From Flavobacterium croceum DSM 17960 (GTDB lineage: Bacteria > Bacteroidota > Bacteroidia > Flavobacteriales > Flavobacteriaceae), in NCBI RefSeq assembly GCF_002917885.1, contig NZ_PQNY01000003.1, positions 124,001 through 188,000 of the forward strand: 64,000 bases of DNA, read 5' to 3'. The notes beneath the pieces were generated by a model. The model had not been told where the DNA came from, searched no databases, and saw only the letters and a list, made by a program, of their open reading frames with translations. Positions 1-64,000 of this stretch are shown here, in pieces. How positions within the stretch are numbered: the stretch's first letter is position 1; every line of letters starts with the position of its first letter. Both the position numbers and the translations under genes were made by a program.

Positions 1-443
1 TGGTTAAAAATGGCAACTACGACCTTGTTATTTGTGGCAAAGAATCGCTTGACTACAACGGAGGAATGGTACCTGGTATGCTAGCCGCTTTACTTAACTA
101 TAATTTTGTAAACGCAGTTACTGATATTAAAGTAGAAGGAGACCAAACCAAAGTAGCTCGAGATATAGACGGTGGTAAAGAAATTGTTGCAACAGCACTT
201 CCGTTGGTAATAGGTGGGCAAAAAGGAATTGTAGAAGAAAAAGACTTGCGTATACCTAATATGCGAGGTATCATGACAGCTCGAACAAAACCTTTATCTG
301 TAGTAGAACCAGTAGATGCTACACAAACCACACAAGCTGTAAAGTTTGAAAAACCCGCACCAAAATCGGCTGTAAAAATGATAAGTGCTGACAATTTGGA
401 CGAGCTTATTAGTTTACTACACAACGAAGCAAAAGTTATTTAA
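1..443 (+). CDS. etfB: Electron transfer flavoprotein subunit beta (5' partial)
   Basis: Beta subunit of the electron transfer flavoprotein, which passes electrons from acyl-CoA dehydrogenases to the quinone pool and holds a structural AMP. The frame is open from base 3, so the start lies outside the window; a methionine codon at base 66 is internal. About 146 C-terminal residues are present of a usual ~250. They include the EtfB signature RIPNMRGIMTARTKPL, in which the basic, methionine-rich loop is diagnostic. The stop is 26 bases before the etfA start, so the two subunits are almost certainly co-transcribed. The family call is strong. Only the truncation by the window edge limits it. Confidence 0.95.
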   Translation, partial: VKNGNYDLVICGKESLDYNGGMVPGMLAALLNYNFVNAVTDIKVEGDQTKVARDIDGGKEIVATALPLVIGGQKGIVEEKDLRIPNMRGIMTARTKPLSVVEPVDATQTTQAVKFEKPAPKSAVKMISADNLDELISLLHNEAKVI

Positions 444-469
444 TTAAAACTCTTAAAAACGCAATCAAG

Positions 470-1438
470 ATGTCTATATTATTATATGCAGAATCGGCAG
501 AAGGAAAACTAAAAAAAGTAGCTTTTGAACTTTCTTCTTATGCAAAAAAAGTTGCCGAAACACTAGGTACAACTGTAACTGCAGTAACCATAAACTGCAA
601 CAACAATGCCGAATTATCAAAATACGGAACAGATAAAGTAGTTAAAATAATCAATCCAAGCTTAAACGATTTTAACGCAAAAGCATACGCCGATGCAATA
701 AAACAAGTAGCACAAAAAGAAAATAGCCAAGTAATTTTACTTTCTTCTACTACCGATAGCTTGTATCTAGCGCCATTAGTAAGCGTAGCTTTACAAGCAG
801 GATATGCTTCAAACGTAGTGAGTTTACCATTAGCTATAAATCCATTTCAAGTAAAAAGAACCGCTTTTTCAAACAAAGCTTTCAACATTACAGAAATAAA
901 TACCGAAGTAAAAGTTCTTTCAATTTCCAAAAACTCTTTTGGAATTGTTGAAAACAACACTTCGCTAACCGAAGAAGACTTTACGCCAAACCTAAACCAA
1001 GAAGATTTTGCAGTAAAAACAGAAGCTGTTGAAAAAGCTACAGGCAAAGTAACCATAGCCGATGCCGACATTGTAGTATCTGGCGGTCGTGGTATGAAAG
1101 GCCCAGAAAACTGGCACATAATAGAAGATTTAGCCAATACACTAGGCGCCGCTACAGCTTGTTCAAAACCCGTATCAGATATTGGTTGGAGACCTCATAG
1201 CGAACACGTAGGGCAAACAGGTAAACCCGTAGCATCCAACCTATACATTGCCGTAGGCATATCTGGAGCCATACAACACATTGCAGGTATTAACTCATCA
1301 AAAGTAAAAGTAGTAATCAATACCGACCCAGAAGCTCCATTTTTTAAAGTTGCTGATTATGGCATTGTAGGCGATGCGCTCGAAGTAGTACCTCAACTTA
1401 CCGAAAAATTAAAAGCTTTCAAAGCACAAAATCACTAA
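470..1438 (+). CDS. etfA: Electron transfer flavoprotein subunit alpha
   Basis: Alpha subunit of the ETF heterodimer, which carries the FAD cofactor in its C-terminal domain. The 322-residue length is normal. Residues 1-190 form the N-terminal nucleotide-binding-like domain. The C-terminal FAD domain shows SGGRGMKG (204-211), the GQTGKPV loop (about 248-254), GISGAIQH (263-270) and NTDPEAP (284-290), all typical FAD contacts. The ATG at 470 matches the family N-terminus (MSILLYAES). It directly follows etfB in the same orientation. In flavobacteria ETF serves fatty-acid and branched-chain amino-acid oxidation; that role is family knowledge rather than something shown by the neighbours here. 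Confidence 0.96.
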
Positions 1439-1462
1439 AATATAACTAACTCAACCCGAAAG

Positions 1463-1491
1463 TAGGCTGTTGCATTATTTGCAGCAGTCTA
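1463..1491 (+). terminator. Probable terminator hairpin after etfA
   Basis: A 10-bp stem (1464-1473 with 1481-1490, two G-U pairs, plus an outer T-A pair) has a 7-base loop and is followed by an AT-rich tract without a clean T run. It lies 25 bases after the etfA stop. A weak intrinsic terminator is the simplest reading. Confidence 0.45.
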
Positions 1492-1552
1492 TTTTATTTA
1501 GAGCATTTGTTTTTTTTAAGAAGCAAAACTTTTTTGCTACCTTGCAAACCAT

Positions 1553-1641
1553 ATTCCTGCTGTACGCTTTATCTTTTTGTTTTTGAAATATAGATTATAC
1601 AAACCACAAAAACAAAAAGGATGCCGCTTCCATCAGGGCTA
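1553..1641 (+). repeat. Interspersed intergenic repeat, copy A (long-hairpin form)
   Basis: Starts ATTCCTGC and ends CAGGGCTA, the ends shared with four other copies in this window (4023, 14180 reversed, 39468, 54028). Its middle is a 12-bp perfect hairpin: 1574-1585 (TTTTTGTTTTTG) pairs with 1607-1618, and ATC/GAT pairing extends the stem past a bulged G. It lies between etfA and the next gene. No ORF or transposase is present. Confidence 0.75.
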
Positions 1642-1693
1642 AAAAATATACTTTTAGACTATTTGTAATCGTATTTAAAAACTATAAAGCATA

Positions 1694-2305
1694 ATGAGTT
1701 TAGTAAAACTTACCATAAAAGGAATTTCTTACAGCCAAACACAAAACGGAGCATACGCCCTAATACTCAATGAAGTAGACGGCGAAAAAAAACTTCCGAT
1801 CGTAATTGGTGCGTTTGAAGCACAATCTATAGCCATAGCCTTAGAAAAAGAAATAAAACCACCTAGACCACTCACACACGATTTATTTAAAACCTTTGCC
1901 GACCGATTTGATATTGTAGTAAAACAAGTTATTATACACAAACTTGTAGATGGTGTTTTTTATTCGAGCATCATTTGCGAACGCGACAAAATAGAAGAAA
2001 TTATAGACGCCCGAACTTCCGATGCTATAGCACTAGCACTGCGTTTCGATTCGCCTATATTTACATATAGAAACATACTAGACAAAGCAGGAATATATTT
2101 GAGCAATAACCCTGCAGAAAATGAAGACACCGATAGCCCAATAAACAATCTAGAAGACGTGGTAAGCTACCAACCAGAAAAAACTTCTGAATTAAGCGGA
2201 CTAACAATTACCGAGCTTTACACTCTTTTGGACGCTGCTGTACAAGAAGAAGACTATGAAAAAGCAGCAAAAATAAGAGATGAGATTTCAAAAAAAGAAT
2301 CTTAA
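1694..2305 (+). CDS. Bifunctional nuclease (BFN) family protein with C-terminal UVR domain
   Basis: Residues 1-140 match the BFN/DUF151 fold: the [19 protein letters not shown] stretch and the [11 protein letters not shown] segment near residue 110 are its hallmarks. BFN proteins from plants and thermophiles have been reported as DNase/RNase, but the bacterial role is poorly defined. Residues about 168-200 form a UVR motif ([21 protein letters not shown]), the short helix pair found in UvrB/UvrC and McsA that mediates protein contacts. The start is ATG at 1694 after repeat copy A. The stop is two bases before thyA, so it probably heads a thyA-folA operon, a link between nucleic-acid handling and thymidylate supply that is inference only. 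Confidence 0.85.
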
Positions 2306-2307
2306 CC

Positions 2308-3132
2308 ATGAAACAATACCACGACTTAATAAAACACGTTTTAGAACACGGTGTTCAAAAAGGAGATCGCACCGGCACTGGTACTAAAAGCGTATTCGGG
2401 TACCAAATGCGATTTGATTTAAGCGAAGGTTTTCCTATGGTTACAACCAAAAAACTTCATTTAAAATCAATAATATATGAGTTATTATGGTTTTTAAAAG
2501 GTGATACCAATATAGCATATCTCAACAAAAATGGCGTTAAAATTTGGGACGAATGGGCAGACCCAAATGGAGATTTAGGCCCCGTATATGGACATCAATG
2601 GCGCAATTGGAATAGTGAAGAAATAGACCAAATTACAGAGCTTATAGAAACCTTAAAAACCAATCCAAACAGCCGCAGAATGCTCATTTCGGCTTGGAAC
2701 CCTTCGGTTTTACCTAATACTTCTCAATCATTTGCCAAAAATGTAGCACAAGGTAAAGCTGCATTACCACCATGCCATGCTTTTTTTCAGTTTTATGTAG
2801 CACATGGTAAACTCTCTTGCCAGCTATACCAGCGCAGTGCCGATATATTTTTGGGCGTTCCTTTTAACATTGCTTCTTATGCCCTACTTACTATGATGAT
2901 AGCGCAAGTTTGTAATTTAGAAGCGGGAGAGTTTATACACACTTTTGGCGACGCACATATTTACAACAATCATTTTGAACAAGTAGAACTACAACTTTCT
3001 AGAGAACCAAAACCTTTACCAAAAATGATATTAAACCCAAAAGTAAAGAATATTTTCGATTTTACTTTTGAAGACTTTACCTTAGAAGGTTACGACCCTC
3101 ACCCACACATCAAAGGAATTGTGTCTGTATAA
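2308..3132 (+). CDS. thyA: Thymidylate synthase
   Basis: Converts dUMP to dTMP using methylenetetrahydrofolate and releases dihydrofolate. At 274 residues it is close to the 264-residue E. coli enzyme. The catalytic cysteine is C156 in [12 protein letters not shown]. The phosphate-binding arginine loop is QRSAD, followed by [13 protein letters not shown], and the N-terminal RTGTGT loop is present. A roughly 15-residue insert before the active site ([15 protein letters not shown]) is longer than in E. coli. It is two bases from the upstream gene and followed by a 2TM gene and folA, which recycles the dihydrofolate made here. Confidence 0.98.
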
Positions 3133-3171
3133 CTCATTTTTTTTAATTTAATAGTTTAAAATCAATCCATT

Positions 3172-3501
3172 ATGAATGCAGAACAACACGAAATATATGA
3201 ATACGCACGAAAACGAATTGCTCAAAAAAAACGATTTTATTTTCATTTTTTTGTATTCTTCACGACCTCTGTTTTCCTTTTCATTCTCAACAAATGGGTT
3301 GGTATAGGCAAAGAATACCATTGGCACTTATGGGCTACACTTATATGGCTGTTTTTAGTAATAATTCATTTTATTCAAGTATTTATAATAGACAGTTTTA
3401 TGAATAAAAAATGGGAACGAGAACAAATAGATAGACTTATGGCAATGCAACAAAAAAAACTAGAACAGCTTAAAAACGAACTAGAAAACCAAAAAAAATG
3501 A
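3172..3501 (+). CDS. 2TM domain-containing small membrane protein
   Basis: 109 residues with two strongly hydrophobic helices (about 24-42 and 54-72), a basic N-terminus and a charged coiled C-terminal tail (about 80-109). This is the layout of the Bacteroidetes 2TM family, often encoded beside two-component or metabolic genes and of unknown role. Its TGA overlaps the folA ATG (ATGA), so translation is likely coupled. The family name is recognised from the pattern; no function can be assigned. Confidence 0.75.
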   Translation: MNAEQHEIYEYARKRIAQKKRFYFHFFVFFTTSVFLFILNKWVGIGKEYHWHLWATLIWLFLVIIHFIQVFIIDSFMNKKWEREQIDRLMAMQQKKLEQLKNELENQKK

Positions 3502-3980
3502 TTATACTAATTGCTGCTACTGCCCAAAACAATGCTTTAGGTAAAAACAACCAACTACTATGGCATTTACCCAACGATTTTAAGCACTTTAAAAACCTTA
3601 CCTCGGGCCACTATATCATTATGGGCCGCAAAACCTTCGAAACTTTTCCAAAACCCTTACCAAACCGCACCCACATCATCATTAGTCGTTCGCAATACCA
3701 AGCGCCCGAAGGCTGTATTACTGTAAACTCATTACACGAAGCCATACAAAAATGCCCAAAAGACCAAGATATTTACATCATTGGTGGCGGTCAAATATAC
3801 CAACAAGCAATAAACATTGCCAACAAAATAGAACTCACACGAGTACATCACCATTTTGAAGCCGATACTTTTTTCCCAGAAATAGACCCTAACAAATGGC
3901 AACTTATTCAAGAACATTACCACCCTAGCGACGAAAAACACGCCTATAGTTTTACTTTTCAAACCTATATAAAAAAATAG
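3498..3980 (+). CDS. folA: Dihydrofolate reductase
   Basis: Reduces dihydrofolate to tetrahydrofolate with NADPH, restoring the cofactor consumed by thyA upstream. The 160-residue length is typical. Visible motifs: N-terminal IAATAQNNALG, the substrate loop LLWHLPNDFKHFK with the catalytic acidic residue, MGRKTFETFP for NADPH binding, and IIGGGQIYQQA near the C-terminus. The ATG at 3498 overlaps the preceding stop by four bases. The thyA-folA pairing in one operon is classical. Confidence 0.97.
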   Translation: MIILIAATAQNNALGKNNQLLWHLPNDFKHFKNLTSGHYIIMGRKTFETFPKPLPNRTHIIISRSQYQAPEGCITVNSLHEAIQKCPKDQDIYIIGGGQIYQQAINIANKIELTRVHHHFEADTFFPEIDPNKWQLIQEHYHPSDEKHAYSFTFQTYIKK

Positions 3981-4022
3981 TTTTTTTTCTAGAAGCGAAT
4001 CGGTAGTGCAATTGCTATACCC

Positions 4023-4084
4023 TATTCCTGCCATCACTATTAGGCTTTCGCTTCGCTACAGCGCTAGCCGTTCTGTCAGGGCTA
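4023..4084 (+). repeat. Interspersed intergenic repeat, copy B (short form)
   Basis: Begins TATTCCTGC and ends TCAGGGCTA, the same ends as copy A. The 40-base middle is GC-rich for this genome and carries GCTTCGCTACAGCGC-type inverted segments instead of the long AT hairpin. It sits between folA and the methyltransferase promoter. Confidence 0.65.
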
Positions 4085-4115
4085 GATTGCCAACCATAAA
4101 ACGAGAAAAAGAAAA

Positions 4116-4131
4116 TAAATTTGTACTTTTG
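4116..4131 (+). promoter_or_regulatory. Two overlapping -7 boxes for the menaquinone methyltransferase-porT unit
   Basis: TAAATTTG (4116-4123) and TACTTTTG (4124-4131) both fit the Bacteroidetes TAnnTTTG -7 consensus, 17-30 bases before the ATG at 4148. The TTG at 4121 lies inside the first box, which argues against using it as a start codon. No convincing -33 TTG was found at the usual spacing. Confidence 0.55.
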
Positions 4132-4147
4132 CCCAAAATTTTACCTT

Positions 4148-4879
4148 ATGTCTCAAAACATTACGCCTTATAAAAATTCTACACTCGGAAAAAAAGAACA
4201 AGTAACGCAAATGTTCGATACTATTTCTGAAAACTACGATGGACTCAATCGCGTAATTTCGTTTGGAATAGATGTAAAGTGGCGTAAAAAAGTACTTCAA
4301 ATGGTGGCTTCTCAAAACCCCGAAACCGTACTAGATATAGCTACAGGAACTGGAGACTTAGTATTGTTGATGGCACAAACCTCAGCCAAAAAAATTATTG
4401 GATTAGACATCTCTGCTGGAATGCTCGAAGTAGGCAAGAAAAAAGTAGCCGAAAAAAAATTAGAACATAAAATAGAAATGGTACTCGGCGATAGCGAAAA
4501 CATACCCTACCCCGACAATTATTTTGATGCCATTACAGTATCTTTTGGAATAAGAAACTTTGAAACTTTAGAAAAAGGTCTTGCAGAAATATTACGTGTA
4601 CTCAAACCCAATGGTATTTTTGTAATTTTAGAAACTTCGGTACCTACCCAATTTCCGTACAAACAAGGTTATGGAATTTACACAAAATATATACTGCCAA
4701 CCATAGGAAAATTATTTTCCAAAGACCAAGTTGCCTACGGATATTTATCGGAATCTGCCAATAATTTTCCATTTGGAGAAAAGTTAAACAATATTTTGCG
4801 AAAAGTTGGGTTTATAAATGTAGTGCATCAACCCCAAACGTTTGGTGTAGCTACTATTTATTCGGCATCAAAAAAATAA
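4148..4879 (+). CDS. ubiE: Demethylmenaquinone methyltransferase (UbiE/MenG)
   Basis: SAM-dependent C-methyltransferase for the last step of menaquinone synthesis. ATG 4148 gives MSQNITPYKN and 243 residues; a longer TTG-started frame would place translation inside the promoter. The glycine-rich SAM motif is DIATGTGD (63-70), followed by GLDISAGML and the family signature around DNYFDAITVSFGIRN. The C-terminal QVAYGYLSESANNFP matches UbiE signature 2. porT follows after five bases, so the two are likely transcribed together. Since flavobacteria use menaquinone rather than ubiquinone, MenG activity is the expected one. Confidence 0.95.
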   Translation: MSQNITPYKNSTLGKKEQVTQMFDTISENYDGLNRVISFGIDVKWRKKVLQMVASQNPETVLDIATGTGDLVLLMAQTSAKKIIGLDISAGMLEVGKKKVAEKKLEHKIEMVLGDSENIPYPDNYFDAITVSFGIRNFETLEKGLAEILRVLKPNGIFVILETSVPTQFPYKQGYGIYTKYILPTIGKLFSKDQVAYGYLSESANNFPFGEKLNNILRKVGFINVVHQPQTFGVATIYSASKK

Positions 4880-4884
4880 TCATC

Positions 4885-5592
4885 ATGAAAAAATGCTTCA
4901 TCCTAATACTCATTGGTTTATACAGCATATCTGCTGTGTCTCAAACCAAAGGGTTATTTAGCAAAGACCCCATTATAAATCTAGAAAACTGGAATAAACA
5001 AAGAGTATTTTGGGGATTTTTTTTAGGATTTAACAACTACGATTTTAAAATTGACTACAAAAAAAACCAACCTACAGATATTTTGGTTAAAAGCACAACA
5101 GGTTTTAATGTAGGTTTAATTGGTAATTTAAGACTTCAAGAATATGTAGATTTACGCTTTGAACCAGGACTTTATTATGCTCAACGCGATTTGACTTTTC
5201 CAAATTTAACACGCGAAAAAGATTACCTCAGACAAGTAAAGGCAACCTATATTCATTTTCCTTTATTATTAAAATATTCTGCATTACGCACAGGAAATGT
5301 ACGCCCGTTTTTACTTGGCGGATTGTCTACTACTTTAAACCTTAGTAGCAATTCTAAAACCAAAGATGATAATGTTCAAAACCGTTTTAGAGTACAACCT
5401 TGGACACAAAATTACGAACTAGGCTTTGGTATCGATATTTATACCGAGTACTTTGTTTTTTCGCCGTCTATACGTGGAGTATTTGGTTTTAAAGACGAGT
5501 TGATAAGAGACAACGATCCAAACAGCCCTTGGACAAGTAATATAGAATCTATGAAAACGCGAGCAATTTTAATAAATTTTGCTTTTCATTAA
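4885..5592 (+). CDS. porT: PorT, type IX secretion system outer-membrane protein
   Basis: 235 residues with a signal peptide (MKKCFILILIGLYSISAVSQ) followed by the PorT pattern of short amphipathic beta strands, including GFFLGFNNYDFKIDY, EPGLYYAQRDLTF and FLLGGLSTTLNL. PorT is an essential outer-membrane component of the T9SS, which exports proteins bearing C-terminal sorting domains. Two such cargo candidates lie in this window (11034-12755 and the amylase at 62143). Placement between ubiE and a TrmH-type gene is, as I recall, common in flavobacteria. Its stop codon overlaps the stop of the opposing gene. Confidence 0.88.
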   Translation: MKKCFILILIGLYSISAVSQTKGLFSKDPIINLENWNKQRVFWGFFLGFNNYDFKIDYKKNQPTDILVKSTTGFNVGLIGNLRLQEYVDLRFEPGLYYAQRDLTFPNLTREKDYLRQVKATYIHFPLLLKYSALRTGNVRPFLLGGLSTTLNLSSNSKTKDDNVQNRFRVQPWTQNYELGFGIDIYTEYFVFSPSIRGVFGFKDELIRDNDPNSPWTSNIESMKTRAILINFAFH

Positions 5593-6320
5593 CAATTCCG
5601 TTTAAATTCGCTTAAAAAAATAGCCGTTGCAGAAGCCACATTTAAACTTTCTGTTTTTTGGTGTGTTCCAAACCTAGGAATAGCAATTTTATGAGTAACC
5701 AAACGCTCTATGTTTTTTGAAATACCATTGGCCTCATTGCCCATAACAAGAATACCTTGTACAGGTAATTGCTGTTGATACACATTTATACCGTCCATAA
5801 ACGTGCCATAAATAGGCAAATTGGTGTTTTGTAAATAGTTTTCCAAATCAATATAACTTACTTGTACTCTAGCTATAGAACCCATTGTTGCCATAACGAC
5901 CTTTGGGTTATACAAATCTACGGTTTCTTTGCTGCATACTATTTGAGAAACTCCATACCAATCACAAAGTCTTATTATAGTACCAAAGTTACCTGGGTCT
6001 CGCACATTATCCAAAGCGAGTACCAATCCGTTTGTTTGCATGGGTTTCTCGGCAGGAATTTCAAAAACAGCCAAACAACTACTAGGAGTGGCTAAACAAC
6101 TTATCTTTTGCATTTCTGTATCAGAAACTAGATGCTTTTTAATACTCGAAACTTGCGTAAACAAACTACTATTGGTTACAAATAGTTGGTGTAAAACATA
6201 TTCTGCATCGAGTAACTCATCTATTACTTTTATTCCTTCGGCAATAAAAAGCTGGTGCTGTAGTCTATATTTTTTGTGTTGCAATGAGGTTATGAGCTTA
6301 ATTTGGTTTTTACTAAGCAT
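5589..6320 (-). CDS. SpoU/TrmH-family RNA 2'-O-methyltransferase
   Basis: 243 residues. The N-terminus (1-90) is a substrate-binding domain of the SpoU_sub_bind type. The C-terminal SPOUT knot shows the three signatures LALDNVRDPGNFGTIIR, VMGNEANGIS and IPRFGTHQKTESLNVASATAI, in which the asparagine of the first and the SLNVA loop of the third bind SAM. It methylates rRNA or tRNA ribose; the exact target cannot be read from sequence. ATG at 6320 (minus strand). The gene converges with porT, sharing bases 5589-5592 at the stops, and diverges from the BamA/TamA-like gene. Confidence 0.92.
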   Translation of the reverse strand: MLSKNQIKLITSLQHKKYRLQHQLFIAEGIKVIDELLDAEYVLHQLFVTNSSLFTQVSSIKKHLVSDTEMQKISCLATPSSCLAVFEIPAEKPMQTNGLVLALDNVRDPGNFGTIIRLCDWYGVSQIVCSKETVDLYNPKVVMATMGSIARVQVSYIDLENYLQNTNLPIYGTFMDGINVYQQQLPVQGILVMGNEANGISKNIERLVTHKIAIPRFGTHQKTESLNVASATAIFLSEFKRNC

Positions 6321-6328
6321 AAAATATG

Positions 6329-6336
6329 TATTTTTG
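6329..6336 (+). promoter_or_regulatory. -7 box for the BamA/TamA-like gene
   Basis: TATTTTTG fits TAnnTTTG. The predicted transcription start is about 6343, practically at the TTG start codon at 6344, suggesting a leaderless or near-leaderless message. It lies in the 23-bp divergent gap after the methylase start. Confidence 0.5.
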
Positions 6337-6343
6337 AAAAAAA

Positions 6344-8926
6344 TTGTCGTTTTTGAAAAATAGAATTACAAAAATAGCATTATATCTTGTAACCTTGCTT
6401 ATTGTAAGCTGTAATATTACGAAAAGGGTTCCAAATGGAAAGAGACTTCTTTCTGAATCTGATATTTTGGTAAACAATAAAATATCGAAAGATGAAGAGG
6501 CTTATTATCAATTGTACCAAAAAAGAAATAGTTCTATTTTGGGCTACAAGTTAAGGCTGAATTTGTATAATTTGGCAACTCCAAAAAAAGACTCTTTGTA
6601 TGAAGCTTGGCTTACAAAAAACCCAAAAACACATCAGTTTTTAACGAGTTTTTTATCTGATAAGCAAGTAAATAGATTAGGAAAATCATTTGTTGTTTCG
6701 GGTATGGGAAATTTTTTACGAGGTATTGGAGAACCTCCAGTTATACTCGATAGTACCAGCACCAAAAAATCTTTAAAAAGATTAGAGTCATTTTATTTTA
6801 ACAAAGGGTATTTTGATGTAAAAAATCATTTTGTTGTAGATACTTCCAAGGCAAAGCAAGCTTTTTTGAAATATTATATAGAACTTGGCAATCCGTACAG
6901 TGTAGATTCTTTGTATTCCAAAATTGACAGTCCCGTTTTAGATTCTTTGTATCAAAAAGGATTAAAACAAACCGTATTAAAAACTAACAAACAATATAGC
7001 ACAGAAGATTTAAACTACGAGCGTACACGTATTACAAGCCATTTTAGAAACAACGGAGCCTATCTATTTCAATCAAATTATATTACTTATGATATAGATA
7101 CCATTGGAAAAAAATATAAAACCAGTGTAGGCACGCTGATTAAGAATTTTAATTATTACGAAAACGACACATTAAAACAAGCTCCTTTTAAACTCTATAA
7201 AATAAACCGAGTAAACATTTATACAGATCATAGCAACAACAAAACTGAAAACTTTATTATAAAAGACAGTACACAGTATAGTGATTTTTATTTGTACAGT
7301 CAAAAAAAATTAAAATACCGCCCAAAATCTATTACCGATGCTATTTTTATTACCAAAGGAAGTATGTTTTCGGACGAAAATACATCACTCACATCAAGAT
7401 ACCTTAGTAACCTACGTGTGTTTAACTACCCAACCATAATTTACAAACCCGATCCAAAAGATAGTAACGGACTTATTTCAGAAATTTATTTAGTACCTCG
7501 AAAAAAATACACTTTGAATACCTCTGCCGATTTCACACATTCCAACATACAAGACTTTGGTATATCGGGTAATAGTTCGGTGAGTATTCGAAATGTTTTT
7601 AATGGAACCGAGACTTTTGAAATAGGCTTGAGAGGTACTATTGCAACGTCCAAACAATTGGCAAATCCAGACAATCGCTTTTTTAATATTTCGGAAATTG
7701 GTATCGATGCTAAATTGAATTTTCCGAGAATATTTTTTCCAATAAAAACAAACAAAATAATTCCAAAAAGCATGATTCCTTCTACTACTTTAAGTGTAGG
7801 TTTTGCCAAACAAACCAATATTGGTCTTGACAAACAAAATCTTACAAGTAGTTTTAGTTACAATTGGAAACCAAGTTCAAAAACTACGGCAAAATTCGAT
7901 TTATTTAATATTCAATTTGTAAAAAATTTGAATATTGGCAATTATTTCAACATCTACAAATCGTCTTACACTACTTTGAACAATCTTGCTTTGGCCTACA
8001 ATGCTAATACCAATTATTTTTATACAAATCCAGATACAAATTTGCCCGAGTTAATAATAGAAGATGGTGTTGGTGGATTTATATACGATGCCTTAGTACA
8101 ACCTAATAACCTAGGTAATCCGTTTATTTCTCTAGAAGATTACAAAACTGTTTTGAGCATATTGGAACGTTACAACAGGCTTACAGAAGATAATTTAATA
8201 TTTGCTTCTACATTTTCATACAATAGAACTACCCAAGAAAACACAGGCGATAAAAATTTTCATTCATACAAATTTAAAGTAGAATCTGCAGGAAATTTCT
8301 TGGCGCTAATAGCTAGAATGTCTAAACAATTAAAAACACAAGAAGGAGCGGGTACTTTTTTTGAAGTACAATATTCACAATATGTAAAAGGAGAATTTGA
8401 GTTTATAAAACATTGGGATTTATTTGGCAAAAATGTACTCGCAACACGAATGTTTGCTGGAATGGCAATACCCTACGGAAATTCGAAAACTGTTCCTTTT
8501 TCTAGAAGTTACTTTTCTGGAGGTTCAAACGATAATAGAGCATGGCAACCTTATAGTTTAGGCCCTGGCAGTAGCGGTAGTATTTTTGATTTTAATGAAG
8601 CTAATATGAAAATTGCTCTAAATGCCGAACTTCGTTTTCCAATGTTTGGTAAATTTAATGGAGCTATTTTTGCCGATGCTGGTAACATTTGGAATTTTTT
8701 GGATGCCACTACCGAAAAATCATTTTTATTCAAAGGAATTAATTCGTTAGACGAATTTGCCTTAGGTACAGGTTTTGGACTTCGTTACGATCAAGGCTTA
8801 TTTGTAGTGCGTGCCGATTTGGGTTTTAAAACCTACAACCCTGCCCTAGAAGTAAATCACCGTTGGTTTAAACAAATTAATCTAAACGAGTCGGTTATAA
8901 ATATTGGTATTAATTATCCGTTCTAA
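6344..8926 (+). CDS. BamA/TamA-family outer-membrane lipoprotein
   Basis: 860 residues. A short lipoprotein signal ends in LLIVSC with C23 as the probable lipidated residue. POTRA-like segments run to about residue 430, and a C-terminal Omp85 beta-barrel ends with the typical aromatic terminus (...INIGINYPF). Barrel hallmarks include SRSYFSGGSNDNRAW and the ...GTGFGLRYDQG strand. Bacteroidetes often carry such lipidated TamA-like proteins besides BamA; the role in outer-membrane protein or lipid transport is inferred. No in-frame ATG precedes the signal peptide, so translation must begin at TTG 6344 or TTG 6353. The ATG at 6326 is in frame but hits a stop after three codons. Confidence 0.88.
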   Translation: MSFLKNRITKIALYLVTLLIVSCNITKRVPNGKRLLSESDILVNNKISKDEEAYYQLYQKRNSSILGYKLRLNLYNLATPKKDSLYEAWLTKNPKTHQFLTSFLSDKQVNRLGKSFVVSGMGNFLRGIGEPPVILDSTSTKKSLKRLESFYFNKGYFDVKNHFVVDTSKAKQAFLKYYIELGNPYSVDSLYSKIDSPVLDSLYQKGLKQTVLKTNKQYSTEDLNYERTRITSHFRNNGAYLFQSNYITYDIDTIGKKYKTSVGTLIKNFNYYENDTLKQAPFKLYKINRVNIYTDHSNNKTENFIIKDSTQYSDFYLYSQKKLKYRPKSITDAIFITKGSMFSDENTSLTSRYLSNLRVFNYPTIIYKPDPKDSNGLISEIYLVPRKKYTLNTSADFTHSNIQDFGISGNSSVSIRNVFNGTETFEIGLRGTIATSKQLANPDNRFFNISEIGIDAKLNFPRIFFPIKTNKIIPKSMIPSTTLSVGFAKQTNIGLDKQNLTSSFSYNWKPSSKTTAKFDLFNIQFVKNLNIGNYFNIYKSSYTTLNNLALAYNANTNYFYTNPDTNLPELIIEDGVGGFIYDALVQPNNLGNPFISLEDYKTVLSILERYNRLTEDNLIFASTFSYNRTTQENTGDKNFHSYKFKVESAGNFLALIARMSKQLKTQEGAGTFFEVQYSQYVKGEFEFIKHWDLFGKNVLATRMFAGMAIPYGNSKTVPFSRSYFSGGSNDNRAWQPYSLGPGSSGSIFDFNEANMKIALNAELRFPMFGKFNGAIFADAGNIWNFLDATTEKSFLFKGINSLDEFALGTGFGLRYDQGLFVVRADLGFKTYNPALEVNHRWFKQINLNESVINIGINYPF

Positions 8927-8939
8927 TTTTTAAAATTAG

Positions 8940-8947
8940 TATTTTTG
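8940..8947 (+). promoter_or_regulatory. -7 box upstream of fbaA
   Basis: TATTTTTG matches TAnnTTTG, 22 bases before the fbaA ATG. No clear -33 TTG was found at the expected distance. Confidence 0.45.
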
Positions 8948-8969
8948 TAAATTATTAAAACTAAAAACA

Positions 8970-10037
8970 ATGGCACATAACATTAAACCCGGAGTTGCAA
9001 CAGGCGACGATGTACAACATATTTTTAATTACGCTAAAGAAAAAGGATTTGCACTACCCGCAGTAAATGTAGTAGGTTCTAGCACTATAAATGGAGTTTT
9101 AGAAACGGCTGCAAAACTTAATGCACCTGTTATTATTCAATTTTCAAATGGTGGAGCACAATTTAATGCCGGAAAAGGCTTGAGCAATGAAGGAGAAAAA
9201 TCGGCCATACTTGGTGCCATTGCAGGAGCAAAGCACATACACACATTAGCAGAAGCTTATGGAGCAACTGTAATATTACACACAGACCATTGTGCCAAAA
9301 AATTACTTCCTTGGATAGACGGTTTATTAGATGCTTCTGAAAAACATTTTGCCGAAACAGGTAAACCACTTTATTCTTCACACATGATAGATTTGTCGGA
9401 AGAACCTTTGCATGAAAACATCGAAATATGCAAAACTTATTTGGCAAGAATGAGCAAAATGGGTATGACTCTAGAAATTGAACTAGGAATTACAGGAGGA
9501 GAAGAAGATGGTGTAGACAACTCTGACGTAGATAGCTCGAAACTATACACACAACCCGAAGAAGTTTGCTACGCTTATGAAGAATTGATGAAAATAAGCC
9601 CTCGATTTACTATAGCAGCGTCTTTTGGAAACGTACATGGTGTTTACAAACCTGGAAATGTAAAGTTGATGCCGATCATTCTTAAAAATTCTCAAGAATA
9701 CATTCAAAATAAATTACAAACACAAAGCAATCCTGTAGACTTTGTATTTCATGGCGGTAGCGGCTCTACCTTAGAAGAAATTAGAGAAGCTATCTCTTAT
9801 GGTGTAGTTAAAATGAACATCGATACCGATTTACAATTTGCTTTTACCGAAGGTATTCGTGATTATATGACTTCAAAAATAGAGTATCTAAAAACCCAAA
9901 TAGGTAACCCAGAAGGTACTGATGCGCCAAACAAAAAACATTACGATCCAAGAAAATGGGTGAGAGAAGGAGAAATTACCTTTAACAAACGATTAGAACA
10001 GGCTTTTGCCGACTTAAATAATATAAATACATTATAA
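8970..10037 (+). CDS. fbaA: Class II fructose-bisphosphate aldolase
   Basis: Zinc enzyme cleaving fructose-1,6-bisphosphate into DHAP and glyceraldehyde-3-phosphate (glycolysis and gluconeogenesis). 355 residues, the E. coli FbaA size class. HTDHC at 104-108 contains the catalytic aspartate (D106) and a zinc histidine (H107). Further motifs are YSSHMIDLSEEPLHENI, the FbaA-type insert NSDVDSSKLYTQPEEV, the zinc ligand region GNVHGVYKPGNVKL and the phosphate-binding FHGGSGS loop. ATG 8970 follows a promoter box. An arm-duplicated terminator separates it from accD. Confidence 0.97.
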   Translation: MAHNIKPGVATGDDVQHIFNYAKEKGFALPAVNVVGSSTINGVLETAAKLNAPVIIQFSNGGAQFNAGKGLSNEGEKSAILGAIAGAKHIHTLAEAYGATVILHTDHCAKKLLPWIDGLLDASEKHFAETGKPLYSSHMIDLSEEPLHENIEICKTYLARMSKMGMTLEIELGITGGEEDGVDNSDVDSSKLYTQPEEVCYAYEELMKISPRFTIAASFGNVHGVYKPGNVKLMPIILKNSQEYIQNKLQTQSNPVDFVFHGGSGSTLEEIREAISYGVVKMNIDTDLQFAFTEGIRDYMTSKIEYLKTQIGNPEGTDAPNKKHYDPRKWVREGEITFNKRLEQAFADLNNINTL

Positions 10038-10041
10038 ATTT

Positions 10042-10089
10042 GTTTCAAGTTTAAGGTTTCAAGTTAAACTCTAACTTGAAACTTTTTTT
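10042..10089 (+). terminator. Terminator after fbaA with a duplicated left arm
   Basis: GTTTCAAGTT at 10056-10065 pairs perfectly with AACTTGAAAC at 10073-10082 (7-base loop) and is followed by seven T. An identical left arm also lies at 10042-10051, so either copy can pair with the single right arm. Confidence 0.8.
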
Positions 10090-10107
10090 AACCTCAAACT
10101 AAAACGT

Positions 10108-10962
10108 ATGGCTTGGTTTAAAAGAAAAGAAAAAGGGATTCAAACCCCAACAGGTGAAAAAAAAGATGTTCCTAAAGGACTATGGTATAAATCGCCAACT
10201 GGAAAAATTATTGATACCGAAGAATTAGCAAAAAACTTATGGGTAAGTCCAGAAGATGATTTTCATGTTCGTATAGGTAGTAAAGAGTATTTTGAAATAT
10301 TGTTTGACAACAATGAGTTTAAAGAGCTTGATGCCAAAATGACTTCCAAAGATCCTTTAAACTTTGTAGATACCAAAAAGTATTCTGACAGGTTAAAAGA
10401 TGTAATGAGCAAAACCAAACTCAACGATGCTGTACGCACAGCTGTGGGCAAATCAAAAGGAAAAGATTTGGTTGTATGTTGTATGGATTTTGCTTTTATT
10501 GGAGGTTCTATGGGGGCTGTAGTAGGCGAGAAAATTGCACGTGGTATAGATTATTCTATTAAACACAAAACACCATTTGTAATGATTTCCAAATCGGGAG
10601 GCGCTCGTATGATGGAGGCTGCTTATTCGCTTATGCAGTTGGCAAAAACCTCTGCAAAATTAGCCCAACTTGCCGAAGCCAAAATACCTTATATTTCTTT
10701 GTGTACAGACCCTACAACTGGAGGTACAACAGCTTCATACGCCATGTTAGGAGATATTAATATTTCTGAACCTGGTGCTTTAATAGGTTTTGCAGGCCCT
10801 CGTGTAGTGCGTGATACCACAGGAAAAGATTTGCCAGAAGGGTTTCAAACAGCAGAGTTTGTGTTAGAACACGGGTTTTTGGACTTTATTACTCCAAGAA
10901 AAGAACTAAAAGATAAAATAAATTTATATCTAGATTTGATATTAAATCAAGAAATTAGATAA
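10108..10962 (+). CDS. accD: Acetyl-CoA carboxylase carboxyltransferase subunit beta
   Basis: Beta subunit of the carboxyltransferase that moves CO2 from biotin to acetyl-CoA to form malonyl-CoA, the first step of fatty acid synthesis. 284 residues. The crotonase-like core shows [45 protein letters not shown] and IGFAGPRVV (oxyanion and CoA-binding loops). The N-terminal zinc ribbon usual in AccD is unusual here: the region aligning with its four cysteines (about 24-55) contains none. ATG 10108. The gene stands between two terminators, so it is probably monocistronic. Confidence 0.95.
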
Positions 10963-10989
10963 TTTTACTTTTTACTTAAAAAATAATTG

Positions 10990-11029
10990 CTGTCTATAAG
11001 TATTTAAAAAACTTTTAGACAGTTTTTTT
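10990..11029 (+). terminator. Terminator between accD and the convergent hydrolase gene
   Basis: A 12-bp stem with one mismatch (10990-11001 with 11011-11022, CTGTCTA/TAGACAG core) is followed by seven T. It lies five bases before the stop of the opposite gene. Confidence 0.85.
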
Positions 11030-11033
11030 GTAC

Positions 11034-12755
11034 CTATTCTTTAACAAATTTTATTATTTTTCTTTCTTGTGAAGCATTTTTTAAAACCAGTATATAGTTA
11101 CCCAACTCTAATTCACTTAAATTCAAACTATTATTTAAATCTTTATCAAGAATTTTATCTAAAATAATTTGCCCTAAATGATTAAAAATTGTGGCAGAAG
11201 TGAAATTAATATTATCAAAATAAAGTATATCTTTTACAGGGTTTGGATAAAATACGATAGGCTCTATATTTTCAAAATCTGTATTTAAAGTACTTGAAAT
11301 AGTAAATTGATAAGGTGTTTGATAGTTTGTATTCGTTGGATTTTCACTAGTAATCTTTAAAAAATAATTACCTGCTAAAAGTGCTCTTGAAAAATTTAGG
11401 CTACCTCCTATACTGTTCTGTACTGTACCAATTAAAGCTCCCGATTCGTCTAGTATAGAAGCACTCATTGTTGATGTTGTTATATTAGTAATTGACACAT
11501 TAGCATTTACAGAATTAGTAATTGAAAACTTATAAAAATCGTTATCTGCCGCTACTAGATTTTGAACGGTTGTAAATCCAAAATATAATTTATTAGTATC
11601 AACAGTATAAGCTAACTCTTTTACATTAGGTTCATCTAACCCCTGCATAATTTGATAATAATAGCTAGTAAGCTCTGTATGGTTTTCAATTAAATCATAG
11701 CCAGAATTGTAATAAAACAATTTTGCAGGATAAGTTAATAACGGATAATAATAATTAAGATTTGATGAAGGTTCTGCTACAATTCCATCTGTAGTGATAT
11801 TAGTACCTGAAAAGTTTGTAATTCTACCTATTACACACGAATAATCTATAAAATTGTCGATAGGTTTTTGATTTAAACCAACAATAGTTTCACCTAATAT
11901 TCCATTACAATTAATATCAACATTATAAAAATGAGGGGTATAAGAATTGTCATTCATATTGGTATTATTTTGGACTTCTATTCCTCCAAATAAAAATCTA
12001 CCTGGCTCTCCACTATAATAATATGTAGATTTTAAGTCTCTTATAGCTTCCGATTGTAAATCAGTTCCTGTAAAATATGCCAAAGAACTATCACTTGCAT
12101 TACTACCTCCATTTGGGGTACCTACGCAAAGTAATTTTGCTACATGGTGGTAATTATCTGTTTGCCAATTGTAGGAATTTTGAATATACTCTCTAGAAGC
12201 TAAGCCTCCCATACTATGCCCTACTAAAACAACTTTATTTTTACCCGTTATTTCCATTATGCGTTGTATCGCTACTTTAATAGCAGCTCCTTGCTTAGCA
12301 ATAGCCGATTGATTACTTAAAACTGTAGTACCCAAAGTTCCACTAGGGTTTACGTTAAAATTTATGTAATAATAATCTCCATTTTGAACAGAACTTTCAA
12401 ATGCTATAATATCTGCATTTGAAACGGGATAAAAGTTCTTGTTGGTAGTCGTATTATTACCATCTGCATTTAAGCAAAAATCAAATCTACCACCAAATGT
12501 GAACATATATTGAGTGTCAAAATAATTTGTAGTAACATTCCATGTTTCGGAACTAGAATTAAGACCATGTATAAATACTATAGGATAAGGCAATTTACTT
12601 TGAAATGTTTTTAAACCATTGATAGATTTAAATACTATTTTTACACTTGAGGTATCTGGTAATTTAGTTTTAAACGAAAAGTCTACTTCTTTATTTTGGG
12701 AGTAATTTTTTGAGAAAAAAAACAAAATAACAATAAAAAATAATGCCCTTGTCAT
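11034..12755 (-). CDS. Secreted alpha/beta hydrolase (lipase/esterase-like) with T9SS sorting domain
   Basis: 573 residues. The signal peptide spans about 1-19. An alpha/beta-hydrolase domain follows, with the oxyanion-type PIVFIHGLNSSSETW (HG at 63-64) and the nucleophile elbow GHSMGG (S181), resembling PGAP1/triacylglycerol lipase folds. Next comes a linker with a prepeptidase-C-like beta segment (about 385-475: TVQNLVAADNDFYKFSI...). The tail (about 495-573) begins IVFYPNPVKDILYFDN and ends in KIIKFVKE, a type A T9SS sorting domain. The protein is therefore probably exported by the PorT-containing system. The substrate is unknown; ester or lipid hydrolysis is inferred from the fold. ATG 12755. 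Confidence 0.82.
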   Translation of the reverse strand: MTRALFFIVILFFFSKNYSQNKEVDFSFKTKLPDTSSVKIVFKSINGLKTFQSKLPYPIVFIHGLNSSSETWNVTTNYFDTQYMFTFGGRFDFCLNADGNNTTTNKNFYPVSNADIIAFESSVQNGDYYYINFNVNPSGTLGTTVLSNQSAIAKQGAAIKVAIQRIMEITGKNKVVLVGHSMGGLASREYIQNSYNWQTDNYHHVAKLLCVGTPNGGSNASDSSLAYFTGTDLQSEAIRDLKSTYYYSGEPGRFLFGGIEVQNNTNMNDNSYTPHFYNVDINCNGILGETIVGLNQKPIDNFIDYSCVIGRITNFSGTNITTDGIVAEPSSNLNYYYPLLTYPAKLFYYNSGYDLIENHTELTSYYYQIMQGLDEPNVKELAYTVDTNKLYFGFTTVQNLVAADNDFYKFSITNSVNANVSITNITTSTMSASILDESGALIGTVQNSIGGSLNFSRALLAGNYFLKITSENPTNTNYQTPYQFTISSTLNTDFENIEPIVFYPNPVKDILYFDNINFTSATIFNHLGQIILDKILDKDLNNSLNLSELELGNYILVLKNASQERKIIKFVKE

Positions 12756-12851
12756 AATTATATTTATAAAATAAAATGCAAGATATTATTTTTAAATTTC
12801 AAATTTGATTAAAATGAACACAAAATAAAACATCTGTTTTTTTGTAAAGTA

Positions 12852-14108
12852 TTACATGCCACTTCGAATAGCTTCTACTGGGTCGAGTTTGGCGGCTGAA
12901 TAGGCTGGAATAATACCCGCCAACAAACCAATAAATATGGCTAAACCAGAACCTAACAATATTTTGCCAAAACTAAGTACAAACTCAAAATCTAATGCTG
13001 CCGAAAGTATTACGGCAATAATCCAAACCAAAAATATTCCTACCAAACCTCCAAACAAACATAGTATAACAGCTTCAAACAAAAACTGAAATAAAATAAA
13101 TTTTCTTTTGGCTCCTAATGATTTTTGAATTCCTATTTGATTTGTACGCTCTTTTACAGAAACAAACATAATATTGGCAATACCAAAACCGCCTACAAGT
13201 AACGAAAACAAGGCAATAATCCACCCCATAAGGTTTAAGCTAGAAATAATAGATTCTATTTGGTCTGCGGCTCCTTTAAGTAAATTAACAAAAAAATTGT
13301 TGTCGTCACTCGATTTTAACCCTCGCTTGAGTCGGAGTTTTTGTGTTATCTCGTCTTGAGCGTCTTCTAGAGTTGCGCCAACAATGGGTTTTGCTACGAT
13401 AATTGGTGTAAAAGCATCATTACTATCTCCATACATGGCTCGAACTTTATTAAGAGGAATATAGGCCGAATTATCGGGATTTGGGCCAATACTCACCATA
13501 CGCTCGCCTACTTTTTTTAACACTCCTATTACTGTAAATCTTTGTCCGTATAAACGAACTTCTTTATTCATTGCATTACTACCAGAAAACAAAGCATCGG
13601 CAATGTCGTAACCCAAAACAATACAATTTCTACCTGTATTTGATTCGCTTTCGTTAAAAAACCTACCTTCACCTAATTCAAGTAAATCAATATCAGCGTA
13701 TTCAAAAGTACATGGTCTAATGCTTACCGAACTTGCTGTAACACTCTCGTTTTTAATATTTTGATTGTTCGTAAAATATTGATAGCTTAGAGTACCTGTT
13801 TTGGTACAATTGTTTTTTAAATAAAGATATTCTTCATAATTCATTTCTGGAAATTGTTCTATTTTCCATCGAGGAACATTTGATGGGCCAAATGGGTATT
13901 TGAAGATAAAAATGGTTTTGCTATCTAGGCTACTTAAGTCTTTTTTTATTTTACGATCGAGTGAATCTACAGCTGCAAGCACTGCAATAATTGAAAATAT
14001 ACCAATAGTTACTCCTAAAAGCGACAAAAATGTGCGCAATTTATTATTGCGTAAGGCATTCATTGCAAAGCCAAAACTTTCTTTTAATAAACGGATGTAA
14101 ACTATCAT
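12852..14108 (-). CDS. MacB/FtsX-type ABC transporter permease
   Basis: 418 residues. The first transmembrane helix follows ALRNNKLRTFLSLLGVTIGIFSII, the hallmark of MacB-type permeases. A large periplasmic MacB_PCD domain (about 45-275) comes next. Three C-terminal helices form the FtsX domain (about 290-418), with SVKERTNQIGIQKSLGAKR between the second and third and the ending DPVEAIRSGM. Such permeases work with a separate ATPase (MacB/LolD type) in efflux or lipoprotein and signal mechanotransmission. No ATPase gene lies next to it here, so its partner is encoded elsewhere. ATG 14108 (minus strand). Confidence 0.9.
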   Translation of the reverse strand: MIVYIRLLKESFGFAMNALRNNKLRTFLSLLGVTIGIFSIIAVLAAVDSLDRKIKKDLSSLDSKTIFIFKYPFGPSNVPRWKIEQFPEMNYEEYLYLKNNCTKTGTLSYQYFTNNQNIKNESVTASSVSIRPCTFEYADIDLLELGEGRFFNESESNTGRNCIVLGYDIADALFSGSNAMNKEVRLYGQRFTVIGVLKKVGERMVSIGPNPDNSAYIPLNKVRAMYGDSNDAFTPIIVAKPIVGATLEDAQDEITQKLRLKRGLKSSDDNNFFVNLLKGAADQIESIISSLNLMGWIIALFSLLVGGFGIANIMFVSVKERTNQIGIQKSLGAKRKFILFQFLFEAVILCLFGGLVGIFLVWIIAVILSAALDFEFVLSFGKILLGSGLAIFIGLLAGIIPAYSAAKLDPVEAIRSGM

Positions 14109-14179
14109 AAGCTATATACAAGTTCTCTATTGGTAGCTATTGTGAACAAAATGTTACAAAAATGCGGTAGTTTTTTATC

Positions 14180-14239
14180 TAACCCTGATAGAGCCAAATA
14201 GCTCGTAGCGTAGCGGAGACTATGGGCGAAAGCAGGAAT
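14180..14239 (-). repeat. Interspersed intergenic repeat, copy C (short form, reversed)
   Basis: On the minus strand it reads ATTCCTGC...TATCAGGGTTA. The 40-base middle is rich in CGCTACG-type segments, like copy B. It lies in the divergent region between the permease and purH. Confidence 0.65.
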
Positions 14240-14314
14240 ATAGATTACAAACAAGCACTAGCGTTTTTGTTTATAAAAAATATAAAAACAGTCTATTTAA
14301 TTTTGTAAAAAAAC

Positions 14315-14322
14315 TATTTTTG
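14315..14322 (+). promoter_or_regulatory. -7 box for purH
   Basis: TATTTTTG followed by C fits the TAnnTTTG(C) consensus and lies 26 bases before the purH ATG. No spaced -33 element was recognised. Confidence 0.5.
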
Positions 14323-14347
14323 CGCCACAAACAACAACACAACATTT

Positions 14348-15874
14348 ATGACAACTTTAAAAAGCATTCATTCGGCTTTAGTATCTGTATTTTATAAAGA
14401 TGGGCTTGAGCCAATTGTAAAAGCTCTTCACGCTAATGGCGTAACTATTTATTCTACAGGTGGCACTGAAACTTTTATTAAAAACTTAGGAATTCCTGTA
14501 GTTGCAGTAGAACATATTACTGATTTTCCTGAAATATTGGGCGGAAGAGTAAAAACATTACATCCTAAAATTTTTGGAGGTATATTAAATCGTCAAAACA
14601 ATCATCAAGACGGCATAGAAATGCAACAACACAATATTCCGCAAATAGATTTGGTTATTGTTGATTTATACCCGTTTGAAAAAACAGTTGCTTCTGGTGC
14701 AAGCGAGCAAGATATTGTTGAAAAAATAGATATTGGAGGAATTTCTCTACTACGTGCAGCGGCAAAAAACTTTGAAGATACTGTTATTGTGCCTTCGGTG
14801 GCAGAATATGACTTGTTTTTGAAATACTATCTCGAAAATAACGGTGGCACTACGCTAGAACAAAGAAAAGTATTGGCTGCCAAAGCTTTTCAGGTATCAT
14901 CGCACTACGACACTGCTATTTTTAATTATTTTAATGAAAATGAAACTGTGTTTAAGCAAAGTTTTTCAAATGGAAAAACACTACGATATGGCGAGAATCC
15001 GCACCAAAAAGGATTTTTCTTTGGAGATTTTGAAAAAATATTTACACAATTGCATGGTAAAGAATTGTCGTACAACAACTTATTAGATATTGATGCAGCA
15101 GTAAATTTGATTTTAGAATTTAAAGAAAATCTACCTACGTTTGCCATTTTAAAACACAACAATGCGTGTGGTCTAGCCACCAGAAACACGATGAAACAAG
15201 CCTATCTCGATGCGCTTGCTGGCGATCCTACTTCGGCATTTGGTGGTATATTGATTGCTAATAATGCAATCGATGTAGAAACGGCTCAAGAAATAAACCA
15301 TTTATTTTGCGAAGTAGTCATTGCTCCTGCTTTTACAGACGAAGCCCTTGAAATACTTAAAGAAAAAAAGAATAGAATTATTTTAACATTGCATGATGTG
15401 CAGTTACCTCAACAACAAGTGAGAACTTGCCTAAATGGTGTGTTGGTACAAGATAGAAATAGCGTAACTGACACGCAAGAAAACTTAAAATTAGTCACCA
15501 AAAAAACAGCTACACAAACAGAAATTGACGATTTATTGTTTGCTTCAAAAATATGTAAAAACACCAAGTCGAATACCATTGTTTTAGCAAAAAACAACCA
15601 ACTTATCGCTTCTGGAACAGGGCAAACCTCGCGAGTAGATGCCTTAAAACAAGCTATAGAAAAAGCACATTCTTTTGGGTTTAATTTAAAAAATGCGGTA
15701 ATGGCTAGCGATGCTTTTTTTCCTTTTCCTGATTGTGTAGAAATTGCTCACAATGCAGGAATTACAGCAGTAATACAACCTGGAGGTTCTATAAAAGACG
15801 AATTAAGCATTGCGTATTGTAACCACAACAATATAGCTATGTTCTTTACAGGAACTAGACATTTTAAACACTAA
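14348..15874 (+). CDS. purH: Bifunctional AICAR formyltransferase / IMP cyclohydrolase
   Basis: Catalyses the last two steps of de novo IMP synthesis: formylation of AICAR with 10-formyl-THF, then ring closure. 508 residues, full length. The N-terminal MGS-like cyclohydrolase domain (about 1-140) shows IYSTGGTETFIKNLGIPV and GGRVKTLHPKIFGGIL. The C-terminal transformylase domain has ELSYNNLLDIDAA, LKHNNACGLA (catalytic Lys-His) and SDAFFPFPDCVE, and it ends in FFTGTRHFKH. It is followed by a strong terminator, so it is separate from mreB, although the purH-mreB neighbourhood is common in Bacteroidetes. Confidence 0.97.
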   Translation: MTTLKSIHSALVSVFYKDGLEPIVKALHANGVTIYSTGGTETFIKNLGIPVVAVEHITDFPEILGGRVKTLHPKIFGGILNRQNNHQDGIEMQQHNIPQIDLVIVDLYPFEKTVASGASEQDIVEKIDIGGISLLRAAAKNFEDTVIVPSVAEYDLFLKYYLENNGGTTLEQRKVLAAKAFQVSSHYDTAIFNYFNENETVFKQSFSNGKTLRYGENPHQKGFFFGDFEKIFTQLHGKELSYNNLLDIDAAVNLILEFKENLPTFAILKHNNACGLATRNTMKQAYLDALAGDPTSAFGGILIANNAIDVETAQEINHLFCEVVIAPAFTDEALEILKEKKNRIILTLHDVQLPQQQVRTCLNGVLVQDRNSVTDTQENLKLVTKKTATQTEIDDLLFASKICKNTKSNTIVLAKNNQLIASGTGQTSRVDALKQAIEKAHSFGFNLKNAVMASDAFFPFPDCVEIAHNAGITAVIQPGGSIKDELSIAYCNHNNIAMFFTGTRHFKH

Positions 15875-15904
15875 ATAAAACCAAGAGTTAATTCGCAAAT
15901 TAAA

Positions 15905-15947
15905 ACTTTGATATTCAGTGCTATATATTGAATATCAAAGTTTTTTT
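15905..15947 (+). terminator. Strong intrinsic terminator after purH
   Basis: A perfect 13-bp stem (15905-15917 with 15929-15941) has an 11-base loop and is followed by a T run. Confidence 0.9.
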
Positions 15948-15997
15948 ATTTCTTAAATAAATTCACAAAAAAACCTATATTGGTATAGTTATTTTAT

Positions 15998-16005
15998 TAT
16001 TTTTG
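15998..16005 (+). promoter_or_regulatory. -7 box for the mreBCD-mrdA-rodA operon
   Basis: TATTTTTG fits TAnnTTTG, 46 bases before the mreB ATG and directly after the purH terminator. A TTG at 15980-15982 is 15 bases upstream, shorter than the usual spacing. Confidence 0.5.
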
Positions 16006-16051
16006 TAGGCTGAATAAAACTTAGACTAAACTAAACACCCTTTATACAACT

Positions 16052-17080
16052 ATGGGATTTTTTGATTTCATGACCGAGGATATTGCCATAGACCTTGGAA
16101 CCGCAAATACACTAATCATACACAATGACAAGGTGGTTATAGATTCTCCATCTATAGTAGCTCGCGATAGAATTACAGGAAAAATAATTGCTGTAGGTGC
16201 CGAAGCCAATTTAATGCAAGGTAAAACTCATGAAAATATTAAAACCATACGCCCGTTAAAAGATGGTGTTATTGCAGATTTTGATGCTTCGGAACAAATG
16301 ATAAATATGTTTATTAAAAGCATACCTGCATTAAAAAAGAAACTTTTTACCCCTGCTTTAAGAATGGTAGTATGTATTCCTTCTGGGATTACAGAGGTAG
16401 AAATGCGTGCTGTAAAAGAATCGTGTGAACGTGTAAATGGTAAAGAAGTATATTTAATACACGAACCTATGGCCGCTGCTATTGGTATCGGCATTGATAT
16501 TATGCAACCAAAAGGAAACATGATTGTAGATATAGGTGGTGGTACTACAGAAATTGCAGTAATTGCCCTTGGAGGTATTGTATGTGATAAATCGGTAAAA
16601 ATTGCTGGAGATGTATTTACCAATGACATCATCTATTACATGAGAACTCAACACAATTTATTTGTAGGTGATACAACTGCTGAGAAAATTAAAATTCAAG
16701 TAGGAGCCGCTATAGATTCTTTAGATTCTCCGCCAGACGATATGTCTGTACAAGGTAGAGATTTACTTACAGGAAAACCAAAGCAAGTAGAGGTTTCTTT
16801 TAGAGAAATTGCCAAAGCCTTAGACAAATCAATACAACGTATTGAAGACGCTATTATGGAAACCTTATCTCAAACACCACCTGAACTGGCTGCAGATATA
16901 TACAATACAGGTATTTATCTTGCTGGAGGAGGTTCAATGTTAAGAGGATTGGACAAAAGAATTTCTCAAAAAACAGATTTACCCGTATATATAGCCGAAG
17001 ACCCATTAAAAGCAGTCGTAAGGGGAACGGGTATGACACTAAAAAATATCCCAAAATTTAAAGGGATATTGATAAAATAA
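16052..17080 (+). CDS. mreB: Rod shape-determining protein MreB
   Basis: Actin-like ATPase that forms membrane-bound filaments guiding lateral cell-wall synthesis. 342 residues. Actin-fold motifs: phosphate-1 IDLGTANTLI (about 13-22), the connect-1 region EPMAAAIGIG, phosphate-2 IVDIGGGTTEIAVI and the adenosine motif YLAGGGSMLRG. The N-terminal amphipathic MGFFDFMTE can insert in the membrane. ATG 16052. It heads mreB-mreC-mreD-mrdA-rodA in one direction with short gaps, the classical elongasome operon. Confidence 0.98.
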   Translation: MGFFDFMTEDIAIDLGTANTLIIHNDKVVIDSPSIVARDRITGKIIAVGAEANLMQGKTHENIKTIRPLKDGVIADFDASEQMINMFIKSIPALKKKLFTPALRMVVCIPSGITEVEMRAVKESCERVNGKEVYLIHEPMAAAIGIGIDIMQPKGNMIVDIGGGTTEIAVIALGGIVCDKSVKIAGDVFTNDIIYYMRTQHNLFVGDTTAEKIKIQVGAAIDSLDSPPDDMSVQGRDLLTGKPKQVEVSFREIAKALDKSIQRIEDAIMETLSQTPPELAADIYNTGIYLAGGGSMLRGLDKRISQKTDLPVYIAEDPLKAVVRGTGMTLKNIPKFKGILIK

Positions 17081-17129
17081 ATTTGGAATAGATTAAAATT
17101 TAGGTTAAACTAGTACAACCCTTTAGTTC

Positions 17130-17963
17130 ATGCAACAAATATTTTTATTTTTAATAAAAAACAGCTACCGTATGCTGTTTTTGTTGCTTATGGGTATAGC
17201 AATCACGCTTACTATACAGTCACACTCATACCACAAGAGCAAAGTAATAAGTTCTGCAAACTTTGTAAGCGGTGGTGTTTACAGCCAAATGAATCGTGTG
17301 AGTGATTATTTTAGTTTACAAACCCAAAATGAAGAACTCGCCAAAGAAAATGCACGATTAAAGAGTTTACTTTTTAATCAAAAAGATACTGCAAAAATTG
17401 TCTTGAACGACAGCATAAAAGGTGTTAAAAAAACCGACTTGATTATTTCTAAAGTAATTAAAAACTCCTACAGCAATCAAGAAAATATACTTACTATAAA
17501 TTCGGGCAGTAACCAAGGCGTTAAACCGTATATGGGCGTAATAAATAGTTTAGGTATTGTAGGCATTATAGACCAAACCTCTAGCAACTACGCTACGGTA
17601 GTGAGTATTTTAAATACTTCGTCAAAAATTACAGCCAAACTAAAAAAGAATAATCATTTTGGCACTCTTACATGGAACGGAAAAAACACAGGTTATGTTC
17701 AGTTATATGATTTACCTAGGCTAGCAACTGTAAGAAAAGGTGATACTATTGTAACCTATGGTGAAAACACTATTTTTCCAGAAAACATAAACATTGGTAC
17801 CGTAGATAAAGTATATATTGATAATGAAACCACATCATTTACCATACAAGTAAAATTGTTTAACGACATGACGAGCTTGGGGCATGTATACGTCATAAAT
17901 AATAAAGATGCAGATGAACTACGAAATTTAGAAAAACAATCTAAAAAAGAAAAACATGAGTAG
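17130..17963 (+). CDS. mreC: Rod shape-determining protein MreC
   Basis: Bitopic inner-membrane protein that links MreB to the periplasmic elongation machinery and activates PBP2. 277 residues: one N-terminal transmembrane helix (about 14-32), a coiled-coil (about 60-90, QNEELAKENARLKSLLF), then the two beta-domain MreC core with NSGSNQGVKPYMGVINSLG and GIVGIIDQTSSNYATV. The charged tail ends KQSKKEKHE. Its last eight bases overlap mreD. Confidence 0.95.
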   Translation: MQQIFLFLIKNSYRMLFLLLMGIAITLTIQSHSYHKSKVISSANFVSGGVYSQMNRVSDYFSLQTQNEELAKENARLKSLLFNQKDTAKIVLNDSIKGVKKTDLIISKVIKNSYSNQENILTINSGSNQGVKPYMGVINSLGIVGIIDQTSSNYATVVSILNTSSKITAKLKKNNHFGTLTWNGKNTGYVQLYDLPRLATVRKGDTIVTYGENTIFPENINIGTVDKVYIDNETTSFTIQVKLFNDMTSLGHVYVINNKDADELRNLEKQSKKEKHE

Positions 17964-18462
17964 TACTGCATTATTAAATATTTTACGATTTGTGTTGTTG
18001 CTTTTCGTGCAAATTATCATTTTTAATAACATTGACTTTTTACGCTTTATAAACCCGTACCCATACCTATTATTTATTCTTCTATTTCCAGTAAATGGAA
18101 ACAAATATGCTCTTTTATTAAGTGCTTTTTTATTAGGCATCATAATGGATACATTTTTAAATTCTGGAGGAATACACACTGTCGCTTGTACATTACTTGC
18201 TTACATAAGACCCTCATTATTTCGATTTTCTTTTGGATTAAGTTATGAATACCAAACTGTAAGAATTAACGATAATTTATCTCCAGAACGTTTTTCATTT
18301 ATAGCCATATCGGTGCTCATACATCATTTATGTATGTTTGTTCTTGAAATATTCACTTCAGAATACCTACTAGGCATTATACTAAGAACAATAGTGAGTA
18401 GTATCTTTACGTTAATTTTATGTATCCTTATCATTTATCTGATAAAACCAAGTAGACGATGA
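17956..18462 (+). CDS. mreD: Rod shape-determining protein MreD
   Basis: Small polytopic inner-membrane protein of the elongasome. 168 residues with about five hydrophobic helices and the family-like NPYPYLLFILLFPV and GIIMDTFLNSGGIHT segments. ATG 17956 overlaps mreC by eight bases, and its TGA overlaps the mrdA ATG (ATGA), showing tight translational coupling. Sequence conservation in MreD is low, so position in the operon carries much of the call. Confidence 0.92.
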   Translation: MSSTALLNILRFVLLLFVQIIIFNNIDFLRFINPYPYLLFILLFPVNGNKYALLLSAFLLGIIMDTFLNSGGIHTVACTLLAYIRPSLFRFSFGLSYEYQTVRINDNLSPERFSFIAISVLIHHLCMFVLEIFTSEYLLGIILRTIVSSIFTLILCILIIYLIKPSRR

Positions 18463-20450
18463 GAAAAGTTTTATTGCCTACATTAGTTATTGCAAGTGCT
18501 GTTTTATTACTTGTTCGTATATTCTATTTACAGATAATAGATGACACAAACATGGTTAAATCAGTAAACAATGCTATTAAAATAAAATACGATTACCCAG
18601 AAAGAGGATATGTATACGACAGAAATGGTAAGTTACTGATTGCCAATCAACCCTCTTACGATATTATGGTGGTGCCTCGAGATGTAAAAAATATAGATAC
18701 CACTGAGTTTTGTAATCTACTAGATATTGATAAAGATTTTTTCTTAAAAAGAATGCACAAGGCAAAAGTTTACAGCCCTATGCTCCCATCTGTGTTTTTG
18801 CCTCAATTGAACAAATTAGAGTTTGCTGCCTTTCAAGAAAAAATTAGAAAATTTCCTGGTTTTTATATACAAAAAAGAGCCTTACGAGATTATCAAGTAG
18901 ACTTTGGCGCTAATATCTTTGGTTATATCACACAAGTTAATGAAAATATTATCAAAAAAAATCATTACTACAACAGTGGTGATTTGATTGGAATGCAGGG
19001 TATTGAACAAAGTTATGAAGAAGTATTAAGAGGACAAAAAGGAGTTAAGTATTTACTTCGAGATAAATTTAATCGAGAAATAGGCCCTTACAAAGACGGA
19101 AAATTTGACACCATTGCCAAGCAAGGAAAAGACATTACGCTCACCATAGACTCCGAATTACAAAAATATGGCGAAGAACTTATGGTAAATAAATGGGGCG
19201 GTATTGTTGCTATAGAACCAAAAACAGGTGAAATATTATCGTTGGTATCTGCACCAAGCTACGATCCAGCGCTATTAGTTGGTAGACAACGTTCGAAAAA
19301 CTACAACCTTATCAATGAAGACAAAATAGCCAAACCTATGTACGATAGAGGTTTACTAGCAGAATATCCTCCAGGTTCACCATTTAAAATTTTAACAGGT
19401 TTGGTAGCGCTACAAGAAGGTGTTATTTCAGATAGTACGCGTTTTTCATGCCATCACGGATTTAGTTACGGTAGAGGTCGGTTTATGAAATGTCACTGCG
19501 GAGGTGGTTCTCAACAACTACATAGAGCCATTTACCAGTCGTGCAATACTTTTTTCTCACAATCTTATATGAGAACCATAAACAAATATAAAGATCCTGC
19601 AAAAGGAGTAGATGTTTGGGCTTCTCATTTAAAAAGTTTTGGTCTTGGAGACTTTATGGGTTACGATTTACCTACCGGAAGACGAGGCAATATTCCTACA
19701 TCAAAAACATACAAAAGAGTCTATCCAAACGGCGGCTGGAGAAGTACAACAATTGTATCTAACGCAATTGGACAAGGAGAAGTATTAATGACACCCATTC
19801 AGCTTGCCAATTTTATGGCTACTGTTGCCAATAAAGGTTACTACTATACGCCTCACATTATTAAAAAAATTAAAGGTGATGCAATTAATGAAAAATTCCG
19901 GAAAAAACATATTACCACAATAGAGCCACGATACTTTAACCCGATTATAAGCGGCATGGCCGATGTTTACAAGCAACCTAGCGGTACAGCTGCAGGACTA
20001 GGAGTTGCTGGCATAGAAATTTGTGGTAAAACAGGAACTGCAGAAAATTTTGCAAAAATAAATGGCAAAAGAGTAAAGCTTCAAGATCACTCTATATTTG
20101 TCGCTTTTGCACCTAGAGAAAATCCAAAAATTGCGATTGCTGTTTTTGTAGAAAATGGATATTGGGGTAAAAGATGGGCTGGTCCTATTGCTACATTAAT
20201 GATTGAAAAATACCTCAATAAGAAAATTACTCGTTTTGATTTTGAAAAACGAATGAAGGAAGGTAGTTTGAAAGATCAATATGCAAAACTATACCCTAGA
20301 AAACATCAAGATAGTCTTTCTGTAATTAGTAAAAAAATTAGAGATAGTATTACAAGAGAAAAACGCAAAACAGATTCTCTAAATGGTAAATTTAAACAAC
20401 CCATAAGAAAAGAAAACACAATAGATACTATAAGTAATCCAACTCAATAA
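18459..20450 (+). CDS. mrdA: Penicillin-binding protein 2 (elongation transpeptidase)
   Basis: Class B transpeptidase that cross-links peptidoglycan during cell elongation, paired with RodA. 663 residues: one N-terminal membrane helix (about 5-24), a PBP dimerisation/pedestal domain to about 220, then the transpeptidase domain. Active-site motifs: SPFK (S307, K310), SCN (361-363) and KTG (524-526). A Cys/His cluster between the first two motifs (C331-H332-H333 and C345-H346-C347) recalls the metal site described for E. coli PBP2. The long charged tail after residue 590 is low in complexity. rodA starts one base after the stop. Confidence 0.97.
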   Translation: MRKVLLPTLVIASAVLLLVRIFYLQIIDDTNMVKSVNNAIKIKYDYPERGYVYDRNGKLLIANQPSYDIMVVPRDVKNIDTTEFCNLLDIDKDFFLKRMHKAKVYSPMLPSVFLPQLNKLEFAAFQEKIRKFPGFYIQKRALRDYQVDFGANIFGYITQVNENIIKKNHYYNSGDLIGMQGIEQSYEEVLRGQKGVKYLLRDKFNREIGPYKDGKFDTIAKQGKDITLTIDSELQKYGEELMVNKWGGIVAIEPKTGEILSLVSAPSYDPALLVGRQRSKNYNLINEDKIAKPMYDRGLLAEYPPGSPFKILTGLVALQEGVISDSTRFSCHHGFSYGRGRFMKCHCGGGSQQLHRAIYQSCNTFFSQSYMRTINKYKDPAKGVDVWASHLKSFGLGDFMGYDLPTGRRGNIPTSKTYKRVYPNGGWRSTTIVSNAIGQGEVLMTPIQLANFMATVANKGYYYTPHIIKKIKGDAINEKFRKKHITTIEPRYFNPIISGMADVYKQPSGTAAGLGVAGIEICGKTGTAENFAKINGKRVKLQDHSIFVAFAPRENPKIAIAVFVENGYWGKRWAGPIATLMIEKYLNKKITRFDFEKRMKEGSLKDQYAKLYPRKHQDSLSVISKKIRDSITREKRKTDSLNGKFKQPIRKENTIDTISNPTQ

Positions 20451-20451
20451 A

Positions 20452-21717
20452 ATGAAAAATCAAGGGGTTTCTGGTTATATAGACTGGCTTAGTGTTATTA
20501 TTTATATAGCACTAGTGATTATGGGGTGGTTTAATATATACTCCTCTTCTCTATCTAATATAGAAGGCGATACCTCTATTTTTGATTTTTCACAAACCTA
20601 CGGTAAACAACTATTGTTTATTTTATGTACGATTCCGTTAGTGTTATCTGTACTGGCAATGGAAGCCAAATTTTTCGAGAAATTCTCAACCGTAATATTT
20701 ATAGCTTCGTTGGTATCATTAGCAGGGTTATTTTTATTTGGAAAAACCATTGCTGGGCAAAGATGTTGGTATGCCATAGGTAACTTTACTTTGCAACCCT
20801 CTGAATTTGCAAAAGCAGCAACAGCACTCGCTCTTGCAAAATATTTGAGCGATGTACAAGTCAATTTAAAAGACGTAAATAGGCAAATACAAGCCTTAAT
20901 GATTGTAGGGCTTCCTGTATTGCTTATTTTACCTCAACCAGACCCAGGTAGTGCATTAATATACAGTATTTTCTTTTTTGTTCTTTTTAGAGAAGGACTC
21001 CCAGCTTGGTATATCATTACTGGTTTTTTGGCTATTGCAATTTTTATTCTAACTTTAAAATACAACAATCCATTTTTGGTCATTGCTATAGCAACGGTAA
21101 TTCTTGCATTTATTTACTTTAGAACCCGAAATGCCGAAAGAAATATTATAGCAAGTCTTATGATTTTAGCTGCAGTTACCGCTTTTAGCTTTTCTGTAAA
21201 TTATGTTTTTAATAATGTTTTTAAACAACATCATCGAGATCGTTTTAATATTCTATTAGGTAAAGAAGTTAATTTAAAAAAAGAAGGATATAATACCGAC
21301 CAATCTGAAATTGCCATAGGTTCGGGTGGTTGGATTGGCAAAGGCTACTTAGAAGGAACACAAACCAAAGGAGGATTTGTACCCGAGCAACACACCGATT
21401 ATATTTTTACTACTGTAGGTGAAGAATGGGGATTTGTAGGGTCATTTGTGGTAATATGTTTATTCGTAGGACTTATTTTAAGAATAATTTATCTCGCAGA
21501 AAGGCAAAAAACAAAATTCAGTAGGATATATGGCTATTCGGTTGCAGGCATACTGTTTATACATTTTTTTGTAAACATAGCTATGGTTGTAGGCGTTTTT
21601 CCAACCATTGGAGTTCCACTACCTTTTTTCTCGTATGGAGGTTCAGGACTTTGGGGATTTTCTATTTTACTTTTTATCTTTTTAAAACTAGATGCTAATA
21701 AAATTAATGAATGGTAA
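20452..21717 (+). CDS. rodA: Rod shape-determining protein RodA (SEDS glycosyltransferase)
   Basis: SEDS-family peptidoglycan polymerase of the elongasome, partner of PBP2. 421 residues with about ten transmembrane helices. Diagnostic segments are GQRCWYAIGNFTLQPSEFAK, LPQPDPGSALIY, GKGYLEGTQTKGGFVPEQHTD with the catalytic-loop aspartate region, FIFTTVGEEWGF-like sequence, and the C-terminal PLPFFSYGGSGL. It is the last gene of the mre operon, as no further same-strand gene lies within 150 bases. Confidence 0.96.
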   Translation: MKNQGVSGYIDWLSVIIYIALVIMGWFNIYSSSLSNIEGDTSIFDFSQTYGKQLLFILCTIPLVLSVLAMEAKFFEKFSTVIFIASLVSLAGLFLFGKTIAGQRCWYAIGNFTLQPSEFAKAATALALAKYLSDVQVNLKDVNRQIQALMIVGLPVLLILPQPDPGSALIYSIFFFVLFREGLPAWYIITGFLAIAIFILTLKYNNPFLVIAIATVILAFIYFRTRNAERNIIASLMILAAVTAFSFSVNYVFNNVFKQHHRDRFNILLGKEVNLKKEGYNTDQSEIAIGSGGWIGKGYLEGTQTKGGFVPEQHTDYIFTTVGEEWGFVGSFVVICLFVGLILRIIYLAERQKTKFSRIYGYSVAGILFIHFFVNIAMVVGVFPTIGVPLPFFSYGGSGLWGFSILLFIFLKLDANKINEW

Positions 21718-21868
21718 CTTTTACAATCACACTCCATTTGTAGTAAACATTAGACATTAAAAATCTGTTTTACATGTATATAATTAGTAATTTTATACCT
21801 AAAAATTAAGCAAACTTATTTGCGCTTTTTTAAAAAAAAATATTAACTCTATAAAAAAATTAAAGACG

Positions 21869-22426
21869 ATGAAAATCAAATTACTTATTACTACAGTATT
21901 ATTAATGGGTTCTCAATACTTTTTTGCACAAGAAAATCCAGTAGCAACACAGGTTGTAGATTCGGTAAAAACGAAACAACTAGAAGTTGAAAAAGCTGCT
22001 CTTGAAGCCAAATTGATAGCTGAAAAAGAGGCTTTAAAAGCAGCAAAAGAGCAAGAAAATGCTATAAAAGAAGCCGAAAAGGCAAAAAAAGAAGCTGAAA
22101 AAGCTGAGAAAGAAAGACAAAAAGCCGAAAAAGAAAGAGAGAAAGCTGAAAAACAGAGAGAAAAAGCTGAAAAAGAAAAAGAAAAAGCAGCAAAAAAATT
22201 GGAAAACGCTCAGAAAGATTTAGAAAAAAACAAAGAAAAACTGGATAAAGCTCATAAAGACTTAGATAAAAAAAGAGAAAAATTAGATAAAGGTATAGCA
22301 AAAGGAAAAATGTCTCCTGTAGATATTGAAAAAGCAAATGTAGATATCACAAAACAACAATTAAAAATTAAAGAAATTGAAGAAGACATTGCAAAATCTC
22401 AGAAAAAACTTGAGAAACTCAATTAG
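21869..22426 (+). CDS. Secreted coiled-coil protein rich in Lys/Glu/Ala
   Basis: 185 residues: a signal peptide (MKIKLLITTVLLMGSQYFFA, cut before QEN), then from about residue 35 almost pure heptad-like AEKxKE repeats to residue 130, and KLDK/DLDK repeats to the end. No enzyme motif is visible. A long single periplasmic or envelope coiled coil is predicted. The composition is biased, so any database similarity to tolA-like or myosin-like proteins would be uninformative. It is flanked by a terminator and appears monocistronic. The antisense frame is open only because of the repeat composition. Function unknown. Confidence 0.75.
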   Translation: MKIKLLITTVLLMGSQYFFAQENPVATQVVDSVKTKQLEVEKAALEAKLIAEKEALKAAKEQENAIKEAEKAKKEAEKAEKERQKAEKEREKAEKQREKAEKEKEKAAKKLENAQKDLEKNKEKLDKAHKDLDKKREKLDKGIAKGKMSPVDIEKANVDITKQQLKIKEIEEDIAKSQKKLEKLN

Positions 22427-22470
22427 TCTATTTTTGTAATATACATAATTTTTCAACTGCATAAAGAAAG

Positions 22471-22503
22471 GGTTTGGCTTAAAATAAAGTCAAACCTTTT
22501 TTT
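22471..22503 (+). terminator. Terminator after the coiled-coil gene
   Basis: A 10-bp stem with one G-U pair (22471-22480 with 22487-22496) is followed by seven T. Confidence 0.88.
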
Positions 22504-22680
22504 ATTATTGACTAATTACAAGCAAATTGTATATTACAGTATTAATTTATTTTTAATTACTCATATCAAAATAGAAAACTATATAAAAGCAAATAAGTGT
22601 TTTTCTTGACTTTACAAACCTAATAAATTACAAATTAATAGCAGTTCTTAAATAGTATTTGTTTCTGTAGAGGTAAAGAA

Positions 22681-22717
22681 AAAATAAAGGCTACCTGTTT
22701 GAGGTGACCTTTATTTT
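22681..22717 (-). terminator. Terminator after prc (bidirectional)
   Basis: AAAATAAAGG (22681-22690) pairs with 22708-22717, and an inner ACCT/AGGT stem forms above a two-base mismatch. T runs lie on both sides, so it can act on both strands. It is 22 bases past the prc stop. Confidence 0.85.
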
Positions 22718-22738
22718 TTTATCAATGCAATTTTAGCA

Positions 22739-24991
22739 TTATCCTTTTTTCTGAGCTAGTGTTTTTGATGAGTTTTTATAGATATCATTCAAAATATTTA
22801 CTGCTTCTTCTACATATACATCTTTAGTTAAATCGTCAAACCATACTTCTCTTTTTTCTTTCAAGGTTTCATCTTTACTCATAAGATTTTTATCATAAGT
22901 AATCGGCATAAACGACAAACCATTATTGTATTTGGTAATTGCTTTAAATTTTTTATTTGCCTCTTCTAATTTCTTTTGCTCTGCTTTATAATCATTAACA
23001 TTTAATGAAATAGAGTGTATATCTTCTCTTGAGTCTAAAAATTTAGCGTTTTCATCAATTAATTTAAGTTGCTGATTGTTTAATAATCTTGACTTACTAT
23101 TTGCAATAGCCAAATCGAGAGCTTGGTAATTTGACCAAACTGTAAACTTAGCTGGTTCAATTTTATCCCAAGCCAAAGCATTAGGCACATCTTTTTCGCC
23201 CATTTTTAAATATTCGTACTTATCGGGCATAACAACATCACTTTTTACACCCTCTTTTTGAGTAGAACCTCCATTTATTCTATAAAATTTTTGAGTAGTA
23301 GCTTTTAATGCTCCTAAATCTCCAAAATTACTACCTCTTACAAAGTTGTTTAAATCAATCATATTTTGAACTGTACCTTTTCCGTAAGACTGCGTGCTTC
23401 CTATAATAACGCCTCTTTTATAGTCTTGCATAGCTGCCGCCAAAATTTCTGATGCAGATGCTGAAAATTCATTTATCATTATTACCAAAGGACCATTCCA
23501 TTGTATTCTTTCATCTTTATCGGGCATGGTTTCGGCACGACCATCTGCACCACGCACTTGTACTACAGGTCCTTTATCTATAAACAAACCTGCTATATCA
23601 ATTACAGTTTTTAAAGATCCTCCTCCATTATCTCTCAAATCTATAGCGATACCTTCTACTCCTTCTTGTTTTAATCGCTCTACTTCTTGTGCCACATCTT
23701 TGGCCGCATCACGACTGTCTTTATTATCAAAATCTATATAAAACTTTGGAAGATTTATAATACCGTATTTTACTCCATCTTTCACGGTAATTGTAGATTT
23801 TGCATAGGTTTCTTCAATTTCTACCTCATCACGAATTATAGATATTACACGTACAGTACCATCGTTTTTCTTTACTGTTAAGCGAACTTCTGTACCTTTT
23901 GGTCCTTTAATTTTTTTAACAACATCGTCAATACGCATACCTACTACATCTACAGGCTCTGCATTTCCTTGTGCTACTTTCAAAATTTTATCTCCCGCTT
24001 CTAATTCTTTACCTCTCCAAGCTGGCCCTCCAGATATTAGTTCGGAAATCTCGGTAATATCATTTTTCTTTTGCAATCTCGCTCCAATACCTTCAAGTTT
24101 TCCGCTCATTTCTACATCAAATTTTTCTTTGGCTGTAGGCGGAAAATAAGATGTATGAGGGTCAAATTGTGATACTACAGAATTAATATATACCGAAAAC
24201 CAATCTTCTCTATCCAAATCTTTTACAAAATTGAAATATTCGTTGTAAGAGTTTAAAGTGCTTTCTCTACTCTCTTTTTCCAGTTCTTCATACGATTTTG
24301 GTTTTTCAGACTTTCTTTTTTCTAAATCTTGTTGGTACTTTTTGCCCAACTCTTCAGTATATCTTTTACCCAATTTAGTTTTGTATTCTTCTAGACTTTC
24401 TTGGGTAGTTTTACTAGCGTTTTTCAATAAATCTTCCTGCATTTTCTCTTTGTCTACCAAAGTACCCAAAACCGAAAACTTAGTTTGTTTTCTCCAACGT
24501 TCTTTCAATTCTTTTACATTCTTAGCAAAAGGAAGTTTTTCAAAATTTGTATTATACTCTTCTTTTACATTAAAATCTATAGGTTTTGATAGAACATCTT
24601 GATAATAGGTTTTACTCTCTTGCATACGTTGTAACAATCTATCGTAAGTAAGATTGAAAAAAGTAAATGTTCTATTGTTTAAATCGTCGTCGATTTTGGT
24701 CTCATATTTAGAAAACTCATCTATATCCGATTGTAAAAAGAATCGCTTAGACGGATCTAAAGCTTCTAGATAATCTTTATATATTTTTTTGGATAAATTA
24801 TCATCTATTTTTGCAGGTTGGTAATGCCCTTTTTCCAATACATACGAAAGAATTTCAAGTAAAACTTTATCTTTTTCAGGGTCTGTTCCCGAAAATTTCT
24901 TCGGCATAAAACTCCACAAACCAATAGCCATTACAACTACTGTGGCAATTATTTTATAATGTCTTTTCATAAATGCAATTATTGTATTCAT
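22739..24991 (-). CDS. prc: Carboxy-terminal processing (tail-specific) protease, S41 family
   Basis: Periplasmic serine protease that degrades or trims proteins from their C-terminus. ATG 24991 gives MNTIIAFMKRHYKII and 750 residues; a second ATG at 24970 is possible, and a longer TTG frame adds an implausible leader. One N-terminal signal anchor (about 12-30) is followed by a Prc N-terminal domain (about 40-230), a PDZ domain (about 245-335), and the S41 core with DLRDNGGGS, the nucleophile region NEFSASASE and the lysine of YGKGTVQN. A DUF3340-like C-terminus completes it. This is the E. coli Prc architecture. It diverges from surE. Confidence 0.95.
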   Translation of the reverse strand: MNTIIAFMKRHYKIIATVVVMAIGLWSFMPKKFSGTDPEKDKVLLEILSYVLEKGHYQPAKIDDNLSKKIYKDYLEALDPSKRFFLQSDIDEFSKYETKIDDDLNNRTFTFFNLTYDRLLQRMQESKTYYQDVLSKPIDFNVKEEYNTNFEKLPFAKNVKELKERWRKQTKFSVLGTLVDKEKMQEDLLKNASKTTQESLEEYKTKLGKRYTEELGKKYQQDLEKRKSEKPKSYEELEKESRESTLNSYNEYFNFVKDLDREDWFSVYINSVVSQFDPHTSYFPPTAKEKFDVEMSGKLEGIGARLQKKNDITEISELISGGPAWRGKELEAGDKILKVAQGNAEPVDVVGMRIDDVVKKIKGPKGTEVRLTVKKNDGTVRVISIIRDEVEIEETYAKSTITVKDGVKYGIINLPKFYIDFDNKDSRDAAKDVAQEVERLKQEGVEGIAIDLRDNGGGSLKTVIDIAGLFIDKGPVVQVRGADGRAETMPDKDERIQWNGPLVIMINEFSASASEILAAAMQDYKRGVIIGSTQSYGKGTVQNMIDLNNFVRGSNFGDLGALKATTQKFYRINGGSTQKEGVKSDVVMPDKYEYLKMGEKDVPNALAWDKIEPAKFTVWSNYQALDLAIANSKSRLLNNQQLKLIDENAKFLDSREDIHSISLNVNDYKAEQKKLEEANKKFKAITKYNNGLSFMPITYDKNLMSKDETLKEKREVWFDDLTKDVYVEEAVNILNDIYKNSSKTLAQKKG

Positions 24992-25188
24992 TATTTTTTT
25001 AACTAAATTATACAAAAAATCATGCCAACAGCAACGAGCATCGCATAAATTTTTGTTAAATGCACCAAATTATTGAAACTTATATCGAGTATGTTTTTAG
25101 TACTATTTTAGAATAAAAACCTAAAATTTTATAAGCCAACAACTTAGTCTTTTCTGTAAGATATCGCTTATATAAGTAGTAAAATAAG

Positions 25189-25196
25189 TATTTTTG
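25189..25196 (+). promoter_or_regulatory. -7 box for surE-lpxB
   Basis: TATTTTTG fits TAnnTTTG, 18 bases before the surE ATG at 25215. A TTG at 25194 lies in the box itself and is therefore unlikely to be the start codon. Confidence 0.55.
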
Positions 25197-25214
25197 TTAC
25201 AAATTTTAAAAATC

Positions 25215-25985
25215 ATGTCTAAAAAACCTGTAATATTGATTACTAATGATGATGGAATTTCAGCTCCAGGTATCAAAGCACTTATCGAAGTAATGCAAGA
25301 AATAGGAACTGTTGTTGTTGTAGCTCCCGATAGTCCACAAAGCGCTATGGGACATGCTATTACGATAAACAATACTTTGTATGTGAACCAAATTTCAAAA
25401 GAAAATGATAAAGTTTTGCAATACTCTTGCTCGGGCACTCCTGTAGACTGTGTTAAAATGGCTGTAAATGAAATTTTGCATAAAAAACCTGATTTATGTG
25501 TTTCTGGCATCAATCATGGTTCAAACTCATCTATAAACGTTATTTATTCTGGTACGATGAGTGCTGCTGTAGAAGCGGGTATTGAAGGCATACCTGCTAT
25601 TGGTTTTTCATTGTTAGACTATTCATGGAATGCTAATTTTGAGTCATGCAAAAAATTTGTAAAAACCATTGCGCAACAAGTGCTACAAAACGGTTTACCT
25701 AGTGGTACAGTGCTAAATGTAAATATCCCAAATGTTGATGAAAAAGAAATAAAAGGGATTAAAATTTGCAGACAAGCAAAGGCATTTTGGCAAGAAAAAT
25801 TTGATAAACGCACAAGTCCTTTTGGTAAAGATTATTATTGGCTTACGGGTGCTTTTGTTAATTTGGATAAAGGCGAAGATACAGATGAATGGGCTTTGGC
25901 TCACAACTATGTTTCTGTAGTTCCTGTACAATTTGACCTCACAGCCTACCACGCAATACAAGAATTAAACAATTGGGAATTTTAA
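25215..25985 (+). CDS. surE: 5'/3'-nucleotidase SurE
   Basis: Metal-dependent phosphatase for nucleoside monophosphates, linked to stationary-phase survival. ATG 25215 gives MSKKPVILITNDDG and 256 residues. The metal-binding NDDG (11-14) with ISAPG, the VVAPDSPQSAMGHAIT segment, the SGINHGSN motif and YSGTMSAAVEA are all SurE hallmarks. Likely first gene of a unit with a small membrane protein (9-base gap) and lpxB. The surE-lpxB adjacency is common in Bacteroidetes, as I recall. Confidence 0.95.
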   Translation: MSKKPVILITNDDGISAPGIKALIEVMQEIGTVVVVAPDSPQSAMGHAITINNTLYVNQISKENDKVLQYSCSGTPVDCVKMAVNEILHKKPDLCVSGINHGSNSSINVIYSGTMSAAVEAGIEGIPAIGFSLLDYSWNANFESCKKFVKTIAQQVLQNGLPSGTVLNVNIPNVDEKEIKGIKICRQAKAFWQEKFDKRTSPFGKDYYWLTGAFVNLDKGEDTDEWALAHNYVSVVPVQFDLTAYHAIQELNNWEF

Positions 25986-25994
25986 ATAAAATAT

Positions 25995-26267
25995 ATGGAT
26001 AAAAGAGATTTTTTTATTGGTGTTTTACTAGGTTTATTTACTTCTTTGTTAGGAAGTTTATTATACACTGTATTATTTATAAAAATACCACTCAAAAATG
26101 CTTTTTGGTATTTACAACATTTTGAATTAATAGGAAAAGTAATTACTATTGGTTCGATACTTAGCCTTGTATTATTTTTATTTTTAATGAATAAGAAAAA
26201 AGATATGATGGCAAGAGGCATCATTATGTCGATTATTATTTTGGCAATTGCCACTATATTATTATAA
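25995..26267 (+). CDS. Small three-helix membrane protein, unknown function
   Basis: 90 residues starting MDKRDFFIGVLLGLF, with hydrophobic stretches at about 8-28, 47-65 and 73-90. Basic residues follow the second helix (NKKKD). No motif is recognised. It is 9 bases after surE and 2 bases before lpxB, so it is translated as part of that unit. It is well framed and hydrophobic on the plus strand, whereas the antisense frame of the same length is a mirror artefact. A role in lipid A or envelope assembly can only be guessed from the neighbour. Confidence 0.7.
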   Translation: MDKRDFFIGVLLGLFTSLLGSLLYTVLFIKIPLKNAFWYLQHFELIGKVITIGSILSLVLFLFLMNKKKDMMARGIIMSIIILAIATILL

Positions 26268-26269
26268 AA

Positions 26270-27394
26270 ATGAAGTACTATATTATAGCTGGAGAAGCAT
26301 CGGGAGACTTACATGGTTCAAATTTAATGAAAGAAATTTTCAAGAAAGATGCTGAGGCAGAAATTAGATTTTGGGGAGGCGATTTGATGCAAAATGTAGG
26401 CGGAACACTGGTAAAACATTATAAAGAACTTGCTTTTATGGGATTTGCCGAAGTGGTTTTAAACCTCAAAACAATTTTTAACAATATTAAATTTTGCAAA
26501 AGAGATATAGTAAATTTTCAACCCGATGTTATCATTTTTATTGATTACCCAGGCTTTAATATGCGTATTGCAAAATGGGTAAAAAATCAAAAAATTAAAA
26601 CCCATTACTATATATCGCCACAAATTTGGGCATGGAAAGAAAACCGCATAAAAGCTATAAAAAGAGATTTTGACAAATTGTATGTTATTCTTCCTTTTGA
26701 AAAAGATTTTTATGAAAAAAAGCATCATTTTCCAGTAGAATTTGTTGGGCACCCATTGATTGATGCCATTTCAAATAGAAAAAAAATCACGTATCAAGAG
26801 TTTTGTGAAGAGTTTGACTATCAAAATAACAAACCTTTTATTGCCATATTACCTGGAAGTAGAAAGCAAGAAATTGCCAAAAAACTACCTATAATGCTTA
26901 GTGTAGTACATTATTTTCCTGACTATAATTTTGTAATTGCAGGAGCACCGAGCATAGAAAAAGAATTTTATGATTCTATAATTGCCAACAAACCCAATGT
27001 AAAACTTATTAACAATCAAACCTATAAAATATTGGATGTTGCCGTAGCTGCTTTGGTAACTTCTGGCACAGCTACTCTAGAAACCGCTTTGTTTAAAGTT
27101 CCAGAAGTAGTTTGCTACAAAGGCAATAGAATATCGTATGAAATTGCAAAACGCATCATTACACTAAAATACATTTCTTTGGTCAATTTAATTATGGACG
27201 AATTGGTAGTGACAGAACTTATTCAAAATGAATTAAATACAGAAAATTTAATTACTGAACTCGGTAAGTTATTACAAACTGAATACCGAGAAAATCTATT
27301 GAAAAAATATGATGCTTTAGAAAAAAAATTAGGCGGAAAAGGTGCGAGTGAAAAAACAGCATCTCTCATTATAGACAACATTCAAAAAAAATAG
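26270..27394 (+). CDS. lpxB: Lipid-A-disaccharide synthase
   Basis: GT19 glycosyltransferase that joins UDP-2,3-diacylglucosamine and lipid X to make the lipid A disaccharide at the inner membrane. 374 residues. Signatures: IIAGEASGDLHGSNLM at the N-terminus, GFAEVVLNL, IDYPGFNMRIAKW, YYISPQIWAWKENRIK, LPFEKDFY, FVGHPLID, AILPGSRKQEI and TSGTATLETALF. ATG 26270. The downstream NlpC/P60 gene has its own promoter-like box, so this may end the operon. Confidence 0.97.
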   Translation: MKYYIIAGEASGDLHGSNLMKEIFKKDAEAEIRFWGGDLMQNVGGTLVKHYKELAFMGFAEVVLNLKTIFNNIKFCKRDIVNFQPDVIIFIDYPGFNMRIAKWVKNQKIKTHYYISPQIWAWKENRIKAIKRDFDKLYVILPFEKDFYEKKHHFPVEFVGHPLIDAISNRKKITYQEFCEEFDYQNNKPFIAILPGSRKQEIAKKLPIMLSVVHYFPDYNFVIAGAPSIEKEFYDSIIANKPNVKLINNQTYKILDVAVAALVTSGTATLETALFKVPEVVCYKGNRISYEIAKRIITLKYISLVNLIMDELVVTELIQNELNTENLITELGKLLQTEYRENLLKKYDALEKKLGGKGASEKTASLIIDNIQKK

Positions 27395-27400
27395 AATACT

Positions 27401-27408
27401 TATATTTG
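27401..27408 (+). promoter_or_regulatory. -7 box for the NlpC/P60 lipoprotein gene
   Basis: TATATTTG fits TAnnTTTG, 14 bases before the TTG start at 27423, predicting an extremely short leader. Confidence 0.5.
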
Positions 27409-27422
27409 TAAAAATAATTGTT

Positions 27423-28112
27423 TTGAAAAAATACTTAGCACTACTTATACTTGGATTTTTATTGTTTTCTTGCAAAGCAAAGCAATCTGGCGTTATTACG
27501 TCAAAAAATGAAGCTATTAAAAAAAATATTTACGATACTCGCTTGCCAAAACAAGTAACGGCACTACAAACTAAAACAGCTCCACTTCTTTTTGAACGCA
27601 CAGCTCAAGAACAAAAAGAAGTAGATAAACACAATGAAAGTTTGGAAGTAATAGAGAAAAAAAATACCGATAAAATTGTCTTGGAAGATAATGTTCAAGA
27701 TGTAATTATTAAGGTAGAAAATTGTAGCTCTATGGGCGAAGATTTAGTAAAACTTGCCAAACAAAATTTAGGATCACCGTACCATACTGGAGGTACAAGT
27801 CCAAGCGGTTTTGATTGCTCTGGACTTATGTATGCTACTTATAAAAAATTTGATATTTTTTTACCTCGTACTTCTACACAAATGGCACAAATTGGTCGTA
27901 TTTTGGACTTAAAAGACATACGTCCAGGTGATTTAATCTTTTTTAGAACCAATGGCAAACACCACATCAATCATGTTGGTATGGTAGTAGGTGTTAATGA
28001 TGAGGAAATTACATTTATACATTCTTCTACTCAAAGAGGTGTTATTATTTCTTCTACTAAAGAGGCATATTACAATAGAACCTTTGCTCAGGTTAATCGT
28101 ATTATCGAATAA
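27423..28112 (+). CDS. NlpC/P60 family lipoprotein (peptidoglycan endopeptidase)
   Basis: 229 residues. The lipoprotein signal ends LLFSC with C17 lipidated. A linker of about 80 polar residues follows, then an NlpC/P60 domain (about 102-229) with catalytic C132 in GFDCSGLMYATYKKF and H184 in HHINHVGMVVG. The domain hydrolyses stem peptides between D-gamma-glutamyl and diamino acid residues. Translation must start at TTG 27423, since the reading frame has no ATG upstream of the lipobox. The predicted site is the outer membrane facing the periplasm. Confidence 0.92.
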   Translation: MKKYLALLILGFLLFSCKAKQSGVITSKNEAIKKNIYDTRLPKQVTALQTKTAPLLFERTAQEQKEVDKHNESLEVIEKKNTDKIVLEDNVQDVIIKVENCSSMGEDLVKLAKQNLGSPYHTGGTSPSGFDCSGLMYATYKKFDIFLPRTSTQMAQIGRILDLKDIRPGDLIFFRTNGKHHINHVGMVVGVNDEEITFIHSSTQRGVIISSTKEAYYNRTFAQVNRIIE

Positions 28113-28120
28113 AATTTATA

Positions 28121-28149
28121 TATTTGGCTTTCTATATATCAGCCAAATA
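28121..28149 (+). terminator. Hairpin after the NlpC/P60 gene
   Basis: A perfect 9-bp stem TATTTGGCT/AGCCAAATA (28121-28129 with 28141-28149) has an 11-base loop. No T run follows, so termination is plausible but unproven. Confidence 0.5.
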
Positions 28150-28237
28150 CTATGATTATCAGCACAAAAAAGATCTTTTCTTTTCAATTACATGGATACC
28201 TTTTTGGGATTGTTAAACAAACAAAAGTGCTTTTTTT

Positions 28238-30253
28238 ATGAAAAAAGTACTTTCTTATCCGCTTACTAAAATTTGTGCGTTTTATGTATTGGGCATTATT
28301 ACTCAATATACTTTAAACGTTTCTTTTTCTGTATATTTTTTATCTATACTCTGTTTTTGTTTGCTGTTATTATTAGCCTATTTTTACTACGCTAATCGTA
28401 AAATTGCTTTTGAGTTTACTACTTTTTCTATTGCTTTTATTTTGGCTTTCTTAATTATTGAATTGCAAAATCCAACATTTAAAAAGTCGCATTTTACACA
28501 TTTTTCTACAACTAATTCCAAAACCAATTTGGAGATGGTAATTATTGAAAAATTTAAAACAACACAAAAATATACGCGCTATGCAGCTCATTTAATCAGA
28601 ATAGACAATCAAAACACTTCGGGCAAAGTAATACTCAATGTACCTAAAATTGAATCTTCAAAAGAGTTCGTTCCTAGTACGCACATTTTGGCTCATGCAA
28701 GACTGGTAACAAAATACCCAAATAGTGTTCCAAGCCGTTTTAACTACTCCGATTATTTAAAAAATAAAGGTATTTATGGTCAGGTCTATACTGATTCAAA
28801 TTACTACATTGGAAAAAACCAACCTTCTCTTGCTTATTATGCTGGTTGTTTTAGAAATAACATAATCAACACTTTAGAATCTAAAATACCCAAGAATGAT
28901 TTAGCCTTAATTATGGCTTTGCTATTAGGTCAGCAACAAGATATTGATGCAGAGTTAATGAACAGTTATCAAATGGCAGGTGCTGTACACATGTTATCTG
29001 TATCGGGGTTACACATAGGGATTTTGTTACTTGCCTTACAATTTTTATTAAAATTTATTAGCAATACTCCGCGTAATAAAATAATAAAACTTTGTATTCT
29101 GTTGGTATTTTTATGGGGTTTTGCTTTACTGGCAAATTTTTCTCCTGCGGTATTACGCTCGGCAACTATGTATAGCTTTTTACTTTTTGCAATGTATTTA
29201 AAAAGAGGTGTATACATTTATTATTCTTTACTGACTTCGTTATTTGCTATACTCATATTTTCACCATTCATGCTCTTTGATGTGGGTTTTCAACTGAGTT
29301 ATTTAGCACTATTTTTTATAGCATGGTTGCAACCTATATTCAAAAATGGATATATTCCAAAAAACAAAATCGGCGTCTATTTTTTTGATATTATAACTGT
29401 TTCATTAGCCGCTCAAATTGGCACTTTACCATTATCTCTCTACTATTTTCATCAATTTCCTGGCTTATTTTTACTGACTAATGTTGTACTACTACCTTTA
29501 TTAAGCCTATTACTATTTGTAGGTGTTATTGTAGTACTTATGGCTTCAATAGGTTGGGTTTTAAATCCTATAGTTGAATTATTGAGTTGCCTTATTGGTA
29601 TTTTCAATACAATTATACAATGGGTAAGCTCTTTTGAAGATTTTATATTCAAGAATATTTCGTTTAATTTCTCTCTATTACTCATTTGTTATTTTGTGAT
29701 TGTATGTTTTTTTGTATGGATAGAAAACAAGAAAATAATTTATTTTAAAATGTTTTTAATGAGTATACTTGCTTTGCAGTGCAATTCTATTTTCGAAAAA
29801 TATTCCTATATAAATAGAGAAACTATGCAGTTGTTGCATATTTATAAAAATAGCGTGTTAATACACCCCAAGCAAACCACTCTACGTGTTTATTCGAGCT
29901 ATAAAATACCTCATACAAATGCAGAAAAAATCATAAATACTTATGCTGTAGAACATGGAATTAAAGCAATAAAGTATTTATCTCTACAAAACTATTACTA
30001 TCATAAAAACGCCAAAGTAACAATAATAACAAATAATAACGCTTATTTAAAAAACACAAATCCTGATGTTTTAATACTAATAAATTCTCCAAAAATTAAT
30101 TTAGAATATGTTTTGGAAGAATTAAAACCGAAAGTAGTAGTTGCCGATGGTTCAAACTTTTTTGAATATAAAAAACGATGGAAAGAAAGCTGCTATAATG
30201 CAAAAATCCCTTTTCACGATACGAGCGAAAAGGGATTCTATACTATAAAATAA
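28238..30253 (+). CDS. comEC: ComEC/Rec2 family DNA-uptake channel protein
   Basis: 671 residues with about ten transmembrane helices. An N-terminal DUF4131-like soluble region (about 85-190) precedes the competence domain, which carries MALLLGQQQDIDAELMNSYQMAG, AVHMLSVSGLHIGIL and SPAVLRSATMYSFLLFA. ComEC forms the inner-membrane pore for transforming single-stranded DNA. The C-terminal 150 residues are short and lack an HxHxDH metallo-beta-lactamase motif, so the nuclease-like domain is missing or degenerate, as I recall for many Bacteroidetes. The last 50 bases also encode, on the other strand, a terminator for the next gene. Confidence 0.9.
   Translation: MKKVLSYPLTKICAFYVLGIITQYTLNVSFSVYFLSILCFCLLLLLAYFYYANRKIAFEFTTFSIAFILAFLIIELQNPTFKKSHFTHFSTTNSKTNLEMVIIEKFKTTQKYTRYAAHLIRIDNQNTSGKVILNVPKIESSKEFVPSTHILAHARLVTKYPNSVPSRFNYSDYLKNKGIYGQVYTDSNYYIGKNQPSLAYYAGCFRNNIINTLESKIPKNDLALIMALLLGQQQDIDAELMNSYQMAGAVHMLSVSGLHIGILLLALQFLLKFISNTPRNKIIKLCILLVFLWGFALLANFSPAVLRSATMYSFLLFAMYLKRGVYIYYSLLTSLFAILIFSPFMLFDVGFQLSYLALFFIAWLQPIFKNGYIPKNKIGVYFFDIITVSLAAQIGTLPLSLYYFHQFPGLFLLTNVVLLPLLSLLLFVGVIVVLMASIGWVLNPIVELLSCLIGIFNTIIQWVSSFEDFIFKNISFNFSLLLICYFVIVCFFVWIENKKIIYFKMFLMSILALQCNSIFEKYSYINRETMQLLHIYKNSVLIHPKQTTLRVYSSYKIPHTNAEKIINTYAVEHGIKAIKYLSLQNYYYHKNAKVTIITNNNAYLKNTNPDVLILINSPKINLEYVLEELKPKVVVADGSNFFEYKKRWKESCYNAKIPFHDTSEKGFYTIK
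30201..30237 (-). terminator. Terminator of the thioredoxin-like gene inside the comEC 3' coding end
   Basis: An 11-bp perfect stem (30205-30215 with 30227-30237, AATCCCTTTTC/GAAAAGGGATT) is followed on the minus strand by TTTTTG. It lies upstream of the comEC stop, so it is coding on one strand and a terminator on the other. Confidence 0.7.
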
Positions 30254-30257
30254 GTAA

Positions 30258-30779
30258 TTATTTTTTTACTTTCTTTTTAATTTTCTTTGATGATTTTGTA
30301 GGTTTTGGATCTGGAACAAATTTGGCTAAAGAAGCATTTGCATTTTCAATCCATGTGGTAGGCCCTCCAGGCATATAACCACTAGAACCTAATTGTTCAT
30401 AAGTTGTATTTCCATCTTTTACAACAGGCTTAGCAAACCAAACAGTAGGATAGCCACGTACTTGAAATAGTTGTTGCAATTCCATATTTTGCTTTTGAAT
30501 TTCGGCAGCAAGCTGAGTTCTTCTAGGAAAATCTAGTTCTACCAAAACTACTTTCTCATTAGCCCATTTTACAAATTCTGGCGTTTTAAAAACTTCATTT
30601 TGAAGTTTCATACACCAACCACACCAATCGCTTCCGGTAAAAAATAAGAATAAAGGTTTTTGTTCGTTTTGAGAACGCTCAATAGCTGTCTTCATATTAT
30701 TTTCCCACTTTAATCCATCTTGCGCTTGAACAAAAGTAGTTGTTGCTACAAGTAAAAAAAGTATTACTAATTTCTTCAT
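30258..30779 (-). CDS. Secreted thioredoxin-family protein
   Basis: 173 residues: signal peptide (1-20, cut after VQA), then a thioredoxin fold of the DsbD-gamma/Thioredoxin_7 type with FFTGSDWCGWCMKL (C53, C56) and the cis-proline region RGYPTVWFAK. The C-terminus is a lysine-rich tail (PKPTKSSKKIKKKVKK). It probably acts as a periplasmic disulfide reductase. It stands downstream of three peptide transporters but has its own promoter-like box, so it may not belong to that unit. Confidence 0.88.
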   Translation of the reverse strand: MKKLVILFLLVATTTFVQAQDGLKWENNMKTAIERSQNEQKPLFLFFTGSDWCGWCMKLQNEVFKTPEFVKWANEKVVLVELDFPRRTQLAAEIQKQNMELQQLFQVRGYPTVWFAKPVVKDGNTTYEQLGSSGYMPGGPTTWIENANASLAKFVPDPKPTKSSKKIKKKVKK

Positions 30780-30820
30780 TTTTTAAATATTTATTACTGT
30801 TTAATTTGTTTTATCTTTTT

Positions 30821-30828
30821 CAAAAATA
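30821..30828 (-). promoter_or_regulatory. -7 box for the thioredoxin-like gene
   Basis: Reads TATTTTTG on the minus strand, 41 bases before the ATG, in the gap after the POT gene. Confidence 0.45.
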
Positions 30829-30845
30829 ATGCCGAAAGATACTAA

Positions 30846-32330
30846 TTATTTTACTTCCTGCATTAATTTTTTAATTATGGGAGAAAGTATAATTAAAATT
30901 ATACCTGCTATTAAAGCGTAAATAGCTAGGGTATAATATCCATCTGTATATGATTGCAGTTTAGTTAACAATGTAGTCCCTGTATTAGATTTTGATATTT
31001 CGGCGCCTAGCTTTCCTGCCGCCCATTGTCCAAATGCACTTGCTAAAAACCATAATCCCATCATCATGCCAAATAGTTTTTTTGGCGAGAGTTTAGTAAT
31101 TATAGACATCCCTATTGGACCTAAACATAATTCTCCTATTGTAGTTACAAAATAGGCAAAAGTAAAAACGTTTAGCGAAGTTATACCTTTAGAATTGGCA
31201 AAGAATTTTGTGTAATAAAAAATATAAAATGACGCTGAAAGAAATAAAAAACCTATTCCAAATTTGATTAAAGTATTAGGCTCTATTTTTCTTTTGGCTA
31301 AGGCTAACCAAAGTAATCCTATAATAGGGCTTAATAAAACCACAAACAATGTATTAGAGCTATTGTTTACAAAGTTTGGATCCATATTAAATCCTAATAA
31401 ATTGTGTGTAAGATTGTCTTTGGCAAATAGAGAAAGTGAGCCTCCGCTTTGCTCGTAAATAGAGTTAAATACAAAATAGAAAAATATAAAAGTAAATGCA
31501 GCAATCATTTTTTTCTGAGCACTGTTATCAGATAGTTTCCAAACTTCATAAATAAAATAACAAACAGCCACAGCACCTATTAGATACATAAAATAATCGG
31601 TATAATTAGTGTTTTTTACCATAATATATATCAAGGGCATCGATAGAAGTGCTCCTACATAAACTGCTATTTCTTTAATATTACTTTGTGGCTTTTCATC
31701 TTTAAATTTTGGAGAATCACCAATTGGTCCTAATGATTTTTTTGTAATAAAAAAGGTAACTAATCCAAAAACCATAACAATGGCTGCTGCCAAAAAGCAT
31801 AATTGCCAAGAAACATATTTGCCTAACCAAACACATAATAGTCCTCCAAAAAAACCACCAATATTAATTCCAGCATAAAAAAGACTATACCCTGCATCTC
31901 TACGATTGTCATCTCTAGTGTAAAGTTCACCAACCATTGAAGAAATGTTTGGTTTAAAAAAACCCGTTCCAATTATAGAAAATACTATCCCAAAATAAAA
32001 CATATCCTTTGGAGAAAAAGCAATTAGTAAATTACCCAAAATCATAATAATTCCACCAAAAACTAAAGCTTTTTTAAAACCTAAAATTTTATCGGCAAAA
32101 ATACCTCCAATAAAAGTAAAAGCATATACAAATGCCTGAATAGCTCCGTATTGTAAATTGGCGGCATCTTCTTTAAGAAACAATTGATCTGCCATAAAAA
32201 TAGTGAGTACTCCTCGCATTCCATAAAAGCAAAAGCGCTCCCACATTTCTATTGTAAATAAATACCAAAGTTGTTTTGGATATTTTCCTTTAAAATTTTG
32301 AATTTGTTCTAGAGTTAGTTGGTTTTCCAT
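30846..32330 (-). CDS. POT/PTR family proton-coupled oligopeptide transporter (copy 1)
   Basis: 494 residues with about 14 hydrophobic helices. The POT signature in helix 1 reads EMWERFCFYGMRGVL (ExxERF..Y), in which the two glutamates and arginine couple protons to peptide. Helix 2-3 shows GGIFADKILGFKKAL, and the PTR2 signature region reads GTGFFKPNISSMVGELY. It imports di- and tripeptides. The gene starts six bases after copy 2 stops, so these two are probably co-transcribed. The terminator at 33998 separates them from copy 3. Confidence 0.93.
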   Translation of the reverse strand: MENQLTLEQIQNFKGKYPKQLWYLFTIEMWERFCFYGMRGVLTIFMADQLFLKEDAANLQYGAIQAFVYAFTFIGGIFADKILGFKKALVFGGIIMILGNLLIAFSPKDMFYFGIVFSIIGTGFFKPNISSMVGELYTRDDNRRDAGYSLFYAGINIGGFFGGLLCVWLGKYVSWQLCFLAAAIVMVFGLVTFFITKKSLGPIGDSPKFKDEKPQSNIKEIAVYVGALLSMPLIYIMVKNTNYTDYFMYLIGAVAVCYFIYEVWKLSDNSAQKKMIAAFTFIFFYFVFNSIYEQSGGSLSLFAKDNLTHNLLGFNMDPNFVNNSSNTLFVVLLSPIIGLLWLALAKRKIEPNTLIKFGIGFLFLSASFYIFYYTKFFANSKGITSLNVFTFAYFVTTIGELCLGPIGMSIITKLSPKKLFGMMMGLWFLASAFGQWAAGKLGAEISKSNTGTTLLTKLQSYTDGYYTLAIYALIAGIILIILSPIIKKLMQEVK

Positions 32331-32336
32331 ATATAG

Positions 32337-33989
32337 TTAGTTTAATCCTTTTTCACGCATTACAGCATTTAATTTTTTAAGTATTAGTAATCCTAAACTT
32401 GTTGCAAAAAGTAATAATGCAAAATTTACCCAATAAAAATTAGCCTTATCTTCATAATTGTACCACATACTAGCCAATACTCCGCTTAGTTTGTTACCTA
32501 TAGAAATAGATAAAAAGAAACCTCCCATCATCAATGCAGTAAGTCTTGGAGGACTTAGTTTAGACACAATGGAAAGCCCCATAGGAGAAAGACATAACTC
32601 TCCAATAGTGATGACTCCATAGGTTGCAACCAACCATAGAGGTGAAACTTTTACAGTTCCATTTGAACTAGCATATACTGCGGCAACCATTACCAAACAA
32701 GACAAAGCAGAAATAAACAATCCTAAAACAATTTTTGATGGTGTTGTAGGCTCTTTTCCTCTTTTTCTCATAAAAGCAAAAACAGACACTACTACAGGTG
32801 TTAGCAATATAATCCAACCTGGATTTATTGATTGAAACAATTCTGTATTTATTAAAGATACTTTTTTATTATTGTTTGACTCGAGTTGTGTTCTGTTTGT
32901 AGGCGAAATATTTGTAAAATAAACATCTTTACCAACTACTTTAATGGCATTCCCTTGTGCATCTTTCTCTGCTTTGAATTGTTTATCGTATTTTTGAACT
33001 TCTTGTGTTTCAAAACTTTTTTGATCTACTAAATAAATTTTTTCTAGAGATTTTTCGGCAACTCCAGTTACTTGTCTATCTGTGTAATAGTTTGCCCAAC
33101 GAGTTAGCGCTGTTCCATTTTGTTTAAAAACAGCCCAAAATAGCATTCCTACTGCAAATATTGCCAATAGTGCACCTAAAGATTTTTTGTCTTCTAGGCT
33201 CGCTTTTAGATACAATCGTACATAAAAATATATTACGGGAATACACGCGAAAATAAATGCGTCTGTACTATCACTTTTAAAAATATTGTTTGGAATCATC
33301 CATCCTATTATACCAAAAATTAATGCAGGCAAAAACACTTTAACCAAAATACCCGTTAATGATATATCTCCTTCTTGTACAGGTTTCATTACATTGGCGG
33401 TTTCTAGATGCTTTCTTCCCAGTGTAAATATAATTAATCCTAAAAACATGCCTATTCCTGCAGTAATAAAAGCAGCACTCCAACCATATTGATTACGCAT
33501 AAAAGCAGCTATAATATTACATATAAATGCTCCAATATTAATACCCATATAGAAGATGTTATAACCTGCATCTTTTTGATTTTTGTATTGATCGGAAGAA
33601 TACAAATTTCCTACTAAAGTCGATATACTTGGTTTAAAAAATCCATTTCCAATTATTATTAATGCCATAGATATATAAAACACAGTAAGATTATGAAATC
33701 CTAGCCCTATATAACCCAAACCCATTAATGTTCCTCCTACATATATTGATTTAAAATAACCCAAAACTCTATCGGCTAAAAAACCACCTAAAAAAGGTGT
33801 AAGGTAAGTAAGTGCTATATAGGTTCCGAAAATATCATCTGCTTTTTGGTCTGCAAACGCCAAACCTCCAGTACTTGAAGGGTCTATCATGTACAATACA
33901 AAAATTCCGATTATTAAATAATAACCAAAACGTTCCCACATTTCTGTGAAAAACAAAAACAACAAACCTTTAGGATGATTATTTTTCAT
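32337..33989 (-). CDS. POT/PTR family oligopeptide transporter (copy 2)
   Basis: 550 residues. Signature EMWERFGYYLIIGIF in helix 1 and GNGFFKPSISTLVGNLY around helix 4. It is longer than copy 1 because of an extra hydrophilic stretch of about 90 residues between mid-protein helices (roughly 295-385), rich in Lys, Asp and Gln and predicted to be extracytoplasmic or a large loop. Inhibitor-like or substrate-gating roles are speculation. It lies between copies 3 and 1, with a terminator hairpin just before its start codon. Confidence 0.92.
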   Translation of the reverse strand: MKNNHPKGLLFLFFTEMWERFGYYLIIGIFVLYMIDPSSTGGLAFADQKADDIFGTYIALTYLTPFLGGFLADRVLGYFKSIYVGGTLMGLGYIGLGFHNLTVFYISMALIIIGNGFFKPSISTLVGNLYSSDQYKNQKDAGYNIFYMGINIGAFICNIIAAFMRNQYGWSAAFITAGIGMFLGLIIFTLGRKHLETANVMKPVQEGDISLTGILVKVFLPALIFGIIGWMIPNNIFKSDSTDAFIFACIPVIYFYVRLYLKASLEDKKSLGALLAIFAVGMLFWAVFKQNGTALTRWANYYTDRQVTGVAEKSLEKIYLVDQKSFETQEVQKYDKQFKAEKDAQGNAIKVVGKDVYFTNISPTNRTQLESNNNKKVSLINTELFQSINPGWIILLTPVVVSVFAFMRKRGKEPTTPSKIVLGLFISALSCLVMVAAVYASSNGTVKVSPLWLVATYGVITIGELCLSPMGLSIVSKLSPPRLTALMMGGFFLSISIGNKLSGVLASMWYNYEDKANFYWVNFALLLFATSLGLLILKKLNAVMREKGLN

Positions 33990-33997
33990 ATCAAAAA

Positions 33998-34021
33998 AAC
34001 CTTCAGAAAGTACTGAAGGTT
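33998..34021 (-). terminator. Terminator between POT copies 3 and 2
   Basis: A 9-bp stem AACCTTCAG/CTGAAGGTT (33998-34006 with 34013-34021) has a 6-base loop and a T run on the minus strand. It ends 8 bases before the copy 2 start, so it also forms the 5' leader of any read-through transcript. Confidence 0.8.
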
Positions 34022-34042
34022 TTCAAAGATATAAATTTTTAT

Positions 34043-35746
34043 TTAGTTTACTCCGTGCATCATTTTTTTCAATTTTGGCGTTAGGAAGGCTAAAATAACA
34101 GCTGCTATACCACACAAAACAACAAAAACCATAAAAAATTCATATAAATTATGGATTTCAAAACCTCCAAATGAAGTATACTCTGTTGGTAATTGTTCTT
34201 TCTTAAACATAGCAACTTGCTCAACTGATAAAGTTGTCTTTTTATCTAAAACATCTTGAAGATTTACACCTAATGTTTCTGCTTTTAAAAATTTATCACC
34301 AGTAGCAGGAATAATTGCTCCAAGAGAACCTGCTAATGCATATCCTGCTGCGTTTGAAATAAAGAAAACACCATATAACAATGAAGCAAAACGTTTAGGA
34401 GCTAATTTACCAACCAAAGATAATCCGATTGGTGATAAACAAAGTTCACCCATAGTTTGTATAAAATATAATAATACCAACCATTTTATAGCCAGCAAAC
34501 CACTATTCCCCAAATCTTTAACATTATGAGCTATAATAAAATAACTTAATGCAATCAAAGATAGTCCCACAGCTTGTTTCATTGGTGAAATTGGTTCTTT
34601 TTGTTTTGCTCTTAACATATCCCACATGATACTGAAAGGCACTGCTAATATTACTACAAAAAGCCCATTAAAAATCTGAACCATTGAAGCAGGCATATCC
34701 CATCCAAAAATAAAAGTTCTATCTGTTTGATTTGAAGCAATAAAAGTTAATGAAGAACCTGCTTGTTCAAATGCCGCCCAAAAGAAAATAATGAAAAAAG
34801 AAACGATATAAATTACAGAAATTCTTTCTCTTTCAATTTTGCTTTCAGCTGAACTCATAATTAAAAAAGCTAAAGAAATTCCAGCACCATAAATTATAGG
34901 ATAAATGATTCCTTTAACTAAGGTTCCAATTTCAAAATTACTAAATCCAATTTCTGAGACTAATAAGTATCTAAAAGCAAAAAATAAAGCAAAAAATAAA
35001 ACTATTGCAATTCCTATTGATTTACTTGAGAATTTTGCTTGTTCTTCAACTTCACCTTTTGAAGAATCTTTATTAGGTTTTGCTCCAATAGGAGCTCCTT
35101 CAGGTGAAACAACGTATTTATCTTTTAAAAAGAAAAAAACTAATGTTCCTAAAACCATTGCAATAGCTGCCATTAAATATCCCCATTTAAAAACTGTAGG
35201 GTCTTGAACTCCTTTTATCTTTACATCAGCAAAAAGAGGTACAAAATATTGACTCAATAATGCACCGATATTAATTCCCATATAAAAAATAGTAAAAGCA
35301 GAATCTAATTTTGTCTTTTCTTGAGGTGGATATAAACTTCCAACCATAGAAGAAATATTTGGTTTAAAGAAACCATTTCCAAAAATAATAACAAAAAGAC
35401 CTAACCAAAAGATACCTTTTGACAAATCTAGATTACTATCATAGATGGTAGCACTATAAAACAATGAAAACTGACCAATTGCCATCAAAGTTCCACCAAG
35501 CATAATACAACTTCTATTTCCCAAATATTTATCAGAAATAAAACCTCCTAAAAGCGGTGTTAGATAACAAAGAGCTAGAAAACCTCCATAAATAATTGAT
35601 GCATTTGACTCTCCCAACATTAAGGCATTTACCATAAACAATGTCAAAATTGCTCGCATTCCGTAGAAGTTGAATCGTTCCCACATTTCGGTTCCAAATA
35701 ATACCCAAAGTCCTTTTGGATGACCTGTTTTTACTGTATCACTCAT
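34043..35746 (-). CDS. POT/PTR family oligopeptide transporter (copy 3)
   Basis: 567 residues. Helix 1 signature EMWERFNFYGMRAIL, later GNGFFKPNISSMVGSLY. A charged loop at about 205-240 (PNKDSSKGEVEEQAKF) and an extracytoplasmic insert near the C-terminus (about 480-525) distinguish it from the other two copies. Proton-driven di/tripeptide import is predicted. It starts 31 bases after the stop of the DPP-IV-type peptidase on the same strand, making a peptide-cleavage-and-import pair. Confidence 0.93.
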   Translation of the reverse strand: MSDTVKTGHPKGLWVLFGTEMWERFNFYGMRAILTLFMVNALMLGESNASIIYGGFLALCYLTPLLGGFISDKYLGNRSCIMLGGTLMAIGQFSLFYSATIYDSNLDLSKGIFWLGLFVIIFGNGFFKPNISSMVGSLYPPQEKTKLDSAFTIFYMGINIGALLSQYFVPLFADVKIKGVQDPTVFKWGYLMAAIAMVLGTLVFFFLKDKYVVSPEGAPIGAKPNKDSSKGEVEEQAKFSSKSIGIAIVLFFALFFAFRYLLVSEIGFSNFEIGTLVKGIIYPIIYGAGISLAFLIMSSAESKIERERISVIYIVSFFIIFFWAAFEQAGSSLTFIASNQTDRTFIFGWDMPASMVQIFNGLFVVILAVPFSIMWDMLRAKQKEPISPMKQAVGLSLIALSYFIIAHNVKDLGNSGLLAIKWLVLLYFIQTMGELCLSPIGLSLVGKLAPKRFASLLYGVFFISNAAGYALAGSLGAIIPATGDKFLKAETLGVNLQDVLDKKTTLSVEQVAMFKKEQLPTEYTSFGGFEIHNLYEFFMVFVVLCGIAAVILAFLTPKLKKMMHGVN

Positions 35747-35777
35747 TTTAATTTATTTTTAGTTTGTATTTAATTTA

Positions 35778-37946
35778 TTATAGTTTTTCTTTTATAAAAT
35801 TGGTCATTTTATTAAATAGTTGGATTCTCGTATAGCCACCATAAATCCCGTGGTTTTTATCGGGATATATAGCCCAATCAAATTGCTTATTGGCTTGTAC
35901 CAAAGCTTCTATCATTTGCATACTATTTTGTACATGTACATTATCATCGGCTGTACCATGAATGAGTAAAAAGTTTCCTTTTAATTTATTTACATGATTA
36001 ATAGGAGAATTATCATCGTAACCCGAAGCATTTTCTTGTGGCGTTTGCATATAACGCTCTGTATAAATGCTATCATAAAAACGCCAATTGGTTACAGGGG
36101 CTACTGCTATGGCTGTTTTAAACACATCGGCTCCTTTTAAAATACAATTACTTGCCATAAAACCGCCAAACGACCAACCAAAAATACCAATTCTCGATTT
36201 ATCTACATACGGATAGTTACTTATTGCTTTTGCAGCATCTATTTGATCTTCTACTTCATATTTTCCTAATTCTTTTTGTGTACATTTTTTAAAAGCTGCT
36301 CCTTTATACCCTGTTCCTCTTCCGTCTACACAAACTGTAATATAACCTTGTTGGGCAAGCATGATAAACCAATAATCGTTTGCGTCTAGCCAATCGTTTG
36401 CAACTTGTTGAGAACCTGGACCAGAGTATTGATACATTAGTACAGGGTATTTTTTTGAAGTATCAAAGTCTTTTGGTTTCATAATCCAAGCATTCAACGT
36501 ATTACCTTTTTCTGTAGTAAGTTCAAAAAATTCTTTAGCTGGTAAATTGTAGTTTGCTAATTTATTTTCGAGTACTTTGTTATCCAATATGGCTTTAATT
36601 TGAGAGCCATCTTTAGTGCTTTTTAAGAAAAAAGAAGGTGCCGTTTTGGCATTCTGAAATTTATCTATAAAGTAACCAAAATCAGGACTTAAAGTAGCCT
36701 CATGTGTTCCTAGTTCTTTAGAAAGTAGCGTTTTATTTTTACCATCAATAGAAATTTTATAAATATCTCTTTGTATAGAACCTCTTTCTACAGATTGGTA
36801 GTAAACCATTTTGTTCTTTTCATCAAAACCATAATAAGTAGTTACCTCCCAGCCTCCTTTGGTTATTTGGTTTTTTAACTTTCCTGTTTTGTCGTATAAA
36901 TAAATATGATTGTAGCCATCTTTTTCGGAAGTCCAAATAAAGCTATTATCTTTTAAAAAAGTTAAATTGTCTGTAACTTCTACATAGGCTTTATCTTTTT
37001 CGTTAAGCACTACTTTGGCTGTCGCTGTTGTAGCGTCTACAAACAAAAGATCCAAATTATCTTGATGCCTATTAAGAACTTGTGCGCTAAATATATTGGC
37101 ATCATTAGTCCATTTTATACGAGCAATATAAAAATCGTTGTAATTTGAAAGATTTACAGTTTTGGTAAGTGCTGTGTTTACATCAAAAACATGAAGTGAA
37201 ACCACTGAATTTTTTTCGCCTGCCTTTGGATATTTAAAGGTTTCTACCTTTGGATAGAGCTCTTTTTGAAAAATATTCATTGAGAATTCAGGCACATTAC
37301 TTTCGTCAAACTTTATATATCCAATTTTTTTACTATCTGTACTCCACTCAAAGGCACGCACAAAAGCAAATTCTTCTTCGTAAACCCAATCGGTAATTCC
37401 ATTTATTACCGCATTTTTTTTGCCATCTGTAGTAATTTGAGTTGTTTTTGAAGTGGTAATATCGTAAACAAATAAATTATTTTCTTTGGCAAATGCTACT
37501 TTAGTTCCATCTGGAGAAAATGTAGGTTCTTGTACTTGCTCAAAAAGTTTGGTAAGAGTTTTGGAAACGGTATTATACAAATAATAATCGGCCGTAAATG
37601 AATGACGGAAAATTTGGTTGGAATTGCTAGCTATTAAAATTTGTTTTTCTGCCTTGTCAAAAATATAACTATCAATACCAGACGATAATTCTTTAAAATT
37701 TTCGGTACTTAGCAAGGTTGCAACTTTATTTAGCGTAGCAAAATCATACAAATCTATTTGCTGGCTACCTTTGGAACTTCCATTATTTAAAACCGTATAT
37801 TGATTTGTATTTTTAAGCGACTGTAGTTCGTCCATCAATTTGGGTCTAAAAGCACCTGTAAATATTTGTTCTACTGTAACTTTTTGTTGGCAAACACCTA
37901 CAAAAGAAGTAATTATACAAAATATAATAATATAAACTCTTTTCAT
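35778..37946 (-). CDS. Dipeptidyl peptidase IV-type prolyl oligopeptidase (S9B)
   Basis: 722 residues from ATG 37946, which opens a clear signal peptide (MKRVYIIIFCIITSFVGVCQ). A longer frame to 37985 adds 13 residues that would bury the signal. An eight-bladed DPPIV N-terminal beta-propeller (about 60-440) contains DWVYEEEF, the glutamate pair that anchors the substrate N-terminus. The catalytic alpha/beta-hydrolase domain has GWSFGG (S592), D667 in HGTADDN and H699 in DKNHGI. It removes dipeptides (X-Pro/X-Ala) from peptide N-termini in the periplasm. The tandem POT genes next door would import the products. Confidence 0.95.
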   Translation of the reverse strand: MKRVYIIIFCIITSFVGVCQQKVTVEQIFTGAFRPKLMDELQSLKNTNQYTVLNNGSSKGSQQIDLYDFATLNKVATLLSTENFKELSSGIDSYIFDKAEKQILIASNSNQIFRHSFTADYYLYNTVSKTLTKLFEQVQEPTFSPDGTKVAFAKENNLFVYDITTSKTTQITTDGKKNAVINGITDWVYEEEFAFVRAFEWSTDSKKIGYIKFDESNVPEFSMNIFQKELYPKVETFKYPKAGEKNSVVSLHVFDVNTALTKTVNLSNYNDFYIARIKWTNDANIFSAQVLNRHQDNLDLLFVDATTATAKVVLNEKDKAYVEVTDNLTFLKDNSFIWTSEKDGYNHIYLYDKTGKLKNQITKGGWEVTTYYGFDEKNKMVYYQSVERGSIQRDIYKISIDGKNKTLLSKELGTHEATLSPDFGYFIDKFQNAKTAPSFFLKSTKDGSQIKAILDNKVLENKLANYNLPAKEFFELTTEKGNTLNAWIMKPKDFDTSKKYPVLMYQYSGPGSQQVANDWLDANDYWFIMLAQQGYITVCVDGRGTGYKGAAFKKCTQKELGKYEVEDQIDAAKAISNYPYVDKSRIGIFGWSFGGFMASNCILKGADVFKTAIAVAPVTNWRFYDSIYTERYMQTPQENASGYDDNSPINHVNKLKGNFLLIHGTADDNVHVQNSMQMIEALVQANKQFDWAIYPDKNHGIYGGYTRIQLFNKMTNFIKEKL

Positions 37947-38077
37947 TAAATAATAGTTTTTTAACGGGAGTTCAATTTTAGTCATTTTTTTTTAAATATC
38001 ATTAAGTTTTTTACATAAATACACGTTTGCTTTTAAAGAAATACTAAAAATCAAATTTTAAAATAAATGCAATACTT

Positions 38078-38085
38078 TATCTTTG
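38078..38085 (+). promoter_or_regulatory. -7 box for the HMG-CoA reductase gene
   Basis: TATCTTTG followed by C matches TAnnTTTG(C), 29 bases before the ATG. Confidence 0.5.
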
Positions 38086-38114
38086 CTTGAAATTTAAGCA
38101 CTAAAAATTAAATT

Positions 38115-39431
38115 ATGAATCAGGCAGTTTCAGGATTTTCAAAACTTAGTAAAGACGAAAAAATAAATTGGATTGCGCAAACGTATTTTAGCAATCCAGA
38201 GCAAGCTACACATACACTAAAACAGTATTGGAACAACGATCAAAAACTACAACAACTACATGATGAGTTTATAGAAAATACAGTTTCTAATTTTTATTTA
38301 CCCATGGGCATTGCCCCAAATTTTCTTATCAACAACACATATTATAGTGTACCTATGGTAATAGAAGAAAGTTCGGTTGTAGCAGCAGCAGCAAAAGCAG
38401 CAAAATATTGGAGCACACGTGGCGGATTTAAAACAACTGTTATCAACACTGAAAAAATAGGTCATGTGCATTTTCTATTTACAGGAAATCACGAAAAACT
38501 AACTACTTTTTTCAATCAAATAAAGCCCCAATTATTACAAAGTGTACAATCTATTACAGCCAATATGCAAAAACGAGGCGGAGGTATTATAGATATTGTA
38601 TTGGTAGATAAAACATCAGATTTACAAAATTATTACCAACTGCACGTTACTTTTAATACCATAGATAGTATGGGTGCCAATTTTATAAACTCTTGTTTAG
38701 AACAATTGGCAACTACTTTAAAACAAAAAGCATTAAACTATGAATTTTTCTCGGAAGAAGAAAAAAACATTACCATAGTTATGAGCATACTTTCCAACTA
38801 TGTACCAAATTGTTTAGTTCGTGCAGAAGTATCCTGCAAAATTGAAGACCTTGCCGAAAAAAAAATAGAAAACCCTCACGAATTTGCTCAAAAATTTATA
38901 CAAGCCGTTAAAATTGCCGAAATAGAACCCTACAGAGCCGTAACACACAACAAAGGCATTATGAATGGCGTTGATGCCGTAGTACTCGCTACCGGAAATG
39001 ATTTTAGAGCTGTAGAAGCTGGTGTTCATGCCTATGCCTCCAAAAACGGTAACTACTCAAGCCTATCACACGCCAAAATTGAAAACGGAATATTCCATTT
39101 TTGGCTAGAAATACCGCTGGCACTTGGTACTGTTGGCGGACTTACAGCGTTACACCCTTTGGTAAAATTAGCCTTAGAAATACTACAAAAGCCATCTGCC
39201 CAACAACTCATGCAAATTGTAGCCGCAGCAGGATTGGCTCAAAATTTTGCTGCCTTGCGCTCACTTACCACAACGGGCATTCAAGAAGGACACATGAAAA
39301 TGCACCTTAATAATATTTTAAACCAATTTCAAGCCACAAAAGAAGAAAGACAATCAATACAAAAACACTTTGAAAACAATACCGTATCGCACGCATCTGT
39401 TGTTGAGTTGTTAGAAAGTTTAAGAAAATAA
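38115..39431 (+). CDS. mvaA: Hydroxymethylglutaryl-CoA reductase, class II-like
   Basis: Reduces HMG-CoA to mevalonate, the committed step of the mevalonate route to isoprenoids. 438 residues, in the class II bacterial size range. Motifs: ENTVSNFYLPMGIAPNF (54-70), EESSVVAAAAKAAKYW with the catalytic glutamate, DSMGANF (184-190), HNKGIMNGVDAV with K280, GNDFRAVEAG with D296, PLALGTVGG, and the catalytic histidine H393 in QEGHMKMH. The dinucleotide preference cannot be judged. A GHMP kinase of the GYDIA type follows 155 bases later across an interspersed hairpin repeat. Confidence 0.95.
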   Translation: MNQAVSGFSKLSKDEKINWIAQTYFSNPEQATHTLKQYWNNDQKLQQLHDEFIENTVSNFYLPMGIAPNFLINNTYYSVPMVIEESSVVAAAAKAAKYWSTRGGFKTTVINTEKIGHVHFLFTGNHEKLTTFFNQIKPQLLQSVQSITANMQKRGGGIIDIVLVDKTSDLQNYYQLHVTFNTIDSMGANFINSCLEQLATTLKQKALNYEFFSEEEKNITIVMSILSNYVPNCLVRAEVSCKIEDLAEKKIENPHEFAQKFIQAVKIAEIEPYRAVTHNKGIMNGVDAVVLATGNDFRAVEAGVHAYASKNGNYSSLSHAKIENGIFHFWLEIPLALGTVGGLTALHPLVKLALEILQKPSAQQLMQIVAAAGLAQNFAALRSLTTTGIQEGHMKMHLNNILNQFQATKEERQSIQKHFENNTVSHASVVELLESLRK

Positions 39432-39467
39432 TATAAAGCGAAAGGCTTGGGCACATTTATAATCTCT

Positions 39468-39557
39468 ATTCCCGCTTTACACAGTATCTTTTAAAAATTT
39501 GAAGTAAATAAAAATTTACACAAATTTTTAAAAGGATACTTGCTTCAATCGGGGCTA
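39468..39557 (+). repeat. Interspersed intergenic repeat, copy D (long-hairpin form)
   Basis: Starts ATTCCCGC and ends CGGGGCTA. A perfect 13-bp hairpin TTTTAAAAATTTG (39489-39501) pairs with 39521-39533; an outer TATC/GATA pairing continues past a bulged G, exactly as in copy A but with different arm sequence. It lies between the HMG-CoA reductase and kinase genes. Confidence 0.75.
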
Positions 39558-39586
39558 CTACAGCAAACCATAGCACAAAAAAACTC

Positions 39587-40498
39587 ATGAAAAAAGAATT
39601 TTACAGCAACGGAAAACTATTACTAACAGGCGAATATGTTGTGCTAGATGGAGCAAAAGCTTTGGCGCTACCCACAAAATTTGGTCAAAGTTTAGTAATA
39701 GAACCCGCTACAAACTTTCAAATTGAATGGACAAGTTTTGACCATGACCACAGCATTTGGTTCAACAGCATCATCACTTTTGAAAACATTATCCAAAATA
39801 AAATTTATATCGAAGATTCTATTGCACAAAAACTTATAGAAATTTTGCATGAAGCCTACAAGTTAAATCCCAACTTTGTAAAAAATGCGCAAGGATACAA
39901 GATAACCACACATTTAACTTTTCCAAAAAATTGGGGTTTAGGCACCTCTTCTACACTTATCAATAACATTTCCGAGTGGTTACAGATAGATGCGTACACA
40001 CTGCTAAAAAATAGTTTTGGCGGTAGTGGTTACGACCTTGCCTGTGCCAAACATAATTCTGCTATTGTATACCAACTTATAAACGAGAAACCCATAATAC
40101 ACGAAACTCCTTTTCACCCTACTTTTAGCGACAAAATACATTTTGTATACCTCAACAAAAAGCAAAACAGTAGAACAGCTATTGCCTCGTACTTAAGCAA
40201 ACAAGGAAAAATAGAAGATGTGGTTGAAAGAATCAATACAATAACTCAAACTGTATTAGAATCAAAAAAAGCAAATGAATTTGCTCTTGCACTCCAACAA
40301 CATGAAATAGAAATGAGCAACGTTTTGGAACAACAAACCATTCAAGAAGCTCTTTTTGAAGATTTTGATGGCGTTATAAAAAGTTTGGGCGCATGGGGAG
40401 GCGATTTTGTTTTGGCTATTTCAAAAGAAAATCCTACGCAATACTTTAAAAATAAAGGCTACCCTATTATTATTTCGTATCAAGATATGATACTATAA
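39587..40498 (+). CDS. GYDIA-family GHMP kinase
   Basis: 303 residues. The N-terminus NGKLLLTGEYVVLDGAKALALPT is the GHMP strand-loop that binds substrate. WGLGTSSTLINNI is a variant phosphate-binding motif 2, and GGSGYDLACA gives the family its GYDIA name. The C-terminal LGAWGGDFVLAI corresponds to motif 3. GHMP kinases phosphorylate small alcohols such as mevalonate or phosphomevalonate. Beside HMG-CoA reductase, a mevalonate-pathway kinase step is likely, but the exact substrate is not proven. It converges on ppiD over a strong shared terminator. Confidence 0.88.
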   Translation: MKKEFYSNGKLLLTGEYVVLDGAKALALPTKFGQSLVIEPATNFQIEWTSFDHDHSIWFNSIITFENIIQNKIYIEDSIAQKLIEILHEAYKLNPNFVKNAQGYKITTHLTFPKNWGLGTSSTLINNISEWLQIDAYTLLKNSFGGSGYDLACAKHNSAIVYQLINEKPIIHETPFHPTFSDKIHFVYLNKKQNSRTAIASYLSKQGKIEDVVERINTITQTVLESKKANEFALALQQHEIEMSNVLEQQTIQEALFEDFDGVIKSLGAWGGDFVLAISKENPTQYFKNKGYPIIISYQDMIL

Positions 40499-40500
40499 AC

Positions 40501-40532
40501 AAAAAAAGTCTAGATTTCTCTAGACTTTTTTT
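40501..40532. terminator. Bidirectional terminator between GHMP kinase and ppiD
   Basis: A perfect 14-bp stem (40501-40514 with 40519-40532) has a TTTC loop, with A and T tracts making both strands effective. Confidence 0.93.
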
Positions 40533-40550
40533 ATAATTCTTTTTTATCTA

Positions 40551-42647
40551 TTAATAAAAAGTAGCTCTATTATCATTAATATCTGCATCATTACGAAGTG
40601 CTTGTATTGCTCTTCCTGATGCTTGTGCATTGGTAGCTTTTACTTTTTTCACATATTCGTCGTAATTAGCAACTTTTGGAGCTTTTGTTACCGATTTGGT
40701 TTTTACTACATAAACTCCATTATTTCCTTCAATAGGAGCAGATATTTTGTTTACAGCTAGTCCTAAAGCGGTTCCTACTACTTTTGGTTCTGCACCTACA
40801 CTACCTAAAATAGCATTGTCTATAGAAGCCATTGGCGCATTTTGTACTGTCGTATTATTTGCTTTTGCTACAGATTCTAGAGAAGAACCTTTTAACTTAG
40901 CCATTAATTTTTCAGCTTTTTTCTGATTTTTAAGAATTGGTTCTACCATTGTTTTAGCTTCGGCAGCAGTCATCAATCCTTTTTCATTTACTTTTTTCAA
41001 ACGAGCTATTACATGACCCACATTGGTTACTTCAAAACGTTTTACATCACCAATTTTAGTATCATCATTATAAGCCCATTTTACAATTTGTCTTTGGTTT
41101 CCTGCTGGTCCAAAATACTCATCCATTGGTTTCGCTTTAATAGCATCGCCAATTGAAAGACCTGCTTTTTTTGCTAAAGCAGCAAAATCTTTACCCGAAG
41201 TTGCATCCATTTCAAATTGAGTAGCTTTGGTATAAGCTTCATCAGTCGTTTTTTGAGATGGTTCTATTTTTTGAGCCAATGTTGCTAGTTTAACAGCATC
41301 TTGTTTATCTGTAACGTTAATAACATGATAGCCAAATTCTGTTTCTACAATTCCTAAACTTCCTACAGGATTGTTAAATACAAAATCATTAAAAGGTTTA
41401 ACCATTTGACCTGGACCAAAATAACCCAAATCTCCACCACTTTGTGCAGAACCGGTATCTTCAGAATTGGTTAATGCCAACATCATAAACATTTGTGGGT
41501 TTGCTTTGGCTTGAGCCAACAAACTTTCTGCTTTGGCTTTGGCTTGCTCTTTTGTTCTTTTTTCTTTTGCTTGCGCTTTAGAACCTTCAAAAGCTATTAG
41601 AATATGACTTGCTTTTACTTTTGCTCCTGCTTTTTTACCCATCATTTTGGTAATGCAAAAATAATTACCGTCTTGGTAAGGACCATATATTTCTCCATTT
41701 GCCATACCATAAAGTTTATCGGCAACTTGTGGGTTTAAGTCTTGTTTTGTTACATAGTTTGTATCTACTGGCTTATCTGAATTTTCTGAAACAAATTGAT
41801 AAGGATTTGAAGCCGATTTAAAACCTGGTAAGGTATCGTTTGTTCCTGTTTCTTTGTTGTAAGAAACTGTAGCATTTAGTAATGCTGCAATTTTAGCTTT
41901 TGCTTCTTCTGTATCTGCTGGAGATGCTTTATCTTCGATAAGTACGTATTCTATTTCTCGTGTCCCTTCGCTTTTAAAACGCTTTTCGTGTTTTTGCATG
42001 TACGCTACAATATCTTCGTCTGTAATTTTGATATCGCTATCTTTTACAGATGAATACATTAAACCTACATAATCAAAGTTTACAGTTTCTTTTTCCAACT
42101 GATATTTAAACTTACCATCGGCAGTAGTAGCATACATACCTCCTCTTATTAGGTTATTGTATACCGCATATTTTGAATTTACTTCTGCATCTTTTTCATA
42201 GCCATCCATCATATTTGCTATTTCAGGATTTTTCTCTAAATACGTTTCAAATTTTTTAATATCAAACTTGCCCGTTGCCTCATTTACAAACATTGGGTTT
42301 TGACCAATTTGAGGGTTTTTTGACAAAGCGTCAATAATATGTTTTTTGCCTGAAGTTATCCCTGCTTTTTCAAACTCTTCATTTAATAATGCTATAGCAA
42401 TTTCTTGATCCCAAACTTGGTTTGCAGCCTGAATAGCCGTCATACCTTGTTGGCTCTTTTCAAGATTGGCTACTTTTTTTGAAAATGAATCAAAAGCAAT
42501 GTCTTTTCCATTAATGCTCCCTACATCTTTTGATAAACTATTGCTTGATTTTGTAAATAAATCTTGCACTACAAAAGCTAATAATGCAAAACCAATTGCT
42601 AATAGTAATAAACCTGAGCGTTTTCTAATTTTTTGTAAAACTGCCAT
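40551..42647 (-). CDS. PpiD-like periplasmic peptidyl-prolyl isomerase chaperone
   Basis: 698 residues. A single N-terminal membrane anchor (about 12-28) is followed by a SurA_N-type chaperone domain (about 35-220) and a parvulin domain (about 340-450) with KASHILIAF, GGDLGYFGPGQMVKPFNDFVF and FGYHVINVT. A second, degenerate parvulin-like region and a long C-terminal arm follow. This is the PpiD layout, acting on newly exported outer-membrane proteins. ATG 42647. It is the last gene of the minus-strand envelope cluster that begins at coaX, though 123 bases separate it from the gene before. Confidence 0.92.
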   Translation of the reverse strand: MAVLQKIRKRSGLLLLAIGFALLAFVVQDLFTKSSNSLSKDVGSINGKDIAFDSFSKKVANLEKSQQGMTAIQAANQVWDQEIAIALLNEEFEKAGITSGKKHIIDALSKNPQIGQNPMFVNEATGKFDIKKFETYLEKNPEIANMMDGYEKDAEVNSKYAVYNNLIRGGMYATTADGKFKYQLEKETVNFDYVGLMYSSVKDSDIKITDEDIVAYMQKHEKRFKSEGTREIEYVLIEDKASPADTEEAKAKIAALLNATVSYNKETGTNDTLPGFKSASNPYQFVSENSDKPVDTNYVTKQDLNPQVADKLYGMANGEIYGPYQDGNYFCITKMMGKKAGAKVKASHILIAFEGSKAQAKEKRTKEQAKAKAESLLAQAKANPQMFMMLALTNSEDTGSAQSGGDLGYFGPGQMVKPFNDFVFNNPVGSLGIVETEFGYHVINVTDKQDAVKLATLAQKIEPSQKTTDEAYTKATQFEMDATSGKDFAALAKKAGLSIGDAIKAKPMDEYFGPAGNQRQIVKWAYNDDTKIGDVKRFEVTNVGHVIARLKKVNEKGLMTAAEAKTMVEPILKNQKKAEKLMAKLKGSSLESVAKANNTTVQNAPMASIDNAILGSVGAEPKVVGTALGLAVNKISAPIEGNNGVYVVKTKSVTKAPKVANYDEYVKKVKATNAQASGRAIQALRNDADINDNRATFY

Positions 42648-42770
42648 TTTTATATATGTTAATTTTATTTCAGTTTGCGAAAATACAATTATATAATTAA
42701 TTTATGCAAATGAATGTTGTTTTTTTTAAATAGAAAAATAAAGTAATCTATATCTTACAGATACTTCTTG

Positions 42771-42971
42771 TTAAGAGGATTTGTTATTGTGGTTATAATG
42801 GCTTTGATTTTTAGAAAAACGATGTCTAAAGTAAAACAAAAAAAAAGCCATACAAGAAAACCCTACATAAATCCACCTTTTTGATGTGTCATTCCATTGC
42901 GTATAGGCTTCAATTGCCATTAAAACACCTGCAATAAGGTAAATGTATTTGGTAATATTTAAATATTTCAT
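42771..42971 (-). CDS. Small two-helix membrane protein, unknown function
   Basis: 66 residues: hydrophobic helices at about 8-20 and 34-48 separated by a short QWNDTSKRW loop, then a basic, Asn/His-rich tail. ATG 42971 lies four bases after the lptC stop, so it is co-transcribed with lptC. I know no function for it. Its position next to an LPS-export component is the only clue. Confidence 0.65.
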   Translation of the reverse strand: MKYLNITKYIYLIAGVLMAIEAYTQWNDTSKRWIYVGFSCMAFFLFYFRHRFSKNQSHYNHNNKSS

Positions 42972-42975
42972 ACTA

Positions 42976-43530
42976 TTATTGATTTTCCAATTCGCCAGAA
43001 ACCCGTTGCGATTTGATTATTTTTAAGTCTTTGCTAAAATCTACACCTTCTCCAAAAGAAAATCCTTTGGCATCTGTAAATTTATATCGGTTGTCTGTAT
43101 AAAACCATTCGTTTTTTTGGTCAAAATACAATTGATCTGTCTCAAATACCTGTCCTGCTTCGTTGGCTATTTTTACATTATCACGTAAATCTATTAAATC
43201 GGTTCCTTTGTATGAAACAGCATATTTTGAGGTTACAAATGTTTTTTTACCTTTTTCGTCATAAATGGTAACATTTACACCTTTTGGAAATTCTGTAAAC
43301 GGAAATTCTACGGTAGAATAATCTAACATTTTTGGGCTTATCAATACCGATTTTATTCTGCCCGAATCGGTATATTTCATATTAATAGAATCTGCTTCGC
43401 CAGAAGGTGTAAATTCTGAAATAACCGATTTTTGGACTTCTTTAAAATTACTTTCGCAGGCCACGAAACTAAACAATATTACTATATAAAATAGGACTTT
43501 CAACAAAGTATGATGCTTTGAGTTTTGCAT
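42976..43530 (-). CDS. lptC: LPS export ABC transporter periplasmic protein LptC
   Basis: 184 residues. An N-terminal hydrophobic stretch (about 11-24) ends in FVACE, so it may be lipidated at C25 rather than anchored like E. coli LptC. An LptC/OstA-like beta-jellyroll follows, with TSKYAVSYKGTDLIDLRDNVKI, GQVFETDQLYFDQKNEWFYTDN and FTDAKGFSFGEGVDFS, the typical pattern of unmodified-to-modified strand repeats. LptC moves LPS from the LptB2FG complex to LptA. The ATG overlaps the TPR stop codon by one base. Confidence 0.88.
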   Translation of the reverse strand: MQNSKHHTLLKVLFYIVILFSFVACESNFKEVQKSVISEFTPSGEADSINMKYTDSGRIKSVLISPKMLDYSTVEFPFTEFPKGVNVTIYDEKGKKTFVTSKYAVSYKGTDLIDLRDNVKIANEAGQVFETDQLYFDQKNEWFYTDNRYKFTDAKGFSFGEGVDFSKDLKIIKSQRVSGELENQ

Positions 43531-44759
43531 TATATTTTTATTGTTTTATGTATCCAACATTCTAAAGAAATTTCTTTCTTAGAAGGTTTTTTAAGCCCGT
43601 CTATTTGCTGCTGAAAAGAAGCTTTAGTTTGTGTTGCTGTATTTTTTAAATAGGCACTCGTTTGACCTGCTTTTTCAACTGTTTCTTGTGCAAGCTTAAG
43701 AACCGCAAATTTTTCATCATTAGAAAAATTACAACCACTATTTGCATATAAACTTGCGAGTATAATATAATATTTGCCCTCTTTTGGGTTATTATCTATA
43801 GCAATTTGAATAGTTTGCGCTGCTTTCTCAGGGTTTTGCACCATTAAAAGTTTGGCCAATGTAGTTGCTATTTCTGCTTTTTGTAAAGCATCTGTTGTTA
43901 CCTCTAGAGCTTTCTCATAATCATCTAAGGCTAAAGATTGCTTTTTAGTCTTTAGATAATATTGCGCTCTATATTGAAGAATTTTAGCGTTTTTTTCGAT
44001 AGAAATACTTTTTGTAGTTGTTTTTTCTAACCATTCTGAACGAGGATTATAAACGCTTAAAATTTCTGAAACGGTATTTAACCAAGCTAAATTTTCTTGA
44101 TTATCCTCAAACTTAGCTTTTACATAATTTTCAAATGAATTGGGAGTAAAACCGTTGTACAACAAAGATCGCATAACTACTTGACCATTATTAAAATCCA
44201 ACTCATTGATATTTGCTTTGTTTTTTTCTAAAATATCGGTTGCCCAATAGTATTTTTCAAAAAAGGTTTCAAACGAAATTTCTTTATTGTTGTACTTGTC
44301 GTAATACGATTTTGTAAACAAATAGGTAGGATATGTATCAAAAATAGCTGTTTTGCTTTTGTTTATAGCTTTTTCGAGTAACTGCAAATTTTCTTCATTA
44401 GCTCCTGTTTTCTCTACTATTAATATTGCTTTTTTTAGCGCATTATTCGATTTATTCTCTGGAAAAGATTTGTCGTATAAGTCATAAAAAGCTACAAATT
44501 CATTAAGTGGTTTTTGTATACTATCTTGAGGAGCTATATCTAATTTGTATTGAAGAATTTCTTTTGCTATAAGATAGTTTTTTTCTGAAAAAGTTGGGCA
44601 ATTTTTCTTGATTTCCAACCAAGATTTATAAGCATTTGCATAATCTAAATTGCTATGAAAAATTTGTAATTGTTCTGATAAATTGGAACAATTTGATGTT
44701 TGTGCCTGCATGGTAATACTTAGCAGAGCAATAATTACTTTTAATCCTATATTTTTCAT
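43530..44759 (-). CDS. Secreted TPR-repeat protein
   Basis: 409 residues. The signal peptide MKNIGLKVIIALLSITMQAQ is followed by predicted helical pairs throughout. Clearest TPR units lie at about 265-300 (AQYYLKTKKQSLALDDYEKALEV) and 300-335 (AEIATTLAKLLMVQNPEKAAQTIQIAI...). It probably acts as a periplasmic or outer-membrane-associated scaffold. It sits between a beta-barrel protein and lptC with tight spacing (18 bases before, 1-base overlap after), suggesting a shared envelope role. No specific function is known to me. Confidence 0.78.
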   Translation of the reverse strand: MKNIGLKVIIALLSITMQAQTSNCSNLSEQLQIFHSNLDYANAYKSWLEIKKNCPTFSEKNYLIAKEILQYKLDIAPQDSIQKPLNEFVAFYDLYDKSFPENKSNNALKKAILIVEKTGANEENLQLLEKAINKSKTAIFDTYPTYLFTKSYYDKYNNKEISFETFFEKYYWATDILEKNKANINELDFNNGQVVMRSLLYNGFTPNSFENYVKAKFEDNQENLAWLNTVSEILSVYNPRSEWLEKTTTKSISIEKNAKILQYRAQYYLKTKKQSLALDDYEKALEVTTDALQKAEIATTLAKLLMVQNPEKAAQTIQIAIDNNPKEGKYYIILASLYANSGCNFSNDEKFAVLKLAQETVEKAGQTSAYLKNTATQTKASFQQQIDGLKKPSKKEISLECWIHKTIKI

Positions 44760-44777
44760 ACTAATTTAGATTAACTA

Positions 44778-46019
44778 TTAATCGTATTTACGTTTGGTAA
44801 ACCATTTATCATTAAACGATAAAGCAAAACTTACTGTAAAATAATTTTCTTTTATTAAATTACTTGAAACAGTTCCTCTTGAGCCATATTCAAACCCAAT
44901 ATTTACATTTGAAAAAGACCCTCGTACTGGCAAACCTATTCCTGCTGTAACGGCTTTATCATTTACAGTTTGATTGTTAATTACCAATCCGGTATTTTCA
45001 AATCGAAGCCCACCTCTATATACCACTTTCTTAAAAAAGTTAGAATACGCATTATATTTTGGAATGTAATATCCACCAAAATTTATTTTATTTCCGTTTT
45101 TATACGTGCTACTAATATCTGCAAAACGGTTAGAAAAATTAGCATTATCTACCAAAGTTACTTCGGCTCCAATAGCCCATTTTTTTAATTCCCCTACTCC
45201 TATTCCAAACGAATATTTTGTAGGCAATTTCATTTTGGTATCTGGCACTGTAACATCTGTAGCTGAATCTATTAATGATTCTCCACCTGTTGAACCTACT
45301 TGAATTGTAGCAATAGAACGACTGTTTTTTAATTTTAGTGTAGCCTCTGGCGTAAAAGTTGCCGATGAAAACAATTGTACTTTATTGTTTAATTTTCTTT
45401 GATAAAAAACTCCAGTTACAATATTCATTCCTGTTGCGTTTGATGTATTGATTTCTCTTGTACTATACTGAACTCCGTACACTGAATAAATGGAACGCGT
45501 TTCTATTTGACCAAAATTGTATTGCATTTCTGCTCCAACACTAAAATTGTCAGACAACTTATAACTTGCAGCCAAATAAGCCTTATTTATACCACCTGTT
45601 CCTTTATATTCATGAGCTTCGGTATTGCTTATTGAAGATAAATTATAACCTACTGATGAGTACGGAATAAGTCCAATACCTAAACCTACTTTTTTTGTAG
45701 GAATAGCAATAGACAAATAATCTATAGTGGTACGTTGTGTATTTTCTTTTTGAGTGGTCGTTTTTAAAGTATTTGTAGTATAACTTCCTCCTATAGCATA
45801 ATTGGTTAAACGCAAATTCGAATACGAAGCTGGGTTTTGAAGATTAACGTGTATAGAATCTGGAATAACTGAAAGGCTCCCCATTGAACGATTTTCAACA
45901 GTTCCTTTAAATTTTATCTCTCCTATCCCAAAAAACGAATAAGGTGAAGACGAACTTTGCTGTGCTAATGCACTCACAGAAAACACAAAACAAAGGCTTA
46001 CTATAATTTTTTTAATCAT
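44778..46019 (-). CDS. Outer-membrane beta-barrel protein, FadL/porin-like
   Basis: 413 residues with a signal peptide (MIKKIIVSLCFVFSVSALAQ). The mature N-terminus SSSSPYSFFGIGEIKFKGTVENRSMGS resembles the plug-like start of Bacteroidetes FadL/OmpP1-type porins. Alternating amphipathic strands run to an aromatic C-terminal region (YFTVSFALSFNDKWF). Its start overlaps the coaX stop by eight bases, so translation is coupled. The transport substrate is not evident. Linkage to a TPR protein and lptC could mean outer-membrane biogenesis rather than nutrient uptake. Confidence 0.75.
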   Translation of the reverse strand: MIKKIIVSLCFVFSVSALAQQSSSSPYSFFGIGEIKFKGTVENRSMGSLSVIPDSIHVNLQNPASYSNLRLTNYAIGGSYTTNTLKTTTQKENTQRTTIDYLSIAIPTKKVGLGIGLIPYSSVGYNLSSISNTEAHEYKGTGGINKAYLAASYKLSDNFSVGAEMQYNFGQIETRSIYSVYGVQYSTREINTSNATGMNIVTGVFYQRKLNNKVQLFSSATFTPEATLKLKNSRSIATIQVGSTGGESLIDSATDVTVPDTKMKLPTKYSFGIGVGELKKWAIGAEVTLVDNANFSNRFADISSTYKNGNKINFGGYYIPKYNAYSNFFKKVVYRGGLRFENTGLVINNQTVNDKAVTAGIGLPVRGSFSNVNIGFEYGSRGTVSSNLIKENYFTVSFALSFNDKWFTKRKYD

Positions 46020-46740
46020 GTTCTTGATATTGGTATATTAAGTTTAAACTTTCTAATAAAAAATTTTCATTGGCAAAGATGATATTTTTTAGTTGTTTAG
46101 CCAAAAATTCTGTGTCTCCTCCCGTTAAAATTATGATAAAGTTTTCATAAATAGCACGATAGTGGTCTATAAAACCATCTATTTCGTGCAATAATCCATA
46201 GATTACCCCTGCATGAATAGACTCTGAAGTAGCATTCCCGATAAAATGTTCCGGCATTTGTGCTTCAAGCAAAGGTAATTTGGCGGTATAATCGTGCAAA
46301 CTTTTGTACCTAATACGCAAACCCGGAGATATAGCTCCTCCAAAATAGCTATTGTTACTATCTACAAAATCGTAGGTTACACAAGTGCCAGCGTCTATTA
46401 TAAGTCTATTTATATTTTGATATTTTAAAACGGCTCCTGCTGCAAGAACTTTTCTATCAATACCCAAAGTATTGGGTGTAGTGTATAAGTTGTGAAAAGG
46501 TAGTTTGGTATTATTTGTAATAAAAATTAATTTGAATTTGGATAAAAATAAGAAGTCGTTTTCATCAAATTTGGCAACAGAAGCCACAATAACAGTTTCT
46601 ATTTTTGAAAAACTATCAATTTTTTTTAAAATATTTTTCTGCCAATTTTCATATTCAAAATCAGTGCGCACAACCAACTTATCTGCTTCAAATACAGCCG
46701 TTTTAATTTTGGTATTACCAATATCTATAACAAATACCAT
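46012..46740 (-). CDS. coaX: Type III pantothenate kinase
   Basis: Phosphorylates pantothenate, the first step of coenzyme A synthesis. ATG 46740 gives MVFVIDIGNTKIK and 242 residues; a TTG seven codons upstream adds only a poor leader. ASKHA-fold motifs: DIGNTKIKTAVFE (phosphate 1), TPNTLGIDRKVLAAGAV, LIIDAGTCVTYDFV (catalytic Asp) and ILTGGDTEFL. It is the first gene of a minus-strand series running to lptC. Confidence 0.95.
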   Translation of the reverse strand: MVFVIDIGNTKIKTAVFEADKLVVRTDFEYENWQKNILKKIDSFSKIETVIVASVAKFDENDFLFLSKFKLIFITNNTKLPFHNLYTTPNTLGIDRKVLAAGAVLKYQNINRLIIDAGTCVTYDFVDSNNSYFGGAISPGLRIRYKSLHDYTAKLPLLEAQMPEHFIGNATSESIHAGVIYGLLHEIDGFIDHYRAIYENFIIILTGGDTEFLAKQLKNIIFANENFLLESLNLIYQYQEHD

Positions 46741-46793
46741 GCTTATAATGGGTTTGGACAAAGATACAAATTAGATTTTTTTTAAAATAAATT

Positions 46794-46823
46794 TTGGATA
46801 AATTAAAAATCGTTCTATATTTG
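46794..46823 (+). promoter_or_regulatory. Canonical Bacteroidetes promoter for tRNA-Phe
   Basis: -33 element TTG (46794-46796) and -7 TATATTTG (46816-46823) are 19 bases apart. This is the clearest full promoter in the window. Transcription would start near 46830. Confidence 0.75.
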
Positions 46824-46858
46824 CACCCGCATTAAGGAAGTCAATTCTTGAAAAGCAA

Positions 46859-46931
<73 letters not shown>

Positions 46932-46937
46932 CCTTTT

Positions 46938-46975
46938 AAACCCTTGAAAATCAATTAGATTGTCAAGGGTTTTTC
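46938..46975 (+). terminator. Terminator after tRNA-Phe
   Basis: A 10-bp stem AAACCCTTGA/TCAAGGGTTT (46938-46947 with 46963-46972) has an inner CAAT/ATTG stem and is followed by T-rich sequence. Confidence 0.85.
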
Positions 46976-46982
46976 TTTTATA

Positions 46983-47471
46983 TCATAAAAACGTTTTCCA
47001 AGCTACATATACAAACCATAGCGTAAACGATAGACACACAATTACTTTCATAAAAGTAGACACTATAAAACCTATAAAAGAGCCTATAGCTGCTTTTAAA
47101 GCTCCTTTTTTATCATTGGAATTATACAAAAGTTCTCCTACAAATGCACCAACAAAAGGCCCTAATATAAATCCGAAAGGCGGAATAAATAATCCAACAA
47201 CCAATCCGATGTTGGTTCCCCAAATACCGTATTTTGAACCTCCAAATTTTTTTGTACCTTGCGCTGGTATTACATAATCTAATATGGAAATTGTAATGGT
47301 TACTATTAATGTAGCTCCCAAAACCCAATAATTATTTTGGACTTTATCCGTTAGGTACAGTAATAACAGCCCCACCCAAGATGCAACAGGACCTGGCAAA
47401 ACAGGTAAAAAACTTCCTACTATACCTACTATGCAGAGTATAAAACCTAATGTAAGTAAAATTGTATCCAT
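46983..47471 (-). CDS. DUF456 family membrane protein
   Basis: 162 residues. Glycine-rich helices include FILCIVGIVGSFLPVLPGPVASWVGLL at the N-terminus and the repeat-like GTNIGLVVGLFIPPFGFILGPFVGAFVGELLY in the middle, which define DUF456. About five membrane segments are predicted. Function is unknown; the glycine-zipper pattern has been compared to small pores, which I treat as speculation. It ends just past the tRNA-Phe terminator and diverges from the next gene. Confidence 0.85.
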   Translation of the reverse strand: MDTILLTLGFILCIVGIVGSFLPVLPGPVASWVGLLLLYLTDKVQNNYWVLGATLIVTITISILDYVIPAQGTKKFGGSKYGIWGTNIGLVVGLFIPPFGFILGPFVGAFVGELLYNSNDKKGALKAAIGSFIGFIVSTFMKVIVCLSFTLWFVYVAWKTFL

Positions 47472-47496
47472 TGTTTTTTATATTTTATTGTTAATT

Positions 47497-47871
47497 ATGA
47501 GAAAAAAAATATTTTTAGTACTACTTTTTCAATTTTTATTGAGCTTAAACCTTTCTTCTTTTGCACAAACTATGCCAAATGCAGATGCCGATAAAACTAT
47601 AAAAGACCAATTATACAAAAAATACAGACGTGAAGTATTGGCTTTTGATAGAAAAAAATACGACGATTTGTTTTTTGAATACATTAGAAAAACAGGCGAA
47701 TCTACAATTCTTACCAAAGAACAATATTACACTTATACCATAAAAATTTCGATTTATGCTGAAAAACTAGGCTTGTTGTATCGAGATCAAAAGGAAGAGT
47801 CTTTAAAAACTAAACAAGTTTGGTATGATAAAAGTTATAGTGATTATTTAAAATCTAAAAACAAAAAATAA
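47497..47871 (+). CDS. Small secreted protein, unknown function
   Basis: 124 residues from ATG 47497, which opens a clean signal peptide (MRKKIFLVLLFQFLLSLNLSSFA). An ATG at 47431 is in frame but would put 22 residues ahead of the signal and overlap the divergent DUF456 gene. The mature part (about 25-124) is helical, charged and rich in Lys/Tyr (KKYRREVLAFDRKKYDDLFF, EQYYTYTIKISIYAEKLG). No motif is recognised. A lipoprotein gene follows one base later, so the two probably form a unit. Confidence 0.7.
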   Translation: MRKKIFLVLLFQFLLSLNLSSFAQTMPNADADKTIKDQLYKKYRREVLAFDRKKYDDLFFEYIRKTGESTILTKEQYYTYTIKISIYAEKLGLLYRDQKEESLKTKQVWYDKSYSDYLKSKNKK

Positions 47872-47872
47872 C

Positions 47873-48355
47873 GTGTCTAAAACACTACTGCTTTTGCTAA
47901 GCTTAGCTTTGGTATCTTGTTCATTTAATCGAGAAAAAATCCCGAATGAAAAAGAACTACTTGAGCAAGAATTATCCAAAATAAACTGGAAAACCATAGA
48001 TAAATATCCATATAGCCCTATATGTGATAGTGTTTTGGATAATGAACAAAAAGTGTGTTTTGAAAATTATCTATCGCAAGAAATCCAGAACAAGTTAGAT
48101 ACTATAACCTCTTCAACGCGCCACTTAATTCCTGTAGATACTCTAGAAATTGTTGTTACTATAAATAGAGATGATACGGTAGAATTTAACCCGAATTACA
48201 AAAATATCACATCAAAACTAGATACGCTTAAACTAGATAGCATTATAAGTCGTAAACTTATAGATTTTCCAACAATAAAAGCAGCTACAAAAAAAGGAAT
48301 TAAGGTAAAAACTCAATTCAAAATACCTTTAATTATCAAGTCGGCATCTCACTAA
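47873..48355 (+). CDS. Lipoprotein with TonB-C-like C-terminal region
   Basis: 160 residues from GTG 47873, one base after the previous stop. Lipobox ALVSC with C16. The segment from about 110 to 158 (VVTINRDDTVEF...SIISRKLIDFPTIKAATKKGIKVKTQFKIPLII) follows the hydrophobic pattern of TonB C-terminal domains: beta strand with a D-G-type turn, helix with paired residues, then a strand ending in a proline-rich stretch. That is a pattern judgement, not a profile hit. If correct, it may contact TonB-dependent receptors or peptidoglycan. The stop overlaps the opposing glycosyltransferase stop. Confidence 0.6.
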   Translation: MSKTLLLLLSLALVSCSFNREKIPNEKELLEQELSKINWKTIDKYPYSPICDSVLDNEQKVCFENYLSQEIQNKLDTITSSTRHLIPVDTLEIVVTINRDDTVEFNPNYKNITSKLDTLKLDSIISRKLIDFPTIKAATKKGIKVKTQFKIPLIIKSASH

Positions 48356-49479
48356 CTCTTAAAAACTCTACCTTTCCAAGTAAAGGTTCCAAATAGACTG
48401 TATAATCCGACCGCAGTAGCAAAAAACGGATAAATAAAAGCACTCGCAAACGGAAAATTCCATTTTTTTTGAGGTGTTAAAAATGTTCCTTGCTGTATTA
48501 AAATAAAATCTGACACATATTTTAGTAAAAAAATAAGCATGAAAAAAGATACTGAAATTTTATGTAACATCAACAAAATCAAACCAGCAATCATAGCTAC
48601 ATTGGCAAAAAAAACGACTAAGGCAAGTGTTTTTGCATACAAAGAACTATATCCAGAAGATTTTGATACCCAACGTACACGTTGCATAAAAAGTTTGTCT
48701 ATCTTTTTTTGAGGTTGTGTACATACTTTTGCTTCTTCATTTTTTAAAAATGCGACTTTCAAAAGGTTTTTGTTTGCTGCTTTTTGCAACAACAAAACAT
48801 CATCTCCACTTGCTTTATGTAGCACTCCTCCAAAACCACCTATTTCGTTAAAAAATCTTTTGGTGTATGCAAAATTTGCCCCATTGCACATAAAAGGTTT
48901 TTGAATGCCAAAAGCGCCTATCGTAGTGGCTTGAAGACTTAGCAATTCTAATTGTTGAAAATGATGAAACCAATTATTTTTTTCCTTGTAAACCACAGGA
49001 GCAGCAACCATTTCTATGTTTTGATTTTGCTGTATAAAATTATCAAATGCTAACAACCATTTTTTGCCTACTCTACAATCGGCATCAATTGTAATAATCC
49101 AATCGTGCTTGGCTATAGGTATTGCTCTTGTAAGTGCGTCTTTTTTTGGAGAACCCGAAAGATGCATATTTTCTAGTAGTGTTGTACTTATCTCTTGATT
49201 TTGTAAACGCCAAACATTATATTTATTTACCGATTGATCATCAGAAAAATCATCAACAGCAATAATTTCAAATAAATCTAGAGGATAATTAACTCGCGCA
49301 ATAGAGTTTAAAAGTTTGGTTAAATGTTTTTCTTCGTTTCTAAAGGGAATTACAATAGAAAATTTAGTTTTAGGCTCATTTTTAGTGAATTGAAAAGTTT
49401 TAACTTTTGTAAATCCATATATAATTTGAATGATAAAAACCACATAAACTACTATCAAAAAAAACACTATTACTGTCAT
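48352..49479 (-). CDS. Family 2 glycosyltransferase with membrane helices
   Basis: 375 residues. One N-terminal helix (about 3-20) precedes a GT-A domain with SIVIPFRNEEKHL, AVDDFSDDQS, the DxD-like TIDADCRVG and the acceptor motif QRVRWVSKS (Q/RxxRW). Three helices close the C-terminus (about 285-360). This layout belongs to processive or polyprenyl-linked inverting transferases at the inner membrane. The sugar and acceptor are unknown. The gene starts four bases after the YbhN-like gene, forming a pair. Confidence 0.88.
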   Translation of the reverse strand: MTVIVFFLIVVYVVFIIQIIYGFTKVKTFQFTKNEPKTKFSIVIPFRNEEKHLTKLLNSIARVNYPLDLFEIIAVDDFSDDQSVNKYNVWRLQNQEISTTLLENMHLSGSPKKDALTRAIPIAKHDWIITIDADCRVGKKWLLAFDNFIQQNQNIEMVAAPVVYKEKNNWFHHFQQLELLSLQATTIGAFGIQKPFMCNGANFAYTKRFFNEIGGFGGVLHKASGDDVLLLQKAANKNLLKVAFLKNEEAKVCTQPQKKIDKLFMQRVRWVSKSSGYSSLYAKTLALVVFFANVAMIAGLILLMLHKISVSFFMLIFLLKYVSDFILIQQGTFLTPQKKWNFPFASAFIYPFFATAVGLYSLFGTFTWKGRVFKS

Positions 49480-49483
49480 ACTT

Positions 49484-50425
49484 TTAACTCTTAAATTTAG
49501 GATTATGATTTACCTTAAAACTCAAAACAAAATAGCTTCCTATAAGTACTGGTAAAACAACATTTAAAAACCACATTAGGGTACTTACAAAAACAACAAT
49601 CCATTCATTTATATCGAGTTTTCCAAAAAAATAGACACCTACGCTACCTTTTACAGCAAAATCTAAAAACTGAAAACTAGGCAAACAAGAAGCTAAAAAA
49701 TACACTACGCTAATAGTCGCCATCAAATCTAAATAGGAAATATTTTGTACACCAAAAACAGTAAATAAAAAATAATATTGATGCGAGAAGACTAAATATC
49801 TACCCACAGCCAACATATTATTTTTATTATGAATTTGTTTTGGAATTTCTTTTATTTTAAACACTAGTTTGTTGAGAGAATAGCCTTTTATTGTAATCTT
49901 TTTGGTAAAAAAAAGAACAATAAACAATAGTACTAAAGCAAAAAGAACGTAAACCCCGTATAAAAAATACCCTAAATAAAACAATCCTAATACACCAAAA
50001 AACACGGTGAGAATCATTTGTACACCATTACAAACCAAATTTAAAAAAACAATCGTTTTGGTTTGATTTTTATCGAAATATAAAGCTTTTCCTGCGTACT
50101 CTCCTACTCCATTTGGTGTAAAAATTCCAGCTGTTAATGCCGCCAAAACTTGTTTGCTTGCTTCTTGTATTGCTATTTTTTTTACAACCAAAACCAAATT
50201 TTTCCATTTTAAAATTTCTAGAAATCGGTTTGTAAAACTAAACAACAGCAGTAAAAAAACAGTAGCAAAAGTCCAATTTGTAGTAACCAATACATAAAAC
50301 TCTTGCCATTGCAACGCATTATTGTTGGCTAATTGTTTGTAAATAAAATACAGCGCACCAATAACTATTAAAAGTTTTACAAGAAAAACCAGGAATTGTT
50401 TAGCTTTGTAAGAAATTAAAACCAT
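49484..50425 (-). CDS. YbhN/AglD family (lysylphosphatidylglycerol synthase-like) membrane protein
   Basis: 313 residues with about eight helices. The region NRFLEILKWKNLV (about 65-77) and ALTAGIFTPNGVGEYAGKALYF (about 91-112), with its conserved TPNGVGEYAGK loop, mark the flippase-like UPF0104/YbhN membrane family related to the MprF N-terminal half. The catalytic lysyltransferase domain of MprF is absent. Paired with a GT2 gene, a role in moving or modifying lipid-linked glycans is plausible but unproven. ATG 50425 (minus strand), divergent from ruvC. Confidence 0.82.
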   Translation of the reverse strand: MVLISYKAKQFLVFLVKLLIVIGALYFIYKQLANNNALQWQEFYVLVTTNWTFATVFLLLLFSFTNRFLEILKWKNLVLVVKKIAIQEASKQVLAALTAGIFTPNGVGEYAGKALYFDKNQTKTIVFLNLVCNGVQMILTVFFGVLGLFYLGYFLYGVYVLFALVLLFIVLFFTKKITIKGYSLNKLVFKIKEIPKQIHNKNNMLAVGRYLVFSHQYYFLFTVFGVQNISYLDLMATISVVYFLASCLPSFQFLDFAVKGSVGVYFFGKLDINEWIVVFVSTLMWFLNVVLPVLIGSYFVLSFKVNHNPKFKS

Positions 50426-50519
50426 AAGTGCAAAGAAACGAAACTTTGAACGTGAAACCTAACCCGAGGCAAACCCGAATTGTATGGCGTGCGGCGGAAT
50501 AAAACTTGAACCCAAATAA

Positions 50520-51074
50520 TTGGCAAACGAAAGAATAATTTTAGGAATCGACCCAGGAACTACTATTATGGGTTTCGGATTGATAAAAGTAGTACAAAAA
50601 AAAATGGAGTTTGTACAGCTTAACGAGCTTTTGCTCAACAAATATGATGATCATTATTTGAAATTAAAAAAAATATTTGAACGTACTATTGAGCTCATTG
50701 ACACGTATAACCCCGATGAAATTGCTATTGAAGCTCCTTTTTTTGGAAAAAATGTTCAATCTATGCTAAAGTTAGGAAGGGCACAAGGCGTGGCTATGGC
50801 CGCTGGATTATCCCGTCAAATACCAATTACAGAATACGAACCCAAAAAAATTAAAATGGCAATAACAGGCAATGGAAATGCAAGTAAAGAACAAGTTGCC
50901 AAAATGCTTCAACAACTGTTAAACATAAAAGAATTACCAAAAAACCTAGATTCTACAGATGGCTTGGCGGCAGCCGTTTGTCATTTTTTTAATTTAGGAA
51001 GAGTTGAAATTGGAAAAAGTTACAGCGGTTGGGATTCTTTTGTTAAACAAAATGAAGATAGAGTAAAGAAATAG
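50520..51074 (+). CDS. ruvC: Holliday junction resolvase RuvC
   Basis: Endonuclease that resolves Holliday junctions with RuvAB. 184 residues. Catalytic acids: D11 in GIDPGT, E71 in IEAPFFGKN, D144 and D147 in LDSTDGLAAAVCH. QSMLKLGRAQG is the substrate-facing helix. Translation must start at TTG 50520: the codon just before is TAA and there is no nearby ATG, while the N-terminus MANERIILGIDPG aligns well with the family. hemW follows after a structured 58-base gap. Confidence 0.95.
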   Translation: MANERIILGIDPGTTIMGFGLIKVVQKKMEFVQLNELLLNKYDDHYLKLKKIFERTIELIDTYNPDEIAIEAPFFGKNVQSMLKLGRAQGVAMAAGLSRQIPITEYEPKKIKMAITGNGNASKEQVAKMLQQLLNIKELPKNLDSTDGLAAAVCHFFNLGRVEIGKSYSGWDSFVKQNEDRVKK

Positions 51075-51076
51075 CA

Positions 51077-51123
51077 TTCAGTGTTCAGTCGGCAGTTCTG
51101 AACACTGAAACCTGAACACTGAA
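51077..51123 (+). repeat. Hairpin with duplicated right arm between ruvC and hemW
   Basis: TTCAGTGTTCAG (51077-51088) is the perfect complement of CTGAACACTGAA at 51098-51109 and again at 51112-51123. The two pairings are mutually exclusive. There is no T run, and the second arm ends nine bases before the hemW ATG. Confidence 0.75.
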
Positions 51124-51132
51124 ATCTAAAAA

Positions 51133-52266
51133 ATGGGCGGCATCTACATTCATATTCCTTTTTGCAAACAAGCGTGTCATTACTGCGACTTTCATTTTTC
51201 TACCAACATGAAAAAGAAAGAAGAAATGGTATTGGCGTTAGCCAAAGAACTCGAATTACGAAAAAAAGAATTTCAAAACCAAACCGTAGAAACAATTTAT
51301 TTTGGTGGTGGCACACCAAGTATCTTAACGCTAGACAACCTATTATTTATTATCGATACCGTTTACAAGCATTATCAAGTAACTAAAAATCCAGAAATTA
51401 CACTAGAGGCAAACCCTGACGATTTAAGTGATGAAAAAATTAAGTTATTGGCACAATCACCAATTAATCGTTTATCGATAGGCATTCAATCTTTTTTTGA
51501 TGATGATTTAAAATTAATGAATCGCGCTCACAATTCAGGAGAAGCTAAAAAGTGTTTAGAAATTGCATCACAATATTTTGAAAACATTACTATCGATTTA
51601 ATTTACGGCATTCCCAATATGTCTCAACAAAAATGGATTGAAAATATCGAAACAGCCCTGTCGTACAATATTCCTCACATTTCGAGTTATGCACTTACTG
51701 TAGAACCCAAAACGGCTTTAAACACTTTAATACAAAAAGGCAAAATAAATGCACCGAGCGATGAAATGGCAAAAAAACATTTTGATATTTTAACTCAAAA
51801 ATTAAAATCAGAAGGTTTTATACATTATGAATTATCCAATTTTGGCAAACCCGATTATTTTTCGATAAACAACACAGCCTATTGGCTTGGTAAAAAATAT
51901 ATTGGCATAGGGCCTTCGGCACATAGTTTTGATGGCAGCTCTAGAAGTTGGAATATTGCAAACAATTCGCTTTATATCAAATCTATACAAAGCAATCAAT
52001 TACCTAGTGAAACCGAGTTTTTGTCCAAAATCGACAAATACAACGAGTATGTTATGACTGGTTTACGAACCATTTGGGGTATCTCTTTACAAAAAATAGA
52101 ATTGGAATTTGGAAAAAAAACGTTAGACTATCTCTTAAAAAACGCTCAAAAACATCTTGAAAACAATGCTCTCGAAATTAAAAACGAAACACTAACAATT
52201 ACCGAAAAGGGTAAGTTTTATTCCGATGGAATTGCAAGTGATTTGTTTTTGTTAAATTTGGAGTAA
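51133..52266 (+). CDS. hemW: HemW, radical SAM heme chaperone
   Basis: 377 residues. The radical-SAM cluster is PFCKQACHYCDF with C11, C15 and C18. Following motifs are FGGGTPSIL, LEANPDDLS and LSIGIQSFFDDDLK, and the C-terminal HemN domain has NTAYWLGKKYIGIGPSAHSF. HemW proteins of this length bind heme and act as heme chaperones rather than coproporphyrinogen dehydrogenases, which are longer and carry an extra N-terminal region. ATG 51133. A mobile-looking GxxExxY cassette begins immediately after the stop. Confidence 0.94.
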   Translation: MGGIYIHIPFCKQACHYCDFHFSTNMKKKEEMVLALAKELELRKKEFQNQTVETIYFGGGTPSILTLDNLLFIIDTVYKHYQVTKNPEITLEANPDDLSDEKIKLLAQSPINRLSIGIQSFFDDDLKLMNRAHNSGEAKKCLEIASQYFENITIDLIYGIPNMSQQKWIENIETALSYNIPHISSYALTVEPKTALNTLIQKGKINAPSDEMAKKHFDILTQKLKSEGFIHYELSNFGKPDYFSINNTAYWLGKKYIGIGPSAHSFDGSSRSWNIANNSLYIKSIQSNQLPSETEFLSKIDKYNEYVMTGLRTIWGISLQKIELEFGKKTLDYLLKNAQKHLENNALEIKNETLTITEKGKFYSDGIASDLFLLNLE

Positions 52267-52267
52267 C

Positions 52268-52310
52268 TTAAACGCAAAGTTCGCAAAGATTTACGCAAAG
52301 TTCACTAAGA
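52268..52310 (+). repeat. Left terminal inverted repeat of the GxxExxY cassette
   Basis: Contains CGCAAAG at three positions (starting 52273, 52282 and 52294), then TTCACTAAGA. Differs from the right repeat at five positions only. Confidence 0.85.
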
Positions 52311-52342
52311 AAATAAATATAAACGCCAAAATAAAACAATAA

Positions 52343-52720
52343 ATGAGAGAAAACGAATTGTCTAAAATCGTGTTTGATTGTGCGTTAAAAGTCCATCAAA
52401 CTTTAGGTCCAGGACTTTTAGAAAGTGCTTATGAAGAATGTTTATTTTACGAATTAAAAAAAACAAGATTGTATATTGAAAAGCAAAAAGCACTTCCATT
52501 AATATATGAAGAAGTAAAACTAGATATTGGTTACAGAATTGATATTATAATAGAAAACAAATTAATTTTAGAAATAAAATCGGTTGAAGCATTAAATGAT
52601 GTACATTTTGCACAACTAATGACTTATTTAAAATTAACAGATTGTAAACTTGGAATGTTACTAAATTTCAACGTTTCATTAATTAAAAACGGAATTAAAC
52701 GTGTAGTTAATAATCTTTAA
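52343..52720 (+). CDS. GxxExxY family protein (PD-(D/E)xK nuclease-like)
   Basis: 125 residues. The family motif is G24-L-L-E27-S-A-Y30 in TLGPGLLESAYEECL. Downstream, YRIDIIIENKLILEIKS supplies D67 and E77-x-K79, the layout of a PD-(D/E)xK nuclease core, and the ending AQLMTYLKLTDCKLGMLLNFN is also conserved in the family. Biochemical function is unestablished to my knowledge. ATG 52343 follows an AT-rich leader within the inverted-repeat cassette, and the stop is one base from the right repeat. The gene and its flanking repeats evidently form a unit. A self-mobilising or repeat-targeting nuclease is an attractive but untested reading. Confidence 0.85.
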   Translation: MRENELSKIVFDCALKVHQTLGPGLLESAYEECLFYELKKTRLYIEKQKALPLIYEEVKLDIGYRIDIIIENKLILEIKSVEALNDVHFAQLMTYLKLTDCKLGMLLNFNVSLIKNGIKRVVNNL

Positions 52721-52721
52721 A

Positions 52722-52764
52722 ATCTTAGCAAACTTTGCGTAAATCTTTGCGCTCTTTGCGGTTA
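52722..52764 (-). repeat. Right terminal inverted repeat of the GxxExxY cassette
   Basis: On the minus strand it reads TTAACCGCAAAGAGCGCAAA followed by the ATTTACGCAAAG core and TTTGCTAAGA. Ends four bases before the next start codon. Confidence 0.85.
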
Positions 52765-52768
52765 AAAA

Positions 52769-53524
52769 ATGAAAGCAACAATCAATAATTTCCAAATCGA
52801 CCTATCAAAACCCATTGACATCTCGATTTCATTATCCAATACAGAAACAAATCCAATAGCATGGTATATAGAAAAACCTGTTATAGAACCCGTTACCTTT
52901 GGAGAATGGATAGGAAAAGTTTCTAAAGGAAGTTCTACCAACTTTAACAATATTTTTTTTAATCCACACGGTCATGGTACACATACAGAATGTTTGGGGC
53001 ATATTACCCATGAGTTTTACTCTATAAACCAATGCTTAAAAAAATTTTTTTTTACTGCCGAATTAATCACAATTACTCCCAAAAATTACAACACAGACTT
53101 TGTTATTACAAAACAACAAATTCAAGATGCACTTAAAAATAATACACCAGAAGCCTTAATAATAAGAACTTTACCAAATAGTAACGACAAAAAATCCAAA
53201 AACTACTCACATACCAATCCGCCTTATTTAGTAGAAGAAGCTGCCGTTTATCTTCGTGAAATAGGCGTACAACATTTGCTAATAGATTTACCAAGTGTAG
53301 ATCGAGAAGAAGATGGTGGCGCACTTTTGGCACACAAAGCTTTTTGGAATGTACAAAACATTACCAACCTTAACCCCGATGCTCGCTTGCATTGCACAAT
53401 AACCGAAATGATTTTTGTCGAAAACACTATTGCCGACGGTAATTACCTTTTAAACTTGCAAATCGCTTCGTTTGAAAACGATGCTACGCCCAGCAAACCT
53501 GTTTTGTACAAAATTATAGCTTAA
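52769..53524 (+). CDS. Cyclase-family (kynurenine-formamidase-like) hydrolase
   Basis: 251 residues, PF04199-type fold. N-terminal DLSKPIDISISLS matches the family opening. The metal motif reads NPHGHGTHTECLGH (H67, H69, H72, E74) instead of the usual HxGTHxD, so ligand spacing differs from the KynB type. The C-terminal part shows HLLIDLPSVDREEDGG and HCTITEMIFVE. Related enzymes hydrolyse N-formylkynurenine or other amides and lactones; the substrate here is unknown. The ATG at 52769 sits just outside the GxxExxY cassette, which may have displaced its native promoter. Confidence 0.85.
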   Translation: MKATINNFQIDLSKPIDISISLSNTETNPIAWYIEKPVIEPVTFGEWIGKVSKGSSTNFNNIFFNPHGHGTHTECLGHITHEFYSINQCLKKFFFTAELITITPKNYNTDFVITKQQIQDALKNNTPEALIIRTLPNSNDKKSKNYSHTNPPYLVEEAAVYLREIGVQHLLIDLPSVDREEDGGALLAHKAFWNVQNITNLNPDARLHCTITEMIFVENTIADGNYLLNLQIASFENDATPSKPVLYKIIA

Positions 53525-53601
53525 AAAAAACGTCTTGTAATGCAATAACCGTTTCTATAAACAAATTGAACATTGCTTTTTTTTCAAAAAATCTTAAAAC
53601 G

Positions 53602-53973
53602 ATGAATATCCAACAACTGTATGAATTTTGCCTCTCCAAAAAAGGAGTAACCGAGCATTTCCCTTTTGACGAAGATACTCTTGTTTTTAAAGTAGGCGGA
53701 AAAATGTTTGCTTTAACCTCTTTAAAAAAGTTTGAAACTGGGCAACCTTCGTTAAATTTAAAATGCAACCCCGAAAAAGCATTAGAACTTCGTGCCAATT
53801 ACCAAGGTATAGAACCGGGTTACCACATGAGCAAAGTACACTGGAATACGGTTCATATCAACCAAGATGTTTCTACAAAGCTGCTCTGCGAACTCATTAC
53901 TCACTCTTACGATTTGGTTTTCAAAAGTTTGACCAAAAAAATTCAAGACGAAATCAATAAATTAGAAAAATAG
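53602..53973 (+). CDS. MmcQ/YjbR family DNA-binding-like protein
   Basis: 123 residues from ATG 53602; an in-frame TTG at 53566 is less likely. The pattern LYEFCLSKKGVTEHFPFDEDTLVFKVGGKMFALTSL at the N-terminus, then LNLKCNPEKALELRANYQGIEPGYHMSKVHWNTV, defines the MmcQ/YjbR (CyaY-like) family. These small proteins have a double-wing fold and no proven activity in vivo. The gene stands alone between the cyclase gene and an interspersed repeat. Confidence 0.88.
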   Translation: MNIQQLYEFCLSKKGVTEHFPFDEDTLVFKVGGKMFALTSLKKFETGQPSLNLKCNPEKALELRANYQGIEPGYHMSKVHWNTVHINQDVSTKLLCELITHSYDLVFKSLTKKIQDEINKLEK

Positions 53974-54027
53974 GTATTATTTTTGATTGTTTTTTAGAGC
54001 ACCTACATACTATTTCAATGTACTTGC

Positions 54028-54073
54028 ATTCCTGCTTTTCGCACTACAAGGTAGTTTGCTACAATCAGGGCTA
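54028..54073 (+). repeat. Interspersed intergenic repeat, copy E (minimal form)
   Basis: ATTCCTGC...AATCAGGGCTA in only 46 bases, with a 5-bp ACTAC/GTAGT hairpin in the middle. It is the shortest of five copies and helps define the conserved ends. Confidence 0.65.
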
Positions 54074-54118
54074 AAATAGAAATACCATTTTTCAGAACAA
54101 AAATTTTAAACATACAAC

Positions 54119-54817
54119 ATGATAGATAACTTAAAAAAGATACTCAACGAAGATCAAGACCCAAAAGCTATTGAAAAAATAACCTCAAAATTGGAAAACC
54201 TATTAATGTCCAATGAAGAAGTAGGTTACATTGCAGTACAAAAAAAACCCGCTATTACTGTTCTACCCGACAGCATTGTTGTTACCAACAAACGAATTAT
54301 TTTATGTAAACCAAAAAACTTAGGTTTATCTATGGAATTTGTAGATTACGATTGGGACGATATATCGGGATCTTTTGTAAAAGAAGGTTTACTTGGAGCC
54401 GAATTTACATTTTCAACAAAATCCGATTTAACACATACTGTAGATTATTTACCAAAAAATCAAGCTCGAAAACTCTATACTTATGCCAAAGAGCAATTAG
54501 ATTTATTAAAAAATGCGGCAACAACTGCGCCTTCTTCGTCTATTAAAGAAGAAATTGCGCCTGTTTTTGACGAAATTATAGAAGAAACTCCTGTAGAAGA
54601 AGTTACTAACTTTGCCGAAATTTTGCCTGCAACCGCAGAAATCATACCAGATACCGAAGTAGAATCGCCCATAAGCCAGAAAGACAATCCATTGGCACAT
54701 CTATCAAAAGAAGAGTTGTTTGAAAAACTTCAAAACTATAAAAAACTTTTAGACAACGGTTTAATACTACAAGGTGAATACGACCGTCTTAAAACAGAAA
54801 TTTTAAATTATTTATAG
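54119..54817 (+). CDS. PH-like and SHOCT domain protein
   Basis: 232 residues. Residues about 30-125 resemble the bacterial PH domain (EEVGYIAVQKK..., VLPDSIVVTNKRIILCKPK, FVDYDWDDISG). A low-complexity acidic Pro/Glu linker follows (about 130-190). The C-terminus (about 196-232, HLSKEELFEKLQNYKKLLDNGLILQGEYDRLKTEIL) is a SHOCT motif, a short helix pair used for oligomerisation. No signal peptide is seen, so it is cytoplasmic. Role unknown. It ends at a strong terminator and stands alone. Confidence 0.82.
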   Translation: MIDNLKKILNEDQDPKAIEKITSKLENLLMSNEEVGYIAVQKKPAITVLPDSIVVTNKRIILCKPKNLGLSMEFVDYDWDDISGSFVKEGLLGAEFTFSTKSDLTHTVDYLPKNQARKLYTYAKEQLDLLKNAATTAPSSSIKEEIAPVFDEIIEETPVEEVTNFAEILPATAEIIPDTEVESPISQKDNPLAHLSKEELFEKLQNYKKLLDNGLILQGEYDRLKTEILNYL

Positions 54818-54839
54818 AACTGTAATTTAACTAAGGTAA

Positions 54840-54879
54840 TAAATGCTTTGAGTTTTCCAATTCAAAGCATTTATTTTTT
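54840..54879 (+). terminator. Terminator after the PH/SHOCT gene
   Basis: A perfect 12-bp stem (54840-54851 with 54862-54873, AAATGCTTTGA/TCAAAGCATTT) is followed by six T. Confidence 0.92.
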
Positions 54880-54923
54880 GAAAGAAAAAACCTACTTTCA
54901 ATCTGTAACTTTTGCTACCTTAT

Positions 54924-54942
54924 TATACTAGATTCTAGTATA
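54924..54942. promoter_or_regulatory. Perfect 19-bp palindrome, probable operator of the SQR-like gene
   Basis: TATACTAGA T TCTAGTATA: two perfect 9-bp half-sites around a single central T, ending 25 bases before the ATG at 54968. A promoter-like TAACTTTTG (54906-54914) lies just upstream, so a bound dimer would sit at or just after the transcription start. No regulator gene is adjacent. Confidence 0.6.
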
Positions 54943-54967
54943 CCTTTATGCTGTAAAAGAACAAATT

Positions 54968-56170
54968 ATGACAACTACAGTAATTATAGGAGGAAGTTTT
55001 GCCGGAATGACGGCTGCACTAGAAATAAAACGAAAAGGAAAAGACCAACACAAAGTAATATTAATAGACAAATCACCGTTGTTTTTGTTTATTCCGTCGC
55101 TTATTTGGGTTCCTTTTGGCAGAAGAGAAATCAAAGACATTTCGTTTAAAAAAGAAGATATTTTAAAGAAAAAAGGAGTAGATTTTGTACACGCCGAAGC
55201 CATATCTGTAAACACAAATACTCAAATAGTAACCACAGACAAAGGTGATTTTAAATACGACCATTTGGTGGTAGCTACTGGGCCTAAAGTAAAATATAAT
55301 GTTGCTCCAGGTGTAGAAGAATACACACATTATATAGGTACGCCCAATGGAGCTATGAAAGCGAGAAAAGCATTAGAAGAATTTAAAAAAAATCCAGGAG
55401 CTATAGTAATTGGTGCTACACAAAATGCAGGTTGTATGGGTGCTGCTTATGAATTTTTATTCAACACCGAAAAATGGCTTAGAGAGCAAAACATCCGTAA
55501 AAAAGTAGACCTATATTGGGTTACACCCGAAGACTATTTGGGACATTTTGGTATTGATGGTATGCCTCTTGGAGAAACTATGCTTAAAAGTTTTATGAAA
55601 ATGTTCAACATACATTATCGTACACAAGTAGGCATACAAGAAGTAACAGAAAATAAAGTAAAACTCACCAATGGAGAAGAAATAGACTACAAATTCTCGA
55701 TGATGATGCCTCCATTTATTGGAGTAGATTTTGTTACAAACTCACCTACTCTACAAGCTACAACCAATGGCTATATACCCGTGGGCGATGATTACAAACA
55801 CAGTACAATACCAAATGTTTGGGCAGCAGGTATAGCCGTAGATGTAAAACTACCGTTTACACCAAAAACAGTTCCGTTTGCATCTCCAAAAACAGGTTAT
55901 CCTAGCGACGAAACTGGTAAAATTGTTGCAGAAAATATTGTTCGTACAGCAAAAGGACAAACCAATTTAAAGAAAAAAGCTTGGGGAAAAATTCCAGGAG
56001 TTTGCATTATGGATGCTGGCAAAAAAGAAGTTATTATTTTTAGCGATCATTTATTTAAACCAAGAAATTTTGCAATCATGCTACCCAATGTAATTTATGA
56101 TTTTAATAAAGTTATTCTCGAAAAATATTTTCTTTGGAAAACCAAAAAAGGATATTCTTTTCTACCTTAA
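54968..56170 (+). CDS. Sulfide:quinone oxidoreductase-like FAD flavoprotein
   Basis: 400 residues. N-terminal FAD motif VIIGGSFAGMTAA (5-17), second nucleotide-binding strand AIVIGATQNAGCMGAAYEF, and C-terminal FAD segment NVWAAGIAVDV. Both redox cysteines of SQR enzymes have equivalents: C156 in NAGCMGAAYE and C346 in GVCIMDAG. The C-terminal amphipathic stretch could attach to the membrane. SQR oxidises sulfide and passes electrons to the quinone, here menaquinone. Substrate assignment rests on these motifs; a related NADH-like function is the alternative. The gene is monocistronic, with a palindromic operator upstream and a terminator downstream. Confidence 0.82.
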   Translation: MTTTVIIGGSFAGMTAALEIKRKGKDQHKVILIDKSPLFLFIPSLIWVPFGRREIKDISFKKEDILKKKGVDFVHAEAISVNTNTQIVTTDKGDFKYDHLVVATGPKVKYNVAPGVEEYTHYIGTPNGAMKARKALEEFKKNPGAIVIGATQNAGCMGAAYEFLFNTEKWLREQNIRKKVDLYWVTPEDYLGHFGIDGMPLGETMLKSFMKMFNIHYRTQVGIQEVTENKVKLTNGEEIDYKFSMMMPPFIGVDFVTNSPTLQATTNGYIPVGDDYKHSTIPNVWAAGIAVDVKLPFTPKTVPFASPKTGYPSDETGKIVAENIVRTAKGQTNLKKKAWGKIPGVCIMDAGKKEVIIFSDHLFKPRNFAIMLPNVIYDFNKVILEKYFLWKTKKGYSFLP

Positions 56171-56177
56171 GTAAGTA

Positions 56178-56225
56178 TTTAAACAAAAAATCCAACAAAT
56201 ATTACTGTTGGATTTTTTGTTTAAA
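56178..56225. terminator. Long bidirectional terminator between the SQR-like gene and DUF4407
   Basis: A 20-bp stem (56178-56197 with 56206-56225, ATCCAACA/TGTTGGAT core) has an 8-base loop, with A/T tracts on both sides of two convergent genes. Confidence 0.92.
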
Positions 56226-56241
56226 AAAACCTTTTGTATTG

Positions 56242-57342
56242 CTACATTGATTTTTTCTGTTTTTCTACAAAACCATCTGCCTGAAGTTTTAATAATTCCA
56301 TAGCTCCTTTTTTCTTGTATTGAAAAAGCTCTCTATCTTCTTTTATTTCGGCATAGACTTTATCGTAAATTTCGGCATCTGTTTTCTTTTGCAACTCGCT
56401 TTGATAACGGTTTTGAGTTAGCATATTTACTATGCCCATTTCTTTGTCTTCCAGTTTAAAATCGTATTCCCCTTTTGGAGAAAGTAATTTGGCGATTACA
56501 GGTGCCGTTTCTATAGCAAGAAACAATAGCATAATAAAAAAACTAGGTATAAATGGCAATTTATTTAAAGCATTAATACGAGCCATAAGACCGTCAAAAC
56601 CATCTATAACAGGTTGGGTTTCGCTAACTTTTTTATCTAAATTTGCTTGCAACTCTTTTGCTCTTATTTCTTTTTCTGCAATAATTTTTGCATTGGCATT
56701 TTTTAAAGAATCTAACTGCCGAACTGATAAATCATAAGCATTACGCTTTTCTTTATAAATAGGTCCCTTTCCCATTTTTTTGGTTCCTGCAGTACCTTCA
56801 GCCTCTGTAATATACGAAGTATAAAGGTTGGACACTTCTTTCTCTTTGCTTTTTATAGCACTCTTTAAGCTGTCCAACTCTGCTTTGTTTTTATCTACAT
56901 CTGTTTTAAAAAAATTGGATACTTGCTTTTTATTGCTTAAAGCCATATCATTTTTTTGTTTGAGAAGCACCGCATTGATTTCTTTTTCAAAAATTTTAAT
57001 TTCTAAGGGTTTAGAAATAACGATAGCAATAATTATTGCTAATACGATACGTGGGGTTGCTTGCCAAAATTCTGTGCTAAATTTATCTCTCTTTTTGATA
57101 GTAGAAACAATAAATCTATCGAGATTAAAAATAAGTAAACCCCATACTATACCAAAACCTATAGCCATATAGGGATTGTCAAACACTGTATATAAGGCAT
57201 ATCCGCTGGCAATAAAAGCCATAATTGCTGTAAAAAAAACAGTTGCGCCTATACCCGCATATTTGTTTTGTTCGCCATTTGCGCAACTTTCTACAATGTC
57301 TTTATCGACACCAGAACAAAGAATAAAAAAACGTTTTAACAT
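56242..57342 (-). CDS. DUF4407 membrane protein
   Basis: 366 residues from ATG 57342 (MLKRFFILCSGVDKDIVESC, the family start). A longer TTG frame would translate a GC-rich repeat into RRSRTVWSAA-type residues and is rejected. About four helices lie at 30-52, 55-75, 92-112 and near 270-290. A long helical region (about 115-265) contains coiled-coil-like segments (DSLKSAIKSKEKEVSN, ELQANLDKKVSE). Function is unknown; the family is common in Bacteroidetes and Actinobacteria. Position alone suggests nothing more specific. Confidence 0.82.
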   Translation of the reverse strand: MLKRFFILCSGVDKDIVESCANGEQNKYAGIGATVFFTAIMAFIASGYALYTVFDNPYMAIGFGIVWGLLIFNLDRFIVSTIKKRDKFSTEFWQATPRIVLAIIIAIVISKPLEIKIFEKEINAVLLKQKNDMALSNKKQVSNFFKTDVDKNKAELDSLKSAIKSKEKEVSNLYTSYITEAEGTAGTKKMGKGPIYKEKRNAYDLSVRQLDSLKNANAKIIAEKEIRAKELQANLDKKVSETQPVIDGFDGLMARINALNKLPFIPSFFIMLLFLAIETAPVIAKLLSPKGEYDFKLEDKEMGIVNMLTQNRYQSELQKKTDAEIYDKVYAEIKEDRELFQYKKKGAMELLKLQADGFVEKQKKSM

Positions 57343-57365
57343 GATTGATTGATTTTGATTTTTAT

Positions 57366-57399
57366 CCGCTGCGCTCCAAACAGTTCTGCTACGCCTCGG
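57366..57399. repeat. GC-rich patch upstream of DUF4407, probable dispersed-repeat fragment
   Basis: A 34-base stretch of CCGCTGCGCTCC...GCTACGCCTCGG character, far more GC-rich than its surroundings and resembling the CGCTACG cores of repeat copies B and C. Read in the minus frame it gives RRSRTVWSAA, a typical false N-terminal extension. Confidence 0.45.
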
Positions 57400-57473
57400 T
57401 TGATGATTGATATACAAATTTAACGCCAAAAATGTTGAAATATTACAATATTTTTCTATTCTATGGTTTTATT

Positions 57474-57562
57474 GCGTTAGGGATAGTAGTGAAAAGCCCG
57501 CAGTGAGGAGTTTACGACGAGCGAGGACTTGTAACGTATAGCCCGACCCGAAGGGTAACGCC
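57474..57562. repeat. GC-rich structured intergenic element
   Basis: An 89-base block starting GCGTTAGGGATAG and ending GGGTAACGCC, with outer GCGTTA/TAACGC pairing (57474-57479 with 57556-57561) and an inner CCC-GACCCGAA-GGG hairpin. It is markedly GC-rich within an AT-rich gap. I recall similar blocks in other flavobacterial intergenic regions, but it occurs once here. Confidence 0.5.
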
Positions 57563-57581
57563 AAAAAAGAAAATAAAATAT

Positions 57582-57615
57582 AAAAGCCTAACACTTTAAG
57601 GTTTGTTAGGCTTTT
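57582..57615 (-). terminator. Terminator after the M20 dipeptidase gene
   Basis: A 12-bp stem AAAAGCCTAACA/TGTTAGGCTTTT (57582-57593 with 57604-57615) lies 12 bases past the stop on the minus strand, with a T-rich tail. Confidence 0.9.
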
Positions 57616-57626
57616 TTGAGAGTTTA

Positions 57627-59015
57627 CTATTTTGACATCTCCACAAAATATTTATAAAACAACGGAATAGTCTCAATACCTTTTAAATAATTGAATACTC
57701 CGTAATGCTCGTTTGGTGAGTGAATAGCATCACTGTCTAATCCAAAGCCCATTAATATAGTTTTAGATTTTAATTCTTTTTCAAACAACGCTACAATTGG
57801 AATGCTTCCGCCAGAACGCACAGGAATAGCTGGCACTCCAAAGGTTTCTGTATAGGCTTTATTGGCCGCTTGGTAACCAATACTATCTATTGGTGTTACA
57901 TAGCCTTGTCCGCCGTGATGCGGAGTTACTTTTACTTTTACAGCAGGTGGTGCAATACTTTCAAAATGTTTGGTAAATAATTCGGTAATTTCTTCCCAAT
58001 CTTGATTTGGTACTAATCGCATAGAAATTTTAGCATACGCTTTGCTTGCAATAACGGTTTTGGCTCCTTCGCCTGTATAACCTCCCCATATACCATTTAC
58101 ATCGAGTGTAGGTCGTATAGAGTTTCTTTCGTTGGTTACATAACCTTTCTCACCATAAACATCGTTAATATCTAATGCTTTTTTGTAATTATCTAAACTA
58201 AACGGGGCTTTTGCCATTTCGGCTCTTTCCTGTTCTGTTAGTTCTTCTACTTTGTCGTAAAAACCAGGGATGTTTATTTTATTGTCTTCATCGTGTAAAG
58301 ATGCTATCATTTGACATAAAATATTAATAGGGTTTGCTACTGCTCCTCCATATAAACCCGAATGCAAATCGCGATTAGGCCCTGTAACTTCTACTTCAAC
58401 ATAGCTTAATCCTCTAAGCCCTGTAGTTATAGACGGTTGTTGATTGGAAATCATACCTGTATCGGAAATCAAAATTACATCGTTGGCCAATTTCTGTTGA
58501 TTATGTTGTACAAACCAACTCAGACTTGACGAGCCAACTTCTTCTTCTCCTTCTATCATAAATTTTACATTGCATGGCAGGCAGTTGTTTTTTATCATGT
58601 ATTCAAATGCTTTTACATGCATATACATTTGCCCTTTATCGTCGCAAGCACCACGGGCAAAAATGGCTCCTTCGGGATGTATTTCGGTTGGTTTTATTAC
58701 AGGTTCAAAAGGTGGCGATGTCCATAAATCTATAGGATCTGGTGGTTGCACATCGTAATGACCATATACCAATACTGTTGGTAAATTGCTATCTATAATA
58801 TGTTCACCATATACTATAGGATAACCTGGAGTTTCGCATATTTCTACTTTATGGCAACCTGCATTTTGAAGGCTATTTTTAACAGCTTCTGCTGTAGCAA
58901 GCACATCGTGAGCATAAGCAGTATCGGCACTAACCGATGAAATTTTTAATAACTCTATAAGTTCGTTAATAAATCGTTCTTTATTGTCTTGAACGTATTG
59001 TTTTATATTATCCAT
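57627..59015 (-). CDS. M20 family dipeptidase
   Basis: 462 residues, metallopeptidase of the M20A/C type. Zinc and catalytic motifs: VYGHYDVQPPDP (His ligand and following Asp), GACDDKGQMYMH with the bridging Asp, and IEGEEEVGSSS (catalytic and metal Glu). A lid/dimerisation domain lies at about 200-350 (DLHSGLYGGAVANPI). The C-terminal DAIHSPNEHYG carries the last His. No signal peptide, so it is cytoplasmic and hydrolyses dipeptides, a downstream step after POT uptake elsewhere in the window. ATG 59015; monocistronic with its own terminator. Confidence 0.94.
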   Translation of the reverse strand: MDNIKQYVQDNKERFINELIELLKISSVSADTAYAHDVLATAEAVKNSLQNAGCHKVEICETPGYPIVYGEHIIDSNLPTVLVYGHYDVQPPDPIDLWTSPPFEPVIKPTEIHPEGAIFARGACDDKGQMYMHVKAFEYMIKNNCLPCNVKFMIEGEEEVGSSSLSWFVQHNQQKLANDVILISDTGMISNQQPSITTGLRGLSYVEVEVTGPNRDLHSGLYGGAVANPINILCQMIASLHDEDNKINIPGFYDKVEELTEQERAEMAKAPFSLDNYKKALDINDVYGEKGYVTNERNSIRPTLDVNGIWGGYTGEGAKTVIASKAYAKISMRLVPNQDWEEITELFTKHFESIAPPAVKVKVTPHHGGQGYVTPIDSIGYQAANKAYTETFGVPAIPVRSGGSIPIVALFEKELKSKTILMGFGLDSDAIHSPNEHYGVFNYLKGIETIPLFYKYFVEMSK

Positions 59016-59121
59016 GTTACAGTTTTTGATTTATGTCAAATATACAAAAATGATTTTCAATTTATTAAAAAGTAAAATGGTAACGAAATAAAAATATTTT
59101 AAATAAATGTATCAATAGGCT

Positions 59122-59150
59122 TTGGAAATAAAAAATAATATCTATATTTG
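59122..59150 (+). promoter_or_regulatory. Promoter for tRNA-Leu
   Basis: -33 TTG (59122-59124, in TTTGG) and -7 TATATTTG (59143-59150) are 18 bases apart; the -7 box is identical to the one before tRNA-Phe. Confidence 0.72.
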
Positions 59151-59164
59151 CACTCACAATTTTT

Positions 59165-59246
59165 GCGGGTGTGGCGAAATTGGTAGACGTGCCAGACTTA
59201 GGATCTGGTGCCGCAAGGCGTGTAGGTTCGAGTCCTATCACCCGCA
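59165..59246 (+). tRNA. tRNA-Leu (anticodon UAG)
   Basis: 82 bases, class II with a long variable arm (TGCCGCAAGGCGT). The acceptor GCGGGTG/CACCCGC is perfect. The anticodon stem CCAGA/TCTGG has loop CTTAGGA, giving UAG. The T arm is TAGG-TTCGAGT-CCTA. Discriminator A; CCA not encoded. Confidence 0.98.
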
Positions 59247-59250
59247 CAAA

Positions 59251-59277
59251 AGGCTTAGAAATTCTAAGCCTTTTTTT
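59251..59277. terminator. Terminator shared by tRNA-Leu and the AsmA-like gene
   Basis: An 8-bp stem AGGCTTAG/CTAAGCCT (59251-59258 with 59264-59271), extendable inward by AA/TT, is followed on the plus strand by a seven-T run. It ends just before the opposing stop codon. Confidence 0.85.
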
Positions 59278-59280
59278 ATT

Positions 59281-62025
59281 TTATTGCACGTTATTTGGCG
59301 TTGGGTTATATTCTATTTCTTCTAAATCTTCGGTTTGTTTACCCAACTTTATTTTTGGATTTTCTTGCGTTCCTGTAATAGTCATTGGTACACCAATAAT
59401 ACCAAATGGCGGTAGCCCAAGTCTCATTTTTAAATTTAATTTTCCGTCTAAAGATGTTTGCCCTTCTATTCTAGGTCTAAATCCTGCTACTTTAAATTTA
59501 AATCGATCAATAGTAATAATGTTGTTTTTTATTTTTGATTTGATATCTACCTTGGTAATATCGGGGTTTTTAATTTCTTCTTTATTTGTTTTGGCACTCA
59601 CAGCATTAAATAATTTAAACCCTTTCATTTTGACTTGTTTAACAGAAAGTGTTCCTTCTCCTTCTAATGAAGGAAATATTGGCATCATATTTTGATTGAG
59701 TTTTCCAGACAAATGATAATCTAAAGATATTATACCTTCGGCCGATTTTGCAGCAGATGCCATTTCTCTGAACATTTTAACTTCGTTGTACATTTTTTTA
59801 ATATCAAAATTTGAAGCCTTAACAATATAATCAAAATGAGCTAAAGTATTGGATTGATTGAAATACAGTATATCCATGTTGGCTTGTACTCCTGCAACAG
59901 TAAAATTAGTATTTTGCAGATTAAGTTTTCCTTGATTTACAAGTAGTTTACCTGATATATTTTTTATATCTAAATCATTAAAACTTACATTTTGGGCTTT
60001 AGCTTCTATAGCAATATCATAAACTTTTGGAATAACAATTACTCCTGTTTGTGTTGGGCTAGATGGCTCTTGTTTTTTTGCATCATTTGAACCTATATTG
60101 GTATTTTGCATAAATTCATCTATGTTGATATAATTGGCATACAAAGAAAAATTTCCTTTTAAAACTGCATTACTTGTTAAAGCATAATCTATTACATTTT
60201 GTAAATATCCATTCATCAAAAAATCTGATTGCCCGTAAGTAGCAGTAAAATTGCTAAAACTCATTTTATCTTGATTAAAATTAAAGTTACCGTTTTTAAT
60301 TATCAAAGATTTTGGTAAATAGGTAGAATTAATAGCAATGTTTTTCAATAAAAGTGTGCCTTTGTTTTGGAGTTTTTTATAATTTCCTGTTTGAGCATCT
60401 TGCTGAGAACCTTTAAAACTAACATCTGCTTTTATATATCCTTTTAAAGCAAGTCCATCTCTAGAGAAAACTTTGTAAATTTTAGCAACATCTAGTTCGC
60501 CTTTGGCTTTTATGTCATAGTTTATGTTTTCAAAATTGTTGAGTTTTGCAAATAGGTTTACAGGCTTACCTTCAAAAACAAAACCTCCTTTTTCTATGTA
60601 CAAAGAACCATCTTTTAAAAAACCCGTTTTGTTATTTACACTTGCAATAAGGTTAATATTTTGAATTGGATTAGGATAGTATTTTGTTTTTATCTTTCCG
60701 TTTTGAAAGTTTATTGTACCATTTAACGTTGGCATTTTATGAACTGTTGCATTATATGTGCCGTTTGCCTTTATGTCTAAATTAAGTACTCCTGCCAAAT
60801 CTAATCCGTTTATGCCTATGGCATTATTAAAATTGGTTAAGTTTAAAGATGCCTTTGCTTGGGTACTAATATGAGGCGCATTTAAACCTTTGGATAAAAA
60901 TTTTGCCTTAAAATAATCTTTACCCACATTAAAATATAACGAATCTAAATTTACAACTAATTCATTTGTATTTAAAGACGGTAATTTGGCTCTAAAATTA
61001 AGGTAAACATTGTTTGCAGGAAGTTTTGCTTTATTGTAATTAAGTTCTCCGTTTCTTACATTCATACCAAAAAACACATCTGGTTTGAGGTTTTCCTGCT
61101 TAATATATTTGCCTTTCATTTCAAAAGTTAAATCGGTAATGCCTTTTACTTTTGATTTTTCGAGCCATGTAACATATTTTGGAGGCAATGCTGTAAATAA
61201 ATCGTGAAGGTTACTTTTTATAGACTGCACTTTAAAATCTATATCGTATCCGTTTGCCAAAAAATCTAATTTCCCTTTAAAATCTATTGGCAATTGATTT
61301 ATTTTTAAATCGTTTTGCTGAAAAATAAAGTTTAATGAGTTTGTATTTATTTGTGTAATTAAATTTGCATTTACTTTTTTATTTTTAAGATAGATTTCTC
61401 CATCGTAAGAAAAATTAAAATCATCTATTTTGGCTTGCGTGTCTAGGTCAAAAATGGCTTGGTCTAAATCTCCTTTACCTAAATAATTAAACCCGACAGC
61501 ATCTATAAGCATTCTTGTAGATTTATCATCGTATATAATATGGGTGTTTTTTATTTCAATACTACTCAATTTTAAGGAAGTACTACTTGTATCTGTTTTT
61601 TTATTTTGCTCGCTATCCGATTTATAAACGTTGTAATTAGCACGTCCTTTTTCATCAACTTTAACATGAGCATTGGCATCAGAAACGTAAATTTCGTCTA
61701 TTGTTACAGTTCTGTCAAATATTAATGTTTTAAGATTTATGCCAAAAGAAATTTCATTGGCAGATACTAAATCTTGATTTTCATAGGGCTTTGAACCTTT
61801 TAAAGAAAATTGATGCAAAGTGAGTGTTAAAGATGGAAAATGATTGAAAAAAGATAAGTTTGCCTCTTTAAAATCTAATTTACTGTTGAGTTTACTATTG
61901 GCAAATGTTTTTACTTCTTTGGTTATATATTCTGGAAACAGCATAGGTAATACTACCATAAGCGTCAATAGAACTAGAATACTTATGAAAAAAACTTTAA
62001 CCGATTTTATAATTTTATACTTCAC
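59281..62025 (-). CDS. AsmA-like/TamB-related giant periplasmic protein
   Basis: 914 residues from GTG 62025; the nearby ATG is out of frame and stops at once. One N-terminal signal anchor (about 8-30), then an AsmA-type N-terminal region (NSKLNSKLDFKEANLSFFNHFPSLTLTL), and a long series of beta-rich segments that alternate hydrophobic positions, ending with the AsmA_2 C-terminal domain (about 700-890, GEGTLSVKQVKMKGFKLFNAV). Such proteins form elongated hydrophobic grooves thought to carry phospholipids between membranes. Specific transport here is inferred. The gene ends at the tRNA-Leu terminator. Confidence 0.88.
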   Translation of the reverse strand: MKYKIIKSVKVFFISILVLLTLMVVLPMLFPEYITKEVKTFANSKLNSKLDFKEANLSFFNHFPSLTLTLHQFSLKGSKPYENQDLVSANEISFGINLKTLIFDRTVTIDEIYVSDANAHVKVDEKGRANYNVYKSDSEQNKKTDTSSTSLKLSSIEIKNTHIIYDDKSTRMLIDAVGFNYLGKGDLDQAIFDLDTQAKIDDFNFSYDGEIYLKNKKVNANLITQINTNSLNFIFQQNDLKINQLPIDFKGKLDFLANGYDIDFKVQSIKSNLHDLFTALPPKYVTWLEKSKVKGITDLTFEMKGKYIKQENLKPDVFFGMNVRNGELNYNKAKLPANNVYLNFRAKLPSLNTNELVVNLDSLYFNVGKDYFKAKFLSKGLNAPHISTQAKASLNLTNFNNAIGINGLDLAGVLNLDIKANGTYNATVHKMPTLNGTINFQNGKIKTKYYPNPIQNINLIASVNNKTGFLKDGSLYIEKGGFVFEGKPVNLFAKLNNFENINYDIKAKGELDVAKIYKVFSRDGLALKGYIKADVSFKGSQQDAQTGNYKKLQNKGTLLLKNIAINSTYLPKSLIIKNGNFNFNQDKMSFSNFTATYGQSDFLMNGYLQNVIDYALTSNAVLKGNFSLYANYINIDEFMQNTNIGSNDAKKQEPSSPTQTGVIVIPKVYDIAIEAKAQNVSFNDLDIKNISGKLLVNQGKLNLQNTNFTVAGVQANMDILYFNQSNTLAHFDYIVKASNFDIKKMYNEVKMFREMASAAKSAEGIISLDYHLSGKLNQNMMPIFPSLEGEGTLSVKQVKMKGFKLFNAVSAKTNKEEIKNPDITKVDIKSKIKNNIITIDRFKFKVAGFRPRIEGQTSLDGKLNLKMRLGLPPFGIIGVPMTITGTQENPKIKLGKQTEDLEEIEYNPTPNNVQ

Positions 62026-62084
62026 TTTACATTTTTATTTTGGACAAAAATAATTGTTTAATCATCAAATAACGCTAATATTAT

Positions 62085-62116
62085 AATAAAAAAACACCCT
62101 CAAAAGAAGGTGTTTT
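62085..62116 (-). terminator. Terminator after the amylase gene
   Basis: AAAACACC (62091-62098) pairs with GGTGTTTT (62109-62116). On the minus strand the hairpin is followed by a T-rich tract. It lies 27 bases past the amylase stop. Confidence 0.88.
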
Positions 62117-62142
62117 AAACAAAAATAACTCACTCTATAAAT

Positions 62143-64000
62143 TTATTTTTTTATAAGTTTAACCGTTTTTTCTTGGTTTTGATTATTTATTATTTTCACT
62201 AGATATATACCCTTAGCCAAATCTGAAATCGTATAATTTGAATTTTCTTCTTTTGAATCAAATTCTTTAATTAACTGACCAGCTACCGAAATAATTTGAA
62301 CTTTATTTGTAGGCATATTTAAGGTAAAATAGTCTGATGCAGGGTTTGGAATTAAAGCTATATTTTGAGTTGCAAAGAAATCGGTATTCAAAGTACTAGA
62401 TTGATTGCCAAATACTCTAAACCCTCCAGCTTCTATAGCTATATTCATATTTGTATTGGTTACATTAACGGTAGAATTATCCATTAAATTTACCCAAGTT
62501 CCTGTATAAGGGAAACCTGCTGTAGCATTGTAAACGCTATCTGTAAAGTTGGTTAATACAAAAACATAACTTAATGTGGTTTGTGGAGAGGTTGATGTGT
62601 AAATATCTAGTCTTGGGTGTCCGGTTTGAGAAAAATTCCAAGCATGTTGCCCTAGTTCGAAAACATCTTCTGTTTTTTTAAGGTTAATAAGTTTTGCCCA
62701 TGTATTATATACATTACTGCGATTTGAATCTGATAACCAATTGTTTGCCCATTGTGGTTGCGGTTTTGTATCTAATTTACAATCAGGATTTGTGAAGGAT
62801 ACATTTCCTGCATTACAAGTCCATAAAGAGCTGTCCCATCCTAAATCTCCAAAATGCCAAATCATTTTTGGTCCAGGAACCAATAAATGTAACGCACCCA
62901 TTGCAGGAAGTCTTTGCAACGCTTTGGTTAAATTGCCTTGTGTTTGCCCAGATTCTGTTATAGCTTTATAAATTACACGCTCTTCGTCATGACTTTCTGC
63001 ATAACCAATCATTCTTTCTGTAGTATCAGTAATTGAAGAAACATCTGCATAATTGCCTTTTATTAAATTCGCATAACCATCTGTTCCTTTTCTCCATTGC
63101 ATGATACCTTTAATATCTCCAGATTTTAAATAATTTGCCCACTCTGTTTCTTCAGTAGCAGAACCTCCTACACCCAAATGCTCAAATATAACTAAGAAAT
63201 TAGGGTCTAATTCCCACTGTTTGTCGGCATACCATTTAAGTTTTGCCACACGATCTGATCGATATCCATTTGTACATGTTTCGTCACCTGATGTACATTG
63301 ATTGGTAAAACCTTTGGTTAAATCCCAACGGAAACCATCTATTTTATATTCTTGAATCCAATGTTTTATGGTTCTTGTAACATAAGTATTCGTTAAATTG
63401 TCTGGTTCTCTAAAATGATTTAAATCACTTCCAACGCCATAAGCATGTGTAGCGGTTTGGTTTATATATGGGTTTTCTGTTGTTGTAGCTACACTGTCTC
63501 CCCAACCATCACCATTCGCATCTTGCATCCACATACGCACTAGTGGTGAACGACCAAAAACATGGTTTAGAGCTACATCTAAAATTACTGCAATGCCATT
63601 TTGATGACACAAATCAATAAATTCTTTTAATTTTGAAGGCGGACCATATCTCTTATCTGGTGCCATGTGAAATACTGTGTTATAACCCCAACTCATATTA
63701 CCTTCAAATTCCATTACAGGCATTAACTGGATAGCATTAATCTTGAGGTTTTTAAAATAATCTATTTTATTTATCAAATCTTGATAGGTTCTGTTTGCAT
63801 CAAAATCTCTTATCAAAACTTCATAAATAACTAAATCTTTTTTCTTAGGTTTCACAAAATTAAGAGTCGCTGCACTCCAAGTATATGGCGTTTGACCTGT
63901 TTGTAATACTGTAACTTCACGTTCTTGCCCTGTTGGATAAATGGGTAAATTAGGGTATACTCCAAGTGTTTGTATTTCGGGGTCATCAAAAGGTGATAAC
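62143..64000 (-). CDS. Alpha-amylase family glycoside hydrolase with T9SS sorting domain (5' partial)
   Basis: GH13-type catalytic barrel cut by the window end; the frame stays open through base 64000, with a GTG at 63855 being internal. Conserved regions: I DVALNHVFG, II DGFRWDLTKGF with the nucleophile aspartate, III IFEHLG with the acid/base glutamate, and IV YAESHDEER with the third acid. The upstream residues (PFDDPEIQTLGVYPNLPIYP) look like the end of a preceding beta domain. The C-terminus (about 80 residues, IALIPNPASDYFTLNMP...KTVKLIKK) is a type A T9SS sorting domain. Secreted or surface starch degradation is predicted. Confidence 0.92.
   Translation of the reverse strand, partial: LSPFDDPEIQTLGVYPNLPIYPTGQEREVTVLQTGQTPYTWSAATLNFVKPKKKDLVIYEVLIRDFDANRTYQDLINKIDYFKNLKINAIQLMPVMEFEGNMSWGYNTVFHMAPDKRYGPPSKLKEFIDLCHQNGIAVILDVALNHVFGRSPLVRMWMQDANGDGWGDSVATTTENPYINQTATHAYGVGSDLNHFREPDNLTNTYVTRTIKHWIQEYKIDGFRWDLTKGFTNQCTSGDETCTNGYRSDRVAKLKWYADKQWELDPNFLVIFEHLGVGGSATEETEWANYLKSGDIKGIMQWRKGTDGYANLIKGNYADVSSITDTTERMIGYAESHDEERVIYKAITESGQTQGNLTKALQRLPAMGALHLLVPGPKMIWHFGDLGWDSSLWTCNAGNVSFTNPDCKLDTKPQPQWANNWLSDSNRSNVYNTWAKLINLKKTEDVFELGQHAWNFSQTGHPRLDIYTSTSPQTTLSYVFVLTNFTDSVYNATAGFPYTGTWVNLMDNSTVNVTNTNMNIAIEAGGFRVFGNQSSTLNTDFFATQNIALIPNPASDYFTLNMPTNKVQIISVAGQLIKEFDSKEENSNYTISDLAKGIYLVKIINNQNQEKTVKLIKK

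Follow-up and report, generated by a model that had tools for sequence, protein, structure and literature searches.

The described systems to which we compare the locus of this study are REPIN/RAYT and the REPtrons. REP doublets form hairpins and are found near specific RAYT genes, as stated in PMC3116915. According to PMC6006769, there is generally one tnpA-REP gene per REP type in REPtrons, and apparently no transposition as a unit. The window analyzed here, a stretch of 64,000 nucleotides from Flavobacterium croceum DSM 17960, carries a single GxxExxY gene enclosed by inverted repeat arms between hemW and a putative cyclase gene. With a probability of roughly 0.58, we consider this cassette to be the gene-bearing member of a hairpin family, whose predicted Cas4-like nuclease would recognize the heptads of its own arms and would spread gene-free hairpins with the same arms.

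The features of the cassette are summarized in Table 1. Two 43-nt arms lie inverted around one gene, each with CGCAAAG three times at spacings of 9 and 12, a fourth, degenerate heptad 9 nt further in (CACTAAG in the left arm, TGCTAAG in the right arm) and TTAA as the outer end. A sequence-only reading of the locus had already described the threefold CGCAAAG, its spacings, the TTAA ends and the identity at 38 of 43 positions, all of which was borne out. It had also placed the left arm correctly (52268-52310), while the right arm was found at 52723-52765 and not at 52722-52764, where 13 of 43 positions align. Similarly, the left arm does start one base after the hemW stop, which ends at 52266, and the right arm ends three and not four bases before the cyclase ATG at 52769. 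The inverted-repeat score of the window arms was 30.5 compared to a best score of 17 in 20 shuffles (two-base blocks; copies 300-700 nt apart), and given these scores it is unlikely that the arms arose by chance. Folded as single-stranded DNA, the cassette yielded a z of -6.9. No transposase of known kind was found between the window arms. Elsewhere in the window, the RNA family Flavo-1 (RF01705) gave a sub-threshold match at 54024-54076 on the minus strand (L035:2756-2808; 32.4 bits versus a gathering score of 42).

Table 1. Features of the GxxExxY cassette and its surroundings (window coordinates).
Feature	Position	Strand	Description
Left arm	52268..52310	+	TTAA lead, then four heptads; 38/43 positions identical to right arm
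Left-arm CGCAAAG heptads	52273-52279, 52282-52288, 52294-52300	+	from sequence
Left-arm fourth heptad CACTAAG	52303-52309	+	from sequence
Left-arm spacers between heptads			2, 5 and 2 nt
Right arm	52723..52765	-	same four heptads, then GTTAA; from sequence
Right-arm heptads	CTTAGCA 52724-52730; CTTTGCG 52733-52739, 52745-52751, 52754-52760		
GxxExxY gene	52343..52720	+	125 aa, predicted single-domain PD-(D/E)xK nuclease
GxxExxY gene motif residues			H18, G24-x-x-E27-x-x-Y30, D67, E77, K79, Q91-x3-Y95
hemW (left neighbor, conserved)	51133..52266	+	radical SAM + HemN_C; orthologue beside junction in 86 genomes
PF04199 putative cyclase (right neighbor, conserved)	52769..53524	+	present in 136/150 genus genomes
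hemW/cyclase junction	52267..52768	.	recurrently occupied: cassette, hairpins of several families, GIY-YIG cassette, or empty elsewhere

The encoded protein matched TIGR04256 GxxExxY (E 6.5e-43; 145.8 bits versus a curated cut-off of 35) and PF13366 PDDEXK_3 (E 3.8e-41), in agreement with the earlier description of a single GxxExxY gene with D67, E77 and K79 between the arms. Up to an E of 1, three Pfam matches were obtained (PDDEXK_3, SfsA and Cas_Cas4), and Y1_Tnp (Y1/HUH) was absent among them. The protein shows the D...(D/E)xK motif on a predicted restriction-endonuclease-like fold, which defines the PD-(D/E)xK superfamily. Among 48 aligned homologues D67, E77, K79 and Q91 were invariant, as were G24, E27 and Y30 of the motif G24-L-L-E27-S-A-Y30. 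C33 represents the one nearly invariant cysteine of the family alignment. The family has at least 8000 database relatives. GxxExxY genes were present in 36 of the 60 relatives; among the 117 Cyanobacteria genomes sampled, 26 had such genes above the family cut-off. In the literature searched, we found no described function for GxxExxY (TIGR04256 / PF13366) and nothing that ties the family to repeats.

In order to score arms, the best ungapped inverted match between left and right flank was used with a threshold of 14, and windows from the same loci served as controls. In the own genome and its relatives this score was reached at 77 of 90 GxxExxY loci versus 2 of 124 control windows (92 of 132 matches fetched, mostly the higher-scoring ones; 2 with cut flanks dropped). 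The wider named-genome sample, 81 loci from several phyla and one viral contig of which 2 with short flanks were dropped, gave 51/79 versus 6/1318. For Cyanobacteria 29 of 30 loci were found positive versus 2 of 120 controls (33 loci, 3 short ones dropped; two sub-cut-off matches unused). In an additional set of eight named genomes, which included three Bacteroidota, 6/17 loci passed versus 0/68 controls (20 loci, 3 short ones dropped, three fragments unused), and four of the failing loci carried direct repeats scoring at least 40. The arm-test samples share a few loci. Direct repeats were enriched, too, with a score of at least 16 at 15/79 loci versus 5/1318 controls. Flanks drawn from two different loci reached a score of 14 in 62 of 600 draws, because arms of different loci have a common motif. 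The general plan consists of a TTAA-type lead in part of the loci, followed by 2-4 units of 7-9 nt with regular spacings. That the repeats belong to the gene was thus supported in the own genome and its relatives as well as in Cyanobacteria.

Three GxxExxY genes were found in the own genome. Another inverted repeat (GCCACGGATTAAA...) encloses the second gene (L002), while the third (L003) has a 45-nt direct repeat on both sides (L003:1434-1478 and 1864-1908; 89% identical) and a weaker inverted match with a score of 18. As the repeats of L002, L003 and the window all differ, each of the three genes possesses flanking repeats of a separate family. Across genomes, the unit words (CGCAAAG, CACATAG, CACAAATT, CATATAAG, CGCAGATT and others) differ by protein clade and not by genome. 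Unit class, which was given to 131 of 171 loci with 40 left unclassified, required 22 changes on the protein tree compared to a shuffled mean of 59.8, and none of 200 shuffles was as low. Since many close copies occupy the same site, a Mantel test was run on 128 loci with arms and limited to those pairs, 7916 in number, whose flanking genes are not homologous. Arm similarity was found to rise with protein identity (r 0.28), with 0 of 300 permutations as high and a maximum of 0.15. Within-genome paralogues showed an arm similarity of 0.228 (91 pairs), i.e. no higher than the 0.218 of between-genome pairs below 45% identity. One genome (G029) contains eight GxxExxY genes with a range of units.

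Covariation of unit and protein would be predicted if the protein recognizes its unit, and from these comparisons we infer such recognition. Coevolution is also expected from plain binding. In that case the arms might be regulatory, acting as operators or as an mRNA hairpin in autocontrol, and the gene-free hairpins described below might be protein-bound transcription or mRNA-stability elements, with no movement involved. The iterated heptads do resemble operator sites, and the distance between arms and gene is short; in many Cyanobacteria 10-30 nt separate the arms from the matched reading frame. On the other hand, the invariance of the catalytic residues in 48 homologues argues against a purely regulatory role.

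The unit-family patterns were searched in 60 relatives using the reversed pattern as control. CGCAAAG-type arms were found 142 times in G004 (control 1), 105 times in G006 (control 1) and 55 times in G015 (control 2), while 13 matches stood against 11 for the control in G036. CACATAG-type arms numbered 120 in G006 (control 0), 90 in G015, 64 in G008 and 62 in G004, and CACAAATT-type arms 38 in G015 and 34 in G006. Exact AACACATAGNAACATAG matches amounted to 87 arms in G006. Repeats with and without a gene, for which the sequence-only reading had proposed to search, thus both exist, the gene-free copies in some of the relatives. In the own genome no gene-free CGCAAAG hairpins were detected, as the arm pattern was found only at the window cassette, and the number of CACATAG-type arms was 0.

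Thirty of these 87 CACATAG arms of G006 were fetched, and several of them pair up as opposite ends of a single element. None of the 30 was contained in an ORF of at least 110 aa compared to 601 of 660 control positions, and 18 of them had an inverted partner at most 260 nt away. Two gene-free elements folded with z-values of -5.6 and -5.8. Strong folding and a position outside of long ORFs are both in line with the regulatory explanation. However, the gene-free copies contain more than arms. In the CACATAG-family gene locus of G006 (L233) the segment AAAGGCGTTTCACT and inner ACATAG units are located between arm and gene. The gene-free CACATAG copies retain the AAAGGCGTTTCACT segment and the inner units, now abutting or nearly so, and thus look like the cassette minus the gene. 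A GGCGTTTCAC-like motif, subterminal in the gene cassette, adjoins 21 of the 30 arms versus 1 of 120 control windows, and such a non-arm segment in gene-free copies points to copying rather than regulation.

Genomes with at least 8 CACATAG arms, counts that include each cassette's own arms, comprised 6/6 of those with the CACATAG gene lineage versus 8/54 of those without (Fisher 6e-5, uncorrected for phylogeny), and within the genus 6/6 versus 8/31 (0.0013, likewise uncorrected for phylogeny). Most of the 21 CACATAG arms of G022 are clustered in an array next to its cassette. Segments with arms were seen to be locally duplicated in tandem beside this cassette (C1:2697050-2698407) and beside that of L006 / L060, the hemW junction of G001. 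For the CACAAATT class at least 3 arms were present in 6/6 genomes with the gene class versus 8/31 without, an association that became weaker at higher thresholds (5/6 versus 7/31; 4/6 versus 5/31). In a 400-kb stretch of G006 we counted 52 strong hairpins, while a single block-shuffled copy had none. Gene-type units are borne by 14 of the 52, with classes matching G006's own genes.

An in-frame stop was observed in 14 of 168 full-length GxxExxY copies, which fits a selfish gene in decay. L233 is broken, with a TAA where the catalytic glutamate would be encoded, and the CACATAG-lineage gene of G015 carries an in-frame TAA at another position. In the hairpin-rich genomes G004 and G008 no gene of this lineage was found. 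As the genomes richest in CACATAG arms thus possess a broken gene (G006, G015) or none that was found (G004, G008), the hairpins outlast the gene. By eye, the CACATAG gene lineage (L233, L235, L230, L227) apparently resides between ABC permease-like and ATPase-like genes in several species.

The cyclase gene was found in 136 genus genomes, of which 89 were taken by cyclase similarity; 3 remained unparsed, leaving 86 hemW/cyclase junctions. A GxxExxY cassette was present in 20 of these, a CGCAAAG-like gene-free hairpin in 20 and an AATCCG-like gene-free repeat in 18, a class that includes the long junctions L154 and L168, which hold more. Further 14 junctions were empty, 7 contained a GIY-YIG gene enclosed by an inverted repeat of a different kind and 7 were of other types. 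Thus, the empty-site alleles for which the sequence-only reading had proposed to look do exist in relatives. TTAA targeting was not supported, with no TTAA or other target duplication in 9 distinct elements and TTAA in only 4 of the 14 empty junctions. On the hemW plus cyclase tree the six junction states required at least 42 changes versus a shuffled mean of 53.1. As none of 200 shuffles was as low, some inheritance of the states is indicated. Sister species of one five-species clade differ, carrying the cassette (L058, L059), a GIY-YIG gene (L055), a hairpin (L062) or an empty site (L051). Several gene-free junction hairpins were seen by eye to bear the AAGG-spaced arm type of the L008 clade (L056, L061) or the GCC-led arm type of L216/L220 (L162, L164 and others). 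Since these are arms of other GxxExxY lineages, the families seem to have arrived separately. This alternation of hairpins of several lineages with empty alleles at one and the same junction argues against the regulatory explanation, as do the copied subterminal segment and the invariant catalytic residues, and we regard this explanation as unlikely.

The GIY-YIG gene (PF01541 for the L036 copy) at 7 of the 86 junctions (L036, L044, L045, L055, L187, L190, L204) was enclosed by its own inverted repeat in all 7 cases, with ATGCTGAACTAG or ATCCTGAACTAG on the left and TTCAGCAT on the right. It is a second nuclease family on the same cassette plan. Other small genes were observed at the junctions of L189 and L191 beside single heptad remnants, e.g. 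AACCGCAAAG in L189. A general hot spot may exist at the hemW/cyclase junction.

All 27 hemW-site GxxExxY sequences, of which 23 are distinct and eight belong to a second collection (partly of the same genomes), formed one clade with an SH-aLRT of 89, below the program's star level, and 0 of 102 sequences from elsewhere fell inside. As its gene copies are one clade, the cassette stays put at the junction. Among all pairs at least 80% identical, homologous genes were present on both sides in 124 of 145, while 447 of 520 pairs with 70-80% identity were without common flanking genes, some of them cross-phylum; a few loci were counted twice in this comparison. Therefore, the gene changes place, but rarely. 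Cross-phylum pairs may partly result from MAG contamination. One contig labelled Rhizobium sp. (L069, CALPLL020000220.1) carries the Flavobacterium hemW-site gene with hemW and cyclase neighbors, probably as a result of such contamination. From these sequence comparisons the moving unit appears to be the gene-free hairpin and not the gene cassette. Of the earlier idea that a nuclease recognizes the repeat ends and drives its own spread, the first part agrees with the unit/protein covariation expected from it, whereas the gene cassette as the mobile unit was not supported. Two collinear stretches were aligned over 343 kb, with an identity of 94.1%. Gaps of at least 30 nt numbered 12 within alignments and 9 between blocks, and by eye about seven of these were judged to touch hairpin-like repeats. 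Given so few hairpin-like indels, hairpin movement is rare or old.

A site-locked clade of nuclease genes could also be explained by homing, in which the gene invades existing hairpins via a central cut, so that gene-free hairpins are targets and not products. The hemW-site genes are indeed scattered on the host tree, where the cassette state alone required 18 changes for 20 species (shuffled 18.2; at least 9 forced by well-supported branches). Identity of the gene was correlated with that of hemW less strongly (r 0.46) than identity of the cyclase (r 0.71). Codon outliers resembling recent exchange made up 5 of 351 pairs (best L182/L066). The CACATAG cassette minus its gene also corresponds to a gene-free element with abutting inner units, which under homing would be an uninvaded target. 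However, the same-codon fraction of the gene (0.587) was close to that of hemW (0.593) and cyclase (0.562), and the 351 pairs gave no general sign that the gene had recently spread into the site from one species to another. Moreover, efficient homing into hairpins would lead to the opposite of the fixed gene-bearing sites and the dozens of gene-free copies found in single genomes. Homing is thus regarded as quite improbable.

Finally, another enzyme, e.g. a Y1 (HUH) REP transposase, might move the hairpins, with the GxxExxY genes as mere passengers between two of them. Y1 transposase matches were detected in 10 of 12 genomes tested. Using the same strict pattern, units on both sides were found at 0 of 28 Y1 loci (28 of 36 Y1 matches examined) compared to 65 of 167 GxxExxY loci. 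Furthermore, G004 and G029 carry hairpins and have no Y1 match, and a passenger would not match the unit by protein clade. We consider this explanation very unlikely.

Because GxxExxY genes sit in lineage-specific arms and gene-free copies with the same words occur in some relatives, GxxExxY likely spreads hairpins, much as is proposed for REP-associated transposases and REP elements. Cleavage and mobility by the protein, which we infer from sequence, might proceed as follows. In single-stranded DNA the arms would pair to a hairpin, and the nuclease would bind the heptad pairs and cut near the TTAA-type outer end. The freed hairpin would then insert between genes elsewhere without target duplication. 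Inheritance at the home site prevails for the gene copy, which often gets lost or broken by stops, with hairpins left behind; in the own genome the CGCAAAG family is reduced to the gene-bearing copy of the window. We see about an even chance that GxxExxY proteins represent a second, independently evolved REPtron-like system of stand-alone Cas4-like nucleases, which would recognize iterated heptads of folded DNA and multiply intergenic hairpin families in Bacteroidota, Cyanobacteria and further phyla, with paralogue-specific code words. If GxxExxY spreads hairpins, the family would gain a function and a class of intergenic repeats its source, and two nuclease folds without relation to each other would have given rise to REP-like hairpin elements. 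The pairs of paralogue and unit form a table of protein variants and expected DNA words, which makes the idea directly testable.

In comparison to known systems, the gene-free copies resemble MITEs in having the ends and the subterminal sequence of the gene-bearing copy. They differ from MITEs, as no known transposase and no target duplication were found and the gene-bearing copy seemingly seldom transposes. Unlike Cas4 / RecB-type PD-(D/E)xK nucleases, the GxxExxY protein is a 125-aa stand-alone domain inside its own repeats. Iron-sulphur Cas4 proteins possess a set of cysteines, whereas GxxExxY has the one nearly invariant C33. Compared with the descriptions in PMC3116915, PMC8266576 and PMC6006769, several features are common to GxxExxY cassettes and REPIN/RAYT (TnpA-REP, REPtron): one gene lies between inverted repeats whose family is specific to its lineage, each gene lineage has a separate repeat family with several lineages per genome, and the gene keeps its site while repeats disperse between genes as gene-free, hairpin-forming doublets, which was observed in the relatives, the own genome being without dispersed copies. 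In contrast to REPIN/RAYT, the gene does not encode a Y1 HUH (RAYT / TnpA-REP) transposase; its product lacks any Y1/HUH match and is predicted to be a PD-(D/E)xK nuclease. The arms consist of iterated 7-9-nt units and not of single short palindromes with a GTAG-type foot, and Y1 genes in the same genomes have other flanks than GxxExxY genes. As the HUH enzyme is absent, the system is not a member of REPIN/RAYT. Nevertheless, by analogy we read the GxxExxY cassette as working most like REPIN/RAYT, i.e. in a REPtron-like manner with a Cas4-like nuclease in place of the HUH transposase.
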